Shown here: in pieces, positions 1 to 64,000 of the stretch
Position numbering within the stretch: position 1 is the stretch's first letter
How the letters are laid out: each line of letters begins with the position of its first letter
NCBI RefSeq assembly: GCF_004217145.1
Contig: NZ_SHKR01000011.1
Coordinates: forward strand, 1,364,001 to 1,428,000
Direction of reading: 5' to 3'
Source: Kribbella rubisoli
GTDB taxonomy: Bacteria > Actinomycetota > Actinomycetes > Propionibacteriales > Kribbellaceae
DNA length: 64,000 bases
Translations under genes and position numbers: made by a program
The notes under the pieces: generated by a model
What the model saw: the letters and a program-made list of their open reading frames with translations, nothing else
Database searches by the model: none
What the model was told of the DNA's origin: nothing

Positions 1-321
1 CGCCTGCGCACCCACCGCGATCCGGTAGGTCCGAACTGACCCGGGCTGGACCGTGGTGATCGTCACGCTGCTGCCGGACGAGTACCCGTGCGCGACCTCC
101 TGCCACCGCTTCAACGACGGGATCCACTGGTGCAACGGGATCCGCGTGCCGGCTGCGGGCGCCGGCGTCAACGTCCCGACAACCGTGATCACACCCTTGG
201 TCGCGTCCGTCGTCCGAATGCTCGCGATCTTCGCCGTCCGCGTCGGCGCCGCAACAGCCGCGATCGGGGCCGCACACCCCACGACGAGCAACGTCAGCAG
301 TCCGGCTAGCACACGACGCAT
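1..321 (-). CDS. Secreted protein or lipoprotein, N-terminal part (runs off left edge)
   Basis: An open frame of 107 codons starts at ATG 321-319 and has no stop before the window edge, so the C-terminus is missing. GAGGAG lies about 9 bases upstream of the start. The protein opens with Arg-Arg and a hydrophobic stretch containing LVVGC (residues 12-16), which fits a loose lipobox with Cys16 as the lipidated residue. An alternative is signal peptidase I cleavage after AVAA, near residue 25. The mature part is rich in Thr, Ser and Val and looks like a small beta-rich extracellular domain; I do not recognise the family. The gene is divergent from korA across about 270 bases. Being secreted is well supported; the lipoprotein assignment and function are not. 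Confidence 0.6.
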   Translation of the reverse strand, partial: MRRVLAGLLTLLVVGCAAPIAAVAAPTRTAKIASIRTTDATKGVITVVGTLTPAPAAGTRIPLHQWIPSLKRWQEVAHGYSSGSSVTITTVQPGSVRTYRIAVGAQA

Positions 322-500
322 GAAGACAACTCCTCGAAGTCACAGCTTGATGACGACACCCTGCCGGTTCTCACTTCGGATCGCAAGCGAGCCGCTGCGG
401 AGTGTGACACTGGGAGATTTCGCCTCTACCTGACCCAACGACCCGTTAACACCGCGTCCCAGGCTGTGGACCACCGGGGCTTCCGCATGGTTCTGTTCTA

Positions 501-530
501 AGGGCGAACTAATATTGGGGTTATCGCCCT
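501..530. promoter_or_regulatory. Inverted repeat in the korA upstream region
   Basis: Within the 269-base divergent region 322-590 there is an inverted repeat AGGGCGA (501-507) and TCGCCCT (524-530) with 16 bases between the arms. The loop contains TAATAT (510-515), a possible -10 element for korA, but no good -35 is visible. It could be an operator or a 5'UTR hairpin. The rest of 322-590 holds no gene I can support. Confidence 0.3.
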
Positions 531-590
531 GACGGGGGGATCGGCCTGTTGCCCACAAGGCGGCCGGACGACCCAAGCTTCGACTTGGAG

Positions 591-2585
591 ATGAAAAGAA
601 CAGTGACCATCGAGGTCAAGCAGCTCGACCGCGTGGTGATCCGCTTCGCCGGCGATTCCGGTGACGGGATGCAGCTCACGGGGGACAGGTTCACAGCGGA
701 AACGGCGTCGTTCGGCAATGACCTGTCGACGTTGCCCAACTTCCCAGCCGAGATCCGCGCACCAGCCGGAACCCTGCCGGGAGTGTCGTCCTTCCAGCTC
801 CACTTCGCCGACCACGACATCCTCACGCCGGGCGACGCGCCCGACGTGCTGATTGCTATGAACCCGGCAGCGCTGAAGGCGAACCTCAAGGACGTCCCCC
901 GCGGCGCGACGCTGATCGTCGACACCGCGGACTTCACCGCCCGCAACCTGAAGCGGATCGGGTACGACGAGAACCCGCTGGAGACCGGCGAGCTCGACGC
1001 GTACCACGTGGTCCCGCTCAACCTGACGGGCATGACGGTGGAGTCGGTCAAGGAGTTCGGGCTGACCCGCAAGGACGCGTCGCGGGCGAAGAACATGTAC
1101 GCGCTCGGCCTGGTGTCCTGGTTGTTCCAGCGGCCGGTCGAGTCGACGATCACATTCCTGCAGACGAAGTTCGCGGGCAAACCGGACATCCGGGACGCGA
1201 ACATCGCGGCCTTCCGCGCGGGCTACAACTTCGGTGAGACCGCCGAGGAGTTCTCGGTCCGCTACGAAGTGAAGCCGGCCAGCATGGCCACCGGCACGTA
1301 CCGGAACATCTCCGGCAACCTCGCGCTGGCGTACGGCCTGGTGGCCGGTGCCCAGCGAGCCGGCTTGCCGCTGGTCCTCGGTGCGTACCCGATCACCCCG
1401 GCGTCCGACGTACTGCACGAGCTGTCGAAGCTCAAGCGGTTCAACGTCACCACGGTCCAGGCCGAGGACGAGATCGCCGGTATCGGCGCGGCGCTGGGTG
1501 CATCGTTCGGCGGCGCGCTCGGCGTGACCACGTCGTCCGGCCCGGGTATCAGCCTGAAGTCCGAGACGATCGGCCTCGGCGTGATGCTCGAGCTGCCGCT
1601 GGTCGTCTGCGACATCCAGCGCGCCGGTCCCTCGACCGGTATGCCGACCAAGACCGAGCAGGCCGACCTGCTGCAGGTGATGTTCGGCCGCAACGGCGAG
1701 GCCCCGCTGCCGGTGCTCGCGGCCCAGTCCCCCGCGGACTGCTTCGCGATCGCGGTCGAGGCGGCCCGGATCGCGATCACCTACCGCACCCCGGTGATCG
1801 TGCTGTCCGACGGCTACCTGGCCAACGGTTCCGAGCCGTGGAAGATCCCGGTGGTCGCGGACCTGCCGACGATCGACCCGAACTTCACCGTCGAGCCGAA
1901 TGCGACCGACGACAAGGGCCAGCCGACGTACCTCCCCTACCTGCGCGACCCGGAGACCCTGGCCCGTGCCTGGGCCGTCCCGGGTACGGCGGGTCTGGAT
2001 CACCGGATCGGTGGTCTGGAGAAGGAGGACAAGACCGGCAACATCTCGTACGACCCAGCCAATCACGACCTGATGATCCGCACCCGACAGGCCAAGGTCG
2101 ACGGCGTCGACGTCCCGCCGATCGAGGTGGACGACCCCGACGGTACGGCGAAGGTGCTGGTGCTCGGCTGGGGTTCGACGTACGGCCCGATCGGCGCCGG
2201 TGTCCGCCGGGTTCGCGCGGTCGGCGGGAAGATCGCCCAGGCCCACCTGCGGCACCTGAACCCGTTCCCGTCGAACCTCGGCGACGTGTTGAGGTCCTAC
2301 GAGAAGGTCCTGGTTCCGGAGATGAACCTCGGACAGCTCGCGATGCTGCTGCGGGCGAAGTACCTGGTCGACGTCGTCTCCTACGCACAGGTCCGCGGTA
2401 TGCCGCTCGGCGCCGCGGAGCTGGCCGAGGTGATCGGCAACCTGGTCGAGGAGACCGAGGGCATCGACGACGACGCCCGTCACCTCGGTTCGGCCGCCGC
2501 CGGTCTGAAGCACGGCGAAGCGCTGCACGCCGAGGCCAACGGCCGGCCGAAGGGGCAACTGCACGAATCGGAGGGAGCACGATGA
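591..2585 (+). CDS. korA: 2-oxoglutarate:ferredoxin oxidoreductase, alpha subunit (gamma-alpha fusion)
   Basis: KorA works with KorB to oxidise 2-oxoglutarate (or a related 2-oxoacid) to the acyl-CoA and CO2 while reducing ferredoxin, a cytosolic TCA-linked step in many actinomycetes. The 664-residue protein has the usual fused layout. An N-terminal gamma-type domain begins with the FAGDSGDGMQLTG loop (about residues 19-31), and a pyrimidine-binding alpha domain starts near residue 240 with GAYPITPASD and ends in a transketolase C-like region. The length is normal for the fusion form. The start is uncertain: ATG 591 lies immediately after GGAG, GTG 603 sits 12 bases after the same GGAG, and TTG 549 is also in frame. 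The stop overlaps the korB start as ATGA, so the two are translationally coupled. The family is certain; 2-oxoglutarate specificity is inferred. Confidence 0.93.
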   Translation: MKRTVTIEVKQLDRVVIRFAGDSGDGMQLTGDRFTAETASFGNDLSTLPNFPAEIRAPAGTLPGVSSFQLHFADHDILTPGDAPDVLIAMNPAALKANLKDVPRGATLIVDTADFTARNLKRIGYDENPLETGELDAYHVVPLNLTGMTVESVKEFGLTRKDASRAKNMYALGLVSWLFQRPVESTITFLQTKFAGKPDIRDANIAAFRAGYNFGETAEEFSVRYEVKPASMATGTYRNISGNLALAYGLVAGAQRAGLPLVLGAYPITPASDVLHELSKLKRFNVTTVQAEDEIAGIGAALGASFGGALGVTTSSGPGISLKSETIGLGVMLELPLVVCDIQRAGPSTGMPTKTEQADLLQVMFGRNGEAPLPVLAAQSPADCFAIAVEAARIAITYRTPVIVLSDGYLANGSEPWKIPVVADLPTIDPNFTVEPNATDDKGQPTYLPYLRDPETLARAWAVPGTAGLDHRIGGLEKEDKTGNISYDPANHDLMIRTRQAKVDGVDVPPIEVDDPDGTAKVLVLGWGSTYGPIGAGVRRVRAVGGKIAQAHLRHLNPFPSNLGDVLRSYEKVLVPEMNLGQLAMLLRAKYLVDVVSYAQVRGMPLGAAELAEVIGNLVEETEGIDDDARHLGSAAAGLKHGEALHAEANGRPKGQLHESEGAR

Positions 2586-3661
2586 GCACGGTCGACCTCG
2601 GCCTGCCGAGTCTGCCCGGTGGCCTGCGCGGCGTACCGGCCGCGACCGAGCCGCAGAACCGCAAGGAATACGTGTCGGACCAGGAGGTCCGCTGGTGCCC
2701 GGGCTGCGGCGACTACGCCGTACTCGCGGCCTTCCAGGGGTTCCTGCCCGAGCTCGGGATCAAGCGCGAGAACGTCGCGATGGTCTCCGGGATCGGCTGC
2801 TCGTCGCGGTTCCCGTATTACCTGTCGACGTACGGCATGCACTCGATCCACGGGCGTGCGCCGGCGATCGCGACCGGGCTCGCGGTGGCGCGGCCCGACC
2901 TCAGCGTCTGGGTCGTCACCGGTGACGGCGACGCGTTGTCGATCGGCGGCAACCACCTGATCCACACGCTGCGGCGCAACGTGAACCTGAAGATCCTGCT
3001 GTTCAACAACCGGATCTACGGTCTGACCAAGGGTCAGTACTCGCCGACCTCGGAGCCGGGCAAGGTGACGAAGTCGACGCCGATGGGCTCGGTGGACAAC
3101 CCGTTCAACCCGGTCTCGCTGGCGCTCGGTGCCGAGGCGACGTTCGTGGCCCGGACCGTCGACTCCGACCGCAAGCACCTGACGTCGGTACTGCGCGCCG
3201 CCGCCGAGCACCGCGGTACGGCGTTCGTCGAGATCTACCAGAACTGCCCGATCTTCAACGACAACGCGTTCGAGGCGTTCAAGGACCCGGAGACCCGGGA
3301 CGACGCGATCATCCCGCTCGTCCACGGCGAGCCGATCCGCTTCGGCAAGGACGGACATCTCGGCGTGGTGCGGGACGGGTTCGCGTCCCTCGCCGTACGG
3401 GAGGTCGCGGAGCTGCCCGGCGGCGAGGCGGATCTCGTCGTCCACGACGCGCACACGGAGGACCCGGCGTACGCGTTCGCGCTGTCACGGCTGACCGATG
3501 CGGGCGTGCTCCACCAGGCCCCGATCGGCGTGTTCCGCTCGGTCGACCGCCCGGCGTACGACGACCTGGTCCGTCAGCAGATCACCACCGCCCAGGAAAC
3601 CCAGGGCACCGGCGACCTCCAGGCCCTCGTCACCGGCGCCGACACCTGGACGATCAACTAG
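2582..3661 (+). CDS. korB: 2-oxoglutarate:ferredoxin oxidoreductase, beta subunit
   Basis: This is the thiamine-diphosphate subunit of the 2-oxoacid:ferredoxin oxidoreductase, 359 residues. CPGCGDY (39-45) and IGCSS (71-75) give cysteines typical of the 4Fe-4S site of beta subunits. The ThDP-Mg motif runs from GDGDALSIGGNH (114-125) to FNNRIYGLTKG (141-151). ATG 2582 overlaps the korA stop by four bases, and GGAGG precedes it. The gene ends in the middle of a CTAG palindrome whose other strand provides the stop of the convergent alpha/beta hydrolase, so there is no room for a terminator between them. No ferredoxin gene is adjacent. Confidence in the family is very high. Confidence 0.93.
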   Translation: MSTVDLGLPSLPGGLRGVPAATEPQNRKEYVSDQEVRWCPGCGDYAVLAAFQGFLPELGIKRENVAMVSGIGCSSRFPYYLSTYGMHSIHGRAPAIATGLAVARPDLSVWVVTGDGDALSIGGNHLIHTLRRNVNLKILLFNNRIYGLTKGQYSPTSEPGKVTKSTPMGSVDNPFNPVSLALGAEATFVARTVDSDRKHLTSVLRAAAEHRGTAFVEIYQNCPIFNDNAFEAFKDPETRDDAIIPLVHGEPIRFGKDGHLGVVRDGFASLAVREVAELPGGEADLVVHDAHTEDPAYAFALSRLTDAGVLHQAPIGVFRSVDRPAYDDLVRQQITTAQETQGTGDLQALVTGADTWTIN

Positions 3662-4401
3662 TCGAGGAATTCCCGGACGGCTTGCTCGAAGCCGTTCGGG
3701 GCCTCGATCCATGGGTAGTGCCCGACACCGTCGAGCACTACCCGTTCTGCGTTGGGCAGCGCTTTGAGCAGGCTGTCGGTCACGTGCGGCGGCCGTAGAT
3801 CCTCCGCACCGTGCACGAGGAGCGTCGGTACGACGACCTTGGCGCAAGCGCTCGCCCGATCTGTCAGCGTCGTCAGCTCCGCTCGCAGTGCATCCGCACA
3901 GACCTGGTTGGGCTCGAACCACGGCGTGTTCAGCCTCCGGGCCAGGTCCAGGGCTGTCGCCCGATCGGCGAGGTTCACGGAGATCTGCGCGATCCACGGA
4001 TCAGGTTCCGTAGTACCAGCGAGACGCTCGGCGACGCGCGCGCGGTAGTCGGCCGGCGGACCGTCGAGGCCGACCGATGAGACGAGCACCAACCGGGACA
4101 CGGCCTCCGGATGTGCTTGAGCAAACTCCAGTGCGAGCGAGGCTCCCCAGGAATGCCCGATCACAATGCACGGATCGGGGCCGCACACAGTGGCCAGGTC
4201 GGCGACGTAGCGGGCGAGGGTGTACGGGCCGCGACGGTCCGAGCGGCCGCAGCCTCGTTGGTCCCATCTGTGCAGCGTGAACCCGGGCAGCGACAGGTCG
4301 TGGAACACGTCCCACCAGCCAGGACCGCCGTGGACCAGGACAACGCGTGGGCCGTGCCCGGTGACGTGGGTCCACAGGTAGCAGCCGTCGTCGGTGATCA
4401 C
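3658..4401 (-). CDS. Alpha/beta hydrolase, proline iminopeptidase-like
   Basis: A 247-residue alpha/beta hydrolase. It has the oxyanion-hole motif HGGPG (24-28), the nucleophile elbow GHSWG (Ser84) and the WDQRG strand typical of the proline iminopeptidase branch. The acid VHGAEDLRPPH and the catalytic His in GVGHYPW lie near the C-terminus. GTG 4401 is chosen because the protein then begins just before the first beta strand and the start lies 7 bases after the upstream serine hydrolase stop; no good ribosome site is visible, so translation is probably coupled. It is the last gene of the minus-strand operon that begins with the TetR gene. Substrate unknown: peptide, ester or lactone are all possible. 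Confidence 0.82.
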   Translation of the reverse strand: MITDDGCYLWTHVTGHGPRVVLVHGGPGWWDVFHDLSLPGFTLHRWDQRGCGRSDRRGPYTLARYVADLATVCGPDPCIVIGHSWGASLALEFAQAHPEAVSRLVLVSSVGLDGPPADYRARVAERLAGTTEPDPWIAQISVNLADRATALDLARRLNTPWFEPNQVCADALRAELTTLTDRASACAKVVVPTLLVHGAEDLRPPHVTDSLLKALPNAERVVLDGVGHYPWIEAPNGFEQAVREFLD

Positions 4402-4408
4402 CTGCGGG

Positions 4409-5557
4409 TCAGTCCAGCGCGCCGTACACGGCAGCCCGGAGTTCGCGGCGGATCGGGTATCTGGCGGAGGGGACGAGTTGGGTGAGGAAGACGACGACGA
4501 GCTCGTCGGCCGGTGAGACGAAGAACGCCGTCGACGCCTTGCCGCCCCAGAAATACTCGCCGGGCGTCCCGATGGTCTGCGCGACGATCGGGTCGAGCAG
4601 CACTCCGAAGCCGAGCCCGAACCCCTGCCCCGCCCGCTTGGTCTCACCGCCGAAGTCCGCGAACGCGGCGAGATCCTGACCACCGGGCAGATGGTTGGCG
4701 GTCATGAACCGCAAGGTCCTGGGCCCGATGATCCGCGTCCCGTCGAGCGAACCGCCGCCGGCGAGCATCCGGGCGAACCGCAGGTAGTCGTTCGCTGTCG
4801 ACACCAGTCCGGCGACCCCGGAGAGGAACGTTCGCGGCCCGATGTAGGGGCTGGTCCGCGGATCATCGGTCAGCTGGAAGCCGCCGTCGTCGTACCCGTA
4901 GCACGCCGCGAACCGGGAGATGCTTGCCTCGGGCACCGAAAAGCCGGTGTCGGTCATGCCGAGCGGTTCGAAGATCCGGGTCCGCAGGTACGCGTCCAGC
5001 GGTTGCCCGCCGATCACCTCGCACAGCAGGCCGACGAGATCGGTGGAGACCCCGTAGATCCAGCGCGTCCCGGGGTCCGCCTGCAACGGCAGGCCGGCCA
5101 GCCGGCCCGGCAACTCCGACAGCGGTGCGTCCGAGTCCATCCCGGTCAGCCCGGCCTCCTGATGGAGCAGGCTGACCGGATGGTTGCCGTTCGACGCGGC
5201 GAGTCCGGACGTGTGCATCAGCAGATCCCGCACGCTCATCTCGCGGGTCGACTCGCGGAGCGCGCCGTCGTCGTACACCTTCGGCCGGCCGAGCTCCGGC
5301 AGGTACTTCGCCACCGGATCGTCGAGCTGGAAGCGTCCCTCCTCGTAGAGCTGCATCAGCCCGAGGCTCACGATCGGCTTGGTCATCGAGTAGATCCGGA
5401 AGATCGTGTCCGCGGTCATCGGCAGCTCGCGCTCGACGTCGCGACGCCCGTACACATCGAACAGCAGGACCTCGTCGCGGTGCGCGACCGCGGTGACCGT
5501 GCCCGGGAAGCGGCCGTCGTCGACGTACCGCCGGACCAGCGCCGTCACGTTCTGCAC
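4409..5557 (-). CDS. Serine hydrolase, beta-lactamase class C / EstB family
   Basis: A 382-residue penicillin-binding-protein-fold hydrolase. The active-site SxxK motif is SMTK (57-60). A conserved Tyr lies in RWIYGVS near residue 166, and WGG near residue 344 replaces the KTG motif, as in family VIII esterases. No signal peptide is seen, so a cytoplasmic esterase is more likely than a beta-lactamase. GTG 5557 is preferred because AGGAGG lies five bases upstream; an in-frame TTG at 5605 has no such site. About 50 bases separate it from the upstream HAD gene and 7 from the downstream hydrolase, so it belongs to the same operon. Substrate not predictable. Confidence 0.88.
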   Translation of the reverse strand: MQNVTALVRRYVDDGRFPGTVTAVAHRDEVLLFDVYGRRDVERELPMTADTIFRIYSMTKPIVSLGLMQLYEEGRFQLDDPVAKYLPELGRPKVYDDGALRESTREMSVRDLLMHTSGLAASNGNHPVSLLHQEAGLTGMDSDAPLSELPGRLAGLPLQADPGTRWIYGVSTDLVGLLCEVIGGQPLDAYLRTRIFEPLGMTDTGFSVPEASISRFAACYGYDDGGFQLTDDPRTSPYIGPRTFLSGVAGLVSTANDYLRFARMLAGGGSLDGTRIIGPRTLRFMTANHLPGGQDLAAFADFGGETKRAGQGFGLGFGVLLDPIVAQTIGTPGEYFWGGKASTAFFVSPADELVVVFLTQLVPSARYPIRRELRAAVYGALD

Positions 5558-5608
5558 CGCGACCTCCTGTAATGATTGCTTCAGAGAGTCGGATATCTGT
5601 CGCAAAGA

Positions 5609-6253
5609 CTACATTAGGTCGAGCAGATTCGTCCCTACCGTGCGATCCAGGTGCCGCGCGACCAGCCCGGCCGCCTGCGCCCCGAGTACATCGTTCTCGA
5701 GGTTGTCGCCGATCATCAGGACGTCGGCCGGCTCGGCTCCCAGTGCCTCACAGGTGCGCAGGTACGCCTCCGGGGCCGGCTTGCTGAAGCCGAGCGCCTC
5801 CGAGGTGCAGACCACGTCGATCAGGTCGGCCAGCCCGATCGCCGCCAGCTTCGCGTTCTGCTGCACCGTGTTCCCGTTGGTGAGTACGCCGGTCCGCCAA
5901 CCGTTGCCCTGAGCAACTTCCAGCGCGGGACGCGCGTCCGGGAAGGCGATCCAGTTGCTCCGGTACTGCGTCAGGTAGCCCTCGAACATCTCGTCCAACC
6001 CGGCCTCGGTCGCCGGGACCGGGCGATCGATCACCGGGAGGAAGGCCTGGAGGCGAGCACGGCGCTGGCCTTGATGGGTGAGCTCTCCGGACAGCCAGCG
6101 GGGGTACTGCTCGTCCTCGATCACGAACCATTGCGCAACCAGCTCGTCCGTCGGCGTGAGCCCGAGCTCGGTCACCCAGCTGCGCAGCGCACGTTCGGCG
6201 GAGCCGGTGTGGTCGAACAGGGTGTTGTCGAGGTCGAAGATGACCGCCTTCAC
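5609..6253 (-). CDS. HAD-superfamily hydrolase (phosphatase)
   Basis: A 214-residue HAD phosphatase of the subfamily I, YjjG/Gph-like type. Motif I is FDLDNT with Asp7 as nucleophile and Asp9 as acid/base, motif II is the Thr in LTNGN, motif III is the Lys in SKPAPEAY, and motif IV is GDNLENDV. An alpha-helical cap lies between motifs I and II, as in beta-phosphoglucomutase-like and 2-haloacid members. The start is GTG 6253, which overlaps the stop of the flavoenzyme gene as GTGA; this start gives the canonical short N-terminus before motif I. Next to a lactate 2-monooxygenase homologue, a metabolite-repair or glycolate-phosphate role is possible, but this is speculation. Confidence 0.88.
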   Translation of the reverse strand: MKAVIFDLDNTLFDHTGSAERALRSWVTELGLTPTDELVAQWFVIEDEQYPRWLSGELTHQGQRRARLQAFLPVIDRPVPATEAGLDEMFEGYLTQYRSNWIAFPDARPALEVAQGNGWRTGVLTNGNTVQQNAKLAAIGLADLIDVVCTSEALGFSKPAPEAYLRTCEALGAEPADVLMIGDNLENDVLGAQAAGLVARHLDRTVGTNLLDLM

Positions 6254-7401
6254 GCGCGGACCACCGAGTCGCGGTTGAGTTCGCGGTGATTCGCATACCC
6301 GGACAGCGCCAGCGTCAGATCGAGCTCGGCCAGGAAGCAACGCAGTACGTGCTCGACACCGGCCTGTCCCGCGAGCGCGAGGCCGTAGAGCAGCGGACGG
6401 CCGAGAAGCACGGCCTTGGCACCGAGGGCGAGCGCCTTAGCTGCGTCGGAGCCGGTGCGTACGCCGGAGTCGAACAGGACTGTCAGTTGCTCGCCGACCG
6501 CATCCGCGATCGCAGGGAGCGCGTCGAGCGAGGCGACCGCGCCGTCGACCTGACGGCCGCCGTGGTTCGAGACGACGATGCCGTCGACGCCGTGCTCGGC
6601 CGCGAGTTTGGCGTCCTCGACCGCGGTGATGCCTTTCAGGACGATCGGGCCGTCCCAGTTGTCGCGCAGGAACGACAGGTCGTCCCACGACAGGCCGACG
6701 TTCGGGAAGATCTGCGCCCACAGCATCACCGCGGCGCCGGGATCCTCCGCGATCGGCTTGGCCAGCTTCGATTGGAAGACCGGGTCGCTGAAGTAGTTCG
6801 CGAGCCCCTCCCCCTTCAGGAACGGGAGGAACCCGCGATCCAGGTCGGCCGGCCGCCACCCGATCGTCCCGGTGTCCAGCGTAACGACGAGTACGCCGTA
6901 CCCGGCGGCCTTGGCGCGTTGCAGGAAGCTGAGGCAGACGTCGCGGTCGGTCGGGTAGTACAGCTGGAACCACTTGTTGCTCGCCTCGATCTGCTCGATC
7001 GCGTGGCTCGCCTGGGTCGAGTGCGTGTAGGTCAGACCGAGGGTGTCGGCGGCCCGGGCCGTGGCCAGCTCGCCGTCGGGGTGCGCGAGGGTCTGGACAC
7101 CGATCGGTGCGACTAGGACCGGCGCTGGCATCGCCGTACCGAGGATGGTGCAGGACAGGTCACGTTCGGTGCTGCCGCGGAGCATCCGGGGCGCCAGCCG
7201 CCAGCGGTCGAACGCCGCCTGGTTGGCCCGGGCGGTCGATCCGCCGCCCGCGCTCGGCCCGATGTACCCCATCGCCTCCAGCGTGAGCTTCCCGGCCGCC
7301 TGCGACTCCAGCCGGGCCAGGTCGGTCGTGATCTCCGGCGTCGTCCCCTGCAACATTCCCTGCAGGTAGATCTGCAACTGGTAGTCCCCGAAGTTGGCCA
7401 T
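6250..7401 (-). CDS. FMN-dependent alpha-hydroxy-acid oxidase, lactate 2-monooxygenase-like
   Basis: A 383-residue member of the FMN-dependent alpha-hydroxy acid dehydrogenase family. From its opening (MANFGDY, then IYLQG) and through most of its length it resembles mycobacterial lactate 2-monooxygenase, which converts L-lactate and O2 to acetate, CO2 and water. The catalytic His and Arg sit in SNHGGRQ, the FMN-phosphate region reads DSGVRTG, and FQLYYPTDRD is shared with the family. ATG 7401 matches the family start; GTG 7416 is in frame but less likely. The first 240 bases are overlapped by the upstream Lnt-like frame. The downstream HAD gene overlaps by four bases. Substrate could be lactate or another 2-hydroxyacid. 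Confidence 0.87.
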   Translation of the reverse strand: MANFGDYQLQIYLQGMLQGTTPEITTDLARLESQAAGKLTLEAMGYIGPSAGGGSTARANQAAFDRWRLAPRMLRGSTERDLSCTILGTAMPAPVLVAPIGVQTLAHPDGELATARAADTLGLTYTHSTQASHAIEQIEASNKWFQLYYPTDRDVCLSFLQRAKAAGYGVLVVTLDTGTIGWRPADLDRGFLPFLKGEGLANYFSDPVFQSKLAKPIAEDPGAAVMLWAQIFPNVGLSWDDLSFLRDNWDGPIVLKGITAVEDAKLAAEHGVDGIVVSNHGGRQVDGAVASLDALPAIADAVGEQLTVLFDSGVRTGSDAAKALALGAKAVLLGRPLLYGLALAGQAGVEHVLRCFLAELDLTLALSGYANHRELNRDSVVRA

Positions 7402-8791
7402 GCCGGATGTTTTCACGCCCGCCGCGGGACCTCAACAACAGCATCCCGGCCAGCGCCACCAGGCCGCACAACCAGGCGAACCAGTCACCCCAGGCGGTGT
7501 AGAGCGTGTGGTCGATACCCGGTCGGAGCTCACCGATCAGGACGGCCTGTCCGTTCGCCGGGGCGATGGTTTCGGCGACGATGCGGCCGTTCGCATCGGT
7601 CAGGGTAAGGCGGCCCTGGCTGCCGTCGCGGGCGATCGGGATGCCGTTCTCGATACCGCGCAGCAGGGCCATCCGGCTGTGCAGCCAGCCGTCGTCGACG
7701 AAGTCGAGCGCGGGGACGAGGAGTAGAGAGGTATCGAGTTCGCCGTACTGCCGGGCGAGCGCCGGGAAGTCGAGGTCCTTGCAGATCATCAGGCCCCAGG
7801 TGTTGTACGTCGCGAGTCGGTCGCCCGGCGTGTACGGCTCGATGCCTGGGATCAGGTGGTGCTTGTCGTACGACGTGGGCGCGGCACCGTCGGGGTGGAA
7901 CATCAAGGCGCGGTTGTGGTCCCCGTCGCCGAGCACCGTGAACCCGACGACCAGCTCGATCTTGTTGCTCATGGCAAGCGTTTGGAATTGCTGTGAGATT
8001 TGCGGGAGGTCGGTGGCCCGGACGTCGACGATCTTCTCCGGCAGCAGGACGATCTTCGCACCGGCCCGGGCGGCGTCGGCGATCATCGGGCGGTAGCGGT
8101 CGATGATCTGCGGTCCGGCAGCGTTGGGCCAGCCCGCGTTGTCTGCTCCTTGTGCGGAGAGTACGGCGATCTTCACCGGCGCGCTCTGCGGTGTCCCCTG
8201 CAGCCGCACCACGCCGTACAAACAGGTGCTAGCAGCAACAACCGTGAGGACGCCGATCAGTGCGAGCTTGCGCGCGGCAATCACCGCGGCCGGGAACAAC
8301 AGCAGGAAGCTGAGCCCCCAAGGCCCGGTCAACGACACGATCTGGTTGACCGGAGCAACCTCCACCTGCGTATACGCCAAACTCGTAAACGCACCGTGCG
8401 GCGAGACGCTCGCAATCCCATAGTCAAGCGCAGCCCACAAGGCCGGCGTCGCAAACGCAGCCATCACCGGATGCCCCCGCACCACAAGCGCCCTGAAAAA
8501 CAAGACAGTCCCGGCAAACACACCCGCCAACGCCACCAAGAACCCCAACACAACCACCGGCAACTCAAGATCCCCGAGCAAGTACCGCGCCAAATTGCCA
8601 AGCCCCAGAAGCCAACCCACAAACGCAGCCAAAGCCGCAACACGAGCCCGCAGCCGAACCGCCACCAGAAACACGGGGATGGGAGCAAGCCAGGTCAGCG
8701 CCGGGATCGTGTGCAAACCGGACCCGAAGTACAACAGCACCCCCGTTGCGAGGGCCGCCGCCACCGCAACCCATCTAGATACGTAATTCAT
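7160..8791 (-). CDS. Apolipoprotein N-acyltransferase-like membrane protein with nitrilase domain
   Basis: About six N-terminal membrane segments (residues 5-190) are followed by a carbon-nitrogen hydrolase domain with an intact catalytic triad: Glu252 in LLPEK, Lys310 in YDKHH and Cys337 in MICKD. A C-terminal membrane helix (about 432-453) completes the Lnt layout, so N-acylation of lipoproteins is the likely role. ATG 8791 has AAAGGA upstream and overlaps the TetR gene by 17 bases. The odd part is the end: residues 464-543 are read out of frame from the following flavoenzyme gene and have a random Arg/Gly/Ala composition. Both other frames contain a TGA just before that gene begins, so a lost stop or a one-base error is possible. 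Confidence 0.8.
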   Translation of the reverse strand: MNYVSRWVAVAAALATGVLLYFGSGLHTIPALTWLAPIPVFLVAVRLRARVAALAAFVGWLLGLGNLARYLLGDLELPVVVLGFLVALAGVFAGTVLFFRALVVRGHPVMAAFATPALWAALDYGIASVSPHGAFTSLAYTQVEVAPVNQIVSLTGPWGLSFLLLFPAAVIAARKLALIGVLTVVAASTCLYGVVRLQGTPQSAPVKIAVLSAQGADNAGWPNAAGPQIIDRYRPMIADAARAGAKIVLLPEKIVDVRATDLPQISQQFQTLAMSNKIELVVGFTVLGDGDHNRALMFHPDGAAPTSYDKHHLIPGIEPYTPGDRLATYNTWGLMICKDLDFPALARQYGELDTSLLLVPALDFVDDGWLHSRMALLRGIENGIPIARDGSQGRLTLTDANGRIVAETIAPANGQAVLIGELRPGIDHTLYTAWGDWFAWLCGLVALAGMLLLRSRGGRENIRHGQLRGLPVADLPAGNVAGDDAGDHDRPGPAGVAGGREAHAGGDGVHRAERGRRIDRPGQPGGVRPLAAGAPDAPRQHRT

Positions 8792-9359
8792 TGATCATCC
8801 TTTCGCCCAGGCGTAGGCAGAGGGATCGGAAGGCTGGTTCCGGCATGCCTATGCGGTCGCCGTGGTGGAGTTGGATCAGGCCGTGGAGCAGGGCGGCGAA
8901 CATCAGGCTGGTTTCCCAGATGTCTGTGTCGGCGCGGAAGAGCTCCTGCTCGACGCCGGCGGTGATCGCGTCGGCGACGAGGTTGAGCGTGGGTGACTTG
9001 CGAGCCCGGAAGTCCGCGGGGAACTTGCGCGCCTGGTCGCGGCGCTCGGTGAACATGTAGTCGTAGAGCCGGGGATGCTCGAGCGCGAAGTCGACGTGGT
9101 CGATCAGCATCTCCCGCAACAACTCATCTGCCTGAGCAGGACGCTCCGCCGACTCCCAGCGCCGTACCAGTTCGACGAACGCCGCGTCCGCGATCGCGTT
9201 CAGCAGCGTCTCCCGGTCCGGAAAGTACTGGTAGATCGCCATCGGCGTGATCCCGACCGCGGCCGCCACCTTCCGCATCGACACACCGGCCGCGCCGTGC
9301 TCGGTCAGCAGGTACGTCGCCGCCGCGGTGATGCGGTCCTTCGTCGTCACGTCGCTCAT
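8775..9359 (-). CDS. TetR/AcrR-family transcriptional regulator
   Basis: A 194-residue TetR regulator. The N-terminal helix-turn-helix includes GVSMRKVAAAVGITPMAIYQ, followed by the typical YFPDRETLL recognition helix end. The rest is an all-helical ligand-binding and dimerisation domain ending in MINELRI. ATG 9359 gives a standard N-terminus; ATG 9368, three codons upstream, is also possible. It is the first gene of the six-gene minus-strand operon and overlaps the Lnt-like gene by 17 bases. A perfect 17-bp palindrome 23 bases upstream of the start (9382-9398) is the probable autoregulatory operator and may also control the divergent membrane protein gene. Ligand unknown. Confidence 0.9.
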   Translation of the reverse strand: MSDVTTKDRITAAATYLLTEHGAAGVSMRKVAAAVGITPMAIYQYFPDRETLLNAIADAAFVELVRRWESAERPAQADELLREMLIDHVDFALEHPRLYDYMFTERRDQARKFPADFRARKSPTLNLVADAITAGVEQELFRADTDIWETSLMFAALLHGLIQLHHGDRIGMPEPAFRSLCLRLGERMINELRI

Positions 9360-9381
9360 GACAACCATTAAAGACACATTC

Positions 9382-9398
9382 CCTATACGTCGTATAGG
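9382..9398. promoter_or_regulatory. Perfect 17-bp palindrome, probable TetR operator
   Basis: CCTATACG, a central T, then CGTATAGG form a perfect 8-1-8 inverted repeat between the TetR start (9359, minus) and the divergent membrane protein gene (9523, plus). TATA-like bases inside the palindrome could be part of a -10 element. Size, symmetry and position fit a TetR dimer site. That the adjacent regulator binds here is inference. Confidence 0.6.
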
Positions 9399-9522
9399 CA
9401 GAATTACCCTGACTGAACCCTGAGCCATGACATCCGTCAGGCCCGGGCCCCGACGTCCGTCAGCGCCGGAACCGGACGGATCGCATCCGCACCGCGGCCC
9501 GAAGCGCCCGAGAGTTGTAGAC

Positions 9523-10521
9523 ATGACGAACCCGAACGTGGTGACCGCGCCGAAACACAGCAGCGTGAAGCGGAGCTTGCCCGCCCTCGGCCTGTTCTTC
9601 CTGTCGCCCCTGGTCGCGGAGTTCCTGCTCGGGAACATCCCGGTCAGCGCGTTCTACGCGATCCTCACCCTGGCACCGCTGTACGGCGGCGGCGCGGTCC
9701 TGATCCGCGAACTGGTCCGCCGTCGCGGCTGGGGCTACCCCAGCGTGATCGTCCTCGCCCTCGCGTACGGCGTGATCGAGGAAGGCATCACCACCCAGTC
9801 GCTGTTCAACCCGAACTACGCCGACCTGCGCCTGCTCGACCCCGGCCACATCTCGGCGCTGGGTATGGGCGCGCCGTGGACCGTGTTCGTCCTCGGCCTG
9901 CACACGGTGTGGAGCATCACCGTCCCGATCGTCCTGATGGAGTCGGTCTCCCGCCGTCCCCGCGAACCGTGGCTCGGCAAGGTCGGCCTCTGGGTGTACG
10001 GCATGCTCTTCCTCGCCGGCATCGTCGCGACCACCGCGTTCGGCTACTCGAAGGACTCGTTCCGCGCATCGACTGGCCAGGACGTGGGTGTCGGCATCGC
10101 GATCGTCGTCCTGATCGCCCTGGCCGTCTGGATCGGCCGCCGGGCACCTCGCCGTACGACGGGAAGCGTGCCGTCAGCCTGGATCGTCGGGGTGGTCGCA
10201 CTGGCGCTCAGCTCCGGCTGGATGGTCGTCAACGACCAGGTCAAGAACGGCTGGCTCGAGGCGGTCCTTCTGCTGGCGATCGAGGTACTGACGGTCTTCG
10301 TCATCGTGACCTGGTCCCGGCGGACCGGCTGGACCCGGATGCACACGCTGGCCGCAGCGGGCGGCGCATTGCTCACCTATGCGTGGCATGCGTTCCCGGA
10401 GAAGCCGGTCTTCGACGCCCCGCACAGCACCGACCTGATCGGGAATGCGGTCTTCGCCCTGTTGGCGGTGGCCCTGCTGATCTCTGCGACAATCAGGCGT
10501 GACAAGTTCGGTGACTCCTGA
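9523..10521 (+). CDS. Polytopic membrane protein of unknown function
   Basis: A 332-residue integral membrane protein with about nine or ten hydrophobic segments and few polar loops. I do not recognise the family. Visible features are YGVIEEGITTQ in an early helix, which recalls the EE motif of CPBP-like membrane proteases without their other motifs, and a conserved-looking SLFNPNY that follows. ATG 9523 with GAGAG upstream is preferred; ATG 9427 is in frame and would add 32 hydrophilic Arg/Pro-rich residues. It is divergent from the TetR gene across the 17-bp palindrome, and its 3' end overlaps the MFS transporter gene by 23 bases, so the two are probably one transcript. Confidence 0.75.
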   Translation: MTNPNVVTAPKHSSVKRSLPALGLFFLSPLVAEFLLGNIPVSAFYAILTLAPLYGGGAVLIRELVRRRGWGYPSVIVLALAYGVIEEGITTQSLFNPNYADLRLLDPGHISALGMGAPWTVFVLGLHTVWSITVPIVLMESVSRRPREPWLGKVGLWVYGMLFLAGIVATTAFGYSKDSFRASTGQDVGVGIAIVVLIALAVWIGRRAPRRTTGSVPSAWIVGVVALALSSGWMVVNDQVKNGWLEAVLLLAIEVLTVFVIVTWSRRTGWTRMHTLAAAGGALLTYAWHAFPEKPVFDAPHSTDLIGNAVFALLAVALLISATIRRDKFGDS

Positions 10522-11707
10522 CACACGCGGTACTTCGCGGCACGTCAGCCTGGCGTTGTTCGCGCTGGCGACCGGTGGTTTCGCGATCGGGACCGCCGAG
10601 TTCGTCACGATGGGGCTGCTGCCGCAGATCGCGGACGGCGTGCACATCTCGATCCCGACCGCCGGCCATGTCATCTCGGCGTACGCGCTGGGGGTCGTGG
10701 TCGGCGCTCCCGTGATCGCGGCCCTCGGCGCGCGGACCGGGCGGAAGCGGTTGCTGCTCGGGCTGGTCGCGCTCTTCGTGATCGGCAACGTGCTGTCGGC
10801 CGTTGCCTCGAGCTACGAATTCCTGATGGCGGCGCGGTTTCTGTCCGGCGTACCGCACGGAGCGTTCTTCGGGATCGGCGCGGTCGTCGGCGCATCGATG
10901 GTGGCGCCCGAGCGGCGCGCGCGGGCGGTGTCGATGACGATGGTCGGGCTCCCGGTCGCCAACATCATCGGCGTACCGCTGACGACGTTGCTGGGCCAGC
11001 GGCTCGGGTGGCAAGTACCGTTCCTCGCGGTCGGCGTGCTAGGGACACTGACACTAGTTGCAGTGTGGCTATGGGTGCCGGCACAGCCGGTCGGCAGCGA
11101 CGTGAACGTCCGCAGCGAGCTCAGCGCCCTCAAGCGACCGCAAGTGTGGATGGCCCTGCTGGTCGGGATGGTCGGATTCGGAGGCATGTTCGCGACGTAC
11201 TCGTACATCACGCCGACGATGACGGACCTGGCCGGCTTCTCGGAGTCAGCGGTGACGATCGTCCTGGCCGTGTACGGCGTGGGCATGACGGTTGGCACCG
11301 TCGTCGGTGGGCGGCTCGCGGACCGATCGCTCATGGGCAGCGTGTACGGCGGACTGATCGCGGTAGCCGTCGTACTCGGAGCGTTCGGCTGGCTCGCGCA
11401 GACGCGGCCCGGTGCGCTGATCGCGGTGTTCGCGTTGGGGTGCTCGGCGAGCATCCTTGTACCGGCGCTGCAGACCCGCCTGATGGACGTCGCGCACGAG
11501 GGCCAGTCACTGGCCGCGTCGCTCAACCACTCCACCTTGAACATCGCCAACGCGCTCGGCGCCTGGCTCGGCGGCGTCGTACTCGCGGCCGGCTACGGCT
11601 ACGAATGGCCGAGCCGACTGGGCGCCGTACTCGCTGTCGCGGGTCTGCTGCTCGCACTGATTTCCGGTCTGATGGAACGTCGAGGGACAAATCAGGTGCT
11701 TGCCTGA
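10499..11707 (+). CDS. MFS transporter, DHA1 (AraJ/Cmx-type) drug or sugar exporter
   Basis: A 402-residue major facilitator with twelve predicted helices. GTAEFVTMGLLPQIA in helix 1 is the signature of the AraJ/YdhP/chloramphenicol-efflux branch of DHA1. The A-like motif GARTGRKRLL lies between helices 2 and 3, with a second copy, GGRLADRS, in the C-terminal half. GTG 10499 lies inside the end of the preceding membrane protein gene; GTG 10511 is an alternative. Co-transcription with that gene and the nearby TetR operator suggest ligand-induced efflux. The substrate cannot be read from sequence. Confidence 0.88.
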   Translation: MTSSVTPDTRGTSRHVSLALFALATGGFAIGTAEFVTMGLLPQIADGVHISIPTAGHVISAYALGVVVGAPVIAALGARTGRKRLLLGLVALFVIGNVLSAVASSYEFLMAARFLSGVPHGAFFGIGAVVGASMVAPERRARAVSMTMVGLPVANIIGVPLTTLLGQRLGWQVPFLAVGVLGTLTLVAVWLWVPAQPVGSDVNVRSELSALKRPQVWMALLVGMVGFGGMFATYSYITPTMTDLAGFSESAVTIVLAVYGVGMTVGTVVGGRLADRSLMGSVYGGLIAVAVVLGAFGWLAQTRPGALIAVFALGCSASILVPALQTRLMDVAHEGQSLAASLNHSTLNIANALGAWLGGVVLAAGYGYEWPSRLGAVLAVAGLLLALISGLMERRGTNQVLA

Positions 11708-11742
11708 CCTGCTGATCACCGCCCACTTGATTGAATCGGGGT

Positions 11743-12990
11743 ATGGCGACCATGACCCTGAGCGCGGCCGATCAGGTACGGCGGCGCGGGCTGCGGCAGA
11801 TGCGGTCCGTGGCGTTGGCGCTGCTGGTGCTCGCAGCGGTGATCTACGTGGCGACGCTGCACCTCAGCGGCGGCTGGGCCTACCTGAACGCGGCGTCCGA
11901 GGCGGCGATGGTCGGTGCGCTGGCGGACTGGTTCGCGGTCACCGCGCTGTTCAGGCATCCGCTCGGGCTGCCGATTCCGCACACCGCGATCGTGCCGACC
12001 CGCAAGGACAGCCTGGCCGAGAGTCTGGAGCAGTTCGTCACCGAGAACTTCCTGTCCGAGGAAGTCGTCGCGGAGAAGATGCGTACGGCGGAGGTGAGCC
12101 GCCGGGTCGGTGAATGGCTTGCGGACGGCAACCACGCCGAGCGGATCGTGGCGGAAGGCGCGCGGACGATCGGCGCGGCGTTGCCGAAGCTCGGCGATGA
12201 AGACGTGTCCGCGTTCGTGCGGGGGTCGTTGCTGCCGCGGTTCGTGAAGGAGCCGTTGAGCCCGATCGCGGGGCACTTCGTGCAGTCCGTGGTCGAGGAC
12301 GGCGCGCATCACGCGTTGTTCGACCTGCTGATGGTCGAGGCGTACGACTGGCTGGCGAACAACCGCGAGCTGCTCGCGGACGTGGTCGGTCCGCGAGCGC
12401 CGCGCTGGTCGCCGCAGTGGGTGGACCGGCTGGTGATCGACCGGATCCACCGCGAGGCGCTGGCCTGGCTGGCCGACGTACGCGACAACCAGGCGCACCC
12501 GGCGCGACGGGCAGTCGACCGGCTGCTGGCGCAGCTGGCGGACGATCTGCAGCACGACCCGGAGACGATGGAACGGTTCGAGGCGTGGAAGGCGCGGATG
12601 CTGACCCATCCGGACATGGGCTCGAGCCTGACTGCGGTCTGGGACGCGATGCGTACGGCGCTCATCGACTCGATCAACGACCCGGACAGCACGCTGCGGA
12701 CGCGCGCGGTCAAGGCGATCCACGAGCTCGGCGGCCGGCTCCAGGACGACGAAACGCTCCGCACCAGCGTCGATGCCCGTGCCGTCGAGGCCGTCGGGTA
12801 CGTCGTCCGCACGTACGGCACCGAGATCGTTTCCGTCATCTCCGACACGATCGAACGCTGGGACGGTCGCGAGGCGTCCGCGCGGATCGAGCTCCACGTC
12901 GGCCGGGACCTCCAGTTCATCCGGATCAACGGCACCGTGGTCGGCGCGCTCGTCGGGCTGCTCATCCACACGGTGAGCCAGTTGCTGTGA
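11743..12990 (+). CDS. DUF445 family membrane-anchored protein
   Basis: A 415-residue DUF445 protein. One hydrophobic segment lies near residues 22-42, followed by the family signature region ALADWFAVTALFRHPLGLPIPHTAIVP, given here as a position rather than for function (about residues 61-87). A long helical domain follows, and a second short hydrophobic stretch closes the C-terminus. The sequence therefore suggests an N- and C-terminally anchored coiled domain. The biochemical role of DUF445 is not known to me. ATG 11743 (GGGG just upstream) is preferred over TTG 11731. The stop overlaps the next gene as GTGA, so the DUF402 protein is translationally coupled. Confidence 0.85.
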   Translation: MATMTLSAADQVRRRGLRQMRSVALALLVLAAVIYVATLHLSGGWAYLNAASEAAMVGALADWFAVTALFRHPLGLPIPHTAIVPTRKDSLAESLEQFVTENFLSEEVVAEKMRTAEVSRRVGEWLADGNHAERIVAEGARTIGAALPKLGDEDVSAFVRGSLLPRFVKEPLSPIAGHFVQSVVEDGAHHALFDLLMVEAYDWLANNRELLADVVGPRAPRWSPQWVDRLVIDRIHREALAWLADVRDNQAHPARRAVDRLLAQLADDLQHDPETMERFEAWKARMLTHPDMGSSLTAVWDAMRTALIDSINDPDSTLRTRAVKAIHELGGRLQDDETLRTSVDARAVEAVGYVVRTYGTEIVSVISDTIERWDGREASARIELHVGRDLQFIRINGTVVGALVGLLIHTVSQLL

Positions 12991-13544
12991 AGACGACGTA
13001 CATCCGCAAACGCAAACGGCCTTCCGGGTCCGGGCTGTGGTCGGCGTACCCCTTGACCACAGACGAGTTCGGCACGTGGTTCTACACGCCGGCAGGTTCC
13101 CACTTCCGCGCCGGCAACGGCGAGATCTGCGAGGTCGCCCAACTCGGCCCGGGCGGTCCGGGCGAGCATTGCGTCCAGCTCGCACCGCACGACGGCTGGT
13201 GGTTCGCCTACTTCCGCCAAAGCGGACTCCTCCACGTAGACGTAAGCACCCAACCGATGCTCGTCGGCGAGGAGTGGACCTTCGAGGACCTCGAACTGGA
13301 TCCCTTCCGCCGAACCGACGGCACCATCGGCACCGAAGACTGGGACGAACTAGCCGCCGCCCACGCAGCAGGTCTGATCACAGACGCCGAACGCAACGCA
13401 GCCGAGCAAGCCGCCCGCACCCTGGAACACCAGTTCCAGGCTGCCATAGAACCCTTCGGCCAAGTCGGCTGGGACCACTTGGCAGCGGCGATAGAACTCT
13501 GCCTACCGCCACTCACCAACTTCGGACACCACCCGCTCGACTAG
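12987..13544 (+). CDS. DUF402 domain protein
   Basis: A 185-residue soluble protein of the DUF402 (FomD-like) family. FYTPAGSHFR is followed by WWFAYF, a short strand pattern DVSTQP, and the acidic DLELDPFRRTDG segment, which in DUF402 members supplies metal- and phosphate-binding acidic residues; the C-terminal part is helical. Some DUF402 proteins hydrolyse nucleoside di- or triphosphates or nucleotidylated intermediates; whether this one does is inference. GTG 12987 overlaps the DUF445 stop by four bases. The gene ends just before a strong hairpin shared with the convergent isomerase gene. Confidence 0.82.
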   Translation: MKTTYIRKRKRPSGSGLWSAYPLTTDEFGTWFYTPAGSHFRAGNGEICEVAQLGPGGPGEHCVQLAPHDGWWFAYFRQSGLLHVDVSTQPMLVGEEWTFEDLELDPFRRTDGTIGTEDWDELAAAHAAGLITDAERNAAEQAARTLEHQFQAAIEPFGQVGWDHLAAAIELCLPPLTNFGHHPLD

Positions 13545-13606
13545 ATGCCGCAGTTGTGATCGCGCCGCCTACCGAGTTGTTGCAAGGGATGCTGGACCAG
13601 TAGCTG

Positions 13607-13657
13607 GCCCGCTGGCGGGTTGTTGCGCTCCTGACGTGCTTGAACCCGCCAGCGGGC
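13607..13657. terminator. Bidirectional hairpin terminator between convergent genes
   Basis: A perfect 15-bp inverted repeat, GCCCGCTGGCGGGTT (13607-13621) and its complement (13643-13657), with a 21-base loop, lies in the 185-base gap between the DUF402 gene (plus, ends 13544) and the isomerase gene (minus, ends 13730). No T-tract follows, as is usual in actinomycetes. The position fits a terminator serving both strands. Confidence 0.75.
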
Positions 13658-13729
13658 ACAAAGCCGGCCATCCACCCCCTGCCGCCCACTGCGGGGCAGG
13701 TTAGGACCTCAACCTTCGTTGACGCGGAT

Positions 13730-14482
13730 CTAGACCCAGCTGTGCAGGTCGGCGGCGTCCTTGGAGAACTGTTCCGTGGAGTCGTCGGCGACGAACTCGA
13801 GGAGGGCGTTGATCTCGCGGGGCTCGGCGGCGAGGCGGTCGAGGACCGGGCGCCACAGGGACTCGCGAGCCGCGAGCGGCAGCCGGTTGTTGGACGGCCA
13901 CCAGGAGAACACGTGGACCGTGCTCAGCCAGGGCATCAGCGACTCCAGCTGCTGGAGGCACTGCGCGTCATCCAGGTCGACGGGCGGCTGCCAGTAGGTC
14001 TTGAGGTTCGGAGCGCCGACGTCGAGCAGCAGCGTGATCGTCGAGTCGACCTCGTCGGTCAGCGTGTTCCGGTGGAACTCCATCGCGATCTCGATACCCG
14101 CACCGGCGGCCATGTCGGCGAGTTCGCCCAGTCCGCGAGTCACGGCCATCCGGTCGCCGACGCCCGCTTCCGCCGTACCGACGTTGCCGGCCCAGACCCG
14201 GATCCGGGGAGCGCCGAGCGCCTCGGCGGTGGCGACCGCCGAGCGCATCTCCTCGCGGTCCACGTTGCCCGCCCGGAGATAGGAGCCGTACGCCGCGACC
14301 TGCAGGCCGTGTACTTCGGTCAGGTTCCGCACCCGCTTGGCGTTGACGAGGTTGCCGAGCGGGACATGCACATCACCACCCCACTCGATCGCCGCGAGCC
14401 CGGACTTCGCCGCTACCTCCACCACCTGGTCGACCGGCAACTGCCGAAACGTCACCGAGACCAGACCGGTCCTCACACCCAC
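13730..14482 (-). CDS. Sugar phosphate isomerase/epimerase (xylose isomerase-like TIM barrel)
   Basis: A 250-residue AP endonuclease 2/xylose isomerase-like TIM barrel. It begins with a strand and TGLVSVTFRQLP, has the metal-ligand regions IEWGGDVH, AMEFHRNT (Glu) and YWQPP, and ends with HVFSWW and LLEFVADD (Glu), as in IolE/IolI and hydroxypyruvate isomerase relatives. GTG 14482 has GGAGG five bases upstream; an in-frame extension to 14533 is not needed. It stands alone on its strand, convergent with DUF402 and followed by the shared hairpin. Likely acts on a small sugar or sugar acid. Confidence 0.85.
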   Translation of the reverse strand: MGVRTGLVSVTFRQLPVDQVVEVAAKSGLAAIEWGGDVHVPLGNLVNAKRVRNLTEVHGLQVAAYGSYLRAGNVDREEMRSAVATAEALGAPRIRVWAGNVGTAEAGVGDRMAVTRGLGELADMAAGAGIEIAMEFHRNTLTDEVDSTITLLLDVGAPNLKTYWQPPVDLDDAQCLQQLESLMPWLSTVHVFSWWPSNNRLPLAARESLWRPVLDRLAAEPREINALLEFVADDSTEQFSKDAADLHSWV

Positions 14483-14545
14483 GCGCGCCTCCTGGTGTTC
14501 ACACCACCATCCAACCCCATCACACCAGCCCACTCACGCCCCACG

Positions 14546-15139
14546 TCACCCGATGGACGGTCCACGTCTGTTCGCGCCTTGTGCTCTGAGATCCATCAGA
14601 CGGCTGTTGGCGATGTCCACCGGAGCAGCCACCACACCAGCGGGACCAGCCACCACACCAGCAGGACCAGCCGCCGCACCGACGGCGGCAGCGGCACCAG
14701 CTGCGGCGGCAGGCGCCTGTGACGGACCTCTGGACGCCTTCTGCGCCTCGCTCACCGCCGCGGCCGTGACCGAGTGCGCGATGTAGGCCTCCGCCCGGTC
14801 CCGCAGCGCCGGATGGAAGCGGTTCGTACGGTCGTCGGACGCCACCAGCTCCGCCGCAAGCTGCCCCGCCGCGGAATCCCTGACCGCGGGGTCCGGCCCA
14901 CCGTGCTCCTGGTAGCTGCTGTTCATGTGCGCGGAAAACCGTTCCGCCTCAGGGCCCGCACTATCGCCATGGGCAAGCGCGACCACATCACCCTGCGCCC
15001 GCGTCGCAGTCCGCTGGATGGCCTCCTCGACCCGCTGCCGCGCCAGAACGCGATCCTCCGGCCCCAGCTCGGCCGATCGGAGCGTGGTTCGCGTCACGTC
15101 GTCGACCAGCGCATCGAGCAGTTCACGTCGGGACGGCAT
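14546..15139 (-). CDS. Hypothetical protein with Ala/Gly/Pro-rich repeat tail
   Basis: A 197-residue protein I do not recognise. The first two thirds are helical, charged and soluble. The region after about residue 140 is almost pure Ala, Pro, Gly and Val with a repeated GPAGVVA unit, encoded by two 21-base direct repeats and a decayed third copy (14629-14691). The start is well supported by AGGAGG six bases before ATG 15139. No signal peptide or membrane segment is seen, so the low-complexity tail is probably a disordered linker or extension. It lies between the isomerase (same strand, 63 bases downstream) and the divergent rarD. Confidence 0.6.
   Translation of the reverse strand: MPSRRELLDALVDDVTRTTLRSAELGPEDRVLARQRVEEAIQRTATRAQGDVVALAHGDSAGPEAERFSAHMNSSYQEHGGPDPAVRDSAAGQLAAELVASDDRTNRFHPALRDRAEAYIAHSVTAAAVSEAQKASRGPSQAPAAAAGAAAAVGAAAGPAGVVAGPAGVVAAPVDIANSRLMDLRAQGANRRGPSIG
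14629..14691. repeat. 21-base tandem repeats inside the hypothetical gene
   Basis: Two near-identical 21-base units (14629-14649 and 14650-14670, differing at one base) and a degenerate third (14671-14691) encode a repeated GPAGVVA-type heptapeptide on the minus strand. Confidence 0.7.
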
Positions 15140-15249
15140 CGGTTACCTCCTGTGGTTGTGGCAGGTCGCCGGACAGACTAACGGCACTGCGTCTCACGTC
15201 ATGAGCAAAGTAGTTGGATGCGGCTGTCGGGCGGGCTTACGCTGACGCC

Positions 15250-16167
15250 GTGCCGGAACAGCGAAGAGGATTCACCTACGGGTTCACCGCCTACCTGATC
15301 TGGGGTCTCTTCCCGCTGTACTGGAAGCTGCTCGACCACTCCGGCGCGGTCGAACTGCTCGCCCACCGCATCCTCTGGTCGCTGATCACGATCGCGATCC
15401 TGGTCGCCGTACTGCGGAAGTTCGGCAGGGTGAAGGCGCTCCTCGCGGAGCCACGCCGGCGCTGGCCGTTGATCGCAGCGGCCTTCCTGATCTCGGTGAA
15501 CTGGGGCACCTACATCTGGGCCGTCGGCCACGGGCATGTCGTGGAGACCTCGCTCGGATACTTCATCACGCCGCTGTTCACGGTCCTGCTCGGTGTCTTC
15601 GTCCTGAAGGAACAGCTACGACCGATGCAATGGACCGCGCTGGGGATCGCCTTTGTGGCCGTCCTCGGGCTTGCGATCGAGAACGGGAAGCCGCCGTGGG
15701 TGGCGATCATCCTGACGCTCTCGTTCGGGTGCTACGGCCTGGCGAAGAAGCAGGCCGGCGCCGGCGCGATCGAGGGCATGGCCGTCGAGTCCGGCACGGT
15801 CGCTCCGCTGGCGATCGTGGCGATCGTCGTTCTCGGACTGCAAGGCCACGCGACGGTCACGCACCACGGGACGGCGTACCTGATCCTCGTCCTGCTGACC
15901 GGCCCGATCACCGCAGTACCCCTGCTGCTCTTCGGCGCCGCGGCCACTCGCATCTCGATGACGACTCTCGGCCTGCTGAACTACATCGCCCCGATCATGC
16001 AGTTCATCTGCGGCCTGCTGATCTTCCACGAACAGATGACATCGATGCGCTGGGCCGGCTTCGGCCTGGTCTGGGTGGCGCTGGCCCTGTTCACGTTCGA
16101 CAGCATGCACACCCGCCGCCGCACCCTCGCCCTCGAACGCGCCGCACTCACCGCCTCCGCAATCTGA
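15250..16167 (+). CDS. rarD: EamA-family transporter RarD
   Basis: A 305-residue RarD-type EamA (drug/metabolite) permease with ten predicted helices. The N-terminus GFTAYLIWGLFPLYWKLL and the following AHRILWS are RarD signatures, as is SVNWGTYIWAV. GTG 15250 is chosen because the protein then opens directly on the first helix; ORF codons upstream lack a good start. Substrate unknown; RarD was first linked to chloramphenicol sensitivity, but amino-acid or metabolite export is equally possible. It stands alone, divergent from the Ala-rich hypothetical gene and upstream of the Rrf2 promoter. Confidence 0.88.
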   Translation: MPEQRRGFTYGFTAYLIWGLFPLYWKLLDHSGAVELLAHRILWSLITIAILVAVLRKFGRVKALLAEPRRRWPLIAAAFLISVNWGTYIWAVGHGHVVETSLGYFITPLFTVLLGVFVLKEQLRPMQWTALGIAFVAVLGLAIENGKPPWVAIILTLSFGCYGLAKKQAGAGAIEGMAVESGTVAPLAIVAIVVLGLQGHATVTHHGTAYLILVLLTGPITAVPLLLFGAAATRISMTTLGLLNYIAPIMQFICGLLIFHEQMTSMRWAGFGLVWVALALFTFDSMHTRRRTLALERAALTASAI

Positions 16168-16186
16168 CCCCGCACCCTCAATCTGC

Positions 16187-16216
16187 TTGACGACGCCTAT
16201 TCCGGATATCTAATAT
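16187..16216 (+). promoter_or_regulatory. Promoter of the Rrf2 gene (leaderless)
   Basis: TTGACG (16187-16192) and TAATAT (16211-16216) are close to consensus -35 and -10 boxes with an 18-base spacer. The -10 box ends only 7 bases before ATG 16224, so the transcript is probably leaderless. The -10 lies within the 15-bp palindrome at 16204-16218. Confidence 0.65.
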
Positions 16217-16218
16217 CC
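16204..16218. promoter_or_regulatory. 15-bp palindrome A, probable Rrf2 operator
   Basis: GGATAT, CTA, ATATCC is a perfect 6-3-6 inverted repeat overlapping the -10 of the Rrf2 gene, a position suited to autorepression. A matching site stands before the cupin gene (16742-16756). Confidence 0.6.
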
Positions 16219-16223
16219 AGGTT

Positions 16224-16706
16224 ATGAAGATGAACGAGGGGGTCGAGTGGGCCATGCACAGCTGTGTGAATCTCAGCTGGGCGTCCGGCGAGGCCGTTAC
16301 CGCCAAGCGGCTCGCCGCCTTCTACAACCTGCCCACGGCGTACCTGAACAAGCAACTCCAGGCGCTGACCCGGGCCGGCATCCTCACCTCGGTCTCCGGG
16401 CCGAAAGGCGGCTTCCAGCTGGCCCGCGACCCGCGCAACATCAGCCTGCTCGACATCGTCGTCGCGATCGACGGACCGGACGACGCGTTCCGGTGCATGG
16501 AGATCCTCAAGGAGGGTCCCGGCGCCGACGCGCGGGCCGACTACACCAAGGTCTGCGTGATCTCACAGGCAATGCGCGGCGCCGAGCTGACGTATCGCCG
16601 CGAGCTGGCGAGCAGGTCGATCGCGGATATCTCCGACGAGGTCGTCCGCCTCACCCCGGCCGCCCCGGACAACACCCGGAACCGATTCGCGAACCTCAAA
16701 TCCTGA
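16224..16706 (+). CDS. Rrf2-family transcriptional regulator
   Basis: A 160-residue Rrf2 regulator. The winged helix includes TAKRLAAFYNLPTAYLNKQL (recognition helix), the wing ILTSVSGPKGGFQLARDP, and the dimerisation helix DIVVAIDGPDD. Iron-sulfur members such as IscR and NsrR carry three closely spaced Cys near residues 92-105. Here only Cys91 and Cys111 lie in that region, plus Cys14 near the N-terminus, so a standard 2Fe-2S or 4Fe-4S site is unlikely; thiol sensing or a ligand is possible. Its promoter contains palindrome A and the neighbouring cupin gene carries the same palindrome, so it probably represses itself and the cupin gene. Confidence 0.88.
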   Translation: MKMNEGVEWAMHSCVNLSWASGEAVTAKRLAAFYNLPTAYLNKQLQALTRAGILTSVSGPKGGFQLARDPRNISLLDIVVAIDGPDDAFRCMEILKEGPGADARADYTKVCVISQAMRGAELTYRRELASRSIADISDEVVRLTPAAPDNTRNRFANLKS

Positions 16707-16741
16707 CGCCGTCCGCCATCCTTCTCGCAGACGTTGATTCT

Positions 16742-16756
16742 GGACATCAAATGTCC
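16742..16756. promoter_or_regulatory. 15-bp palindrome B upstream of the cupin gene
   Basis: GGACAT, CAA, ATGTCC is a perfect 6-3-6 inverted repeat. Including flanks it agrees with palindrome A at 16 of 20 positions (ATTCYGGAYATCWAATRTCC). TTGATT (16734-16739) just upstream may be the -35 of the cupin promoter, which would place the site in the promoter spacer. Confidence 0.6.
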
Positions 16757-16797
16757 CCAATAAGACTTGCCTTCAGCAACTACAAGGAGAAACCGTC

Positions 16798-17259
16798 ATG
16801 ACCGTTCTGATCCGCGCCGACGAAGCCGAAGTCCTGTCCGCGAGCGGTGTCACGCTGCTGGCCGACATGACCGACACGGACGGCCACCTGACCAGCCACC
16901 GCTCGATCTTCCAGCCCGGCAAGGAGGGTGCTCCCCCGCACCTGCACCGCGAGGCCGCCGAGCTGTTCTTCGTCCTGAAGGGATCGCTCCGCGCTCTCAC
17001 CGGCGACAAGCTGAACGTCCTCGAGCAGGGCGACTTCCTGCTCGTCCCGCCGAACACCCCGCACGCCTTCGAGGCCGCCGGCGACGAACAGGCCGAGGTC
17101 CTGTTCGTCCTCACCCAGGCCAAGCCCCGCTTCGGCTACTACCGCCTACTGGAAGGCGCCTACCGCGGCGACACCGACTGGGCCGAGGTCGCCAGGACCA
17201 GCGACCTCTACGACAATCACTACGTGGAGAGCCCGGCCTGGCAGACGCGTCAGTCGTGA
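16798..17259 (+). CDS. Cupin domain protein
   Basis: A 153-residue single-cupin protein. Cupin motif 1 provides His48, His50 and Glu55 followed by Gly62, and motif 2 provides Gly78 to His89, so the usual metal site (three His and a Glu) is intact. Related small cupins include quercetin dioxygenase-like proteins, but the substrate is not known. ATG 16798 has AAGGAG 8 bases upstream. It lies 91 bases after the Rrf2 gene behind palindrome B, and the phospholipase D gene starts only 20 bases after its stop, so the three may respond to the same signal. Confidence 0.85.
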   Translation: MTVLIRADEAEVLSASGVTLLADMTDTDGHLTSHRSIFQPGKEGAPPHLHREAAELFFVLKGSLRALTGDKLNVLEQGDFLLVPPNTPHAFEAAGDEQAEVLFVLTQAKPRFGYYRLLEGAYRGDTDWAEVARTSDLYDNHYVESPAWQTRQS

Positions 17260-17279
17260 GCTGATGGGCACAGGGAACC

Positions 17280-18794
17280 ATGGCGCACGACTGGTTCCTG
17301 ACGGCGGCCGAACGTGGAAACCCCGGGACAGACATCGACTCCGACGGTGCCTGGTCCGAGGGGAACCTCGTCCGGCCGCTGGTGCACGGGGCGACGTACT
17401 TCCGGTGTCTGTACGACGAGCTGTGCAGGTTGCAGCCGGGTGATCGGGTGTACTTCACCGACTGGCGCGGCGATCCCGACGAGGTGCTGTACGACGGGGG
17501 TCCGTCGATCGGCGAGGTGCTCTGCGACCTGGCCAGATCCGGGGTCGAGGTGCGCGCGTTGCTGTGGCGCTCGCACTCCGACCACCTCAGCTTCAACGCC
17601 CAGCAGAACCAGCACCTCGGCACCGAGCTGAACGAGGCCGGCGGCGAGGTGCTGCTGGACCAACGGGTACGGCGGCTCGCCTCGCATCACCAGAAGCTGT
17701 TCGTGATCAGGCATCGCGACGATCCGGCCGCCGATGTCGCGTTCGTCGGCGGCATCGATCTGTGCCACGGCCGGCGCGACGACGAAGGCCACCTGGGTGA
17801 TCCGCAGACCGCGCCGATGGATCCGCGGTACGGCGACCAGGCGCCCTGGCACGATCTGACGCTCGAACTCCGCGGACCTGTCGTCGGCGACCTGCTGCGT
17901 ACCTTCGTCGAGCGGTGGGACGATCCGCATCCGCTCGACCGGCGTACGCCGTACCGGATGGCGATCCAGCGAATGGCCCGGATGCCGCGACATCCTGGCG
18001 ACCTGTCGGAGGCGTTCCCGGATCCGCCGCCGGCCGGGAAGGACGCCGTCCAGGTGCTGCGGACGTACGCGCACAAGCATCCCGGATTCCCGTTCGCACC
18101 GCGTGGTGAGCACAGCATCGCGCGCGCCTACCTGAAGGCGTTCGGACGGGCGAAATCCCTTATCTACTTGGAAGACCAGTACCTGTGGTCCGCACCGGTG
18201 GCCGAAGCGCTCCGGGAAGCGCTGGAACGGTCGCCGGATCTGCACATCATCGCCGTCGTCCCGCGATACCCGGACCAGGACGGCCGAGTCAGCGGACCGC
18301 CCGCACGGCATGCCCAGCTGGAGGCGCTGCGCCGACTGGACTCCGACCGGGTCGCGGTCTACGACCTGGAGAACGAGAACGGCGTACCGATCTATGTCCA
18401 CGCGAAGGTCTGCATCGTCGACGACACCTGGATGACCTGCGGATCGGACAACTTCAACCGCCGGTCGTGGACCAACGACAGCGAACTCACCTGCGCGATC
18501 GACTCCCCCGACCTCGCCCGATCCCTCCGCGCACAACTCTGGTCCGAACACCTCGGCGTACCCGACCCCGACCTGGACCCGATCACCGGCTTCACCCACT
18601 GGCAGACAACGGCCGCGACCCTGGACCAGTGGTACGCCGACAACCGCCGTGGGCCACGCCCCGCCGGACGGATCCGTGCCCATCGCCCGCAGCCCGTGGG
18701 CCGGTTCGAGTCGCTGTGGGCCGGCTGGCTCGCCGACCACGTCTACGATCCCGACGGCCGCCCGCGCGCGGCCCGCCGCCGGAACACCTTCTAG
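17280..18794 (+). CDS. Phospholipase D / cardiolipin synthase-like protein
   Basis: A 504-residue member of the phospholipase D superfamily with two catalytic HKD-type motifs. Motif 1 is HHQKLFVIR (136-144), in which the acidic residue is displaced by a short RHRDDP insertion before VAFVGGID; this variant seems usual for actinobacterial members. Motif 2 is HAKVCIVDD (374-382) followed by GSDN. No signal peptide or membrane helix is visible, so a cytosolic or membrane-peripheral enzyme acting on phospholipids is likely, either transphosphatidylation or hydrolysis. ATG 17280 has AGGGA just upstream, 20 bases after the cupin stop. It is followed by the orphan cytochrome b gene. Confidence 0.85.
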   Translation: MAHDWFLTAAERGNPGTDIDSDGAWSEGNLVRPLVHGATYFRCLYDELCRLQPGDRVYFTDWRGDPDEVLYDGGPSIGEVLCDLARSGVEVRALLWRSHSDHLSFNAQQNQHLGTELNEAGGEVLLDQRVRRLASHHQKLFVIRHRDDPAADVAFVGGIDLCHGRRDDEGHLGDPQTAPMDPRYGDQAPWHDLTLELRGPVVGDLLRTFVERWDDPHPLDRRTPYRMAIQRMARMPRHPGDLSEAFPDPPPAGKDAVQVLRTYAHKHPGFPFAPRGEHSIARAYLKAFGRAKSLIYLEDQYLWSAPVAEALREALERSPDLHIIAVVPRYPDQDGRVSGPPARHAQLEALRRLDSDRVAVYDLENENGVPIYVHAKVCIVDDTWMTCGSDNFNRRSWTNDSELTCAIDSPDLARSLRAQLWSEHLGVPDPDLDPITGFTHWQTTAATLDQWYADNRRGPRPAGRIRAHRPQPVGRFESLWAGWLADHVYDPDGRPRAARRRNTF

Positions 18795-18872
18795 CAACAT
18801 GTGAGGTCTGACACGACACGTCACAATCTCGGTCGCTGCGGGGTCGTATGTATGACCGAGGAGGGCCGAATC

Positions 18873-20264
18873 GTGCCGGGTCCCTTGAACAATGTGCGCA
18901 ATCTGCGCGGGAGAGTATTCCCTGATCACTGGTCGCTGCTGTTCGGCCAGATCGCCTTCTACAGCTTCGTTCTGGTGACACTCACCGGCCTCGTGCTGAT
19001 GGTGCCGTACCAGCCGTCGGTCGGACACGTTGTGTACGACGGTCCGTACGCACCGCTGCACGGCGTGCAGATGTCACAGGCCCTGGACTCGACGATGAAG
19101 ATCAGCTTCGAGATGCGCGGCGGCCTGCTGATCCGCCAGATGCACCACTGGGGCGCGCTGATCATGGTGGCGGCGATCCTGCTGCACCTGTTGCGGCTGT
19201 TCTTCACCGCGGGGTTCCGCCGGCCGCGGCGGCTGAACTGGCTGGTCGTCTTCGGGCTGCTGATCATCACGCTGGGCGCCTGTCTGACCGGTACGTCGCT
19301 CCCGGACGACATGGCGTCCGGCACGAGTCTCGCCGTACTCGACGGGGTGCTGCAGGCGACTCCGTTCGTGGGTACGCAACTGTCGGCGCTGCTGTTCGGG
19401 GGGGACTTCCCGGGCGATGTGATCAGCCGGTTCTACCCGCTGCACATCATCGTCCTCCCTGCCCTGCTCGTCGTGCTCTTCATCGTCAGCGGGATCCTCG
19501 CGCTGAAGAACAAGCCGGCGCAGTTCCCCGGCCCCGGGCGTACCGAGGAGAACGTGGTCGGAAGCCGGGCGACGGTCGCCGTGGTGAAGGGCGCGGGCCT
19601 GTTCTGCTTCGTGGCCGCAGTGGTGACCCTGATGGCCTCGCTGGCCACCATCAACCCGGTGTGGCTGTTCGGTCCGGCCGATCCGGCGGACACCTCGGCC
19701 GGAGTCGGTCCGGCGTGGTACCTCGCTTTCCTGGACGGTGCGCTGCGGCTGGCCCCCGGGTGGGAGGTCGTCTGGTGGGGCCGGACCATCAGCTTCGCCA
19801 TCCTGGTCCCGGTCGCGGTCTGCACGCTGTTCCTGGCGCTCCTCGGGATCTACCCGTTCATCGAGGAGCGGGTGACCCGCGACCGGCGGGAGCACCACCT
19901 TCTCGAACGCCCCCGCAGCAACCCGATCCGCACCGGCATCGGCGTAGCCGGGGTCGTCTTCTACGGCACCCTGTGGGCCGCAGCCGGCGCCGACACGATG
20001 GCCGTCCAGTTCCACCTCTCGGTGAACGCGCTGATCCACCTGTTCCAGGCACTACTGATCCTCGGCCCGCCGATCGCCTTCAGCATCACCCGCCGCCTCT
20101 GCCTCGGCCTGCAGTTGCACGACGCCGAGGTCGCGGCGCACGGCATCGAGACCGGCAAGATCCTCCGGCTTCCCAGCGGCGGGTATGTCGAGGAGCACGG
20201 CCCGGCCAAACCTCAGCTCACATCATCGGAGGACAGCCGCGTGGATGCGGCCGGTAGTCGTTGA
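18873..20264 (+). CDS. Orphan cytochrome b (QcrB-like) with altered heme and quinol-site residues
   Basis: A 463-residue membrane protein homologous to actinobacterial QcrB, the cytochrome b of the bc1 complex. FPDHWSLLFG opens the protein, HHW (91-93) and His105 supply one histidine from each heme pair, and QFPGPGRTEENVVG and the C-terminal GIETG-RLPSGGY are QcrB-typical. Two key positions differ. The fourth helix has His191 but Ser206 where QcrB has the second heme ligand (bH heme). The Qo-site PEWY-type motif reads PAWY, without the acidic residue. No Rieske (qcrA) or cytochrome c (qcrC) gene is adjacent. GTG 18873 has AGGAGGG 7 bases upstream; ATG 18852 is in frame. The 3' end overlaps xdhC by 42 bases. 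Electron partner unknown. Confidence 0.85.
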   Translation: MPGPLNNVRNLRGRVFPDHWSLLFGQIAFYSFVLVTLTGLVLMVPYQPSVGHVVYDGPYAPLHGVQMSQALDSTMKISFEMRGGLLIRQMHHWGALIMVAAILLHLLRLFFTAGFRRPRRLNWLVVFGLLIITLGACLTGTSLPDDMASGTSLAVLDGVLQATPFVGTQLSALLFGGDFPGDVISRFYPLHIIVLPALLVVLFIVSGILALKNKPAQFPGPGRTEENVVGSRATVAVVKGAGLFCFVAAVVTLMASLATINPVWLFGPADPADTSAGVGPAWYLAFLDGALRLAPGWEVVWWGRTISFAILVPVAVCTLFLALLGIYPFIEERVTRDRREHHLLERPRSNPIRTGIGVAGVVFYGTLWAAAGADTMAVQFHLSVNALIHLFQALLILGPPIAFSITRRLCLGLQLHDAEVAAHGIETGKILRLPSGGYVEEHGPAKPQLTSSEDSRVDAAGSR

Positions 20265-21335
20265 CAGCGGCCGGGCACTCGCCGCGCTGCGCGTGGCGAT
20301 GATCTCGGCCGCGATCGAGATCGCGGTCTCCTCGGGAGTTCGCGCGCCGAGATCGAGACCGGTCGGCGACAACAGCCGGGCCAGCTCGTCCTCGGTCAGA
20401 CCCGCGGCCCGCAACCGCGACAGCCGATCCTCGTGGGTACGCCGCGAGCCCATCGCGCCGATGTAGCCCGCGTCCGTCCGCAAAGCCAACTCCAGCAGCG
20501 GCACGTCGAACTTCGGATCATGCGTCAGCACACAGATCGCCGTACGGCGGTCGATCGCGTCGAGCTGACCGGCGAGGAACCGGTGCGGCCAATCGACCAC
20601 GACCTCGTCGGCCTCGGGGAACCGCAGCCGTGTCGCGAACACGCCGCGGGCATCGCACACCGTCACGTGATAGCCGAGGAACTTGCCGACCCGGGCGACC
20701 GCGGCCGCGAAGTCGATCGCGCCGAACACGAACATCCGCGGCGGTGGCGCGAGCGCCTGGACGAACACCGCGATGTCCGTACGCCGGCATTCGCCGTGAG
20801 CGCCGTACTCGCGGATCGCAGTCGAGCCGGTGTCGAGCATGGTCACCGCGTCCTCGACCACGGCCGCGTCCAGACCCGGATCGCCCAGACTGCCGGTGAC
20901 CGCGTCCGCCTCGACGACGATGCGCCGCCCCAGGCCTTCTCCCGGCGTGACGACGGTCGCGACCGCTACCGGTCGGCCCGAGGCTACCGCGGCGGTCACC
21001 GTGCCGAAGTCTGCGAACGACCCCGCGTCGACAGGCTCGACCAGGACCTCGACCACACCGCCACACGTCAGACCGATCGCAAAGACGTCGTCATCGGACA
21101 CGCCGTACCGGCGTACCTCGGGCCGGCCCGTCCGGATGACGTCCTGCGCCACCGCGTAGACGTCCGACTCGACGCAACCGCCGGACACACTGCCGACCGC
21201 CACGCCGGCGCCGGACACGGCCATCGCCGCGCCGGGCTGACGAGGTGCCGATCGGAACGTGTCGATCACCGTCGCGATCGCGAACCGGTCACCCTCGGCG
21301 TACCACCGGCGCACGTGGGGCAGGACGTCACGCAC
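20223..21335 (-). CDS. xdhC: XdhC-family molybdenum cofactor maturation protein
   Basis: A 370-residue XdhC/CoxI protein. The N-terminal XdhC domain contains SAPRQPGAAMAVS and GSVSGGCVE, and the C-terminal Rossmann domain contains FGAIDFAAAVARVGKFLGY (about residues 207-225) and GYIGAMGSRRTH. XdhC proteins bind the molybdenum cofactor, protect it during sulfuration and insert it into xanthine dehydrogenase-family enzymes. GTG 21335 overlaps the end of the 2Fe-2S subunit gene by 8 bases, so it is the third gene of this operon and most likely serves the enzyme encoded just upstream. It could also serve the PaoABC-like enzyme at 47-51 kb, which lacks its own XdhC. Convergent with the cytochrome b gene. 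Confidence 0.9.
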   Translation of the reverse strand: MRDVLPHVRRWYAEGDRFAIATVIDTFRSAPRQPGAAMAVSGAGVAVGSVSGGCVESDVYAVAQDVIRTGRPEVRRYGVSDDDVFAIGLTCGGVVEVLVEPVDAGSFADFGTVTAAVASGRPVAVATVVTPGEGLGRRIVVEADAVTGSLGDPGLDAAVVEDAVTMLDTGSTAIREYGAHGECRRTDIAVFVQALAPPPRMFVFGAIDFAAAVARVGKFLGYHVTVCDARGVFATRLRFPEADEVVVDWPHRFLAGQLDAIDRRTAICVLTHDPKFDVPLLELALRTDAGYIGAMGSRRTHEDRLSRLRAAGLTEDELARLLSPTGLDLGARTPEETAISIAAEIIATRSAASARPLSTTTGRIHAAVLR

Positions 21336-21810
21336 CCATGTCCTCCGCGCCCGCCTTCACCGCTTCGCGAATCCGCGAGTACGTGCCGCAGCGGCAGATG
21401 TTGCGCAGCTCGTCGAGGTCCGCGTCGGTGATGTCGCGGCCCTCCTTCCGGGCCTGCTTCACCTTCGCGACCGCGGCCATGATCTGCCCGGGCTGGCAAT
21501 ACCCGCACTGGGCCACGTCGTACGTCAGCCAGGCCTCCTGCATCGGATGCAGATCCTTGCCGACGGTCGCCGGCAGCCCTTCGATCGTGGTGACCTCATC
21601 GGTCGGCTCGATGTCCTTGACCTGTACCGAGCACGGATTGAACGCCTTGCCGTTGATATGCGAGGTGCACGACTTGCAGACCTCGAGCGCGCAGCCGTAC
21701 TTCGGTCCGGTGACGCCGAGCAGGTCACGCAGGACCCACAACAGCCGGACGTTGTCCTCGGCCTCGACGCTGATCTTCTTGCCGTTGAGCTTGAACGTGT
21801 GCGTTGGCAT
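21328..21810 (-). CDS. [2Fe-2S] small subunit of a molybdenum hydroxylase (IorA-like)
   Basis: A 160-residue electron-transfer subunit with two [2Fe-2S] clusters. The plant-ferredoxin-type N-terminal cluster uses the cysteines of CALEVCKSC and a later Cys in FNPC. The helical C-terminal domain has CGYCQPGQ and CRCGTY. There is no FAD subunit in this operon, as in isoquinoline 1-oxidoreductase and related two-subunit enzymes. ATG 21810 has GAGGAA upstream and lies 7 bases after the large-subunit stop. No Tat signal is present, so it probably crosses the membrane bound to the Tat-tagged large subunit. It passes electrons from the molybdenum site to an external acceptor. Confidence 0.92.
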   Translation of the reverse strand: MPTHTFKLNGKKISVEAEDNVRLLWVLRDLLGVTGPKYGCALEVCKSCTSHINGKAFNPCSVQVKDIEPTDEVTTIEGLPATVGKDLHPMQEAWLTYDVAQCGYCQPGQIMAAVAKVKQARKEGRDITDADLDELRNICRCGTYSRIREAVKAGAEDMGA

Positions 21811-21817
21811 GGATTCC

Positions 21818-24163
21818 TCAGAACGTGTGGTCGAGGCCGTCGGTCGGCGACTGCGGAGTGGACGGCTGCAACGGCAGCGGCTCGAAGCCGAGCGTGCCGT
21901 GGTTGATCGGGAAGTACGTCGGCATCGTGCCGGTCGCCCGCGCATAGGCACACGCGACCGCCGCGAAGGCCGGAGCCACCGCGAGCTCACCGGCGCCGCT
22001 CGGGCTCTCGCTCGTGTTCGGCATGATCACCACCTCGACATCCAGCGGCGTGTTCCACTCGCGGGTGTAGAAGTAGTTGTCCCAGCTGCCCTCGAGCGGG
22101 ATGCCGTCCTTGATGTGCAGGCTCGACGTCAGAGCCAGCGCGATCGCGTCCTGCAACCCGCCGATCATCTGGGCCTCCAGACCCCGCGGGTTGATGCAGA
22201 ACCCGGGATCGACGACGATCACCGCCTTGGTGACCCGCGGACCGGTCACGCCTTCGCCGTCGACCGGCCGGTTGACCGTCGCCGGCCGGCAGTCGATCTC
22301 GACCAGCGTCGCGACCGCGGCCCGGTACTCCGAGTGCACGCCGACACCCTGCGCCGTACCCTTCGGCATCGCCTTGCCCCAGTTGCCGACCTCGGCCGCC
22401 TTGTTCAGTACGGCGAGCAGTCGCTTGTCCTTGAGGAAGCTCCGCCGGAACCGGACCGGGTCCTGCCCCATCTTCGCGGCGAGCCGGTCGACCATCAGTT
22501 CCTCGGCGCAGACCACGTTCGGCGAGTAGATGTTGCGCATGCTGCCCGTGTTGAACTTCAGCGGGACCTCGTTGAGCAGCTGGGTGGTCACACCGAAGTT
22601 GTACGGCGACGACTGGCTGAGCTCGAAGATCGTCTCGGCGAACGACAGGTTGCCGCCGACCGGCAGATCCGCGGCGAACGCGGTGATCATCTCGCCGAGG
22701 CCGTGCCCGAAGTCGGTCTGCACGCTCGTGTGCCGCTGCTCGTAGCTGAGCACATTGCCGGCCAGGTAGTTCACCCGGACACGGGAGGTGCTCATCGGGT
22801 GGGTGCGTCCCTGGCGGAAGTTGTCCGTCCGCGACCAGGACAGCTTCACTGCCTTGCCCATCTTCTGCGAGATCTCCGCGGCCTCCGCCGCGACGTCGTG
22901 GAACAGGTGCCGGCCGAACGATCCGCCGCCCTGGATCACATGCACCTTCACCGCGTCGATCGGCAGACCGAGCTGTTTGGCGATGTCCTCCTGGGCCACG
23001 ATCGGCACCTTGAGGCTGGACCAGATCTCGGCGCTGTCCGGCCGGACGTCAGCGATCGCGCAGTCCGGCTCGAGCGGGCTGTTGCTGGCGAACGCGAAGA
23101 CGAACTCGGCGTCGATCGTCTGCGACAGCACCGGCGGCACGACCATCGGCAACTGGGCCGCGCGCAGCTTCGCCAGCACGGTGGCGTCGGACTCGTCGTC
23201 CACCGTGCCCGGTCCCCAGGTCGCGTCGACCTTCTGGATGGCGTCGATGCACTGACCGAACGTGTCGCCCCTGATCGCAACACCGTGGGTGATGCCAACG
23301 ACATCGGAGATCCCCGGCATCGCACGCAGGGCGGCGAGGTTGTTGATCGACTTCAGCGTCCCGTTGATCGTCGGCGGCCGGGCCACCATGGTCGGCTTCG
23401 CGCCCGGAACCTGCAGGTCCATTGCGAACTGCTTGCGACCGGTGACGATGTCGTGGCCGTCGACCCGGTTGCGTGGCCGGCCGAGAACGCTGAACTCGGA
23501 CGGTGACTTCAGCTCGGCGGACACCGCGATCGTCTTGATGCTCGCTGCGGCCTCGGCCAGCGATCCGTACGTCGCAGTAAGGCCTCCCGGACCCGTGAGC
23601 ACGCCGGCCCGCGCCGTCACCTTGCCGGCAGCGACGCCCCAGTGCGCCGCGGCCGTGTCCACCAAGCGCTGCCGGGCGATCGCGGCGGCGGTCCGGACCG
23701 GCAGGTACATGCTGCGCATCGAGTTCGAACCGCCGGTGAGCTGGTTCATCAGCAACTCCGGCCGCGCGTCCGCCAGGCCGATCTCGACCTTGTCCATCGG
23801 CAGATCGAGCTCTTCGGCAACCATCATCGCGAACGCGGTGGTGATGCCCTGGCCGACCTCGGCCCGCGGTACTGCGAAGAACGCCGTACCGTCGGTCTTC
23901 AGCTCGACCGTGATCAGGCCGGAGGTCGGCGCGGCCGCGAGGTTCTGCAGGTCGCCGAGGTCGAAGATGTCCTCCGGCTGCGGCAGCGACGGTACGGCGG
24001 CATCGGCCGCCCGCGGGTCGGTGTCGTTGACCAGCCAGCTCACACCGACGGCCAGGGTCGGCGCGGCGATCAGGTATCCGAGGACGCGACGCCGGCCCAG
24101 CAGTCCGCGCCCGCCGCTCGGCTGATCGGTTGGTCGGTCCAACGAACGGGGGCGTTCGGCCAT
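21818..24163 (-). CDS. Molybdopterin large subunit, isoquinoline 1-oxidoreductase beta-like, Tat-exported
   Basis: A 781-residue molybdenum-binding subunit of the xanthine dehydrogenase family, IorB-like branch (aldehyde or N-heterocycle oxidation). A twin-arginine signal, GRRRVLGYL (23-31), is followed by a hydrophobic stretch, so the enzyme is exported folded. Cofactor-contact regions include GGSNSMRS, GGGSFGRHLFHD and GSMRNIYSPN, and the catalytic Glu lies in SPSGAGELAVAP. Two internal repeats of the Mo-binding domain are visible, as in IorB. ATG 24163 has GGAGGA six bases upstream. First gene of the operon with the 2Fe-2S subunit and XdhC; a PucR-type regulator gene lies 127 bases upstream on the same strand. 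Substrate not predictable. Confidence 0.9.
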   Translation of the reverse strand: MAERPRSLDRPTDQPSGGRGLLGRRRVLGYLIAAPTLAVGVSWLVNDTDPRAADAAVPSLPQPEDIFDLGDLQNLAAAPTSGLITVELKTDGTAFFAVPRAEVGQGITTAFAMMVAEELDLPMDKVEIGLADARPELLMNQLTGGSNSMRSMYLPVRTAAAIARQRLVDTAAAHWGVAAGKVTARAGVLTGPGGLTATYGSLAEAAASIKTIAVSAELKSPSEFSVLGRPRNRVDGHDIVTGRKQFAMDLQVPGAKPTMVARPPTINGTLKSINNLAALRAMPGISDVVGITHGVAIRGDTFGQCIDAIQKVDATWGPGTVDDESDATVLAKLRAAQLPMVVPPVLSQTIDAEFVFAFASNSPLEPDCAIADVRPDSAEIWSSLKVPIVAQEDIAKQLGLPIDAVKVHVIQGGGSFGRHLFHDVAAEAAEISQKMGKAVKLSWSRTDNFRQGRTHPMSTSRVRVNYLAGNVLSYEQRHTSVQTDFGHGLGEMITAFAADLPVGGNLSFAETIFELSQSSPYNFGVTTQLLNEVPLKFNTGSMRNIYSPNVVCAEELMVDRLAAKMGQDPVRFRRSFLKDKRLLAVLNKAAEVGNWGKAMPKGTAQGVGVHSEYRAAVATLVEIDCRPATVNRPVDGEGVTGPRVTKAVIVVDPGFCINPRGLEAQMIGGLQDAIALALTSSLHIKDGIPLEGSWDNYFYTREWNTPLDVEVVIMPNTSESPSGAGELAVAPAFAAVACAYARATGTMPTYFPINHGTLGFEPLPLQPSTPQSPTDGLDHTF

Positions 24164-24259
24164 CAGGGTCCTCCGTGCTCGAGCAATGCTGGGAACGCAG
24201 TCTGGCACCGCCGATCGCGCGGCGGGATGGCCACGATGCCTACGTTTCGCGCGGTTTCA

Positions 24260-24276
24260 CTGTGCACAACGCACAG
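24260..24276. promoter_or_regulatory. Inverted repeat upstream of the molybdenum hydroxylase operon
   Basis: CTGTGC, ACAAC, GCACAG is a perfect 6-5-6 inverted repeat, 97 bases upstream of the large-subunit start and just beyond the stop of the PucR-type gene. It is a candidate binding site for that regulator. The remainder of 24164-24289 shows nothing else. Confidence 0.35.
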
Positions 24277-24289
24277 GACCACCGTTGGG

Positions 24290-25513
24290 TCACGGCGTCG
24301 GAGGGAACAGCCTGAAGGCACGCAGTGCGAGACCGAGCTCCAGCTGGAAGCCTTCGTCGGTGAGGTTACGCCCAGTGATCTGGTGGATCCGGTGCAACCG
24401 GTTGATCACCGTGTTCCGGTGACAATGCGCGAGTTCGGCGGTACGACGGACCGAGCCGGCCGCCGTCACCCAATTGTCCAGCGTGCGGAGCAGGAGCTCA
24501 CGTTCGGCCGCGGGCACCGTCATCAGCGGCACCAGCCAGGTCTGCACCAGTTGCTCCGCCAACTCCGGTGCACTCAGCAACAATGCCTCAGGGAGCCGCT
24601 CCACCAGCGCCACAACGTCGATCTGACCGGCCGGCAGGGTTCGGCGGGCCATCATCGCCTGACGATAGGCGACATCCACCTCGGCCAGGCCGGACACGAC
24701 GCCGGACAAGCCTGCCGGCACATCCACGAGCTCGCGTAGGATGCCGAGCACCTTCCCGGACGATTCCGTGCTCAGGGCAAGCAGGCCGACGACTGCCTGC
24801 GGCCGCACCTGCCAGGCGGAACTGACGCGGATACCGGCGAGGCGGCGCGCGAACGAGGTCGTCGTACATTCGTCGTCGACCAGGTTGTCGATCGCCACCA
24901 CCAGGTAGGGTCCGCCCACCGGAAGGTCGAGGACCGTCGCCGCCTCCTGGACGAAGGCACGATTCGCCCGGCCCTCCAGCAGCCCTTCCCACAGCGTCGA
25001 TCTGCGTTGTTCGTCGGCGCGGACGAGGTACCGCTCGGCGGCGTGGTACGCGTCGGCGACCTGCGACGACGTACGGTCGACGACCTCCCACACCTTGCCG
25101 GCAACGTCCAGCAGGACTTCGGACTCGGCCATCCCCTGGGCGCGCGCCTCGTCGATCAACGCCTCCCAGACCAGCCGGCCACCGAGGCGGAAGGACTTGA
25201 GTACGTCGTCCAGCGGCATCCGTTGCTCGGCCCGCCGGCGCCCGGTCGCGAGTGCGGCGTCGAAGAAGTGAACCCCCGGGTTGTCGCCCGCGGCAATCAT
25301 CTGCACGACCCGGGCAACGTTGTCATGACACGAACGCCACAGATCCTGCCGCGGCACCGATCCCATCTCGCGGTACGCCGGATTCTGCTCGTGAATGGTC
25401 TCGACCAGCGCATCGGTCAACGCCGGCAGGTGAAGCAGCACGCTCTCGGCGAGCGACTCCACGGTCAGCGTCGCCACCGGCAGCACGACGTCCCGACCCG
25501 AAGCCCTACTCAT
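24290..25513 (-). CDS. PucR-family transcriptional regulator
   Basis: A 407-residue regulator with the PucR C-terminal helix-turn-helix. The last 70 residues contain RTAELAHCHRNTVINRLHRI and TGRNLTDEGFQLELGLAL, diagnostic of this family. The N-terminal half is a helical RsbT-co-antagonist-like or GGDEF-remnant sensory domain typical of actinobacterial members. PucR relatives control purine and other nitrogen catabolism, so control of the adjacent molybdenum hydroxylase is plausible. ATG 25513 is used; GTG 25543 is in frame, and no clear ribosome site precedes either. About 95 bases separate it from the polyprenyl synthase gene. Confidence 0.85.
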   Translation of the reverse strand: MSRASGRDVVLPVATLTVESLAESVLLHLPALTDALVETIHEQNPAYREMGSVPRQDLWRSCHDNVARVVQMIAAGDNPGVHFFDAALATGRRRAEQRMPLDDVLKSFRLGGRLVWEALIDEARAQGMAESEVLLDVAGKVWEVVDRTSSQVADAYHAAERYLVRADEQRRSTLWEGLLEGRANRAFVQEAATVLDLPVGGPYLVVAIDNLVDDECTTTSFARRLAGIRVSSAWQVRPQAVVGLLALSTESSGKVLGILRELVDVPAGLSGVVSGLAEVDVAYRQAMMARRTLPAGQIDVVALVERLPEALLLSAPELAEQLVQTWLVPLMTVPAAERELLLRTLDNWVTAAGSVRRTAELAHCHRNTVINRLHRIHQITGRNLTDEGFQLELGLALRAFRLFPPTP

Positions 25514-25607
25514 AGTTGGCACAGCATCGCACAGAGTCGCCACGCCGACCAGACCCCGGCCGCAACGACTCCAGCAGCGGAGTTCTTCTTCTTCTTGAAG
25601 GGACGGA

Positions 25608-26630
25608 TCAGACGGAGCGGGTGGCTACCAGGTCGCAGAGGGTGTCGAGGGCTTCTCGGCCGGGGCCTTCGGGGAGGGTGCTGAGGAGCTTGCGGGCGTC
25701 GGCCGCGCGGCGGCGTACGTCGTCCTCGGCTTGCTGGAAGGACGGGTGGGAGCGGAGGAGGTCCAGCGTCTCGGACAACCGTTCGTCGTCGGAGAGGTCG
25801 GAGTCCAGGAGCTCCAGCAGGCGGACGTCCTTGGGATCGGTGGGATCCGCCTGGGCGCGGAAGATCAGCACCGGGAGCGTCGGCACGCCCTCGCGGAGAT
25901 CCGTGCCGGGAGTCTTGCCTGACTGGTCGGACTCCGAGGCGATGTCGAGCAGGTCGTCGGCGAGCTGGAAGGCGACGCCGATCTCCTCGCCGAACGCGCG
26001 CAAGGACTCCTGCACCTCCTCCGAGGCACCGGCGTACCGGGCACCGAAGAGGGCGGACGTCGCGATCAGCGAACCGGTCTTGTCGGCGACCACCGACAGG
26101 TAGTGCTTCAACGGGTCCTGGCCTTCGCCGACACCCATCGTCTCGCGGATCTGGCCCTCGACCAGCCGGCCGAAGGTCCGGGCCTGGATCCGGACCGCCT
26201 CCGGCCCGAGGTCCGCGACCAGGTCCGACGCGCGGGCGAACAGCCAGTCGCCGGACAGGATCGCGACCGAGTTGTCCCACCGCGCGTTCGCGGTGGACGA
26301 GCCGCGACGCAGCGCCGCCTCGTCCATCACGTCGTCGTGGTGCAGCGTCGCGACGTGCGTGAGCTCGACGACGACCGCCGCCTTCACTACCTCGTCGGAG
26401 GCGACATCAGCGCCGAACTCGGCCCCGAGCAGCACCAGCAGCGGCCGGAACCGCTTGCCGCCGGCAACCATCACGTGCTGGGCGGCCGCAGTGACGAACG
26501 GCGCCTCGGACTGGGTCGCGTCGAGCAAGGCCTGCTCGACCCGTTCCAGCCCAGCACGAACCCGGGACTCGAGCGCCGCATCGGCGAACTCGAATCCCAG
26601 GCTCTCGGCCGGCAGCGGGGTCGGACTCAA
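25608..26630 (-). CDS. Polyprenyl diphosphate synthase (menaquinone side chain)
   Basis: A 340-residue trans-isoprenyl diphosphate synthase. The first Asp-rich motif is DDVMD (99-103) and the second is DDLLD (about 226-230); GGKRFRP (57-63) binds the diphosphate. Small residues (Ala, Thr) precede the first motif, which permits long-chain products. The gene starts at TTG 26630, overlapping the nuoN stop as TTGA, so it is the fifteenth gene of the nuo operon. That position, and menG and menJ at the other end, make synthesis of the menaquinone tail (octa- or nonaprenyl) the likely job. Downstream, 25568-25583 carries a small ACTCC/GGAGT hairpin of uncertain meaning. Confidence 0.92.
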   Translation of the reverse strand: MSPTPLPAESLGFEFADAALESRVRAGLERVEQALLDATQSEAPFVTAAAQHVMVAGGKRFRPLLVLLGAEFGADVASDEVVKAAVVVELTHVATLHHDDVMDEAALRRGSSTANARWDNSVAILSGDWLFARASDLVADLGPEAVRIQARTFGRLVEGQIRETMGVGEGQDPLKHYLSVVADKTGSLIATSALFGARYAGASEEVQESLRAFGEEIGVAFQLADDLLDIASESDQSGKTPGTDLREGVPTLPVLIFRAQADPTDPKDVRLLELLDSDLSDDERLSETLDLLRSHPSFQQAEDDVRRRAADARKLLSTLPEGPGREALDTLCDLVATRSV

Positions 26631-28216
26631 CGGATGAACTCACCAGCTCGGGCCGCCAGGTCGAGCACCGGTCCGGGAACCAGACCGAGAACCACCGTGG
26701 CAGCAAGACCCAGCGCGACCGCCGAAGTGGTCTGCCAACCCGGCAGCGCCACGTCCGGTGCGTCGGCCGGCAGGTCGGAGAAGAACATCAGCACGATCAC
26801 GCGGACGTAGAAGAACGCGGCGACCAGGCTCGACAGTACGGCGACGACGACCAGCGGCCACGCGCCGCCCGTCCACGCCGCGCTGAAGACCGCCCACTTG
26901 CCGGTGAAGCCCGCGGTCAGCGGGATGCCGGCGAACGACAGCAGGAAGAACGCGAAGATGCCGGCCAACAGCGGCGACTTCTTGCCCAGGCCCGCCCAGC
27001 GGGACAGGTGCGTCGCCTCACCGCCGGCGTCGCGCACCAGCGTGACGACGGCGAACGCGCCGATGGTCGGGAAGCCGTACGAGACCAGGTAGAACAGCAC
27101 CGCCTGGGTCGAGGTGATCCCGTTGTGTACGCCGCTGCCCGCCTGCGCGAGGCCGACGAACGCGGTCAGCAGGAAGCCTGCGTGCGCGATCGACGAGTAC
27201 GCGAGCATCCGCTTCACATCGGTCTGGGTGATCGCGACGATCGAACCGACCACCATGGTGAGGATCGCGACGATCCACATCATCGGCGCCCAGTCCCAGC
27301 GCGTGCCGCCGAGGGCCACGTAGAAGACCCGCATCAGCCCGACGAACGCGGCGATCTTGGTGCAGGCCGCCATGAAGCCGGTGACCGGCGTCGGGGCGCC
27401 CTGGTACACGTCCGGCGTCCAGGAGTGGAACGGCACGGCGCCGACCTTGAACAGCAGGCCGACACCCACCAGGCCGGTCCCGGCCAGCAGGATCGTGTCG
27501 CCGCCGGTCTGGGTGGACAGCGCGTCCGAGATCCCGCCGAGCGACATCGTGCCGGCGTACCCGTAGAGCAGCGCGATCCCGAACAGCAGGAACGCCGACG
27601 AGAACGCACCGAGCAGGAAGTACTTCATCGCGGCTTCCTGCGAGATCAGCCGGCGACGGCGCGCCAGGCCGCAGAGCAGGTACAGCGGCAGCGAGAAGAC
27701 CTCGAGCGCTACGAACAGCACCAGCAGGTCGTTCGACGAGGCGAACAGCATCATGCCGCCGACCGCGAACAGGGTCAGCGGAAAGATCTCGGTGTGCTCG
27801 ATGCGAGCCGCCGTCCCCTCCCGCTCGGCCTCGGAGCCCGGTACGGCGGCCGCCTGGCCGGCGAACGCGGACAGGCCGCCGTCGATCGAACGCTCGGCGA
27901 ACAGCAGCACACTGATCAGCGTCAGGGCCAGCAGGATGAGCCAGGTGAACAGCGCGGGGCCGTCGACCGAGATCGCACCCTGCGCGGCGATCAGCTCCTT
28001 CTTGTCGTTCATCAGGATGCCGGTCAGGACCCCGGACACGACCACGGCGACCACCGTGATCGCCAGCTGCACCAGGTGCCGCATGGGCCGCGGCAGGAAC
28101 GCCTCGACCAGGACGCCGACGCACGCCGCACCGAAGACGACGAGCAGCGGCATCAGCTCGTTGTACTCGATCTTCGGCGCCGTGAAGTCCGCCAGCGGCA
28201 GCAACATCGCGCTCAC
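26627..28216 (-). CDS. nuoN: NADH-quinone oxidoreductase subunit N
   Basis: A 529-residue antiporter-like membrane subunit of complex I with about 14 helices. AVPFHSWTPDVYQGAPTPV, near the middle, is the NuoN signature and carries the broken-helix region; charged residues for proton transfer include the Glu and Lys residues of helices 5 to 8. An N-terminal loop near residues 115-130 (FAGQAAAVPGSEAERE) is longer than in E. coli, as in other actinobacteria. GTG 28216 overlaps the nuoM stop by four bases; the TGA overlaps the TTG of the polyprenyl synthase. Confidence 0.96.
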   Translation of the reverse strand: MSAMLLPLADFTAPKIEYNELMPLLVVFGAACVGVLVEAFLPRPMRHLVQLAITVVAVVVSGVLTGILMNDKKELIAAQGAISVDGPALFTWLILLALTLISVLLFAERSIDGGLSAFAGQAAAVPGSEAEREGTAARIEHTEIFPLTLFAVGGMMLFASSNDLLVLFVALEVFSLPLYLLCGLARRRRLISQEAAMKYFLLGAFSSAFLLFGIALLYGYAGTMSLGGISDALSTQTGGDTILLAGTGLVGVGLLFKVGAVPFHSWTPDVYQGAPTPVTGFMAACTKIAAFVGLMRVFYVALGGTRWDWAPMMWIVAILTMVVGSIVAITQTDVKRMLAYSSIAHAGFLLTAFVGLAQAGSGVHNGITSTQAVLFYLVSYGFPTIGAFAVVTLVRDAGGEATHLSRWAGLGKKSPLLAGIFAFFLLSFAGIPLTAGFTGKWAVFSAAWTGGAWPLVVVAVLSSLVAAFFYVRVIVLMFFSDLPADAPDVALPGWQTTSAVALGLAATVVLGLVPGPVLDLAARAGEFIR

Positions 28217-29736
28217 TTCTGTCCCTCCGTCACGGGGATCTGCGGTGCCTTGTCGGTCACGCCGACCCGCTGCATGGTCGATTCGACCGCGGGCTTGATG
28301 ATGTCGACCACCGGCTTCGGGAAGATGCCCAGGCCGATGATCAGGATCACGAGCGGCGCGATCGCGAGCAGCTCACGCGGGTTCAGGTCTTTCAGTTTCT
28401 CGATCCCGTCGCGGACCGGACCGGTCATCGTGCGTTGGTACATCAGCAGGATGTACAGCGCGGCCAGCACGATACCGAGGACGGCGATCACCGCGATCAC
28501 CTTGTGCCGGCTGAAGGTCCCGGCCAGCACCATGAACTCGGAGATGAACGGCGACAGGCCGGGCAGCGCCAGGCTGGAGAGGCCGGCGAACAGGAACGTA
28601 CCGGCGAGCACCGGCGCCACCTTCTCGACCCCGCCGTAGTCGGCTATCCGTGCGGACCCGCGCCGGGAGATCAGGTACCCGGCGACCAGGAACAGTGCCG
28701 CGGTGGAGAGACCGTGGTTGAACATGTACAGCGTCGACCCGGTCAGGCCCTGCGACGTCAGCGCGAAGATACCCATCACGATGAAGCCGAAGTGCGAGAT
28801 CGAGGTGTACGCGATCAGTCGCTTGATATCGGTCTGCCCGATCGCCAGCAGCGCGCCGTACAGCACCGAGATCAGCGCCAGCACCATCACGACCGGGGTG
28901 GCCCACTGGGACGCGTTCGGGAACAGGCCCAGGCAGAACCGGATCATCCCGAAGGTGCCGATCTTGTCCAGGATGCCGACCAGGAGCACCGACGTACCCG
29001 GCGTCGCCTCACCGGCCGCGTCCGGCAGCCAGGTGTGGAACGGCACCATCGGCGCCTTCACCGCGAACGCGAACATGAAGCCGAGGAACAGCCAGCGCTC
29101 GGTGTTCTGGCTCATGTCCAGCTTCACCATGTCGCTCAGCAGGTACGACGGAGCGCCGTGCTTGGCCGAGACGACGTACAGGCCGACGACCGAGGCCAGC
29201 ATGAGCAGACCGCCGAGCAGCGAGTACAGCAGGAACTTGACCGCGGCGTAGGAACGCTGCGGACCGCCGAAGCCGCCGATCAGGAAGTACATCGGGATCA
29301 GCGTGGCCTCGAACAGCACGTAGAAGAGGAACACGTCGGTGGCGGCGAACACGCCGATCGACAGAGCCTCCAGGCCGAGGATCCAGGCGAAGAAGGACTT
29401 CTCCGACCAGCGGCCGTTCTGTGCGTCGTTCCAGGACGCGATGATCACGATCGGCGACAGCAGCGCGGTCAGCACCACCAGCACCACGCCGACACCGTCG
29501 AGGCCGAGCGCGTAGTGCGCGCCGAAGGCCTTGATCCAGGTGTACGTCTCGGCGTAGTCCTCGGCGCCGTTGCGGTGGTAGCCGATCGCGACGATCGCGG
29601 TCAGCACCAGCGTGACGAGCGAGAACCCGAGCGCGACCTGCTTGGCCAGCAGGCCTTTCGCCTTGGGCACCAGCATCGTCGCGATGGCCCCGACGAACGG
29701 CAGGAGCAATAACAGGGTCAGCCAACCGATGTTCAC
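28213..29736 (-). CDS. nuoM: NADH-quinone oxidoreductase subunit M
   Basis: A 507-residue antiporter-like subunit with about 14 helices. [13 protein letters not shown] provides the conserved helix-5 Glu, [14 protein letters not shown] provides the helix-7 Lys and the HTWLPDA signature, and a further Lys sits in the C-terminal half. The GTG at 29736 overlaps the nuoL stop as GTGA, and the gene's own TGA overlaps nuoN in the same way. The three antiporter subunits L, M and N lie consecutively at the distal end of the operon. Length and motifs are normal. Confidence 0.96.
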
Positions 29737-31604
29737 GACAACCTCACCGCGAGGAGGGCGACGACCACGAATGCGGCGCCGAAGACCATGCTGAGTGCGT
29801 ACGAACGGACGAAGCCCGTCTGGACCCGGCGGAGCCGGCCGGACAGTCCGCCGAACAGTGCGGCCAGGCCGTTGACCAGGCCGTCGACGCCCCGGTTGTC
29901 GAGCCAGACCAGGGTCCGGGTCAGGTACTGGCCCGGACGCATGAAGAGAGCCTCGTTCAGCGCGTCGCCGTACAGGTCACGCCGCGCGAAGGTGGTGACC
30001 GGCGAGACCCGGACGGGCGCTGTGCGCGGGATGTCCCGGCGGAAGAGCATGACTCCGACGCCCGCGCCGACAAGTACCACCGCGAGGATGATCAGGCTCA
30101 TCGCCACGTCGCTGATCGGCAGCTCGGCTTCCTCGAACCCGGTCACCGGGGTCAGCCACTTCACGATCCAGTGACCGACGAAGTACAGCGCCCCGCCGAC
30201 GAGCGAGAGGATCGCCAGCACGACCAGCGCACCGGTCATCACCTTCGGGGACTCGTGCGGATGTACGTCCTCCTCCCAGCGCTTCTCGCCGAAGAAGGTC
30301 ATCATCATCAGCCGGGTCATGTAGAACGCGGTGATCCCGGCGCCGAGAAGCGCGCACAGACCGACCACCGTGTTGTCCGCGAACGCGACCTCGATGATCT
30401 TGTCCTTGCTGAAGAAGCCGGAGAACGGCGGGATGCCCAGGATCGCCAGGTAGCCGAAGGCGAAGGTGACGTAGGTGATCCGCAGGTACTTGCGCAGGGC
30501 ACCGTAGCGCCGCATGTTCACGTCGTCGTTCATGCCGTGCATGACCGATCCGGCGCCGAGGAACATGTTGGCCTTGAAGAAGCCGTGCGTGAGCAGGTGG
30601 AAGATCGCGAACACGTACCCGACTGGGCCGAGGCCGGCGGCCAGCATCATGTAGCCGATCTGGCTCATCGTCGAACCGGCCAGCGCCTTCTTGATGTCGT
30701 CCTTGGCGCAACCGATGATCGCACCGGCGAGCGCGGTGACCGTACCGACGATCACCACCGCGGTGGACGCCGCGTCGGACTGCTCGAAGATCGCGTGCGA
30801 GCGGACCACCAGGTAGACACCCGCGGTGACCATGGTCGCCGCGTGGATCAGCGCCGACACCGGGGTCGGGCCTTCCATCGCGTCCAGCAGCCACGACTGC
30901 AGCGGCACCTGCGCGGACTTACCGCAGGCCGCCAGCAGCAGCATCAGGCCGAGCAGCGTGGCCCAGGTCTTCGACAGGTGCTCGGCGCCGGCGTTCACGG
31001 TGGCGAAGGCCGACGAGCCGAACAGCGCCCACATGCTCATCACCGCGAGCGAGAGGCCGATGTCACCGACCCGGTTCACGACGAACGCCTTCTTCGCGGC
31101 GACCGCTGCCGACGTCTTGTACTGCCAGAAGCCGATCAGCAGGTACGACGCCAGACCGACGCCCTCCCAGCCGACGAAGACCAGCAGGTAGTCGGCGGCC
31201 AGCACCAGCAGCAGCATCGAGGCGATGAACAGGTTCAGGTACCCGAAGAACCGCCGCCGGCGCTCGTCGTGCTCCATGTAGCCGATCGAGTAGATGTGGA
31301 TCAGCGAACCCACACCGGTGATCAGCAGCACGAACAGGATCGACAGCGGGTCGATCAGCAGTGAGAACTCCACCTTGATCTGACCGACCGAGAACCACTC
31401 GAACAGCCGGACCGTCTCGGCCCGGTTGTCGCTGGGCTTGGCCTGCATCTGGATGAACAGGACGACGCCGAAAGCGAAGGAGATCAGCGGCGCCAGCGTG
31501 CCCAGCAGGTGACCCCATGCGTTGGTGGCCTTGCCACCGAGCAGCAGGATCGCCGCGGACACCGCCGGTACCGCGACCAGCAGCCACGTCAGCTCATGAC
31601 TCAT
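29733..31604 (-). CDS. nuoL: NADH-quinone oxidoreductase subunit L
   Basis: A 623-residue antiporter-like subunit with about 16 helices, including the long C-terminal lateral helix and anchor. [18 protein letters not shown] gives the helix-5 Glu motif, [20 protein letters not shown] the helix-7 Lys and Trp-rich signature, and [18 protein letters not shown] the central His/Lys helix. ATG 31604 has GAGGT upstream and lies 11 bases after the nuoK stop, the largest gap in the distal half of the operon. Length and motifs match NuoL of other actinobacteria. Confidence 0.96.
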
Positions 31605-31615
31605 CGGTGCTTACC

Positions 31616-31915
31616 TCAGTACTTGAGCAGGTTGGCGTCGTCGACCGAGGCCGAGCGACGGGTGCGGAAGATGGCCATGATGATCGCCAGCCCGATCACG
31701 ACCTCGGCCGCGGCCACCACCATCACGAAGAAGGCAGCGATCTGACCGTCGAGGTTGCCGTGCTGACGGGCGAAGCTGACGAACGCGAGGTTGGTCGCGT
31801 TCAGCATCAGTTCGACGCACATGAAGACGACGATCGCGTTCCGGCGTACCAGCACGCCGAGCGCGCCGATACTGAAAAGGATCGCCGCGAGCACGATGTA
31901 CGGCTCGGTGCTCAT
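31616..31915 (-). CDS. nuoK: NADH-quinone oxidoreductase subunit K
   Basis: A 99-residue three-helix subunit. [14 protein letters not shown] carries the essential Glu of helix 2 and [13 protein letters not shown] the Glu of helix 3, both part of the proton path linking the quinone site to the antiporters. ATG 31915 overlaps the nuoJ stop as ATGA. Size is standard for NuoK. Confidence 0.95.
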
Positions 31916-32712
31916 TTCTTCGCCCCTTCGTCGTAGTCGTCGCCCGCGTCGAGCTTGCGGACCTCGTCGACGTCCGCGCGCTCCTCGGTTTCGGGGAACA
32001 CGGTGCCACGTGCCTGGAGTACGCGCGAAACCGAGGTCGGTGCGATCGACCCGTCCGGCAGCAGCGCCGGCGTGTCGACGGCGTTGTGCCGGGCCAGTAC
32101 GCCAGGAGTCGGCAGCGGACCCGGGTGGATGCCCTGCTCGGCGTACTTGCGGATCCGCTCCTCGGCGTGGTCGCGCTGCGTCTTCTTCTTGGTCAGCCGC
32201 TCGCGGTGGGCCAGCATCATCGCGCCCATCGCCGCGGTGATCAGCAGCGCGGAGGTGACCTCGAACGCCCAGACGTACTTGCCGAACAGCAGCGCGGCGA
32301 TCGCCTTCGGGTTCCCGTCCGGCTGCGCGTCGCCCAGCCCGGTCGGGTGCCCGAACGTCGCGTTGCCGACCGCGGCGAGCAGCAGGACGCCGAACGCGAT
32401 GAACGCGATCGAGGCCAGCAGCCGCTGACCGCGGATCGTCTCCACCAGCGAGTCGGACGCGTCGACGCCGACCAGCATCAGCACGAACAGGAACAGCATC
32501 AGGATCGCGCCGGTGTAGACGATGATCTGTACGGCGAACAGGAACGGCGCGTCCTGCGCGGCGTACTGCACCGCGAGGCAGATCATCACGGTCGCGAGCA
32601 GCAGCGCCGAGTGCACCGCCTTGCGGACCAGCACCATGCCGATCGCGGCCAGGATCATCACCGGGGCCAGCATCCAGAACGCGACCTGCGGTCCGGTAAC
32701 CAGGCTGATCAC
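31912..32712 (-). CDS. nuoJ: NADH-quinone oxidoreductase subunit J
   Basis: A 266-residue membrane subunit. The first 170 residues contain five helices with the NuoJ signature [15 protein letters not shown] in helix 3, which includes the pi-bulge Tyr. The last 95 residues (after [11 protein letters not shown]) form a hydrophilic, charged tail absent from E. coli NuoJ but usual in actinobacteria. GTG 32712 overlaps the nuoI stop by four bases. Membrane arm, next to NuoK and NuoH. Confidence 0.95.
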
Positions 32713-33257
32713 TTCGCGTCACTCCCCTCGGCCGGTACGGCGGCACCGGTCAGACCGAGGTAGTAGTCCTTCTCGGTCGCGCCGAGCTGCATGTCGTGCG
32801 GCGGCTCCTGCATCCCCGGGAGCAGCGGCGCCAGCAGGTCCTTCTTCTCGTAGATGAGGGACTCGCGGCTGGTGTCGGCCAGCTCGTACTCGTTGGTCAT
32901 CGTGAGTGCCCGGGTCGGGCAGGCCTCGATGCACAGACCGCAGAGGATGCAGCGCAGGTAGTTGATCTGGTAGACGCGCCCGTACCGCTCACCGGGCGAC
33001 ATCCGGCCGCCCTCGGTGTTGTCGGCGCCCTCGACGTAGATCGCGTCCGCGGGGCAGGCCCACGCGCACAGCTCACAGCCGATGCACTTCTCCAGCCCGT
33101 CCGGCCAGCGGTTCAGCTGGTGCCGGCCGTGGAAGCGCGGTGCGGTCGGCTTCTTCTCGAACGGGTACTGCTCGGTGAACACCTTCCGGAACATCGTCCG
33201 GAAGGTGACCCCGAACCCGGCTACCGGGTCCCAGAGGGACTCTTTGACACTAGCCAC
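32709..33257 (-). CDS. nuoI: NADH-quinone oxidoreductase subunit I
   Basis: A 182-residue peripheral subunit holding clusters N6a and N6b. The two 4Fe-4S motifs are [12 protein letters not shown] and [15 protein letters not shown] 33257 is chosen because AAGGAAGG lies five bases upstream and the protein then begins just before the conserved amphipathic helix; it overlaps the end of nuoH by 8 bases. Longer in-frame upstream codons are out-of-frame nuoH sequence. Confidence 0.95.
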
Positions 33258-34575
33258 GGCTGCCTTCCTTGCTCCGGATGTCAGTCTCGCTTCGGCCCGC
33301 CGTGCCGGCGAGCGGTGGGGGGACCGGGAAGCCGCCGGCGAAGGCGTCGAACTCCTTGCCGTCGGCAACCTCAGGCTTGTCTTCGTCCTTCGGCTTCTGC
33401 GGGACGAACATGCTCACGACCGCGATCACCAGCACCACGGCGGCCGCGACCAGCAGCGTCGTCCGGCTGAAGTTGGTCTCCCGGCCGACCGCGCGAACGG
33501 TGGCGACCAGCAAGATCCAGGCCAGCGAGATCGGGATCAGGATCTTCCAGCCGAGCTTCATGAACTGGTCGTAGCGCAGCCGCGGCAGCGTTCCGCGCAG
33601 CCAGATGTAGAAGAAGATGAAGCCCATCAGCTTGCCCATGAACCACAGCACCGGCCAGTAGCCGGAGTTCGCGCCGTCCCAGAGCGAGATCGGCCACGGG
33701 GCCCGCCAGCCGCCCAGGAACAGTGTGGTGGCCAGTGCGGACACGGTCGCCATGTTGATGTACTCCGCCAGGAAGAACATCGCGTACTTGATCGAGGAGT
33801 ACTCGGTCAGGAAGCCGGCCACCAGCTCGCCCTCGGCCTCGGGCAGGTCGAACGGCGCCCGGTTGGTCTCGCCGACCATCGAGATCACGTAGATCACGAA
33901 CGACGGGAACAACAAGAACGCGTACCACCCGGGCAGCGGGATCGCCGCCCCGAACCAGTGCACGGTCTGGTGCGACTGCGCCGCCACGATCTCCGAGGTG
34001 GACATCGAGCCGGCGAACAGGAACACGGTCACCAGGGCCAGGCCCATGCCGACCTCGTAGGAGATCATCTGCGCGCTGGACCGCAGGCCGCCGAGCAGCG
34101 AGTAGGTCGAGTTCGACGACCAGCCGCCGAGCACGATGCCGTAGATGCCGATCGAGGCGACCGCCATCACGTACAGCACCGAGACCGGCAGGTCGGTCAG
34201 CTGCAGCCGGGTGTAGGTGTCGGTCCAGGGGATCCTCACCGTCGGCCCGAACGGAATCACCGCGAAGGTCAGGAAGGCCGGTACGGCGACGATCGCGGGC
34301 GCCAGGACGAAGACGAGCCGGTCGACGCCCTTCGGCATCAGGTCTTCCTTGAGCATCAGCTTGACGCCGTCGGCCAGCGACTGCAGCAGACCGAAGGGTC
34401 CGTGCACGTTCGGCCCGATCCGGTGCTGCATCCGGGCCACGACCCGGCGCTCCCACCAGATGTTGAACAGCGTCAGCACCACGAGGAAGACGAAGATGAA
34501 GAGAACCTTGATGAGGATGACCCACCAAGGATCGTGCCCGACCCCCGCATCCGGCACGGCAAGTGGGATTGTCAT
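33250..34575 (-). CDS. nuoH: NADH-quinone oxidoreductase subunit H
   Basis: A 441-residue membrane subunit with eight or nine helices that forms the quinone chamber floor. Signatures are [17 protein letters not shown] (first cytoplasmic loop), [14 protein letters not shown] and [20 protein letters not shown] (Glu-rich loop). The C-terminus has a 50-residue hydrophilic extension typical of actinobacteria. ATG 34575 follows GAGGA by six bases; both the start codon and this ribosome site lie inside a 44-base inverted repeat (34568-34611). An in-frame ATG at 34605 in the other arm would add ten residues. A 73-base gap to nuoG is the largest inside the operon. Confidence 0.95.
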
Positions 34576-34611
34576 GCGCGTCCTCGCTTCGCTCCGGGCG
34601 CGCATGACAAT
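34568..34611 (-). promoter_or_regulatory. Hairpin enclosing the nuoH start codon
   Basis: ATTGTCATGCGCG (34568-34580) and its exact complement (34599-34611) form a 13-bp stem with an 18-base loop. In the mRNA the arm nearest the gene contains the nuoH ATG, and the loop contains the GAGGA ribosome site within GAGCGAAGCGAGGA. Folding would limit nuoH initiation. Confidence 0.6.
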
Positions 34612-34629
34612 CTTGTGCTGCGCCTGATG

Positions 34630-34652
34630 ATGAACTCGCTGCGCTCGTTCAT
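34630..34652 (-). promoter_or_regulatory. Second small hairpin at the nuoG stop codon
   Basis: ATGAAC (34630-34635) and GTTCAT (34647-34652) flank an 11-base loop. On the minus strand the loop reads GAGCGCAGCGA, nearly the same as the loop of the nuoH hairpin (GAGCGAAGCGA). The stem includes the nuoG TGA. Confidence 0.45.
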
Positions 34653-37087
34653 GAGTTCCCTCCGGCGATCGTCACGATCGAGCCATGGTCTGCGTGCAAT
34701 GACCGGCGGACGTGGGAGTCGGCCGAGTTCGTCGGCAGCCAGACCACGTTGTCGGTCATCGGGGTGATCACGACCGGCAGCCGGATGCTTCCGGCGTCGG
34801 TGCTCACCACCAGCTCGTCACCGTCGGCGACACCGACCCGGCGCGCGGTGGTGAGCGAGACCCGCGCGACCGGCGTACGGGCGGTCGCGGTCAGGTGCGG
34901 CTCACCGTCGCAGGCCCGGCTGTCGTCGATCAGCATCCGCCAAGTCGCGAGCCGGGTGGAGTCGAACGCACCGAGCGCCGGAGCGGCCTGGTACGTCGGC
35001 TCCTGCGCGCGGTCGCCGTCCCAGCGGCCGAGCTCGTCGAACTCGCGCTTGGCGGCTTCCGGCGTACCGAACCCGATCGAGCGGCCCATCTCCTGCGCCA
35101 GCGCGGCCAGCGCGCGGACGTCCGGCATCGCGGTCTGCACCTTGAGCACGACCGGGAACGACCGCTCGCGGCCCTCCCAGTTCACGAAGGTGCCGGACTT
35201 CTCCACCGGCGGTACGACGGGGAAAACCACGTCGGCGTACTCGGTCACCTGGGAGTTGCGGACCTCGAAGCTGACCACGAACGGCGCCGCCTCGAGCGCG
35301 GCCAGCGCCGCGGCCGGGTCGGGCAGGTCGTCGATCTCGACACCCGCGACCACCAGCGCCTGCAGCGATCCGGCGGCGGCGAGGATCTCGGTCAGGTCCT
35401 TGCCGGTCTCACCCGGCAGGTGGTCCACGCCCCACGCGGCCTGCAGGTCGACCCGCGCCTGCGGGTCGCTCACCAGCCGGCCACCGGGCAGCAGACCCGG
35501 CAGGCATCCGGCCTCGAGCGCGCTCCGGTCACCCGCACGGCGCGGGATCCAGGCCAGCTGCGCACCCGTGTCGAGCGCCAGCCGCAGTGCGGCCGAGTAC
35601 CCGCCCGGGACGCTCGCCAGCCGCTCGCCGACGACGATGATCGAGTCCGCGCCGAGCGCGGCCCGGGCAGCTGCCCCGGCCTCACCGGCGTTGCCGAGAT
35701 CACCGAGTACGGCGGCCTCGGTGCCCGGCGACGTCAGTACGGCGACGCCGTCCAGCTTCTCGATGCCTCGCGAGCGGTGCGCCGCGACCGTGAACACCTT
35801 GGTCCCGTGCGCCCGGACGCCCTTGCGGACCCGGAGGAAGACCGACGGGGCCTCCTCCTCGGGCTCGAACCCGGCGAACAGTACGGAGCCGGCGTTCTCC
35901 AGGTCGGTGAACGTCGTACCCAGGCCGGTGCCGGCCACCGCGGCGGCGAGGAAGTCCGCCTCCTCCGCGGAGTGCGGCCGGGCCCGGAAGTCGATGTCGT
36001 TGCTGCCGAGTGCGACCCGCGCGAACTTCGAGTACGCGTAGGCGTCCTCGAGGGTCAGCCGGCCGCCGGTCAGCACCGCCGCGTTGCCGCGGGCCGCGTT
36101 CAGCTTCTCGGCCGCGAAGGTCAGCGCCTCGGGCCAGGACGCGGGCCGCAGCTCGCCGTCCTCGCGGATCATCGGGTGGGTCAGCCGGTCGCCGGTGTTC
36201 GCGTACTGGAACGCGAACCGGTCCTTGTCGGAGATCCACTCCTCGTTGACCTGCGGGTCGTCGCCGGCCAGCCGGCGCATCACCTTGCCACGCCGGTAGT
36301 CGATCCGGATCGCCGCACCGGACGCGTCGTGCTCGGCCACCGACGGCACCGACACCAGGTCGAACGGCCGCGAGCGGAAGCGGTACGCCGCACTCGTCAG
36401 CGCACCGACCGGGCAGATCTGGATCGTGTTGCCGGAGAAGTAGCTCTCGAAGGGCTCCTTCTCGTAGATGCCGACCTGCTGCAGCGCGCCGCGCTCGATC
36501 AACGCGATGAACGGGTCACCGGCGATCTGCTCGGAGAACCGGGTGCAGCGCGCGCAGAGGATGCAGCGCTCGCGGTCCAGCAGCACCTCGGCCGAGATGT
36601 TGATCGGCTTCGGGTAGGTCCGCTTGATCCCGTGCGACTCATGGAACCGGGACTCGCCGCCGCCGTTGGACATCGCCTGGTTCTGCAGCGGGCACTCGCC
36701 GCCCTTGTCGCAGACCGGGCAGTCCAGCGGGTGGTTGATCAGCAGGAACTCCATGTTCCCGTGCTGTGCCTTGTCGGCCACCGGCGAGCTCACCTGGGTG
36801 CGGATCACCATGCCGTCGGCCACCGTCAGCGTGCAGGACGCCTGCGGCTTGGGCATACCCCGGCCGTTACCGGCGTCGGTGACCTCGACCAGGCACTGCC
36901 GGCAGGCGCCGACCGGGTCGAGCAGCGGGTGGTCGCAGAACCGCGGGATCTGGATCCCGATCTGCTCGGCGGCCCGGATCGCCAGGCTGTTCTTCGGAAC
37001 CTTGACCTCGATGTCGTCGATGGTCACGGTGACCAGGTCGGTCCGCTCCACCTCCGACCCGGCCGGCGGGTTCGCTTGGATCGTCAT
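34649..37087 (-). CDS. nuoG: NADH-quinone oxidoreductase subunit G
   Basis: An 812-residue iron-sulfur subunit. The N-terminal [2Fe-2S] domain includes [10 protein letters not shown], the His-Cys3 4Fe-4S motif is [17 protein letters not shown], and a ferredoxin-like pair follows with [13 protein letters not shown] and CPVGAL. The remaining 550 residues form a molybdopterin-oxidoreductase-like domain without cofactor, more divergent and Ala-rich. ATG 37087 overlaps the nuoF stop as ATGA. Downstream, 73 bases with two hairpins separate it from nuoH, a natural boundary between the peripheral-arm genes (B-G) and the membrane-arm genes. Confidence 0.96.
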
Positions 37088-38394
37088 GCGCTAGCTCCAG
37101 CGGTCGCGAAGACAGTGCTTGCCATCGGGTCGAACGGGCAGCCGCCGTTCTCGAAGTGCGCCAGGTACTCGTCCTTGAAGTACTTGATCGAGCTGGTGAT
37201 CGGAGCGGTCGCACCGTCGGCCAGCGCGCAGAACGAGCGGCCGGTGATGTTCTCGCACAGGTCCAGCAGCGTGACCAGGTCTTCCTCGGTGCCCTTACCG
37301 TGCTCGAGGCGCTCGAGGATCTGCACCAGCCACCAGGTGCCTTCCCGGCACGGCGTGCACTTGCCGCAGGACTCGTGCTTGTAGAACTCGGTCCACCGCA
37401 GTACGGCGCGGACCGCGCACACCGAGTCGTCGAAGATCTGCAGGGCCTTGGTGCCGAGCATCGAGCCGACCGACCCGACGCCCTCGTAGTCCAGCGGTAC
37501 GTCGAGGTGCTCGCCGGTCAGCAGCGGCGTGGACGAACCGCCCGGCGTCCAGAACTTCAGCGTGTGGCCCTCGCGGACCCCGCCGGCCAGGTCGATCAGC
37601 TCGCGCAGCGTGATGCCCATCGGGGCCTCGTACTGGCCCGGGCGGGTGACGTGCCCGGACAGCGAGTACAGCGTCATGCCCTTGGACTTCTCGGTGCCCA
37701 TCGAGCCGAACCAGTCCGCGCCGTTCTTGATGATGGCGGGAACCGACGCGATCGATTCCACGTTGTTGATAACAGTGGGGCAGCCGTACAAGCCCGCGAC
37801 CGCGGGGAACGGAGGACGCAGACGGGGTTGACCGCGACGTCCTTCGAGCGAGTCCAGCAGTGCCGTCTCCTCGCCGCAGATGTAGGCGCCGGCGCCGGCG
37901 TGCACGACCACGTCGAGGTCGTAGCCGGTGCCGAGGATGTTCTGGCCGATGAGGCCCGCGTCCTTGGCCTCCTGCACGGCCTGCTGCAGCCGGCGGATCA
38001 CGTGCAGCACTTCACCGCGCACGTAGATGAAGGCGGCCGAGGCGCGGATCGCGTAGGACGCGATGATGACGCCCTCGACCAGCGTGTGCGGCGAGGCCAT
38101 CATCAGCGGGATGTCCTTGCAGGTGCCCGGCTCGGACTCGTCCGCGTTCACCACGAGGTACTTCGGCTTCGGGTTGTCCTGCGGGATGAACGACCACTTC
38201 ATCCCGGTCGGGAAGCCCGCGCCGCCACGGCCGCGCAGACCGGAGTCCTTGACGGCGGCAACGACATCGGCCGGCTGCATACCGAGCACCGTACGAAGTG
38301 CGTCGTACCCGCCGGAGCGCTGGTACGACGCCAACTGCCAGGACCTGATCTGGTCCCAGTTGTCGGACAGCACCGGGGTCAGCGTGTCAGCCAT
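37084..38394 (-). CDS. nuoF: NADH-quinone oxidoreductase subunit F
   Basis: A 436-residue NADH- and FMN-binding subunit. The glycine-rich NADH/FMN motif is [13 protein letters not shown] (about 57-69), the FMN region includes [12 protein letters not shown], and the N3 cluster uses [12 protein letters not shown] with a fourth Cys in FCALAD. ATG 38394 has GGAGGG six bases upstream and follows the nuoE stop by two bases. Length and motifs are standard. Confidence 0.97.
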
Positions 38395-38396
38395 GG

Positions 38397-39125
38397 TCAG
38401 CCCTCCCTCTGGGTGTCGGCGTTGGAGGAGCCGCCGGGAGCGGTCCAGTTCCGTTCGCGGGCGAGCCGGAGACCGGCCAGCGTGGCCTTGCCGCCGGTCG
38501 GGCCCTCGTCGGCGCGGCCGTCGGAGAACCCGGCCAGCACCCGCTCGGCCTCGCGCCAGGTGCAGATCGTGGCGCCGCGCGGGGACTTGACCTCGGTGCC
38601 CTCGCGCAGGTCGTCGACCAACTGGGTAGCCGTCTCCGGCGTCATGTCGTCGAAGAACTCCCAGTTCACCGTCATCACCGGCGCATAGTCGCAGGCGGCA
38701 TTGCACTCGATGTGCTCGAGGGTGATCTTGCCGTCCTCGGTGGTCTCGTCGTTGCCGACGTCGAGGTGCTGCTTGAGCCGGTCGAAGATCAGGTCGCCGC
38801 CCATCACCGCGCACAGCGTGTTCGTGCAGACGCCGACGTGGTAGTCGCCGACCGGACGGCGCTTGTACATCGTGTAGAAGGTCGCCACCGCCGACACCTC
38901 GGCGCCGGTCAGCCCGAGCAGCTCGGCGCAGATCTCGATGCCTTCCGGGGTGACCCGGCCCTCGACCGACTGCACCAGGTGCAGCATCGGCAGCAGCGCC
39001 GACTGGGCCTGCGGGTACCGCGCCATGATCTCGCGCATCTCCGCGATGGTGGCGTCGGTGATCTTCGAGTCGCCGGTGCTGTAAGGCACCGGCACGTCGG
39101 TAGCAGTCGCGTGGTTCTCGGCCAT
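38397..39125 (-). CDS. nuoE: NADH-quinone oxidoreductase subunit E
   Basis: A 242-residue [2Fe-2S] subunit (cluster N1a). The ligands are CTNTLC and CNAAC in a thioredoxin-like domain, preceded by the helical bundle MREIMARYPQAQSALLPML. About 60 residues at the C-terminus, rich in Gly, Ser and charged residues, extend beyond E. coli NuoE, as in other actinobacteria. ATG 39125 immediately follows the nuoD TAA. Confidence 0.96.
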   Translation of the reverse strand: MAENHATATDVPVPYSTGDSKITDATIAEMREIMARYPQAQSALLPMLHLVQSVEGRVTPEGIEICAELLGLTGAEVSAVATFYTMYKRRPVGDYHVGVCTNTLCAVMGGDLIFDRLKQHLDVGNDETTEDGKITLEHIECNAACDYAPVMTVNWEFFDDMTPETATQLVDDLREGTEVKSPRGATICTWREAERVLAGFSDGRADEGPTGGKATLAGLRLARERNWTAPGGSSNADTQREG

Positions 39126-40463
39126 TTAGCGGTCCACTCCACCCATCACCGGGTCAAGGCTGGCGACGGCGACGATCACGTCGGCGACCTGGCCGCCCTC
39201 GCACATGATCGGCATCGCCTGCAGGTTTGCGAAGGACGGGTCACGGAAGTGCACCCGGTACGGCTTGGTGCCGCCGTCGGAGACGACGTGCGCGCCGAGC
39301 TCGCCGCGCGGCGACTCGATCGCCACGTACGCCTGGCCGGCCGGGACCCGGAAGCCCTCGGTGACCAGCTTGAAGTGGTGGATCAGCGCTTCCATCGACT
39401 CGCCCATGATGTGCTTGATGTGGTCGAGCGAGTTGCCCATCCCGTCGGCGCCGACGGCCAGCTGGCTCGGCCAGCCGATCTTCTTGTCGGCCACCATCAC
39501 CGGCTGGCCTTCCATCTTCTCCAGCCGGTCGGCGCACTGCTCGACGATCTTCAGCGACTCGTGCATCTCCTGCAGCCGGACGCGGAACCGGCCGTACGAG
39601 TCCGAGCTGTCCCAGGTCGGTACGTCGAAGTCGTACGTCTCGTAACCGCAGTACGGCTGGGACTTGCGCAGGTCCAGCGCGTAGCCGGTCGAGCGCACCG
39701 GCGGGCCGGAGATCCCGAGCGCCATGCAGCCGGCCAGATCGAGGTAGCCGACGTTCTGCAGCCGGGCCTTGAAGATCGGGTTGGCGTTGCAGAGCTCGGC
39801 GTACTCCTTGAGGTGCTTGTTCATCCAGGTGATGTACTCGCGGATCTTGTCCAGCGCACCAGGCGGCAGGTCCTGCGCGACACCGCCCGGCCGGATGAAC
39901 GCATGGTTCATCCGCAGGCCGGTGATCAGCTCGAACAGGTCCAGCGTCTTCTCACGCTCGCGGAAGCCGATCGTCATCACGGTCAGCGCGCCGATCTCCA
40001 TACCGCCGGTGGCGATGCAGACCAGGTGGCTGCTGATCCGGTTGAGCTCCATCAGGAGCACCCGCATCACGTTGGCCTTGTCCGGGATCTGGTCCTCGAT
40101 CCCGAGCAGCCGCTCGACCGCGAGGCAGTACGCCGCCTCGTTGTAGAACGGCGAGAGGTAGTCCATCCGGGTGACGAACGTGACGCCCTGCACCCAGGAG
40201 CGGAACTCCATGTTCTTCTCGATACCGGTGTGCAGGTAGCCGATTCCGCAGCGGGCCTCGGTCACCGACTCGCCCTCGAGCTCGAGGATCAGCCGGAGCA
40301 CGCCGTGCGTGGACGGGTGCTGCGGGCCCATGTTGACGACGACGTGCTCTTCCGGCTCGTCACCGAGACCGGAGACGACCGAGTCCCAGTCCTGACCGGT
40401 GACGGTGAAGACCTTGCCCTCGGTGGTGTCCCGAGTCGTCGCGTAGGGATCTGTAGCGGTCAT
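39126..40463 (-). CDS. nuoD: NADH-quinone oxidoreductase subunit D
   Basis: A 445-residue 49-kDa-type subunit at the quinone site. [12 protein letters not shown] carries the quinone-headgroup His, [12 protein letters not shown] and [11 protein letters not shown] are family signatures, and the C-terminus ends in DPVMGGVDR. Unlike in E. coli, NuoC and NuoD are separate proteins. The stop of nuoC and the ATG at 40463 overlap as TAATG. Confidence 0.97.
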
Positions 40464-41170
40464 TAGTTGTACGACCTCCGCGTGTCGGGCGGCGGGATGA
40501 CGGCGCCCTTGTACTCGACGTCGATGCCGCCGAGCGGGTAGTCCTTGCGTTGCGGGTGGCCCGGCCAGTCGTCGGGCATCTGGATCCGGGTCAGCGCCGG
40601 GTGTCCGTCGAAGACGATGCCGAAGAAGTCCCAGGTCTCCCGCTCGTGCCAGTCGTTGGCCGGGTAGACCGCGACGATCGACGGGATGTGCGGGTCGCCG
40701 TCGGGCGCCGACACCTCCAGCCGGATCCGGCGGTTGTGGGTGATCGACAGGAAGTGGTAGACGGCGTGCAGCTCGCGGCCGGTCTCCTCGGGGTAGTGCA
40801 CCCCGCTGACACCGGAGCAGAACTCGAACCGCAGCGCCTCGTCGTCGCGCAGGTGCTGGCAGACCTCGACCAGCTTCTCCCGCTTGATGTGCAGGGTCAG
40901 CTCGCCGCGGTCGACCACGACCTTCTCGATCGCGCCCTCGCCGACCAGCCCTTCCAGGCGGTCGGTGGCGCCGTCGAACCACGAGCCGTACGGCTTCGGC
41001 GTACTGCCGGGAAGCGCGACCTGGCGCTTGAGCCGGCCGAAGCCGGAGGTGTCACCAGTACCCCGGACGCCGAACATGCCCTCGCGCTGCTCGATGACCT
41101 CGGCCTGCGGCGTCTGCGCGTCGCCGGCCGCGGACGTCGCCGGCAGGTTCTCGGGTTGCGTGTCGCTCAC
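40463..41170 (-). CDS. nuoC: NADH-quinone oxidoreductase subunit C
   Basis: A 235-residue 30-kDa-type subunit. The core motif is [15 protein letters not shown] followed by [24 protein letters not shown], the NuoC signature (about residues 171-210). The first 45 residues, including [17 protein letters not shown], are an actinobacterial N-terminal extension. GTG 41170 overlaps the nuoB stop as GTGA; earlier in-frame codons are nuoB shadow. Confidence 0.96.
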
Positions 41171-41721
41171 CGGAGCAGACCCTTCATCTCGATCGTCGGC
41201 GCGGCGACCAGGGCCGCGGCCTCCTGCTCGGTCTGCAGCGCCTTCTTGTGCGCGCCGAGCTTCATGTGCTGGATCTGGTCGTGGATCTTCAGGAACGCGT
41301 CCAGCAGCATCTCCGGCCGCGGCGGGCAGCCGGGCAGGTACATGTCGACCGGTACGACGTGGTCCACGCCCTGGACGACCGCGTAGTTGTTGAACATGCC
41401 GCCCGACGACGCGCACACACCCATGGCCAGCACCCACTTCGGGCCGGGCATCTGGTCGTAGATCTGGCGCAGTACCGGGGCCATCTTCTGGCTCACCCGG
41501 CCGGCCACGATCATCAGGTCGGCCTGCCGCGGCGACGCGCGGAAGACCTCCATGCCGAACCGGGCGGCGTCGTAGCGCGGCGCGCCGGTCGTCATCATCT
41601 CGATCGCGCAGCACGCCAGCCCGAAGGTTGCCGGCCACAACGACGCCTTGCGCATATAGCCCAGCAGGCCTTCGACCGTGCTCAGCAGTACGCCGGCCGG
41701 AAGCTGTTCTTCAAGACCCAT
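41167..41721 (-). CDS. nuoB: NADH-quinone oxidoreductase subunit B
   Basis: A 184-residue subunit carrying cluster N2, the last iron-sulfur centre before quinone. The tandem cysteines are in [11 protein letters not shown], with further ligands in GVCASSGG and [12 protein letters not shown] 41721 is preferred because it gives the usual [10 protein letters not shown] start one base after the nuoA stop; GTG 41745 would overlap nuoA by 23 bases. Confidence 0.97.
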
Positions 41722-41722
41722 G

Positions 41723-42082
41723 TCAGTCCCACTCCAGTCCGCCACGACGCCATACGTAGGAGTACGCGATGAAGACGGTGACGATGAAAATGACCATCTC
41801 GATCAGCCCGAACAGCGCCATCTGGTCGAAGGCGACGGCCCAGGGGTAGAGGAAGACGATCTCGATGTCGAAAACGATGAACAGCATCGCGGTGATGTAG
41901 TACTTCACCGGGAAGCGCCCACCGCCGACCGGCTGTGGGGTCGGCTCGATGCCGCACTCGTAGGAGTCCAGCTTGGCCCGGTTGTAGCGCTTCGGGCCGA
42001 CCAGCGCGCTCACGGTGATGCTGCCTGCGACGAAGAGCGCCGCGAGCACACCAAGAGCGAGAATCGGTGTGTAGGGGTGCAT
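41723..42082 (-). CDS. nuoA: NADH-quinone oxidoreductase subunit A
   Basis: A 119-residue three-helix subunit. The loop [11 protein letters not shown] holds the quinone-site Cys and Glu, and [13 protein letters not shown] is the second-helix signature. First gene of the nuo operon; AGGAGGG lies 11 bases before ATG 42082. The 107-base gap to menJ should hold the main nuo promoter, but I see no convincing -35/-10 pair there, so read-through from menJ is also possible. Confidence 0.96.
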
Positions 42083-42189
42083 CGCTGGGTGCTCCCTCCT
42101 TCAGCCGGTTGATTCAGTCGATCGGGTCAGCCCAGTTACCAGGACTGTGTTATCAGTACCGCTGTGGCTCGGCTCACTCGCCCCGCCGG

Positions 42190-43503
42190 TCAGGCCGTCG
42201 GTGCGAGCTTCGTGAGACCGTTGATGATCTTGTCCATCACGTCCCCGTCACGCGGGTCGGTGAGGTTCGCGAGCAACTTCAAGGTGAACTTCATCAGCGT
42301 GGTGCGCGGCAGACCGTACTTCGTGCACAGCCGCATCACCTCCGGATTTCCGATCAGCTTCACGAAGATCCGGCCGAGCGTGTAGTAGCCGCCGTACTCC
42401 TGCTTCAGCGCCTTCGGGTACGCCGTCAGCGCGCGCTCGCGCTGGTTCGGCTGCCGGCGCAGGGCCTGGGCGGCGACCTCGGCGGCGAACGCCCCGGACT
42501 CCATCGCGTACGGGATGCCCTCGCCGTTGAACGGGTTGACCATGCCGCCGGCGTCGCCGAGCAGCATCAGGCCGCGGGTGTAGTGCGGCTGCCGGTTGAA
42601 GCCCATCGGCAGGGCCGCGCCGCGGATCGGGATGGTCTGGAACTCGTCGCGGAACTGCCACTCGTCCGGCGTGACCTTCAGCCACTGCTTCAGCAGGTCG
42701 GCGTAGTCGACCTTGCCGAACGCGTCGGAGGTGTTCAGGATGCCGAGGCCGACGTTGACCGTGCCGTCGCCCATCCCGAAGATCCAGCCGTACCCGGGCA
42801 GGAGCACCTTGCCGCCGGGCTGCTTCGGGTCGTCGGCCCACAGCTCCAGCCAGGACTCGAGGTAGTCGTCGTGCGTGCGCGGGCTGGTGAAGTACGTCCG
42901 GACCGCGACACCCATCGGCCGGTCGTCGCGCTTGTGGATGCCCATCCCGATGCTCAGCCGGGACGAGTTGCCGTCGGCCGCCATCACCAGTGGCGCCCGG
43001 AACTCGAGGTCGGCGCCGGCCCGGCGGCCGTTGTCGTCGACCGGCTTCGCGGTGACGCCGACGATGAAGCCGCGGTCGTCGAGGATCGGGGCGCTCACGT
43101 TGGTCCGCTCACGCAGCCGCGCCCCGGCCTTCACGGCCTGCCGGGCGAGCATGTCGTCGAAGTCCATCCGGTTGCGGGTCAGGCCGTAGTTCGGGTGGCT
43201 GGCCAGATCCGGCCAGTCCAGCTGCAACTGATGCCCGGCGCCCTGGATCCGCAGACCGTAGTTGCGGATCCAGCCGGCCTCTTCGGAGATGTCGATGCCC
43301 ATGTTGATCAGCTGCTTGGTGCCGCGCGGGGTGAGCCCGTCACCGCACACCTTCTCCCGCGGGAACGCGGTCTTCTCCAGCAGCAGTACGTCGAGTCCGG
43401 CGTTCGCCAGGTGGTACGCCGCCGCTGATCCGGCGGGCCCGGCACCGACGACGATCACATCGGCGGTCTCCACCTGCTGCGCGCTCGGCACGCTCTGGCT
43501 CAT
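42190..43503 (-). CDS. menJ: Geranylgeranyl reductase-family flavoprotein, menaquinone reductase MenJ-like
   Basis: A 437-residue FAD-dependent oxidoreductase of the geranylgeranyl reductase/CrtP family. The dinucleotide fold starts with VIVVGAGPAGSAA (GxGxxG at 20-25). PREKVCGDGLTPRG is the family substrate-loop motif, and GLMLLGDAGGMVNPFNGEGI the second FAD motif. In mycobacteria MenJ saturates one isoprene unit of menaquinone. Position between menG and the nuo operon supports that role. ATG 43503 follows AGGAA; GTG 43560 is in frame but would run through a 9-bp hairpin. A reductase for another prenyl lipid cannot be excluded. Confidence 0.85.
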   Translation of the reverse strand: MSQSVPSAQQVETADVIVVGAGPAGSAAAYHLANAGLDVLLLEKTAFPREKVCGDGLTPRGTKQLINMGIDISEEAGWIRNYGLRIQGAGHQLQLDWPDLASHPNYGLTRNRMDFDDMLARQAVKAGARLRERTNVSAPILDDRGFIVGVTAKPVDDNGRRAGADLEFRAPLVMAADGNSSRLSIGMGIHKRDDRPMGVAVRTYFTSPRTHDDYLESWLELWADDPKQPGGKVLLPGYGWIFGMGDGTVNVGLGILNTSDAFGKVDYADLLKQWLKVTPDEWQFRDEFQTIPIRGAALPMGFNRQPHYTRGLMLLGDAGGMVNPFNGEGIPYAMESGAFAAEVAAQALRRQPNQRERALTAYPKALKQEYGGYYTLGRIFVKLIGNPEVMRLCTKYGLPRTTLMKFTLKLLANLTDPRDGDVMDKIINGLTKLAPTA

Positions 43504-43536
43504 CTCGATTCCTGGCCTGGCTGAGGGGGCTGGTGC

Positions 43537-43558
43537 GCTCGTGAATCGCTTCACGAGC
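43537..43558. promoter_or_regulatory. Strong palindrome in the menJ upstream region
   Basis: GCTCGTGAA (43537-43545) and TTCACGAGC (43550-43558) form a perfect 9-bp inverted repeat with a 4-base loop (TCGC), 34 bases upstream of menJ. It can be a repressor operator or an RNA hairpin in the leader. Confidence 0.5.
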
Positions 43559-43630
43559 ACTCGTCACCTGACAGTCTAGGACTGCCTGACACGGACACGA
43601 AACTCGCCCCAACCCCCTTGCCAGCAAGCA

Positions 43631-43658
43631 AATTACGCTTAAGTTCCGTTGCGTAATT
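43631..43658 (-). terminator. AT-rich hairpin at the menG stop codon
   Basis: AATTACGC (43631-43638) and GCGTAATT (43651-43658) form a perfect 8-bp stem with a 12-base loop. The stem overlaps the menG TAA. On the minus strand it is followed by TTTGCTTGC and a CTTGC/GCAAG repeat. A partial terminator between menG and menJ is the simplest reading; the unusual AT content would also suit a promoter region for menJ. Confidence 0.4.
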
Positions 43659-44355
43659 AAACGGGCTTCACGCCTCTGTGGATCGCGACCAGACCACCGG
43701 TCAGGTTGCGCCATTGGACGTGGGTCCAGCCTGCTTGCTGGATGGTGCGGGCCAGGGGTTCCTGCGGGAGCCAGGCGCGGGTGGACTCGGCCAGGTACTC
43801 GTAGGCCTCGGGGTTGCTCGAGACCACCTTCGCGACGGCCGGTACGGCGCGCATCATGTACTCCAGGTACACGAACCGGAACGGCTTCCAGGTCGGGTGC
43901 GACTGCTCGAGTACGACGAGGCGCCCGCCGGGACGCGTCACCCGTAGCATCTCCTGCAGCGCGACCGTGACGTCGTTCACGTTCCGCAGCGCCCACGAGA
44001 TCGTCACCACGTCGAACGTGTCGTCGGCGAACGGGAGCCGGAGCGCGTCGCCGGCGATCAGGTCGAGCTCGGGGTGGCGGCGCTTGCCGACCCGGAGCAT
44101 GCCGACCGAGAAGTCGCACGACACCACCTCGGCGCCGGCCTCGCGCAGTTTGATGCTCGACGCACCGGTCCCGGCGGCCAGGTCGAGGATCTTCATCCCC
44201 TTCCGCGGCGCGATCTCGGTGAAGGTCTCCGGCCGCCAGTAGTACTTCTCCAGACCCATCGTCGCGACCGCGTTGGTCCGGTCGTAACCCTCGGCCACGT
44301 TGTCGAACATGGCCGCCACCGCATGCGGTTCTTTGCTCAGGTCTGCGCGCGTCAC
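43657..44355 (-). CDS. menG: Demethylmenaquinone methyltransferase
   Basis: A 232-residue UbiE/MenG methyltransferase, which adds the ring methyl group in the last step of menaquinone synthesis using S-adenosylmethionine. Motif I is ILDLAAGTG (56-64), the post-I acid lies in VVSCDFS, and the family signatures [10 protein letters not shown] and [10 protein letters not shown] are present. GTG 44355 gives a standard length. It is divergent from menF across 129 bases. The AT-rich hairpin at its stop separates it from menJ. Confidence 0.94.
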
Positions 44356-44484
44356 CTGTCTAGTTCATCACGGGTGAGGCGGTCCGCCGACGGGCAGGCA
44401 TACGCTTGCATCTCGTGAGTACATCTCTTGGGAGCCGTCCGGCCGCCGCAACCCGGGGCCGCAGCACGCGCGAGGAGTGGTCCC

Positions 44485-45747
44485 GTGAGCTTGTCTGAGC
44501 CGGTTCGCAACCAGGCTCCGCGCCTGGTGATCCGCAGCCAGGTGGTCGACGATGTGTCCGCGCAACTGCTGGACCATCTGCCCGCCGAGGGCGGACTCGC
44601 GTGGGTCCGGCGGGGCGACGGCCACGTCGGCTGGGGCGTCGCCGCCCGGCTCGACGTTGCCGGTGGCAACCGCTTTCAGGACGCGATGCGCTGGTGGCAG
44701 GAGGTCACGTCCACGGCGGTGGTGCGCGACGACGTCGGCGTACCAGGGTCCGGACTGGTCTGCTTCGGATCGTTCGGCTTCACCGACCAGGACCCGAGTG
44801 TTCTGGTCATCCCCGAAATCATCGTCGGCCGCCGCGCCGGCACCACCTGGGTGACCACGGTGTCGCCGGCCAGCTCACTGGCCGCGCCTCCCGAGCTGGT
44901 CAAGCACGAGCCGTCACCGGTGTACGACGTAACGTTCGCGGACGGCGCCCGGACCGGGACCGCCTGGTCGAGCATCGTCGCCGAGGCCGTACGCCGGATC
45001 ACCGCCGGCGAGCTCGACAAGGTGGTCCTCGCCCGCGACCTGATCGCGATCGCGGCGCAGCCGATCGATCTGCGCTGGCCGCTGCACCGGCTCGCGACGT
45101 CGTACCCGAACTGCTGGACGTTCTCCGTCGACGGTCTCATCGGCGCGACACCGGAGCTGCTCGTACGCCGGGAGAAGGGGCTGATCACGTCCCGCGTACT
45201 GGCCGGCACGATCCGCCGTACCGGAGACGACGCGCACGACCTCGCCTTGGCCGCGTCGCTGGCTCGGTCGTCGAAGGACCTCGAGGAGCACGAGTACGCC
45301 GTACGGTCGGTCGCCGAGGCGCTCGAGCCGCACTGCAAGTCGATGAACGTGCCGGAGACGCCGTTCGTCCTCCACCTGCCGAACGTGATGCACCTCGCGA
45401 CCGACGTGGCGGGTGTCGCCAACAACGGCGCGTCCGCTCTGGGCCTGGCCGCCGCGCTGCATCCTTCTGCCGCGATCTGCGGTACGCCGACGCCTGTCGC
45501 GCGCGACCTCATCGGCGAGATCGAGGGCATGCACCGCGGCCGCTTCAGCGGACCGGTCGGGTGGATGGACGCGTCCGGTGACGGCGAGTGGTGCATCGCC
45601 CTCCGCTGCGGCCAGGCCGACCCGGACAACCCCCGCCGCATGCGCCTGTTCGCCGGCGCCGGGATCGTCGCCGGCTCCAACCCCAACGCCGAACTGGCCG
45701 AAACCAACGCCAAGCTGGTCCCGATGCGAGACGCCCTAGGAGACTGA
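44485..45747 (+). CDS. menF: Isochorismate synthase
   Basis: A 420-residue chorismate-utilising enzyme that converts chorismate to isochorismate, the first committed step of menaquinone synthesis. The catalytic half has ELDKVVLARD, GATPELLVRRE, SRVLAGTIRRT, SSKDLEEHEYAV, HPSAAICGTP and FAGAGIVAGSNP, the isochorismate synthase pattern. No siderophore genes are nearby, and menG and other men genes are, so MenF rather than EntC is the likely role. GTG 44485 has GAGGAG upstream. Three bases after its stop the metallo-hydrolase gene begins. Confidence 0.92.
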   Translation: MSLSEPVRNQAPRLVIRSQVVDDVSAQLLDHLPAEGGLAWVRRGDGHVGWGVAARLDVAGGNRFQDAMRWWQEVTSTAVVRDDVGVPGSGLVCFGSFGFTDQDPSVLVIPEIIVGRRAGTTWVTTVSPASSLAAPPELVKHEPSPVYDVTFADGARTGTAWSSIVAEAVRRITAGELDKVVLARDLIAIAAQPIDLRWPLHRLATSYPNCWTFSVDGLIGATPELLVRREKGLITSRVLAGTIRRTGDDAHDLALAASLARSSKDLEEHEYAVRSVAEALEPHCKSMNVPETPFVLHLPNVMHLATDVAGVANNGASALGLAAALHPSAAICGTPTPVARDLIGEIEGMHRGRFSGPVGWMDASGDGEWCIALRCGQADPDNPRRMRLFAGAGIVAGSNPNAELAETNAKLVPMRDALGD

Positions 45748-45750
45748 GAA

Positions 45751-46368
45751 GTGAAGCTGACGAAGTTTGCGCATGCTTGTGTTCGGCTGGAGAAGGACGG
45801 GAAGGTTCTGCTGATCGATCCCGGATCGTTCAGTGAGGACGCCGCATTCGAGAAGGCGGACGCGATCCTCGTCACCCACGAGCATCAGGATCACCTGGAC
45901 GTCGACCGGGTTGCCGCGCTCGACGTACCCGTGTACACGAACGCCGGTGTCGCCGCGCAGCTGACCGCACTCGGCGAGCGGGTGCATGTGGTCGAGGGCG
46001 GGCAGTCGTTCGAGGCCGCAGGCTTCTCGGTGAGTGCCTATGGCAAGGACCACGCGGTGATCCTGCCCGAGTGGGGCGTGCCCTGCGAGAACATCGGCTT
46101 CCTCGTCGACGACGCCGTGTACCACCCGGGCGACTCGTTCACGCAACCCGATCGCGCCGTACACACGAACCTGGTGCCGATCTCCGGCCCGTGGTTCGCA
46201 CTCCCGCCGGCCGTCGACTATGCCCGCTCGATCAAGGCCCAGCAGACCGTCGGCATCCACGACGCCCTGCTCAGCCCGATCGGCCAGAGCATGTTCTCCC
46301 GCTTCCTCAACGCCGACGACCGCCCCTACCTCGGCCTCGCCCCGGGCGAGTCCACCGAGATCAACTGA
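45751..46368 (+). CDS. Metallo-beta-lactamase-fold hydrolase, UlaG-like
   Basis: A 205-residue MBL-fold protein of the UlaG/YtkL type. The metal site is complete: THEHQDHLD gives His43, His45, Asp47 and His48, His101 is in the following strand, Asp128 in VYHPGD and His170 in GIHDAL. GTG 45751 starts three bases after menF, with GGAG nearby, so the two are translated together. The substrate is unknown. The pathway still needs a DHNA-CoA thioesterase, which the window does not otherwise show, so that role is worth testing. The 3' end overlaps the convergent membrane protein gene by 43 bases. Confidence 0.88.
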   Translation: MKLTKFAHACVRLEKDGKVLLIDPGSFSEDAAFEKADAILVTHEHQDHLDVDRVAALDVPVYTNAGVAAQLTALGERVHVVEGGQSFEAAGFSVSAYGKDHAVILPEWGVPCENIGFLVDDAVYHPGDSFTQPDRAVHTNLVPISGPWFALPPAVDYARSIKAQQTVGIHDALLSPIGQSMFSRFLNADDRPYLGLAPGESTEIN

Positions 46369-47465
46369 AAGGGCCAGCGGCGCCCGATCGCAACATGCAG
46401 GATGGTGGAGACCGCGAGGGCGTTGAGGGTGGCGTGGCCGACCCATTCGTCCGCGGCGCTGTGCGTCAGCTGCATCGCGCCGGCGGTCGCCTGCAAGGCC
46501 ACCGCTAATACGGCCGTCAACGCGAGCGTGACCACCAACGCGGCCGCGCGATTGCTGAGCCAGCCCTCGAACAGCATGCCGGACAACAGGCCGGCGGCGA
46601 TGAAGCAGCCACTGAGCGCGGCGATGCGCGAAGGAGTCAGCTCCAGCAGTTCACGCAGTATGAGGTAGCTGACGATCCCGCCGCCGATCACCGTCACGTG
46701 GGCGATCGTGAGGCGAACCGCCCGACTCACGACAGTCACGAACGGCCACCCGCTCCAGACGACGTAACAGAGCACCTGCCAGGCGCCGATCAGGACCAGC
46801 ACCGCGCCGAGTACGGCGCCTGGCACCGGCCCGTCCCGCGCGATCACATCCGAACCGGCCGGCGACTCCACCCGTACGACGGTCAGGTAGCCGGCGATCG
46901 CGATGGCCCAGGAGATCCCGAGCGCGATCGGACCGCCGACCAGCGGCGGGAGGCGCCGCAGCGGCCACCCCTCACCGACGAGCGTGATCTCGAGCATGAG
47001 GACGAACGCCAGGCCGGCCAGTGGCATGGTCGCGGGAAACGTCGGTACGTGGCCCGGACCGGGTGAGGCGTCGAAGAGAGCCACGGGATCCAGACGACCG
47101 GCAAGGGTCTGACCGACCGCGGTCAGGACGATCGCGCCCGCAACGATCAGCACGGTGTCGGCCCAGCCGGCCCAGCTACTGCGTAGCCGGGTACCGGGCC
47201 AGTCCTCCCACCAGAAGGCGACCATCACGACGAGCGGCAGCGAGAAGGTGACGACCGGTCCGAGGACACGGGCCGAACCGTTGCCTCCAGCACCTACCGC
47301 CAGCAGTACGGCGATCGGAACGACGAGCAGCAGGCCCAGCAGCCCGAGTGCGGGCTGCTGGGACGACCGCGAGACGGTACTGCGTGGTTGTGAGAGCGGC
47401 GGTCGTTCCGGCAACCGGGACCGGCCGGCGGGCAGCGCGGAGCCCGCCGGCCCGGTGTCGCTCAT
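46326..47465 (-). CDS. Polytopic membrane protein of unknown function
   Basis: A 379-residue membrane protein with about ten hydrophobic helices after a 35-residue polar, Ser/Pro-rich N-terminus. I recognise no family motif. Its ATG (47465) overlaps the stop of the molybdenum-hydroxylase large subunit as ATGA, so it is the fourth gene of that operon. Possible roles are membrane anchor, quinone-linked electron acceptor or unrelated; no conserved His pairs typical of heme b stand out. The 3' end overlaps the convergent MBL-fold gene by 43 bases. Confidence 0.75.
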   Translation of the reverse strand: MSDTGPAGSALPAGRSRLPERPPLSQPRSTVSRSSQQPALGLLGLLLVVPIAVLLAVGAGGNGSARVLGPVVTFSLPLVVMVAFWWEDWPGTRLRSSWAGWADTVLIVAGAIVLTAVGQTLAGRLDPVALFDASPGPGHVPTFPATMPLAGLAFVLMLEITLVGEGWPLRRLPPLVGGPIALGISWAIAIAGYLTVVRVESPAGSDVIARDGPVPGAVLGAVLVLIGAWQVLCYVVWSGWPFVTVVSRAVRLTIAHVTVIGGGIVSYLILRELLELTPSRIAALSGCFIAAGLLSGMLFEGWLSNRAAALVVTLALTAVLAVALQATAGAMQLTHSAADEWVGHATLNALAVSTILHVAIGRRWPFQLISVDSPGARPR

Positions 47466-49711
47466 TGCCCGCCGGCTGCCGGATCCATCACGAGCTCCGG
47501 CGCCATCGGCAGGCTGCGGACCCGTCGGCCGGTCGCATGGAAGACCGCGTTCGCGATGGCGGCCGCCACACCGACCTGACCGATCTCGCCCACACCCTTG
47601 GCACCGAGCGGGCCGACCAGTTCGTCGTTCACATCGACGAAGTCCACGTGCACGTCGGGGGCGTCGGCGTTGACCGGGACGAGGTACTCCGCCAGGTTCG
47701 TCTCGGCCCAGCGGCCGTAACGAGGATCCATATGGTTGCCCTCGAGGAGCGCCTGACTCATCCCCCACAACATGCCGCCCATCAGCTGGCTGTGGGCCAG
47801 CAGCGGGTTGAGCACTCGCCCGGGCGCGAACGCGCCGTTCAGCCGGCGTACGCGGACGAGGCCGAGCTCCGGATCGACAGCGACCTCGGCGAACTGCGCC
47901 CCGAACGTGAGCAGCCCGTGCGGCGTGTCCAAGGGCGGCGGCCGCCACGTCCCGAGCGCCTCGGCGTCGGACATGTGATTGCGCGACAGCAGCTCCCGAT
48001 ACGTGTCGACCGCCCCCGGACGTTCGGCCGACGTCAGGTGTCCGTCCGCCACATTCACAGAGGCCGGTCCGGCTCCGTGCAGGGGCGACTTCTCGTCGCC
48101 GACGGCCAAGGCGATCAGCTGCTCGCGTAGCGCCGTACCGGCTGCGTGGACGGCGGAGCTGACCATGCCGGCACCGGCCGAGCCGACGGCCGCCGTACTG
48201 TTCGGCAGGTCGCTGTCGCCGGCCTGGAACTCCATGTCGCGCAGCGCCACGCCGAGGGCGTCGGCGCCGACCTGGGTGGCCATGGTGAGTACGCCGGTGC
48301 CGAACTCCTGCGTCGAGGTCTGCACGATCGCGCTGCCGTCGGCGAAGATCCGGGCCCGCGCCCGTTGCGGCGGCATGAAGAACGCGATCGGGTACGCCGC
48401 CGACGCCACCCCGGTGCCGATCAGCCACTCGCCGTCCTGGGTCGCCCGTGGAGCCGGGTTCCGTTCGGACCACCCGAACCTCTCGGCGCCGAGGCGAAGA
48501 CACTCCATCAGCCCGTCGCTGGACCAGGGATTGCCGAACGGATCGACCGGCGTGTGGTTGCGCAGCCTCAGCTCGACCGGGTCGATCGCCAGCTGGTAGG
48601 CGAGCTCATCCATTGCCGTCTCGAGTGTGAACACGCCGAGGGACTCGCCGGGGCCGCGGGTGAACGTGGGCGTCATCGTGTTGCCCTTGATCAGCCGGTG
48701 GATGCCGAGGTAGTTCTGGCAGCCGTAGAGCTGCGACGAGACACCGGTGGCCGGCTCGGCCCAGTCGTCGAACGGCGAGGTGATCGACAACTTCTCGTGC
48801 CGGATCGCGGTCAGCCGCCCGTCCCGCGCGGCGCCGAGCGTGATCCGCTGCTCCTGCTCCTCACGGTGCCCGTTGGAGGTGAACATCTGCGGCCGGGTGA
48901 GCATCAGCTTCACCGGCCGGCCGATGTGCCGGGCGGCCATCGCGGTGAGCGTCACGTTCGGCCACACCATCGCCTTGGCGCCGAACCCACCGCCCACGAA
49001 CCGGGTGATCACCCGGACGCGGGCGATCGGCAGACCGAGTAGGAGGGCCACGGTCTGCTGGGTGGCGCGGATGCCCTGGGTCGACTCGTACAGCGTCAGG
49101 TTGCCGCCGTCCCAGGTCGCCACCGTCGAGGGTGCCTCGATCGGATTGTGGTGGTTGGCCGCCATCTTGTACGCGACCTCGACCCGCACATCCGCTCCGG
49201 CCAGGCCGGCCTCGACATCGCCGCGCTCGCTGCGCGCCGGCATCAGGCCGCCGAAGAGCCGATCCGCTTCGTAGGCCTGGTCGCGGCCCTGCTCGATCGT
49301 CGTGACCGACCTGGTCGGTTGGTACGAGATCCGCACCAACGACGCCGCGTGGTGCGCCTGTTCGTACTCCTCCGCGATCACCAGCGCGACCGGCTGTCCG
49401 GCGTACTGGACAATGTCGTCCTGCATCGGGAAGAAGCTCTCGCCCGGAGCCGGGCCGCCGACCAGGGACGGCAACAGATGGGGCTCGGCCGCGATCTTCG
49501 GCAGATCTTCCGGGGTGAGTACGGCGAGCACGCCCTCGGCGGCCCGCGCCGCCTCGGCGTCGATCGCCGTCACCCGCCCGCTGGCGATCGTGGCCCCGAC
49601 GACGGCCAGATAGGTCATCCCGGGCAGGCTGATCTCGGCGGAGTACCTCGCCGCGCCGGTGACCTTGGCCGGGCCGTCCACGCGCGTGACCGGCGTACCG
49701 ACGGCATTCAT
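47462..49711 (-). CDS. Molybdopterin large subunit of PaoABC-like aldehyde oxidoreductase
   Basis: A 749-residue molybdenum-binding subunit of the xanthine dehydrogenase family, closest in pattern to PaoC (YagR). The N-terminus has RVDGPAKVTGAARYSAEI, substrate-domain motifs include RFVGGGFGAKAMVW and GPGESLGVFTLE, and the catalytic Glu is in GAKGVGEIGQVG near the C-terminus. ATG 49711 overlaps the FAD-subunit stop as ATGA. With the two upstream genes it makes a cytosolic three-subunit enzyme oxidising aldehydes or N-heterocycles to acids or hydroxylated products. Precise substrate unknown. Confidence 0.92.
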   Translation of the reverse strand: MNAVGTPVTRVDGPAKVTGAARYSAEISLPGMTYLAVVGATIASGRVTAIDAEAARAAEGVLAVLTPEDLPKIAAEPHLLPSLVGGPAPGESFFPMQDDIVQYAGQPVALVIAEEYEQAHHAASLVRISYQPTRSVTTIEQGRDQAYEADRLFGGLMPARSERGDVEAGLAGADVRVEVAYKMAANHHNPIEAPSTVATWDGGNLTLYESTQGIRATQQTVALLLGLPIARVRVITRFVGGGFGAKAMVWPNVTLTAMAARHIGRPVKLMLTRPQMFTSNGHREEQEQRITLGAARDGRLTAIRHEKLSITSPFDDWAEPATGVSSQLYGCQNYLGIHRLIKGNTMTPTFTRGPGESLGVFTLETAMDELAYQLAIDPVELRLRNHTPVDPFGNPWSSDGLMECLRLGAERFGWSERNPAPRATQDGEWLIGTGVASAAYPIAFFMPPQRARARIFADGSAIVQTSTQEFGTGVLTMATQVGADALGVALRDMEFQAGDSDLPNSTAAVGSAGAGMVSSAVHAAGTALREQLIALAVGDEKSPLHGAGPASVNVADGHLTSAERPGAVDTYRELLSRNHMSDAEALGTWRPPPLDTPHGLLTFGAQFAEVAVDPELGLVRVRRLNGAFAPGRVLNPLLAHSQLMGGMLWGMSQALLEGNHMDPRYGRWAETNLAEYLVPVNADAPDVHVDFVDVNDELVGPLGAKGVGEIGQVGVAAAIANAVFHATGRRVRSLPMAPELVMDPAAGGQ

Positions 49712-50700
49712 GACTGGCTCCTGTTCAAGCTGTGGACGAGGCCCCGCACCATCGCCCGCTGGGCCAGCTCGACCTTGAACGCGTTGTGCTCCCGTACGAC
49801 GGCTTCCGCCAGCTCGGCCGCGGCGGCGTGCCGGAACGACGTCTCGTTCGCCGGCCTTCCGACGAGTGCGGCCTCGGCCCGGCGCGCCCGCCAGGGCTTG
49901 GTACCGACACCGCCCATGGCGATCCGCACGCCCGTGACCAGGCTGTCGTCGACCTCGATCGCGGCGGCGACCGATACCAGGGCGAACTCGTACGACTGCC
50001 GATCGCGGAACTTGAGATAGATCGAGCCGCGGGCGATCGGCGCGCCGGGTACGTCGATCCCGACGATCAGCTCGCCCGGGGCGATCGGATGCTCGAGGTG
50101 CGGTGTGTCGCCCGGGAGCAGGAAGAAGTCGTCGAAGGGGATCGCGCGCTCGCCGTCCGGCCCGACCGTTCGGATGACGGCGTCGAACGCCGCCAAGGCC
50201 ACGGCGACGTCGGACGGATGCGTGGCGATGCAGTGCTCACTGGTGCCGAGGATCGCGTGGCCGCGGTTGAACCCGTCGAGCGCGGCGCAGCCGGACCCCG
50301 GCTCGCGCTTGTTGCAGGGCGAGACGCCGTCGCGCAGGTAGGCACAGCGGGTGCGCTGGCGGAGGTTGCCTCCCATCGACGCCATGTTGCGCAGTTGCTC
50401 CGAGGCGCCCAGCAGCAAGGCCCGGGAGATCGCCGGGTAACGCTCGACGACACTCGGCGTACGCGCGACGTCGCTCATGCGGGCGAGGGCACCGATCCGT
50501 AAACCGCCGTCGGGCTGGTCCTCGACTTCGCGCAGCGGGAGCTCGTTGATGTCCACGAGGTGCTCGGATTGGGAGATTCCGGCCCGGATCAGGTCCACCT
50601 CGGTGGTGCCGCCCGCGAGGAATGCGCTCGCCGGGTTCGCGGTCGCCAGCGCGATCGCGTGCTGGACATCGCCTGCCCGGCTGTAGGTCAAGGGCCTCAT
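49708..50700 (-). CDS. FAD and [4Fe-4S] subunit of PaoABC-like oxidoreductase
   Basis: A 330-residue FAD-binding subunit. FLAGGTTEVDLIR (28-40) and ASMGGNLRQRTRC are FAD contacts. The insertion with CAYLRDGVSPCNKREPGSGC and a later Cys in SEHC matches the extra [4Fe-4S] site of PaoB (YagS) and 4-hydroxybenzoyl-CoA reductase, so this is not a plain xanthine dehydrogenase FAD subunit. ATG 50700 overlaps the small-subunit stop as ATGA. Confidence 0.92.
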   Translation of the reverse strand: MRPLTYSRAGDVQHAIALATANPASAFLAGGTTEVDLIRAGISQSEHLVDINELPLREVEDQPDGGLRIGALARMSDVARTPSVVERYPAISRALLLGASEQLRNMASMGGNLRQRTRCAYLRDGVSPCNKREPGSGCAALDGFNRGHAILGTSEHCIATHPSDVAVALAAFDAVIRTVGPDGERAIPFDDFFLLPGDTPHLEHPIAPGELIVGIDVPGAPIARGSIYLKFRDRQSYEFALVSVAAAIEVDDSLVTGVRIAMGGVGTKPWRARRAEAALVGRPANETSFRHAAAAELAEAVVREHNAFKVELAQRAMVRGLVHSLNRSQS

Positions 50701-51191
50701 GACCTTCCTCCCGCTGCGTCGCGGACGTGCCGGATGGCCGCCCGGATGTTCGGATAGGCCGCACACCGGCAGATATTGCCGCTCATGAACTCGCCGATGT
50801 CCTCGTCGGTGCCGGCATTGCCCTCTTCGATCACCTTGACCGCGGACATGATCTGGCCGGACGTGCAGTAACCGCACTGGAACGCGTCGTACTCGATGAA
50901 CGCTCGTTGCATCGGATGCAGCTGGTCGCCGTCGGCGAGGCCTTCGATCGTGACGATCTCGTGCCCCGAGGCAGCGGCCGCCAGCGTCAGGCAGGCGAGC
51001 ACCCGGCGGCCGTCGATCCACACCGTGCACGACCCGCACGTCCCCTGGTCGCACCCCTTCTTGCTACCGGTCAGATCGAGGTGCTCACGCAACGCGTCGA
51101 GCAGACTGACGCGCGGCTCGAGTACGACGACGTGCCGGCGGCCGTTGATCTGGAGCGGCACCTCGGTCGTTGCTGCTTCGACAGTGGTCAT
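50697..51191 (-). CDS. [2Fe-2S] small subunit of PaoABC-like oxidoreductase
   Basis: A 164-residue subunit with two [2Fe-2S] centres: CDQGTCGSC plus VLAC in the ferredoxin-like domain and CGYCTSGQ plus CRCAAY in the helical domain. E. coli PaoA begins with a twin-arginine signal; here the protein starts at [11 protein letters not shown] with no such signal, so the enzyme should stay in the cytoplasm. First gene of the operon; the divergent LuxR-family gene starts 137 bases away and is the obvious candidate regulator. Confidence 0.93.
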
Positions 51192-51328
51192 GGCGCGATG
51201 TACCTCCGCTGCTGGTTCGTCGTCCGAAGCCTTCCGCGTCGTCCCGCCCTTCGTATCCGGGAGTCCCGGGGTTCGATCACCGGGCCGGGGTCATGGTCCC
51301 GGAGGTCGAACCGGTCTATTTTCGGACC

Positions 51329-54073
51329 ATGCTGGTTGACCGGCTGGTTGATCGGTTCGTCGAGCGCCGGCAGCTCGACGAGCTCCTCGATCACGTCCGG
51401 AGCGGCCTCAGCCAGGCCCTTGTGATCCGCGGGGAGGCGGGGATCGGCAAGTCGGCGTTGCTCGAGTATCTGGTCAGCGAGGCGTCCAAGTGCCGGGTCA
51501 TCCGTGCGGCCGGCGTACAGGCCGAAGCCGAGCTCGCCTTCGCCGGCCTGCACCAGCTGTGCGCAGCACTGCTGCACCGGCTCGACCACATTCCGTCCCC
51601 ACAGGGGGAGGCGCTCGGCACCGCCTTCGGCCTTCGAACGGGTCCGCCGCCGGATCGCTTCCTGGTCGGCCTGGCCGTCCTCAGCCTGCTGGCCGACGCC
51701 GCGACCGACGAACCACTGCTCTGCGTCGTCGACGACGCGCAATGGCTCGACGACACCTCCGCCCAAACTCTCACCTTCGTGGCCCGGCGGCTGATGCACG
51801 AGTCCGTCGCCCTGGTCTTCGCCCTCCGCGACTCGGCCGACGCCGGGCCATTCTCCGGCGTACCCCGGCTCGACCTCGGTGGCCTCCCGCCACCCCACGC
51901 ACGAGAGCTGCTCAGCGCGGCGATCCCCGGACCCATCGACGAGCGGGTCCGCGACCGCATCCTGGCCGAGACTCGCGGGAACCCATTGGCGCTCCTGGAA
52001 CTACCGCAGGACCTCAGCTACGCCGAACTCGCCGGTGGCTTCGGCCTGCCCGACGCACAGCAACTCACCCATCGGATCGAGGGCACCTTCCAGCGCCGGC
52101 TCGCACCGTTGCCGTCCGACACTCGCCGGCTGCTCCTGATCGCCGCGGTCGAACCGGCCGGGGACGCGGCCCTGGTACGCCGTGCCGCGCAGCGGCTGGG
52201 CATCGCCGTCGACACGGTCGATCCAGCCGAGTTCGCCGGCCTGGTGCAGTTCCATGAGCGGATCACCTTCCGGCATCCGCTGGTGCGCTCGGCGATCCAT
52301 CGGGAGGCGACGCCGGAGGAACGCTGGGAGGCGCACCGTGCGCTGGCCGAGGTCACCGATCCGGCACGCGACGCGGACCGCCGGGCCTGGCATCTCGCCC
52401 ACGCGGCGAGTGGACCCGCCGACACCGTCGCCGCGGAACTGGAGCAGTCCGCCGGCCGCGCCCAGGCCCGCGGCGGTCTGGCCGCCGCAGCCGCGTTCCT
52501 CGAGCGTTCCGCGCGGCTGACCATCGATCCGGCACAGCGGGCCACTCGGGCACTGGCGGCGGCGCAGACGAAGAGCCAGGCCGGAGCGTTCGATGCCGCG
52601 CTGGACCTGCTGGTGATGGCCGAAGCGGGACCGCTCAGCGAACTGCAACAGGCTCGCGTCGACCTCCTGCGCGCGCAGATCACCTTCGCCACCAACCGGG
52701 GCCGAGGCGCCGCGCCGCTGCTGCTCAAGGCCGCGAAGCGCCTCGAGCCGATCGACACCGCGCTGTCTCGGGAGACGTACCTGGACGCACTGACAGCTGC
52801 CATGTTCGCGGGCCGGCTGGCCGGTCCGGATGGCAACACCCTGGCCGTGGCGCGGGCTGCCAGTACGACGCCCCGACCGCACGAGCCCACCTCACCGGAT
52901 CTCCTGCTGGCCGGCCTGGCCGCCAATTTCACCGAGAGCTACGCGGCCGGCCTGCCGCTGTTGCGGCGAGCCGTGACCTCGTTCGGCGACGACATGTCCG
53001 CCCCGGAGGAGCTGCGCTGGTCGTGGCTGGCGTGCGAGGCGGCTCTGCATTTGTGGAACGACGGGTGCTGGGATCGGCTTTCCGCCCGGTACCTCGAGCT
53101 CGCCCGCACGACCGGCGCTTTGAGTGAGCTGCCGCTCGCGCTCAGCATGCGCGCGTATCTGCTGCTGTTCACCGGCGAACTCGGCGCCGCGGGGGCACTC
53201 GTCGACGAGATCCAGACCGTGACCGAGGCGACCGGCAGCAACCCGTCGCCGTACGCCGGACTCGCCGTTGCCGCGCTGCGCGGTGCGGACGCTGAGGTGT
53301 CCACGCGGATCGAAACCACCATTCCGGACGCGACCCACCGGGGCGAGGGCATCGGGGTCGTTGTCGCCGAGCGGGCGACGGCGGTACTGAGCAATGGCCA
53401 CGGCCGCTACCGCGAGGCGATGGCCGCCGCGCACCGCGCACTCGGCCAGGTGAACGTTCCCTTGGCGCGGACTCCGGGCGCGATGAGCTGGGCCGCGCCC
53501 GAGTTCGTCGAGGCGGCTGTCCGCAGCGGGCAGCTCGAGGCGGCGAAGGAAACGCTCGGCTGGATCACCGCGATGACCAGCGCGAGCGGCACCGACTGGG
53601 CCCTCGGGATCGAGGCCCGATCCCGCGCGCTGGTCAGCGACGACCGGACGGCAGAACCCCTCTACCGTGAAGCGATCGAGCGACTCGCCAGGACGCGGGT
53701 CCGCACCGAACTCGCCCGCGCCATCCTCCTGTACGGCGAATGGCTGCGCCGGCGACGCCGTCGCCACGACGCCCGGGAACAACTCCACACCGCCCACGAC
53801 CTGTTCACCGAGATGGGAGCCGAAGCCTTCGCCGAACGCGCCCGCCGGGAACTCCTCGCCACCGGCGAAACCGCCCGCAAACGCACTCCCGCCACTGCCA
53901 CCCAACTAACGGCCCGCGAAAGCCAGATCGCCCGCCTGGCCGGCGACGGTTTCTCCAACCCCGAGATCGGCAGCCGGCTGTTCCTCAGCCCCCGCACCGT
54001 CGAGTACCACCTCGGCAACATCTACACCAAGCTCGGCATCACCTCCCGCCACGACCTGCGCCCACACCCCTGA
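51329..54073 (+). CDS. Large ATP-binding LuxR-family (LAL) transcriptional regulator
   Basis: A 914-residue LAL regulator. The N-terminal AAA/STAND ATPase has Walker A GEAGIGKS (35-42) and Walker [18 protein letters not shown]-like helical middle region follows, and a C-terminal LuxR helix-turn-helix contains [18 protein letters not shown] and [15 protein letters not shown]. The start is uncertain: ATG 51329 gives the usual MLVDR opening, ATG 51293 adds 12 residues, and neither has a strong ribosome site. It is divergent from the PaoABC-like operon. LAL proteins usually activate neighbouring genes in response to a small ligand. Confidence 0.9.
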
Positions 54074-54076
54074 CGG

Positions 54077-54199
54077 TCAGCGCTCCCCCGGCGTCCGGCT
54101 CCTCCAAGAGTGCGTAAACAGCCGCACCGACTCCTCCTGCCCGCCCACGGGAACAAGCTGCCGGAACGCGACCGGATCACTGGTGGTACGGGCGATCAT
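54077..54199 (-). CDS. Possible 40-residue protein coupled to the GNAT gene
   Basis: ATG 54199 overlaps the GNAT stop as ATGA, and the frame ends at TGA 54077, only 3 bases from the convergent LuxR-family stop. The start, RTTSDPVAFRQ, resembles residues 4-14 of the GNAT protein itself (RVTSDPQAFEQ), so it could be a remnant of a tandem duplicate or a real small protein. No ribosome site of its own is evident, and the rest matches nothing I know. Confidence 0.3.
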   Translation of the reverse strand: MIARTTSDPVAFRQLVPVGGQEESVRLFTHSWRSRTPGER

Positions 54200-55023
54200 G
54201 CACCGAACTCCACATCGACGAAGTCGGCCACCGGCCGGTAGCCGGCCTGGTGGTAGATCTTGTTGGAGGTCGGATTGGCCAGGTCCGTGTACAGGCACGC
54301 CTGGTTGCCGTCGGCAAGGATCAACGCGGACACGTGACTGGTCAGCGCACCGGCGTACCCGTGACGCCGGCGCTCCGGTGGCGTGTAGACCGGGCCGACC
54401 CGGCAGACGCCGAAGAGCGGGAGGTGGTAGCCGACCATGCTCACCGCCTCGCCGTCGACCTCCCACATCCACATCGTTCCTCCCGCCAGGCGGGCGGCGG
54501 CCCACTCGTGATGGCCAGTGGACAGCTCTTCCGCGAAACCGTCCTTGCCCCAGGCGGCGACCAGGTCCACCTCGTCGGCGTTCATCGGGCGCGGCGTTCC
54601 GCCGTCCGCCGAGAGCGGGGTGAAGTCGATCAGCTTGTGCAACCGGGTGCCGCGCGTCTCGGCCAGGCTGCCGCCGCGTCGCTCGACCCACCGCTGCGCG
54701 AACCTGTGCGCCGCCGGGCGGTCGCCCGCGACACCGTGGAGTTCGGGCAGTACGTCGGCGTACGCGTCGGCGATCGGTACGGCGAGCTCCTCGCGGAGCG
54801 CACCGAGGTACACACCGCGACCCGGCGTACGCATCGCGACGCCGATCACGTCCGGATCGTGCACGGAGACGAAGTACGACGGCTCGGACTCGGCCCGCGC
54901 CGTACCGTTCGCGCGCTCGTGCACGTTGCTCATGATGATCGTGTGCAGCACCGGATCCTGTTGCAGGAAAGGGAACACGGTCTGCTCGAACGCCTGCGGA
55001 TCGCTCGTCACCCGGACATCCAT
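54196..55023 (-). CDS. GNAT-family N-acetyltransferase
   Basis: A 275-residue two-part GNAT protein. The C-terminal half carries the acetyl-CoA motif RRRHGYAGALTSHV followed by ACLYTDLANPTSNKIYHQAGY, the classical GNAT motif A and B region. The N-terminal half is a degenerate acetyltransferase-like domain, as often in actinobacterial GNATs of this size. ATG 55023 is the only good start. Divergent from the PadR gene with 56 bases between. Substrate unknown (amine, amino acid or antibiotic). Confidence 0.85.
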   Translation of the reverse strand: MDVRVTSDPQAFEQTVFPFLQQDPVLHTIIMSNVHERANGTARAESEPSYFVSVHDPDVIGVAMRTPGRGVYLGALREELAVPIADAYADVLPELHGVAGDRPAAHRFAQRWVERRGGSLAETRGTRLHKLIDFTPLSADGGTPRPMNADEVDLVAAWGKDGFAEELSTGHHEWAAARLAGGTMWMWEVDGEAVSMVGYHLPLFGVCRVGPVYTPPERRRHGYAGALTSHVSALILADGNQACLYTDLANPTSNKIYHQAGYRPVADFVDVEFGA

Positions 55024-55067
55024 GGCCCGGATCGTACGCCTGGAGACGGTTGCGGGTCGTCCGGATT

Positions 55068-55073
55068 TACACT
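55068..55073 (+). promoter_or_regulatory. -10 element of the PadR gene (leaderless start)
   Basis: TACACT ends 6 bases before ATG 55080, which matches the spacing of leaderless actinobacterial promoters. No good -35 is visible and no ribosome site precedes the ATG. Confidence 0.45.
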
Positions 55074-55079
55074 GCGACC

Positions 55080-55709
55080 ATGTCCACCACGCGGTTGTTG
55101 CTGCTCGGGGTCGTGCGGATCTTCCAGCCGGCGTACGGGTACCAGCTGCGCCGCGAGCTGATGACGTGGAACGTGCAGGCGTGGGCGAACATCAACCCCG
55201 GCTCGATCTACACCGGCCTGCGGACGCTCGCCAAACACGGCTACCTGCTCGAGCTGGAGCAGGACGGTGGGCATCGACCCGGCCGTACGTCGTACAAGCT
55301 GACGGCCGACGGCGAAACGGAGTACTTCTCGCTCCTCCGCGGCATGCTCTGGACCGTCGACGGCTTCCACCCCGACAAGATGCAGGCCGCCCTGGCCTTC
55401 ATGTGGTCGCTCCGCCGCGACGAGGTGGTGGACGCACTGGAGGCCCGCATCTCCCAGCTGGAGTCCTGGCTGAAGTCCGGCCCGTACTCCGAACGCCAGA
55501 TCCGCGAGGACCCCGGCACGCCGAACCACGTCGTCGAGATGTTCCGCATCACCACCGCCCGCGACAACGGCGAACTCGAGTGGACCCGCCAGTTCCACAC
55601 CCGGATAAAGTCCGGCGCCTACGCCTTCGCCGGCGAACCCGCCGACTGGAAGCCCTACCCCGGCATGGTCACCCACTGGGGCGAAATCCCCGACCCACCC
55701 ACCAGCTGA
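55080..55709 (+). CDS. PadR-family transcriptional regulator
   Basis: A 209-residue PadR regulator. The winged helix contains RIFQPAYGYQLRREL and NPGSIYTGLRTLAKHGYL (recognition helix and wing entry), and the C-terminal part is a long helical PadR dimerisation domain. ATG 55080 is preceded by a -10 at the right distance for a leaderless transcript. The gene lies 52 bases before the DrrA-like ATPase gene, whose promoter carries tandem palindromes, so it probably represses that exporter and responds to an exported compound. Confidence 0.9.
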   Translation: MSTTRLLLLGVVRIFQPAYGYQLRRELMTWNVQAWANINPGSIYTGLRTLAKHGYLLELEQDGGHRPGRTSYKLTADGETEYFSLLRGMLWTVDGFHPDKMQAALAFMWSLRRDEVVDALEARISQLESWLKSGPYSERQIREDPGTPNHVVEMFRITTARDNGELEWTRQFHTRIKSGAYAFAGEPADWKPYPGMVTHWGEIPDPPTS

Positions 55710-55716
55710 CCAAGAG

Positions 55717-55752
55717 TTAATCAATGTTGACTAGTCAAAGTTGATTAGTCAG
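55717..55752. promoter_or_regulatory. Tandem palindromes in the ABC exporter promoter, probable PadR sites
   Basis: TTGACTAGTCAA (55727-55738) is a perfect 12-bp palindrome. A second, imperfect copy TTGATTAGTCAG (55741-55752) follows with a 14-base period, and TTAATCAA (55717-55724) is a related half-copy. TTGACT can act as a -35 with CAGACT (55750-55755) as a weak -10, 6 bases before ATG 55762. Confidence 0.55.
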
Positions 55753-55761
55753 ACTGGCCGC

Positions 55762-56754
55762 ATGATGATCGAAGCTCGTGGGTTGGTGCGGACGTTCAAG
55801 ACCAAGCGTGGGCCGGTGGAGGCCGTGCAGGGTGTTGATCTGGAGGTGGCTGACGGGGAGATCGTCGGCTTTCTCGGGCCGAACGGGGCCGGTAAGACCA
55901 CGACGATGCGGATGCTGGCGACGCTGATCAAGCCGACCAGCGGGACCGCGACCGTGGCCGGCTGTGATCTCGCGAAGGACCCGGTCGGCGTACGCCGCGG
56001 TATCGGGTATGTGCCGCAGAGCGGATCCACGCTCCCCGAGGCGATCGCCGGCGACGAAGTGGTCGACCACGCGCGGCTGTACGGCGTACCGAAAGCGAAG
56101 GCGTCCGCGGACGGGCAGCGTCTGTTCGAGGAGTTCGACCTGCCCGGCCTCTGGCGGCGGCAGTGCAAGACGCTCTCCGGCGGCCAGCGCAGGCGGCTCG
56201 ACATCGTGATGGGCCTGATCCACGACCCGAAGCTGATCTTCCTCGACGAGCCGACGACCGGCCTCGACCCGCAGGCCCGCGCCAACCTGTGGGACCACAT
56301 CCGCGGCCTCCGCGACCGCGGCGCGACGATCTTCCTCACCACGCACTATCTGGACGAGGCGGACGCGCTCTGCGACCGGATCCTGGTCATCGACCACGGC
56401 AAGATCGTTGCCTCCGGCACCCCGGAGAACCTCAAGCAGCAGGTCTCCGGCGACGCTGTCCGGCTGAGTCTCGCCGACACCACCCAGGCGCCGGCGGTGA
56501 TGAAGATCGTCCGCGAGCTCGACGGCGCGGTGGAGGTCGAGACCGACGCCGAGGTGGTCTGTTTCCGCATCCAGCGCGGCGGTTCGGTGCTCCCCGGCCT
56601 GCTCCGCTCGATCGATGCCCAAGGCATCGAGTTGCACGGCGTCGAAGTACACCGCCCGACTCTCGACGACGTGTTCCTGACCATGACCGGCCGCTCGCTG
56701 CGCGACGAGGCCATCGCCGCCCCCGCCGACGAGAAGGAAGAGGCCGTCGCATGA
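55762..56754 (+). CDS. ABC transporter ATPase, DrrA-like
   Basis: A 330-residue ATPase of the daunorubicin-resistance (DrrA) type. Walker A is GPNGAGKTT, the signature is LSGGQRRRLDI, Walker B is LIFLDEPTTGLDP, the switch His lies in LTTHYLDEAD, and the C-terminal DrrA-type extension includes RPTLDDVFLTMTGR. ATG 55762 fits the probable leaderless promoter; ATG 55765 is next to it. Its stop overlaps the permease start as ATGA. Exports a drug-like or lipid molecule, probably under PadR control. Confidence 0.93.
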   Translation: MMIEARGLVRTFKTKRGPVEAVQGVDLEVADGEIVGFLGPNGAGKTTTMRMLATLIKPTSGTATVAGCDLAKDPVGVRRGIGYVPQSGSTLPEAIAGDEVVDHARLYGVPKAKASADGQRLFEEFDLPGLWRRQCKTLSGGQRRRLDIVMGLIHDPKLIFLDEPTTGLDPQARANLWDHIRGLRDRGATIFLTTHYLDEADALCDRILVIDHGKIVASGTPENLKQQVSGDAVRLSLADTTQAPAVMKIVRELDGAVEVETDAEVVCFRIQRGGSVLPGLLRSIDAQGIELHGVEVHRPTLDDVFLTMTGRSLRDEAIAAPADEKEEAVA

Positions 56755-57515
56755 CCGTCCTGCGCGAGACCTGGATCGTGTTCCACCGGCAGATGCGGCT
56801 GTCGCTGCGCAACCCGATGTGGTCGATCCTGATGCTCAGCCAGCCGCTGATGTACCTGTTCTTGTTCGGCCCGCTCCTCAAGCCGCTCACCGCGCAGATC
56901 AGCCAGGGTCAGGCCACGAACGCCTACCAGGTGTTCATCCCGGGTCTGATCGTCCAGCTCGGCATGTTCGGCGCGATGTTCGTCGGCTTCGGCCTGATCG
57001 CGGAGTACCGCGCCGGTGTGATCGAGGCCGACCGCGTCACCCCGGCGTCCCGGATGGCCTTGATGGCAGGCCGCGTACTGCGCGACGTCGTCGTGCTCGT
57101 CGTCCAGTCGATCCTCCTGCTGCTCGCCGCGCTCCCGCTCGGCCTGCGCGCTCCGTGGGGCGGCGTGCTGCTCTCACTCGTGATCGTCGCCCTCCTCGGC
57201 GCGACGTTCGCCTCCCTGTCGTACTCCGTCGCACTCATCACCAAGAGCGAGGACGCACTGGCCCCGCTGCTCAACGGCATCGCCATGCCGTTGCTGCTGC
57301 TGTCCGGCATCCTGCTGCCGATGCAGATCGGCCCGACGTGGCTGCAGCGGCTGTCCGACATCAGTCCGCTCAAGCACGTCGTCAACGGGGTTCGTGCCCT
57401 GTTCCGTGGCGACATCAGCAGCTCGGCGTCGCTGTGGGGCCTGTTCTGGGTCGTGCTGCTCACAGTGATCGGCCTGGCCGTCGGAGCGCGCACTTTCCGT
57501 AAGGAGTCCGCCTGA
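56751..57515 (+). CDS. ABC-2 type transporter permease, DrrB-like
   Basis: A 254-residue permease with six helices typical of ABC-2 exporters. LRNPMWSILMLSQPLMYLFLFG lies at the first helix (about residues 21-42), and the conserved LSGILLPMQIGPTWLQRLSDISPL near residues 181-204 is typical of DrrB-like proteins. ATG 56751 overlaps the ATPase stop by four bases. Together they form a half-size exporter pair that would work as an A2B2 complex in the cell membrane. Confidence 0.92.
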   Translation: MTVLRETWIVFHRQMRLSLRNPMWSILMLSQPLMYLFLFGPLLKPLTAQISQGQATNAYQVFIPGLIVQLGMFGAMFVGFGLIAEYRAGVIEADRVTPASRMALMAGRVLRDVVVLVVQSILLLLAALPLGLRAPWGGVLLSLVIVALLGATFASLSYSVALITKSEDALAPLLNGIAMPLLLLSGILLPMQIGPTWLQRLSDISPLKHVVNGVRALFRGDISSSASLWGLFWVVLLTVIGLAVGARTFRKESA

Positions 57516-57558
57516 CGCTAGGCACTGTTCATTTGGTGGTCGCTCAGCGCCACTAGCG
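57516..57558. terminator. Nested inverted repeats after the ABC exporter
   Basis: CGCTAG (57516-57521) pairs with CTAGCG (57553-57558), enclosing an inner GTGG-T-CGCT / AGCGCCAC stem (57536-57553) in the 51 bases between the permease and the mannosyltransferase genes. A weak terminator or a regulatory hairpin before the next gene. Confidence 0.3.
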
Positions 57559-57566
57559 TTTCGCGT

Positions 57567-58991
57567 ATGCGTTCGCCGATGGTCCGTGGGCTGGTCGGCT
57601 CTGTCGTCGTTGCTCTGGCCAGCCTGGTGACCTCGGTAGTGCCCCAGTCCTCCTGGGTCGCCAGCCTGCCGATCACCGGCGATCTTCGTCACTCGCTGCT
57701 CGGCCGGATGGTCGGCCTCACGTTCATGGTCGCTGGGCTCGGGCTGATGGCCTGGGCCTGGCTGGCCGTGGGCCGCCGGGTCATGGCCGGCGAACGGCTC
57801 CCGCTGCTTCGCATGACGGCGTACTGGAGCGCACCGCTGCTGCTGGCCCCGCCACTGTTCAGCCGTGACGCCTGGAGCTACGCCGCGCAGGGAGCGCTCG
57901 TCGCCAACGGCTACAACCCGTACGACGTTGGCCCCGGCGTACTGTCCGGCCACATCGTCGAGGCAGTCGACCCGATGTGGATGCAGACACCCGCGCCGTA
58001 CGGGCCGTTGCCGCTCGCGTACGGCGGACTGGTCGCGCACGTGACCATGAACCCGTACACGCTCATGCTGGCGCACCGCCTCCTCGCCGTACTGGGCATA
58101 GTGCTCATCGCCTGGGCCGTACCGCGTCTGGCGAGTGCCTGCCGGGTCGACCCGGCCTTCGCGACCTGGCTGGTCGTACTGAACCCGATGCTGATCACCC
58201 ATGGCATCGGTGCGGCCCACAACGACGTACTGATGATCGGACTGGCCTGCAGCGCGTTCGCAATAGCGCTGACCGGCAGGTGGGGTACGGCGGCTGTCAT
58301 AGCGGGCGCCGCAGCAGCGGTGAAGCTCCCAGGCGGACTCGTGGTGATCGCTATCGCCGCAGTGATGAGCCCACTGGCCGGACGGCTGCTCCGGTTCGCC
58401 AGCCTGGCGATCGCTGGGGCTGTGTCGGTGCTGACGCTGTTCACCATCGGTGCACTGACCGGTGTGGGGTCTGGGTGGTTCGGTGCCCTGGATGTGCCCG
58501 GGCTGGTCCGCTCACCGTTCTCCATCGCCAATCTGATCGGCATGGCGGCGTCCGGCGTACTCGGCTGGCTAGGTGAGGACACTGCGGCCGCGCAGGCACT
58601 CCAGATCGTCCGACTGGTCGGAATGGTCGCTGCGCTCGGGCTGATCGCAGTGCTGAGTCTCCGGTCGTCGATCCACTACGCCGCACGGGCAGTCGGCATC
58701 GCACTGCTCGTAGTCGTCGTGCTGGGTCCGAGTGCGCACGACTGGTACTTCCTGTGGTGCCTGCCGTTCCTGGCCGTGGCACGACCGGGTCGGAAGCTGA
58801 CGATGATCATGACCGCGGTCAGTCTGATCTTCACGATCGCCGCGCCGCTGAACTCGTCGCTGCGCGGCGCGACGATTCCGATCCTGACGACGACCGCACT
58901 GGTGATCGCGGCGGCGCTGCCGCTGCTCAACCACCTCCGCACCATGCACCCGGCCCGGAAGCCGGCGAAGGTCCCGGTTACAGCCGCTTGA
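57567..58991 (+). CDS. Polyprenol-phosphomannose-dependent mannosyltransferase, MptB-like
   Basis: A 474-residue GT-C-type glycosyltransferase with about 12 helices. The first periplasmic loop has the acidic motif FSRDAWSYAAQG followed by NGYNPYDVGP, typical of the MptB/alpha-1,6-mannosyltransferase group. A second loop contains PAPYGPLPLAYG. Such enzymes extend the mannan core of lipomannan-type glycolipids using polyprenyl-phosphate mannose. ATG 57567 is 51 bases after the exporter. Its 3' end overlaps menD by 14 bases. No other lipoglycan genes are nearby, so the exact acceptor is open. Confidence 0.82.
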   Translation: MRSPMVRGLVGSVVVALASLVTSVVPQSSWVASLPITGDLRHSLLGRMVGLTFMVAGLGLMAWAWLAVGRRVMAGERLPLLRMTAYWSAPLLLAPPLFSRDAWSYAAQGALVANGYNPYDVGPGVLSGHIVEAVDPMWMQTPAPYGPLPLAYGGLVAHVTMNPYTLMLAHRLLAVLGIVLIAWAVPRLASACRVDPAFATWLVVLNPMLITHGIGAAHNDVLMIGLACSAFAIALTGRWGTAAVIAGAAAAVKLPGGLVVIAIAAVMSPLAGRLLRFASLAIAGAVSVLTLFTIGALTGVGSGWFGALDVPGLVRSPFSIANLIGMAASGVLGWLGEDTAAAQALQIVRLVGMVAALGLIAVLSLRSSIHYAARAVGIALLVVVVLGPSAHDWYFLWCLPFLAVARPGRKLTMIMTAVSLIFTIAAPLNSSLRGATIPILTTTALVIAAALPLLNHLRTMHPARKPAKVPVTAA

Positions 58992-60618
58992 GTGCGGTGA
59001 CCATCGCCTCACCCAGCGGGCGGTGGTCGTCGCGTGAGATCTTCACCTCGACGACGTCCATGCCGGCCACCGTCGGCGTCAGCGCAGTACGCAGCTCGTC
59101 GACCGTCGCGACGCTTGTGTACGGCGTACCTGTCGCGGCACACAGCGCGCCCAGGTCCACGTTGTGCGGCGTACCGAAGACTCGCTCGAAGTGCGTGGCA
59201 TGCGTCGGATCGCCCTGCTCCAGCGTGGAGAAGATCCCGCCGCCGTTGTCGTTGACGACCACGATCCGCAGATCAGGACGAGCTTCGTCCGGGCCGATCA
59301 CGAGCCCGTTGCTGTCGTGCAGGAACGCGAGATCACCGATCAGCGCGTACGTCGGACCCGCGTTCGCCAGCGCCGCGCCGACGGCCGTCGAGATCGTGCC
59401 GTCGATGCCGGCCAGGCCGCGGTTCGCGATCGTGCGGATCGGGACGACCGGGGCGAGGTCGAGGTCGCGGATCGGGTTCGAGGACGCGACGACAAGCATG
59501 CCGTCCGCGCCGGCGGCCTCACCGACAAGGGCTGCGACGCGCGGTCCGCTCAAGCTGTCCGCGAGTACCTTGTCGATCTCCGGACGGGCCAGCTGGTCGG
59601 CGTGCTGCCACCGCTCGAGCCAGTCGGTCGTGTCTGCGCCGGTGACCTCGAGCCCGGTGACGACGGACCTCGCGCGCCGAGCCGGATCCGGCCACAGACC
59701 GGTCGGCGAGACCACGATCATCTCCACCTCGGGCCGGGCCAGCAGCTTCGAGATCGGCCGGGACAGAGTCGGGTGCCCGAACACCAGCACCCGTTCGATC
59801 TCCGACCCCAGAGTACTTGCCTGCAGCAACAAGCGGTACGCCGAGATGACGGACGGACCGATCCGCGCCCGGCTGGACGGCTCCGCGAACAGCGGCCACT
59901 TTCCTGCCTCTGCGGCCAACCGCGCCGCCTGCGATGCACCATCACCCGCGACCACTACCGTCTTCGGTCCCGGTGAAATGACCGACGGCTTCCCAGCTGC
60001 CGCATGTATCGCAGTCCACGGCCCAGTGCTGCGGCCCTGCAACGACTCGGGCCACTCCGGACCGTCTGTCGGCACCAGCGGTTCACTGAGCGGGCAGTTG
60101 AGCTGCACGGGTCCTGGGTCAGCAGAGCGGGCCCCTGTTGCGTTGGCGACTGCCCGCGCGACCTGGGACCGCCAGTACGCAACCTGCCCGATCTCGCGGA
60201 CCGGCGTACCCATCTCGTGGAACAGCCGGACCGCAGAGCCGAACACCTTGATCTGGTCGGTCGTCTGGTTCGCGCCGCTACCTCTGAGGGCCGGCGGCCG
60301 GTCCGCACTCAGGACGATCAGCGGGAGCCCACTGTGCGATGCCTCCAGTACGGCGGGGTGCAGGTTCGCCACCGCCGTACCGGACGTGGTGACCACTGGG
60401 ACCGGCAGACCGGTGCCGCGCATCAGTCCGATGGCAAGGAATCCCGCCGTACGCTCGTCGATCCGTACGTGCAGCCTGAGCCGCCCACTGCGATCGGCCT
60501 CGGCCATCGCCAACGCCAGCGGCGCACTCCGGGAGCCCGGGGAGACCACTGCCTCCCGTACGCCGTTGCGGATCAGCTCATCGACCACAACAGTCGCAAA
60601 GGCCGTGGACGGGTTCAT
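58978..60618 (-). CDS. menD: 2-succinyl-5-enolpyruvyl-6-hydroxy-3-cyclohexene-1-carboxylate synthase
   Basis: A 546-residue thiamine-diphosphate enzyme joining isochorismate and 2-oxoglutarate. SPGSRSAPLALA and the DERTAGF segment carry the catalytic Arg and Glu, TTSGTAVANLHPAV is a MenD motif, and the ThDP-Mg motif runs from IGDLAFLHDSNG to VVNDNGGGIF. ATG 60618 overlaps the menC stop as ATGA; an in-frame upstream extension into menC is shadow. The 2-oxoglutarate substrate links it to the same metabolite used by KorAB. The gene ends overlapping the mannosyltransferase gene by 14 bases. Confidence 0.95.
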   Translation of the reverse strand: MNPSTAFATVVVDELIRNGVREAVVSPGSRSAPLALAMAEADRSGRLRLHVRIDERTAGFLAIGLMRGTGLPVPVVTTSGTAVANLHPAVLEASHSGLPLIVLSADRPPALRGSGANQTTDQIKVFGSAVRLFHEMGTPVREIGQVAYWRSQVARAVANATGARSADPGPVQLNCPLSEPLVPTDGPEWPESLQGRSTGPWTAIHAAAGKPSVISPGPKTVVVAGDGASQAARLAAEAGKWPLFAEPSSRARIGPSVISAYRLLLQASTLGSEIERVLVFGHPTLSRPISKLLARPEVEMIVVSPTGLWPDPARRARSVVTGLEVTGADTTDWLERWQHADQLARPEIDKVLADSLSGPRVAALVGEAAGADGMLVVASSNPIRDLDLAPVVPIRTIANRGLAGIDGTISTAVGAALANAGPTYALIGDLAFLHDSNGLVIGPDEARPDLRIVVVNDNGGGIFSTLEQGDPTHATHFERVFGTPHNVDLGALCAATGTPYTSVATVDELRTALTPTVAGMDVVEVKISRDDHRPLGEAMVTALKRL

Positions 60619-61541
60619 CCCGCACTCCTCACTCGCATCAGGCGTTCTTCCCACACTTTGGTCCGCTCCGCATCGGCAAGTGCCGCTTCCACCAGGTGTG
60701 CATCCGGCACAACGCGCTTGACCGGCAGGAAGCCGTCGACCGCAGCTAGTGGCTCTGTAACTAGTTCGGATGTGAACATCGACACCGTCGCCAAGCCACA
60801 CGCATAGGGAAGCTCCGGCAGCGCCGCCGCCAACGCCACCCCCGCAGCAATCCCCACCGAGGTCTCCAACGCCGACGACACCACCACCGGCAGTCCGATC
60901 TGCTCGGCGATGTCGAGGCAGGCGCGAACGCCGCCGATCGGCTGCACCTTCAGTACGGCGATGTCCGCGGCGTCGAGCTTCTTCACCAGCAGGGGATCCT
61001 CAGCCCGCCGGATCGACTCGTCCGCCGCGACCGGCACGTCGGTGCGCCGCCGTACCTCGGCCAGCTCCTCCACGGTCGCCGACGGCTGCTCGACGTACTC
61101 GAGGTCGAAACGCCGCAACTCTCTGAGGCTCCGCACGGCCTGATCGACGGACCACGCGCCGTTCGCATCGATCCGCACCCGTCCGGCGCCGATCGCGTCG
61201 CGCACTGCTTCTACGCGGGCGATGTCGTCGGCCAGCGTCTGTCCCGGCTCGGCCACCTTCACCTTCGCCGTACTGCAGCCGCTTGCTCTCACGATCTCCG
61301 CGGCCTTCTCGGGACCGAGAGCAGGCACGGTGCAGTTGACGGGAACGCGGTCGCGCACCGGCGCCGGCCAACCGACCTCGGCGGCTTCGCGCGCGGCGCG
61401 TAACCAGGACACGCAGGTCGCGTCGTCGTAGTCCAGGAACGGGCTCCACTCCGCCCACCCCGCCGGACCTTCGAACAGCATCCCCTCGCGGACCGTGATG
61501 CCGCGAAACTTGTTCTTCAGTCCGATCGAGTACGTGATCAC
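60615..61541 (-). CDS. menC: o-Succinylbenzoate synthase
   Basis: A 308-residue enolase-superfamily enzyme. The catalytic KxK is KVK (93-95), metal ligands lie in RIDANGAW (Asp), EQP (Glu) and AADES (Asp/Glu), and the second catalytic Lys is in VLKVQPIGG. It dehydrates SHCHC to o-succinylbenzoate. GTG 61541 overlaps the menE stop as GTGA, and its TGA overlaps menD, so menE-menC-menD is one tightly coupled operon. Confidence 0.94.
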   Translation of the reverse strand: MITYSIGLKNKFRGITVREGMLFEGPAGWAEWSPFLDYDDATCVSWLRAAREAAEVGWPAPVRDRVPVNCTVPALGPEKAAEIVRASGCSTAKVKVAEPGQTLADDIARVEAVRDAIGAGRVRIDANGAWSVDQAVRSLRELRRFDLEYVEQPSATVEELAEVRRRTDVPVAADESIRRAEDPLLVKKLDAADIAVLKVQPIGGVRACLDIAEQIGLPVVVSSALETSVGIAAGVALAAALPELPYACGLATVSMFTSELVTEPLAAVDGFLPVKRVVPDAHLVEAALADAERTKVWEERLMRVRSAG

Positions 61542-62635
61542 CGCACGCCCTCCAGCAGCCCCTGGCGATCAACCTTGCCCGAGGCAAGCATCGGCAACGC
61601 GTCCAGCCTGATCACGTCCCGCGGAGCCCATGCTCGAGGCAACGTCTCACTCACCCAGTCGCGCAACTCATCCCGCTCGATCCCGACCCCGACCACGAAC
61701 GCGACCACTCGCGTCCCCCACTCCGCATCCGGAACGCCCAGCGCCACAGCATCCTTCACCCGCGGATGCTCGAGCAGCCGCGCCTGGACCGTGGTCAGCG
61801 TGACATTCACTCCACCGGAGATCACCACATCGTCGACCCGGCCAACGACCCGCAGCCGTCCGTCCACCAGCTCGCCCCGGTCCTGCGTCCGGAACCAGCC
61901 GTCCTTCAGCACCTCGGCCGTCAGCTCCGGCCGCAAGCGGTACCCGGAGAACAGCGTGCTCCCCTTGATCAGGATCCGCTGTTCGGCGTCGAGCGAGATC
62001 GACGTACCGTCCAGCGGCACCCCGGCGTACACACACCCGCTCCCGGTCTCGGTCATCCCGTACGCCGGGATCGCCGCGACTCCCGCCTCCGCCGCCTTTA
62101 CCTTCAACGGCTCCGGGGTCGACGCACCACCGATGATGATCGCGTCGAACGACCGCAGCGCATCCGCGTCCGTCTCGAGATAGCGCGCCAGCTGCGTCGG
62201 CACCATCGCCGTGTACCGCCGCGCACCCGTCATCGCGGCGGCGCTCTCCGTGAAGCTCTCGCCGAGCATGACCGGCGTCGTGCCCGCGACGAGCGATCGC
62301 GTGAGGATCTGCAACCCGCCGACGAAGTACGGCTTCATCGGTAGCAACCACTGCCCAGGCCCGCCGAGCCGATCGTGGGTCGCGTGCGCGGACGCGATCA
62401 GCGCTTCCCGGGACAGCAGCACGCCCTTCGGCTCACCGGAGGAACCCGAGGTGGTGAGCACCACAGCGCACCCGTCCTCCAGCGGCCGGTCCGGCGCCGC
62501 AGCCTGCTCGACCCGGGCTGCACCCGCCGCATCGTCCGGCAGCGGCGCGAACGGCGTACCGCTGCCGTCCAGCACACCGGCAAGCGCCGCCAACACCTCA
62601 TCCGGCGTCCCCGGAACCAGCCGCAACCTAGCCAT
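61538..62635 (-). CDS. menE: o-Succinylbenzoate-CoA ligase
   Basis: A 365-residue AMP-forming acyl-CoA ligase. The P-loop is TSGSSGEPKG (62-71), YGMTETGSG is the adenine-binding A5 motif, GWFRTQDRGEL the hinge region and SGKVDR near the C-terminus supplies the catalytic Lys. It is shorter than E. coli MenE (about 450) with a reduced N-terminal domain, as usual in actinobacteria. ATG 62635 is preferred over an extension to 62677. First gene of the menECD operon, divergent from menA across 108 bases. Confidence 0.92.
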   Translation of the reverse strand: MARLRLVPGTPDEVLAALAGVLDGSGTPFAPLPDDAAGAARVEQAAAPDRPLEDGCAVVLTTSGSSGEPKGVLLSREALIASAHATHDRLGGPGQWLLPMKPYFVGGLQILTRSLVAGTTPVMLGESFTESAAAMTGARRYTAMVPTQLARYLETDADALRSFDAIIIGGASTPEPLKVKAAEAGVAAIPAYGMTETGSGCVYAGVPLDGTSISLDAEQRILIKGSTLFSGYRLRPELTAEVLKDGWFRTQDRGELVDGRLRVVGRVDDVVISGGVNVTLTTVQARLLEHPRVKDAVALGVPDAEWGTRVVAFVVGVGIERDELRDWVSETLPRAWAPRDVIRLDALPMLASGKVDRQGLLEGVR

Positions 62636-62743
62636 AACAACCCGAGCGTACGGCCCGCCGCCCGGACGCCCGCTCACGGCTCGGCCATCCGCCGACCGGC
62701 CCGCTTCCCGCGTTCGGCCTCGCGGCTGACAGAATCGACGGTC

Positions 62744-63616
62744 ATGGCCACACCTGCCCAGTGGATCGAAGGCGCCCGCCCCCGCACCTTGCCCGCCGCG
62801 ATCTCCCCCGTCCTCGTCGGAACCGGCGCGGCCGCGTACCTCGACGGCTTCGTCTGGTGGAAGGCGCTGCTGGCCCTCGGCGTCGCGCTGGCGCTCCAGA
62901 TCGGCGTCAACTACGCCAACGACTACAGCGACGGCATCCGCGGCACCGACGAGAACCGCGTCGGCCCGCTGCGCCTCGTCGGCTCCAAGGTCGCCTCCCC
63001 CGGCCAGGTCAAGACCGCCGCGTTCACCTGCTTCGGCATCGGCGCCGCGCTCGGCATCGTCCTCGCCGCGACCACCACCTGGTGGCTCCTGGTCGCCGGC
63101 GCCGCCTCACTCCTCGGCGCGTGGTTCTACACCGGCGGCAAACGCCCGTACGGCTACCGCGCGCTGGGCGAAGTCAGCGTCTTCCTCTTCTTCGGACTGG
63201 TCGCCGTCCTCGGTACGACGTACGTGCAAGCCGAAACCATCACCTGGCCCGCCGTCGCCGGTGCCGTCTCGATCGGCTCGATCGCCTGCGCGCTCCTGGT
63301 GGCCAACAACCTCCGCGACATCCCGACCGACTCCGTCACCGGCAAACGCACCCTCGCCGTGGTCCTCGGCGCCCAGCGCTCGCGCCAGTTGTACGCCGCC
63401 CTGGTGATCCTCGCGTTCGTCCTGGCCGCCGTCTCCGCGATCGCCACACCCTGGACCCTGCTCGCCTTGATCGCCGCACTCCTCGCGATCAAGTCGATCC
63501 GAGTAGTCCTCAGCGACGCGGTCGGCCCCGCCCTCATCCCAGTCCTCAAAGCCACCGGCCAAACCGAACTCCTCTACGCCATCGGCCTAGCAGCCGGCCT
63601 GGCCCTCGGCGGCTGA
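62744..63616 (+). CDS. menA: 1,4-Dihydroxy-2-naphthoate polyprenyltransferase
   Basis: A 290-residue UbiA-family prenyltransferase with nine helices, attaching the polyprenyl tail to DHNA. The first Asp motif is NDYSD (59-63), the second is NNLRDIPTDSVTGKRT, and WIEGARPRTLPAA is the MenA N-terminal signature. The tail donor is probably made by the polyprenyl synthase at the end of the nuo operon. ATG 62744 is the first good start; no strong ribosome site is visible. Its 3' end overlaps the convergent monooxygenase gene by 30 bases. Confidence 0.94.
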   Translation: MATPAQWIEGARPRTLPAAISPVLVGTGAAAYLDGFVWWKALLALGVALALQIGVNYANDYSDGIRGTDENRVGPLRLVGSKVASPGQVKTAAFTCFGIGAALGIVLAATTTWWLLVAGAASLLGAWFYTGGKRPYGYRALGEVSVFLFFGLVAVLGTTYVQAETITWPAVAGAVSIGSIACALLVANNLRDIPTDSVTGKRTLAVVLGAQRSRQLYAALVILAFVLAAVSAIATPWTLLALIAALLAIKSIRVVLSDAVGPALIPVLKATGQTELLYAIGLAAGLALGG

Positions 63617-64000
63617 CAGCGGCAGGTAGTCCGGCAGGGTCAAGCTGCTGTTGGCTTCGCGGCCCTGATCGCCCGTCATGCTTGCCGCCCTGAGCTGCGC
63701 ATTGCGTGCGTCGAGGATCTCTTGTGTGCTGGGGGCAACAACCTGCTTGCCGATCTCGACCAGGGCTTGGTTCTCCTCGACGAACGAGCGGATCCGCTTC
63801 TCGTACGCCGCGAACGCGTCGGCGTGATCGGCGTACGTCGCCAGCTCGCCGGCCAGCACGTACGCCCCGACCAACGAAACACTCGAGCCCTGACCGGACA
63901 TGAACGAGGTCGCGTACGCCGCGTCGCCGACCAACCCGACCCGACCGCGGGACCACGTCGGCATGTGGATCTGACTGACCACGTCGAAGAACAGATCGTC
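63587..64000 (-). CDS. FAD-dependent monooxygenase, C-terminal part (runs off right edge)
   Basis: At least 137 codons, open to the right edge of the window, encode the C-terminal third of a PHBH-fold flavin monooxygenase. VGLVGDAAYATSFMSGQGSS is the GD motif with the FAD ribityl contact, followed by the helical C-terminal region. The N-terminal FAD-binding Rossmann segment lies outside the window, so substrate class cannot be judged; tetracycline-type or aromatic hydroxylases are possible. The stop overlaps menA by 30 bases in convergent orientation. Confidence 0.8.
   Translation of the reverse strand, partial: DDLFFDVVSQIHMPTWSRGRVGLVGDAAYATSFMSGQGSSVSLVGAYVLAGELATYADHADAFAAYEKRIRSFVEENQALVEIGKQVVAPSTQEILDARNAQLRAASMTGDQGREANSSLTLPDYLPLSAAEGQAGC

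Follow-up and report, generated by a model that had tools for sequence, protein, structure and literature searches.

A QcrB paralogue of Kribbella with features of a lost heme bH site and a conserved ECF41-like promoter

The window, a stretch of 64,000 nucleotides from the genome of Kribbella rubisoli (8.64 Mb, 19 contigs), contains an orphan gene for a cytochrome b behind an ECF41-like promoter (Table 1). At the place of the GTG taken as its start, most Kribbella orthologues have an ATG that follows a ribosome-binding-like sequence; of the other in-frame starts, a GTG (18801) precedes the promoter, and the ATG at 18852 is a possible alternative. An earlier note on this DNA had claimed that the protein aligns with actinobacterial QcrB along its whole length. 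This was borne out by the NCBIfam family NF050120 (actinobacterial QcrB), which is matched by residues 7-447 with a score of 563.3 (cut-off 500), and by alignments to the chains 7q21_B, 7rh5_E and 6adq_B; in Pfam, cytochrome b families alone were matched. A protein search of the genome revealed a second QcrB (G000:C4:228206) with the four heme-ligating histidines, which adjoins one of the nine Rieske matches found genome-wide, a QcrA-like protein (C4:227874). As the genome thus has a regular four-His QcrB as well, located with its Rieske match on another contig, the gene in the window is a paralogue; the two proteins are 46% identical over 438 residues.

The further claim that no Rieske or cytochrome c subunit is encoded nearby held for the eight neighbouring proteins that were scanned together with the paralogue, among which neither was found; one of the eight is a plant-type [2Fe-2S] subunit. 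The paralogue is arranged tail to tail with a Mo-hydroxylase gene set (window 20223-24208, minus strand) made up of XdhC-like, [2Fe-2S] and Mo-binding genes, and this set recurs beside the paralogue in a single synteny group of Kribbella. That group also has a nuo operon ending near the orphan gene; in the window this end comprises a polyprenyl synthetase gene and genes for three antiporter-type subunits of NADH-quinone oxidoreductase (25608-31601, minus strand). No fixed genomic partner was found across the Kribbella loci: the end of the nuo operon and the genes for the Mo-hydroxylase, cupin, Rrf2 and PLD proteins were rejected as partners because they recur only within one synteny group. An AlphaFold2 prediction, made from an alignment of 21 rows, was poor (mean pLDDT 49.8) and was left out of all readings.

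Table 1. Features of the QcrB paralogue and its promoter, in window coordinates
Feature	Position	Strand	Remarks
ECF41-like promoter	18819..18848	+	-35 CGTCACA at 18819-18825, 16-nt spacer, -10 GGTC at 18842-18845, then GTA
Coding sequence of the orphan QcrB paralogue	18873..20264	+	463 amino acids, GTG start
Gln26, replaces the Qi-site Glu	18948..18950	+	Corresponds to Mtb QcrB Glu49 by alignment offset; Gln in 29/29 Kribbella
His91-His92, helix B	19143..19148	+	His91 in 43/43 and His92 in 42/43 members; His91 is the first helix-B ligand by alignment, heme bL
His105, helix B, former bH ligand	19185..19187	+	Kept in 27/29 Kribbella, 1/14 others
Val126, replaces the bH-side helix-C glycine	19248..19250	+	Val in 29/29 Kribbella; Gly in 46/46 four-His QcrB
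Thr141, replaces the Qo-site Tyr	19293..19295	+	Corresponds to C. glutamicum Tyr153 by alignment offset; Thr in 29/29 Kribbella
His191, helix D, second bL ligand	19443..19445	+	43/43 members
Ser206, replaces the helix-D bH ligand	19488..19490	+	His in 0/29 Kribbella, 1/14 others, 46/46 four-His QcrB
PAWY (P280-A281-W282-Y283), replaces PDWY/PEWY	19710..19721	+	29/29 Kribbella

The altered sequence is inherited: intact orthologues are present in 29 of 38 Kribbella genomes, 28 of them besides that of the window and at identities of 69-93%; in eight of the 38 genomes no orthologue was found at an E-value of 1e-160. The set of 29 leaves out a damaged copy in genome G031 (locus L060, 9413-10765), in which an internal deletion takes out the PAWY stretch and the frame is otherwise open, and counts the two copies of genome G012, which have identical scores, once. 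Fourteen further members, from Actinopolymorpha (L050, L051), Nocardioides (L053) and other genomes of the same order and class, were aligned. Eight of these (L050, L051, L055-L059 and L117) are PAWY-like and carry PSWY, PTWY or ALWY, and five (L053, L112, L113, L114 and L128) form a Q/R group with PDWY, Gln at 105 and Arg at 206. The last one, L119b, has PDWY, Gln105 and Arg206 like the Q/R group, yet lies apart; a further gene of the Q/R type, L151, is outside the 43 aligned members. It should be noted that locus L119 contains both a bH-less (5973-7364, minus strand) and a four-His QcrB gene (9164-10684, minus strand) with a FAD-type gene, named by eye, between them, and that two ECF41-like sigma genes are present as well.

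In an unrooted tree, the 43 members are split from 46 four-His QcrB proteins with a FastTree support of 0.995, and the same split is recovered when the bH, Qi and Qo-acid columns are masked (support 0.987; UFBoot 90). Midpoint rooting places L119b outside the other 42 members. The best 30 loci of a class-wide profile search, which is not to be taken as a census, were read and comprised 26 four-His genes, three bH-less genes and the gene of the window; a second search, with a profile of the Q/R type, was run at a threshold of 1e-170.

The residues that remain or are replaced in the ligand region had been named correctly in the earlier note: the translation and the codon positions confirm His91/92, His105 and His191, and helix D aligns without a gap to 7q21_B, 7rh5_E and 6adq_B, so that Ser206, 15 residues after His191, occupies the position of the second helix-D histidine. 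With the assignment of each histidine to bL or bH, which we take over from bc1 structures, both bL ligands are present in all 43 members and both bH ligands in none, the latter partly by construction for the 14 non-Kribbella members, which were picked partly for missing bH ligands, whereas the 29 Kribbella proteins were chosen by identity alone; all 46 four-His QcrB proteins have both pairs. The two Kribbella orthologues that lack His105 have Gln instead. The suggestion that Ser could serve as a heme ligand was not supported, since position 206 is occupied by Gly in ten of the 29 Kribbella orthologues, by Ala in five, by Ser in only four, by Leu in four and by Val in one, and is lost in five, so that Ser is not a conserved ligand; in addition, residue 126 is Val throughout.

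Four glycines presumably pack on the two hemes. Those on the bL side, 39 and 140, are conserved in all 43 members. On the bH side, the column of the helix-C glycine (126) holds Leu in all five proteins of the Q/R group and Trp in L119b, and in the eight PAWY-like proteins from outside Kribbella it holds Ala three times and Val, Gly, Ile, Trp and Leu once each; the helix-A glycine (25) is kept in 28 of the 29 Kribbella proteins, three of the eight PAWY-like others, all five of the Q/R group and L119b. The proposed loss of one heme site is supported by the loss of the bH ligands, and it is well supported by the sequences that one site was lost and the other was kept. We infer that the paralogue most likely holds a single bis-His heme, bL. 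Nevertheless, because in Kribbella His105 and glycine 25 are mostly kept and the inner halves of TM A and TM B vary little, the inner site might still hold a quinone or a five-coordinate heme.

The Qo motif had been described as PAWY instead of the PEWY type, and of the two features for which a conservation check had been proposed, PAWY was found in all 29 intact Kribbella orthologues, whereas Ser206 was not conserved. The site numbering of the Mtb and C. glutamicum proteins was transferred by alignment offsets to solved QcrB chains. In Mtb QcrB, Glu49 of the Qi site contacts menaquinone (available part of PMC8616580), and C. glutamicum QcrB has a Glu at the Qi site and Tyr153 at the Qo site (available part of PMC9162462). 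The column of the Qi Glu holds Gln in all eight PAWY-like others, and hence in all 37 PAWY-like members including Kribbella, Val in all five proteins of the Q/R group and Glu in L119b. The column of the Qo Tyr holds Tyr in all 46 four-His QcrB proteins and all five of the Q/R group. The Q cycle requires both hemes and both quinone sites, and on these grounds it is very unlikely that the paralogue would run one; the earlier view that a normal Q cycle is improbable thus gains support from the lost heme site and the replacement of the Qi Glu and the Qo Asp.

Purifying selection on the paralogue persists: the median dN/dS is 0.264, with a maximum of 0.41 in 406 genome pairs, and the corresponding value for the regular QcrB in these 29 genomes is 0.198. 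The variation was expressed as entropy across the orthologues, relative to the protein mean. The lowest values belong to the inner halves of TM A (0.24) and TM B (0.55), to the outer ef loop around PAWY (0.39) and to TM G (0.49). At the upper end are the DE and FG loops (2.24 and 1.73), the inner half of TM D (1.82), the C tail (1.61) and the outer half of TM A (1.48). The regular QcrB is near average at the DE loop (0.94), the inner half of TM D (0.99) and the FG loop (0.89), and therefore the relaxation at these places is peculiar to the paralogue; the C tail of the regular protein, with a value of 2.28, is likewise variable. TM A, with its low inner and high outer variability, breaks the simple rule of a kept outer and a relaxed inner side.

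All 29 Kribbella genes are preceded by the motif YGTCAC(A/G)-N16-NGTC, in which GTCAC, GTC and a T two bases further on are invariant; neither a promoter nor a sigma factor had figured in the earlier note. The ECF41 signature is given as TGTCACA-n16-CGTC by Wecke et al. (available part of PMC3426412). Its consensus is matched with at most two mismatches in all 29 cases (24 with two, five with one), which are not independent of one another owing to shared descent, though the neighbourhoods differ; the promoter in the window has two mismatches and a spacer of exactly 16 nucleotides. As a control, random windows of 196 bases were taken at these loci, and only 2.3% of them have two or fewer mismatches. 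The reversed motif was found at two of the 29 genes and spacers of 15, 17 and 18 nucleotides at none, and the matches obtained with a spacer of 19 nucleotides (26 of 29) are attributed to an overlap within GTCGTA. The mean for 300 shuffled motifs was 0.54 of 29 genes, and one of them, which is close to the true motif, reached 25. Of the 14 non-Kribbella genes, two have no mismatch in the same scan, one has one, two have two, four have three and five have four; one of the last group, L113, has an exact site further up, and the exact ECF41 consensus is found upstream of L112, L113 and L117.

Just upstream of the -35 element (window 18801-18815), a conserved GTGA, each of the first three bases of which is present in 27 of the 29 genes, is accompanied by a block containing GAC; together with GTCAC, these elements form a loose inverted repeat, which may be an operator. 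In the genome of the window, TGTCACA-N16-SGTC occurs 11 times, versus six occurrences of the reversed control. Two of the 11 sites precede ECF41-like genes, one precedes a carboxymuconolactone-decarboxylase-like gene, two precede short membrane or flavin-type genes (named by eye), and several face no clear gene.

Sigma genes were named ECF41-like by similarity, with SnoaL_2 below the Pfam cut-off in four of the seven that were scanned, absent from two and above the cut-off in one. Such a gene lies within 10 kb at six of 15 non-Kribbella bH-less loci, at three of 14 loci with a four-His QcrB (the orphan status of which was checked for some) and at only one of 28 Kribbella loci. The binomial chance of six in 15 is about 3e-6, a rough value that takes the density from the 13 sigma genes in the genome of the window. 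ECF41-like sigma genes are also found directly upstream of four-His QcrB genes, at L219 (6946-7908) and L122 (8288-9289), and thus the sigma link may predate the loss of bH. A gene for a type-II NADH dehydrogenase is located directly upstream of the cytochrome b gene at L053, L151 and L152, and at L151 the pair is preceded by TGTCACA-N16-GGTC. The sigma gene of the window's genome that most resembles the one at L151 (L212, on G000:C5; 60% identity) lies together with an NmrA-like gene downstream of TGTCACA-N16-TGTC. At the four-His locus L116, an ECF41-like sigma factor and a type-II NADH dehydrogenase are encoded along with an NmrA-like protein and a fumarate-reductase-like flavoprotein.

The loss of the bH features, the retention of the bL features, the conserved promoter, the purifying selection and the lack of a fixed neighbour are evident at the level of sequence. 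The best explanation, to which we assign a probability of about 0.6, is a one-heme, bH-less branch of QcrB with its own ECF41-like promoter that would exchange single electrons and run no Q cycle. This would be an old paralogue branch in which the inner redox site, i.e. heme bH and the Qi acid, was lost and the outer site was kept, the latter consisting of heme bL with both histidines and the cd and ef loops that make up the Qo crater. The PAWY branch has, in addition, lost the acid and the tyrosine of the Qo site. The protein most likely adopts the fold of a QcrB core, with a single low-spin bis-His heme close to its outer side, and menaquinone binding may persist without Q-cycle turnover. 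Single electrons might pass to or from a partner at the outer face or the quinone pool, which is the least certain step. The gene would be expressed from a promoter of its own, which an ECF41-type sigma factor probably recognizes. Because the inner half of the electron path appears to be dismantled and the promoter resembles that of a stress sigma factor, the role is probably other than ordinary respiration. A more specific proposal is tentative, namely that in actinobacteria a bc-type cytochrome b, trimmed to its bL half with one heme and placed under ECF41 control, serves the menaquinone pool as a single-electron valve and, in some genomes, is coupled to a fumarate-reductase-like flavoprotein and a type-II NADH dehydrogenase.

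Alternatively, the paralogue might replace one QcrB protomer in the bcc-aa3 supercomplex, and the resulting half-dead heterodimer would slow or redirect electrons under stress. The identity to the regular QcrB and the little variable outer ef loop are compatible with such a partnership, as is the co-purification of S. coelicolor QcrB3 with supercomplex parts and Nar1 (available part of PMC7931247). However, the open frame between stops is longer in the regular QcrB (562 versus 489 codons), and the paralogue varies in its inner loops; incorporation into the supercomplex is considered unlikely. Somewhat more doubtful is a role as a sensor of heme or menaquinone without electron transfer, which would fit Gln26, shared by all PAWY-like members, the low variability of the inner half of TM A, the loss of the Qo acid and the lack of a fixed neighbour. 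Against a sensor stand the Pfam matches, which are to cytochrome b families only, and the presence of both bL ligands in every member, which is what redox use would predict.

That the gene is merely tolerated by the cell on its path to loss seems highly improbable, in spite of its absence from eight Kribbella genomes, the damaged copy in G031 and the loss of the ligand position in five of the 29 orthologues, because the dN/dS values (median and maximum) and the retention of both PAWY and the promoter in all 29 argue against decay. Least credible is a functional two-heme QcrB with an unusual fourth ligand: the high overall similarity, the NF050120 score above the cut-off and the frequent retention of His105 would agree with it, but position 206 is Ser, Gly, Ala, Leu, Val or lost, glycine 126 is replaced by Val, and neither the Qi Glu nor the Qo Asp is present.

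By the accepted view, the Q cycle depends on both hemes of cytochrome b. If the proposed one-heme reading is true, a natural one-heme branch would be a ready-made tool for asking how bL and the Qo crater work by themselves, and stray QcrB genes, which have been mentioned in Streptomyces, would become tied to the ECF41 group of sigma factors. No description of a bH-less QcrB was found among the literature matches listed, which does not prove its absence; ECF41 and "cytochrome b" co-occur in one of the papers searched, PMC6180224.

The paralogue has full-length homology, the bL ligands and the outer ef loop in common with the QcrB of the actinobacterial cytochrome bcc complex (NF050120; 7q21, 6adq, 7rh5), but it lacks the bH ligand pair, the Qo Asp and Tyr, the Qi Glu and an adjoining gene for a Rieske protein or cytochrome c. 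Of QcrB2 and QcrB3 of S. coelicolor (available part of PMC7931247), QcrB3 is described as encoded away from the qcr-cta genes, which likens it to the paralogue. QcrB is also matched in 82 plasmid records, 33 of them from Streptomyces. The five plasmid copies that were read (L215-L219, from Streptomyces and Embleya records) differ from the paralogue in that all have four His and PDWY; no Rieske gene is annotated near two of them (L217, L218), an ECF41-like sigma gene is located directly upstream of another (L219), and L216 has a near-consensus promoter within 300 bases. In the available part of the ECF41 study (PMC3426412), the activating signal is called unknown, and COE and ECF41 genes are the conserved regulon members reported, with none beyond them; a cytochrome b such as the paralogue is not named there. 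With the promoters of the COE target genes described there, the promoter of the paralogue shares its layout, i.e. a GTCAC core, a 16-nt spacer and GTC.
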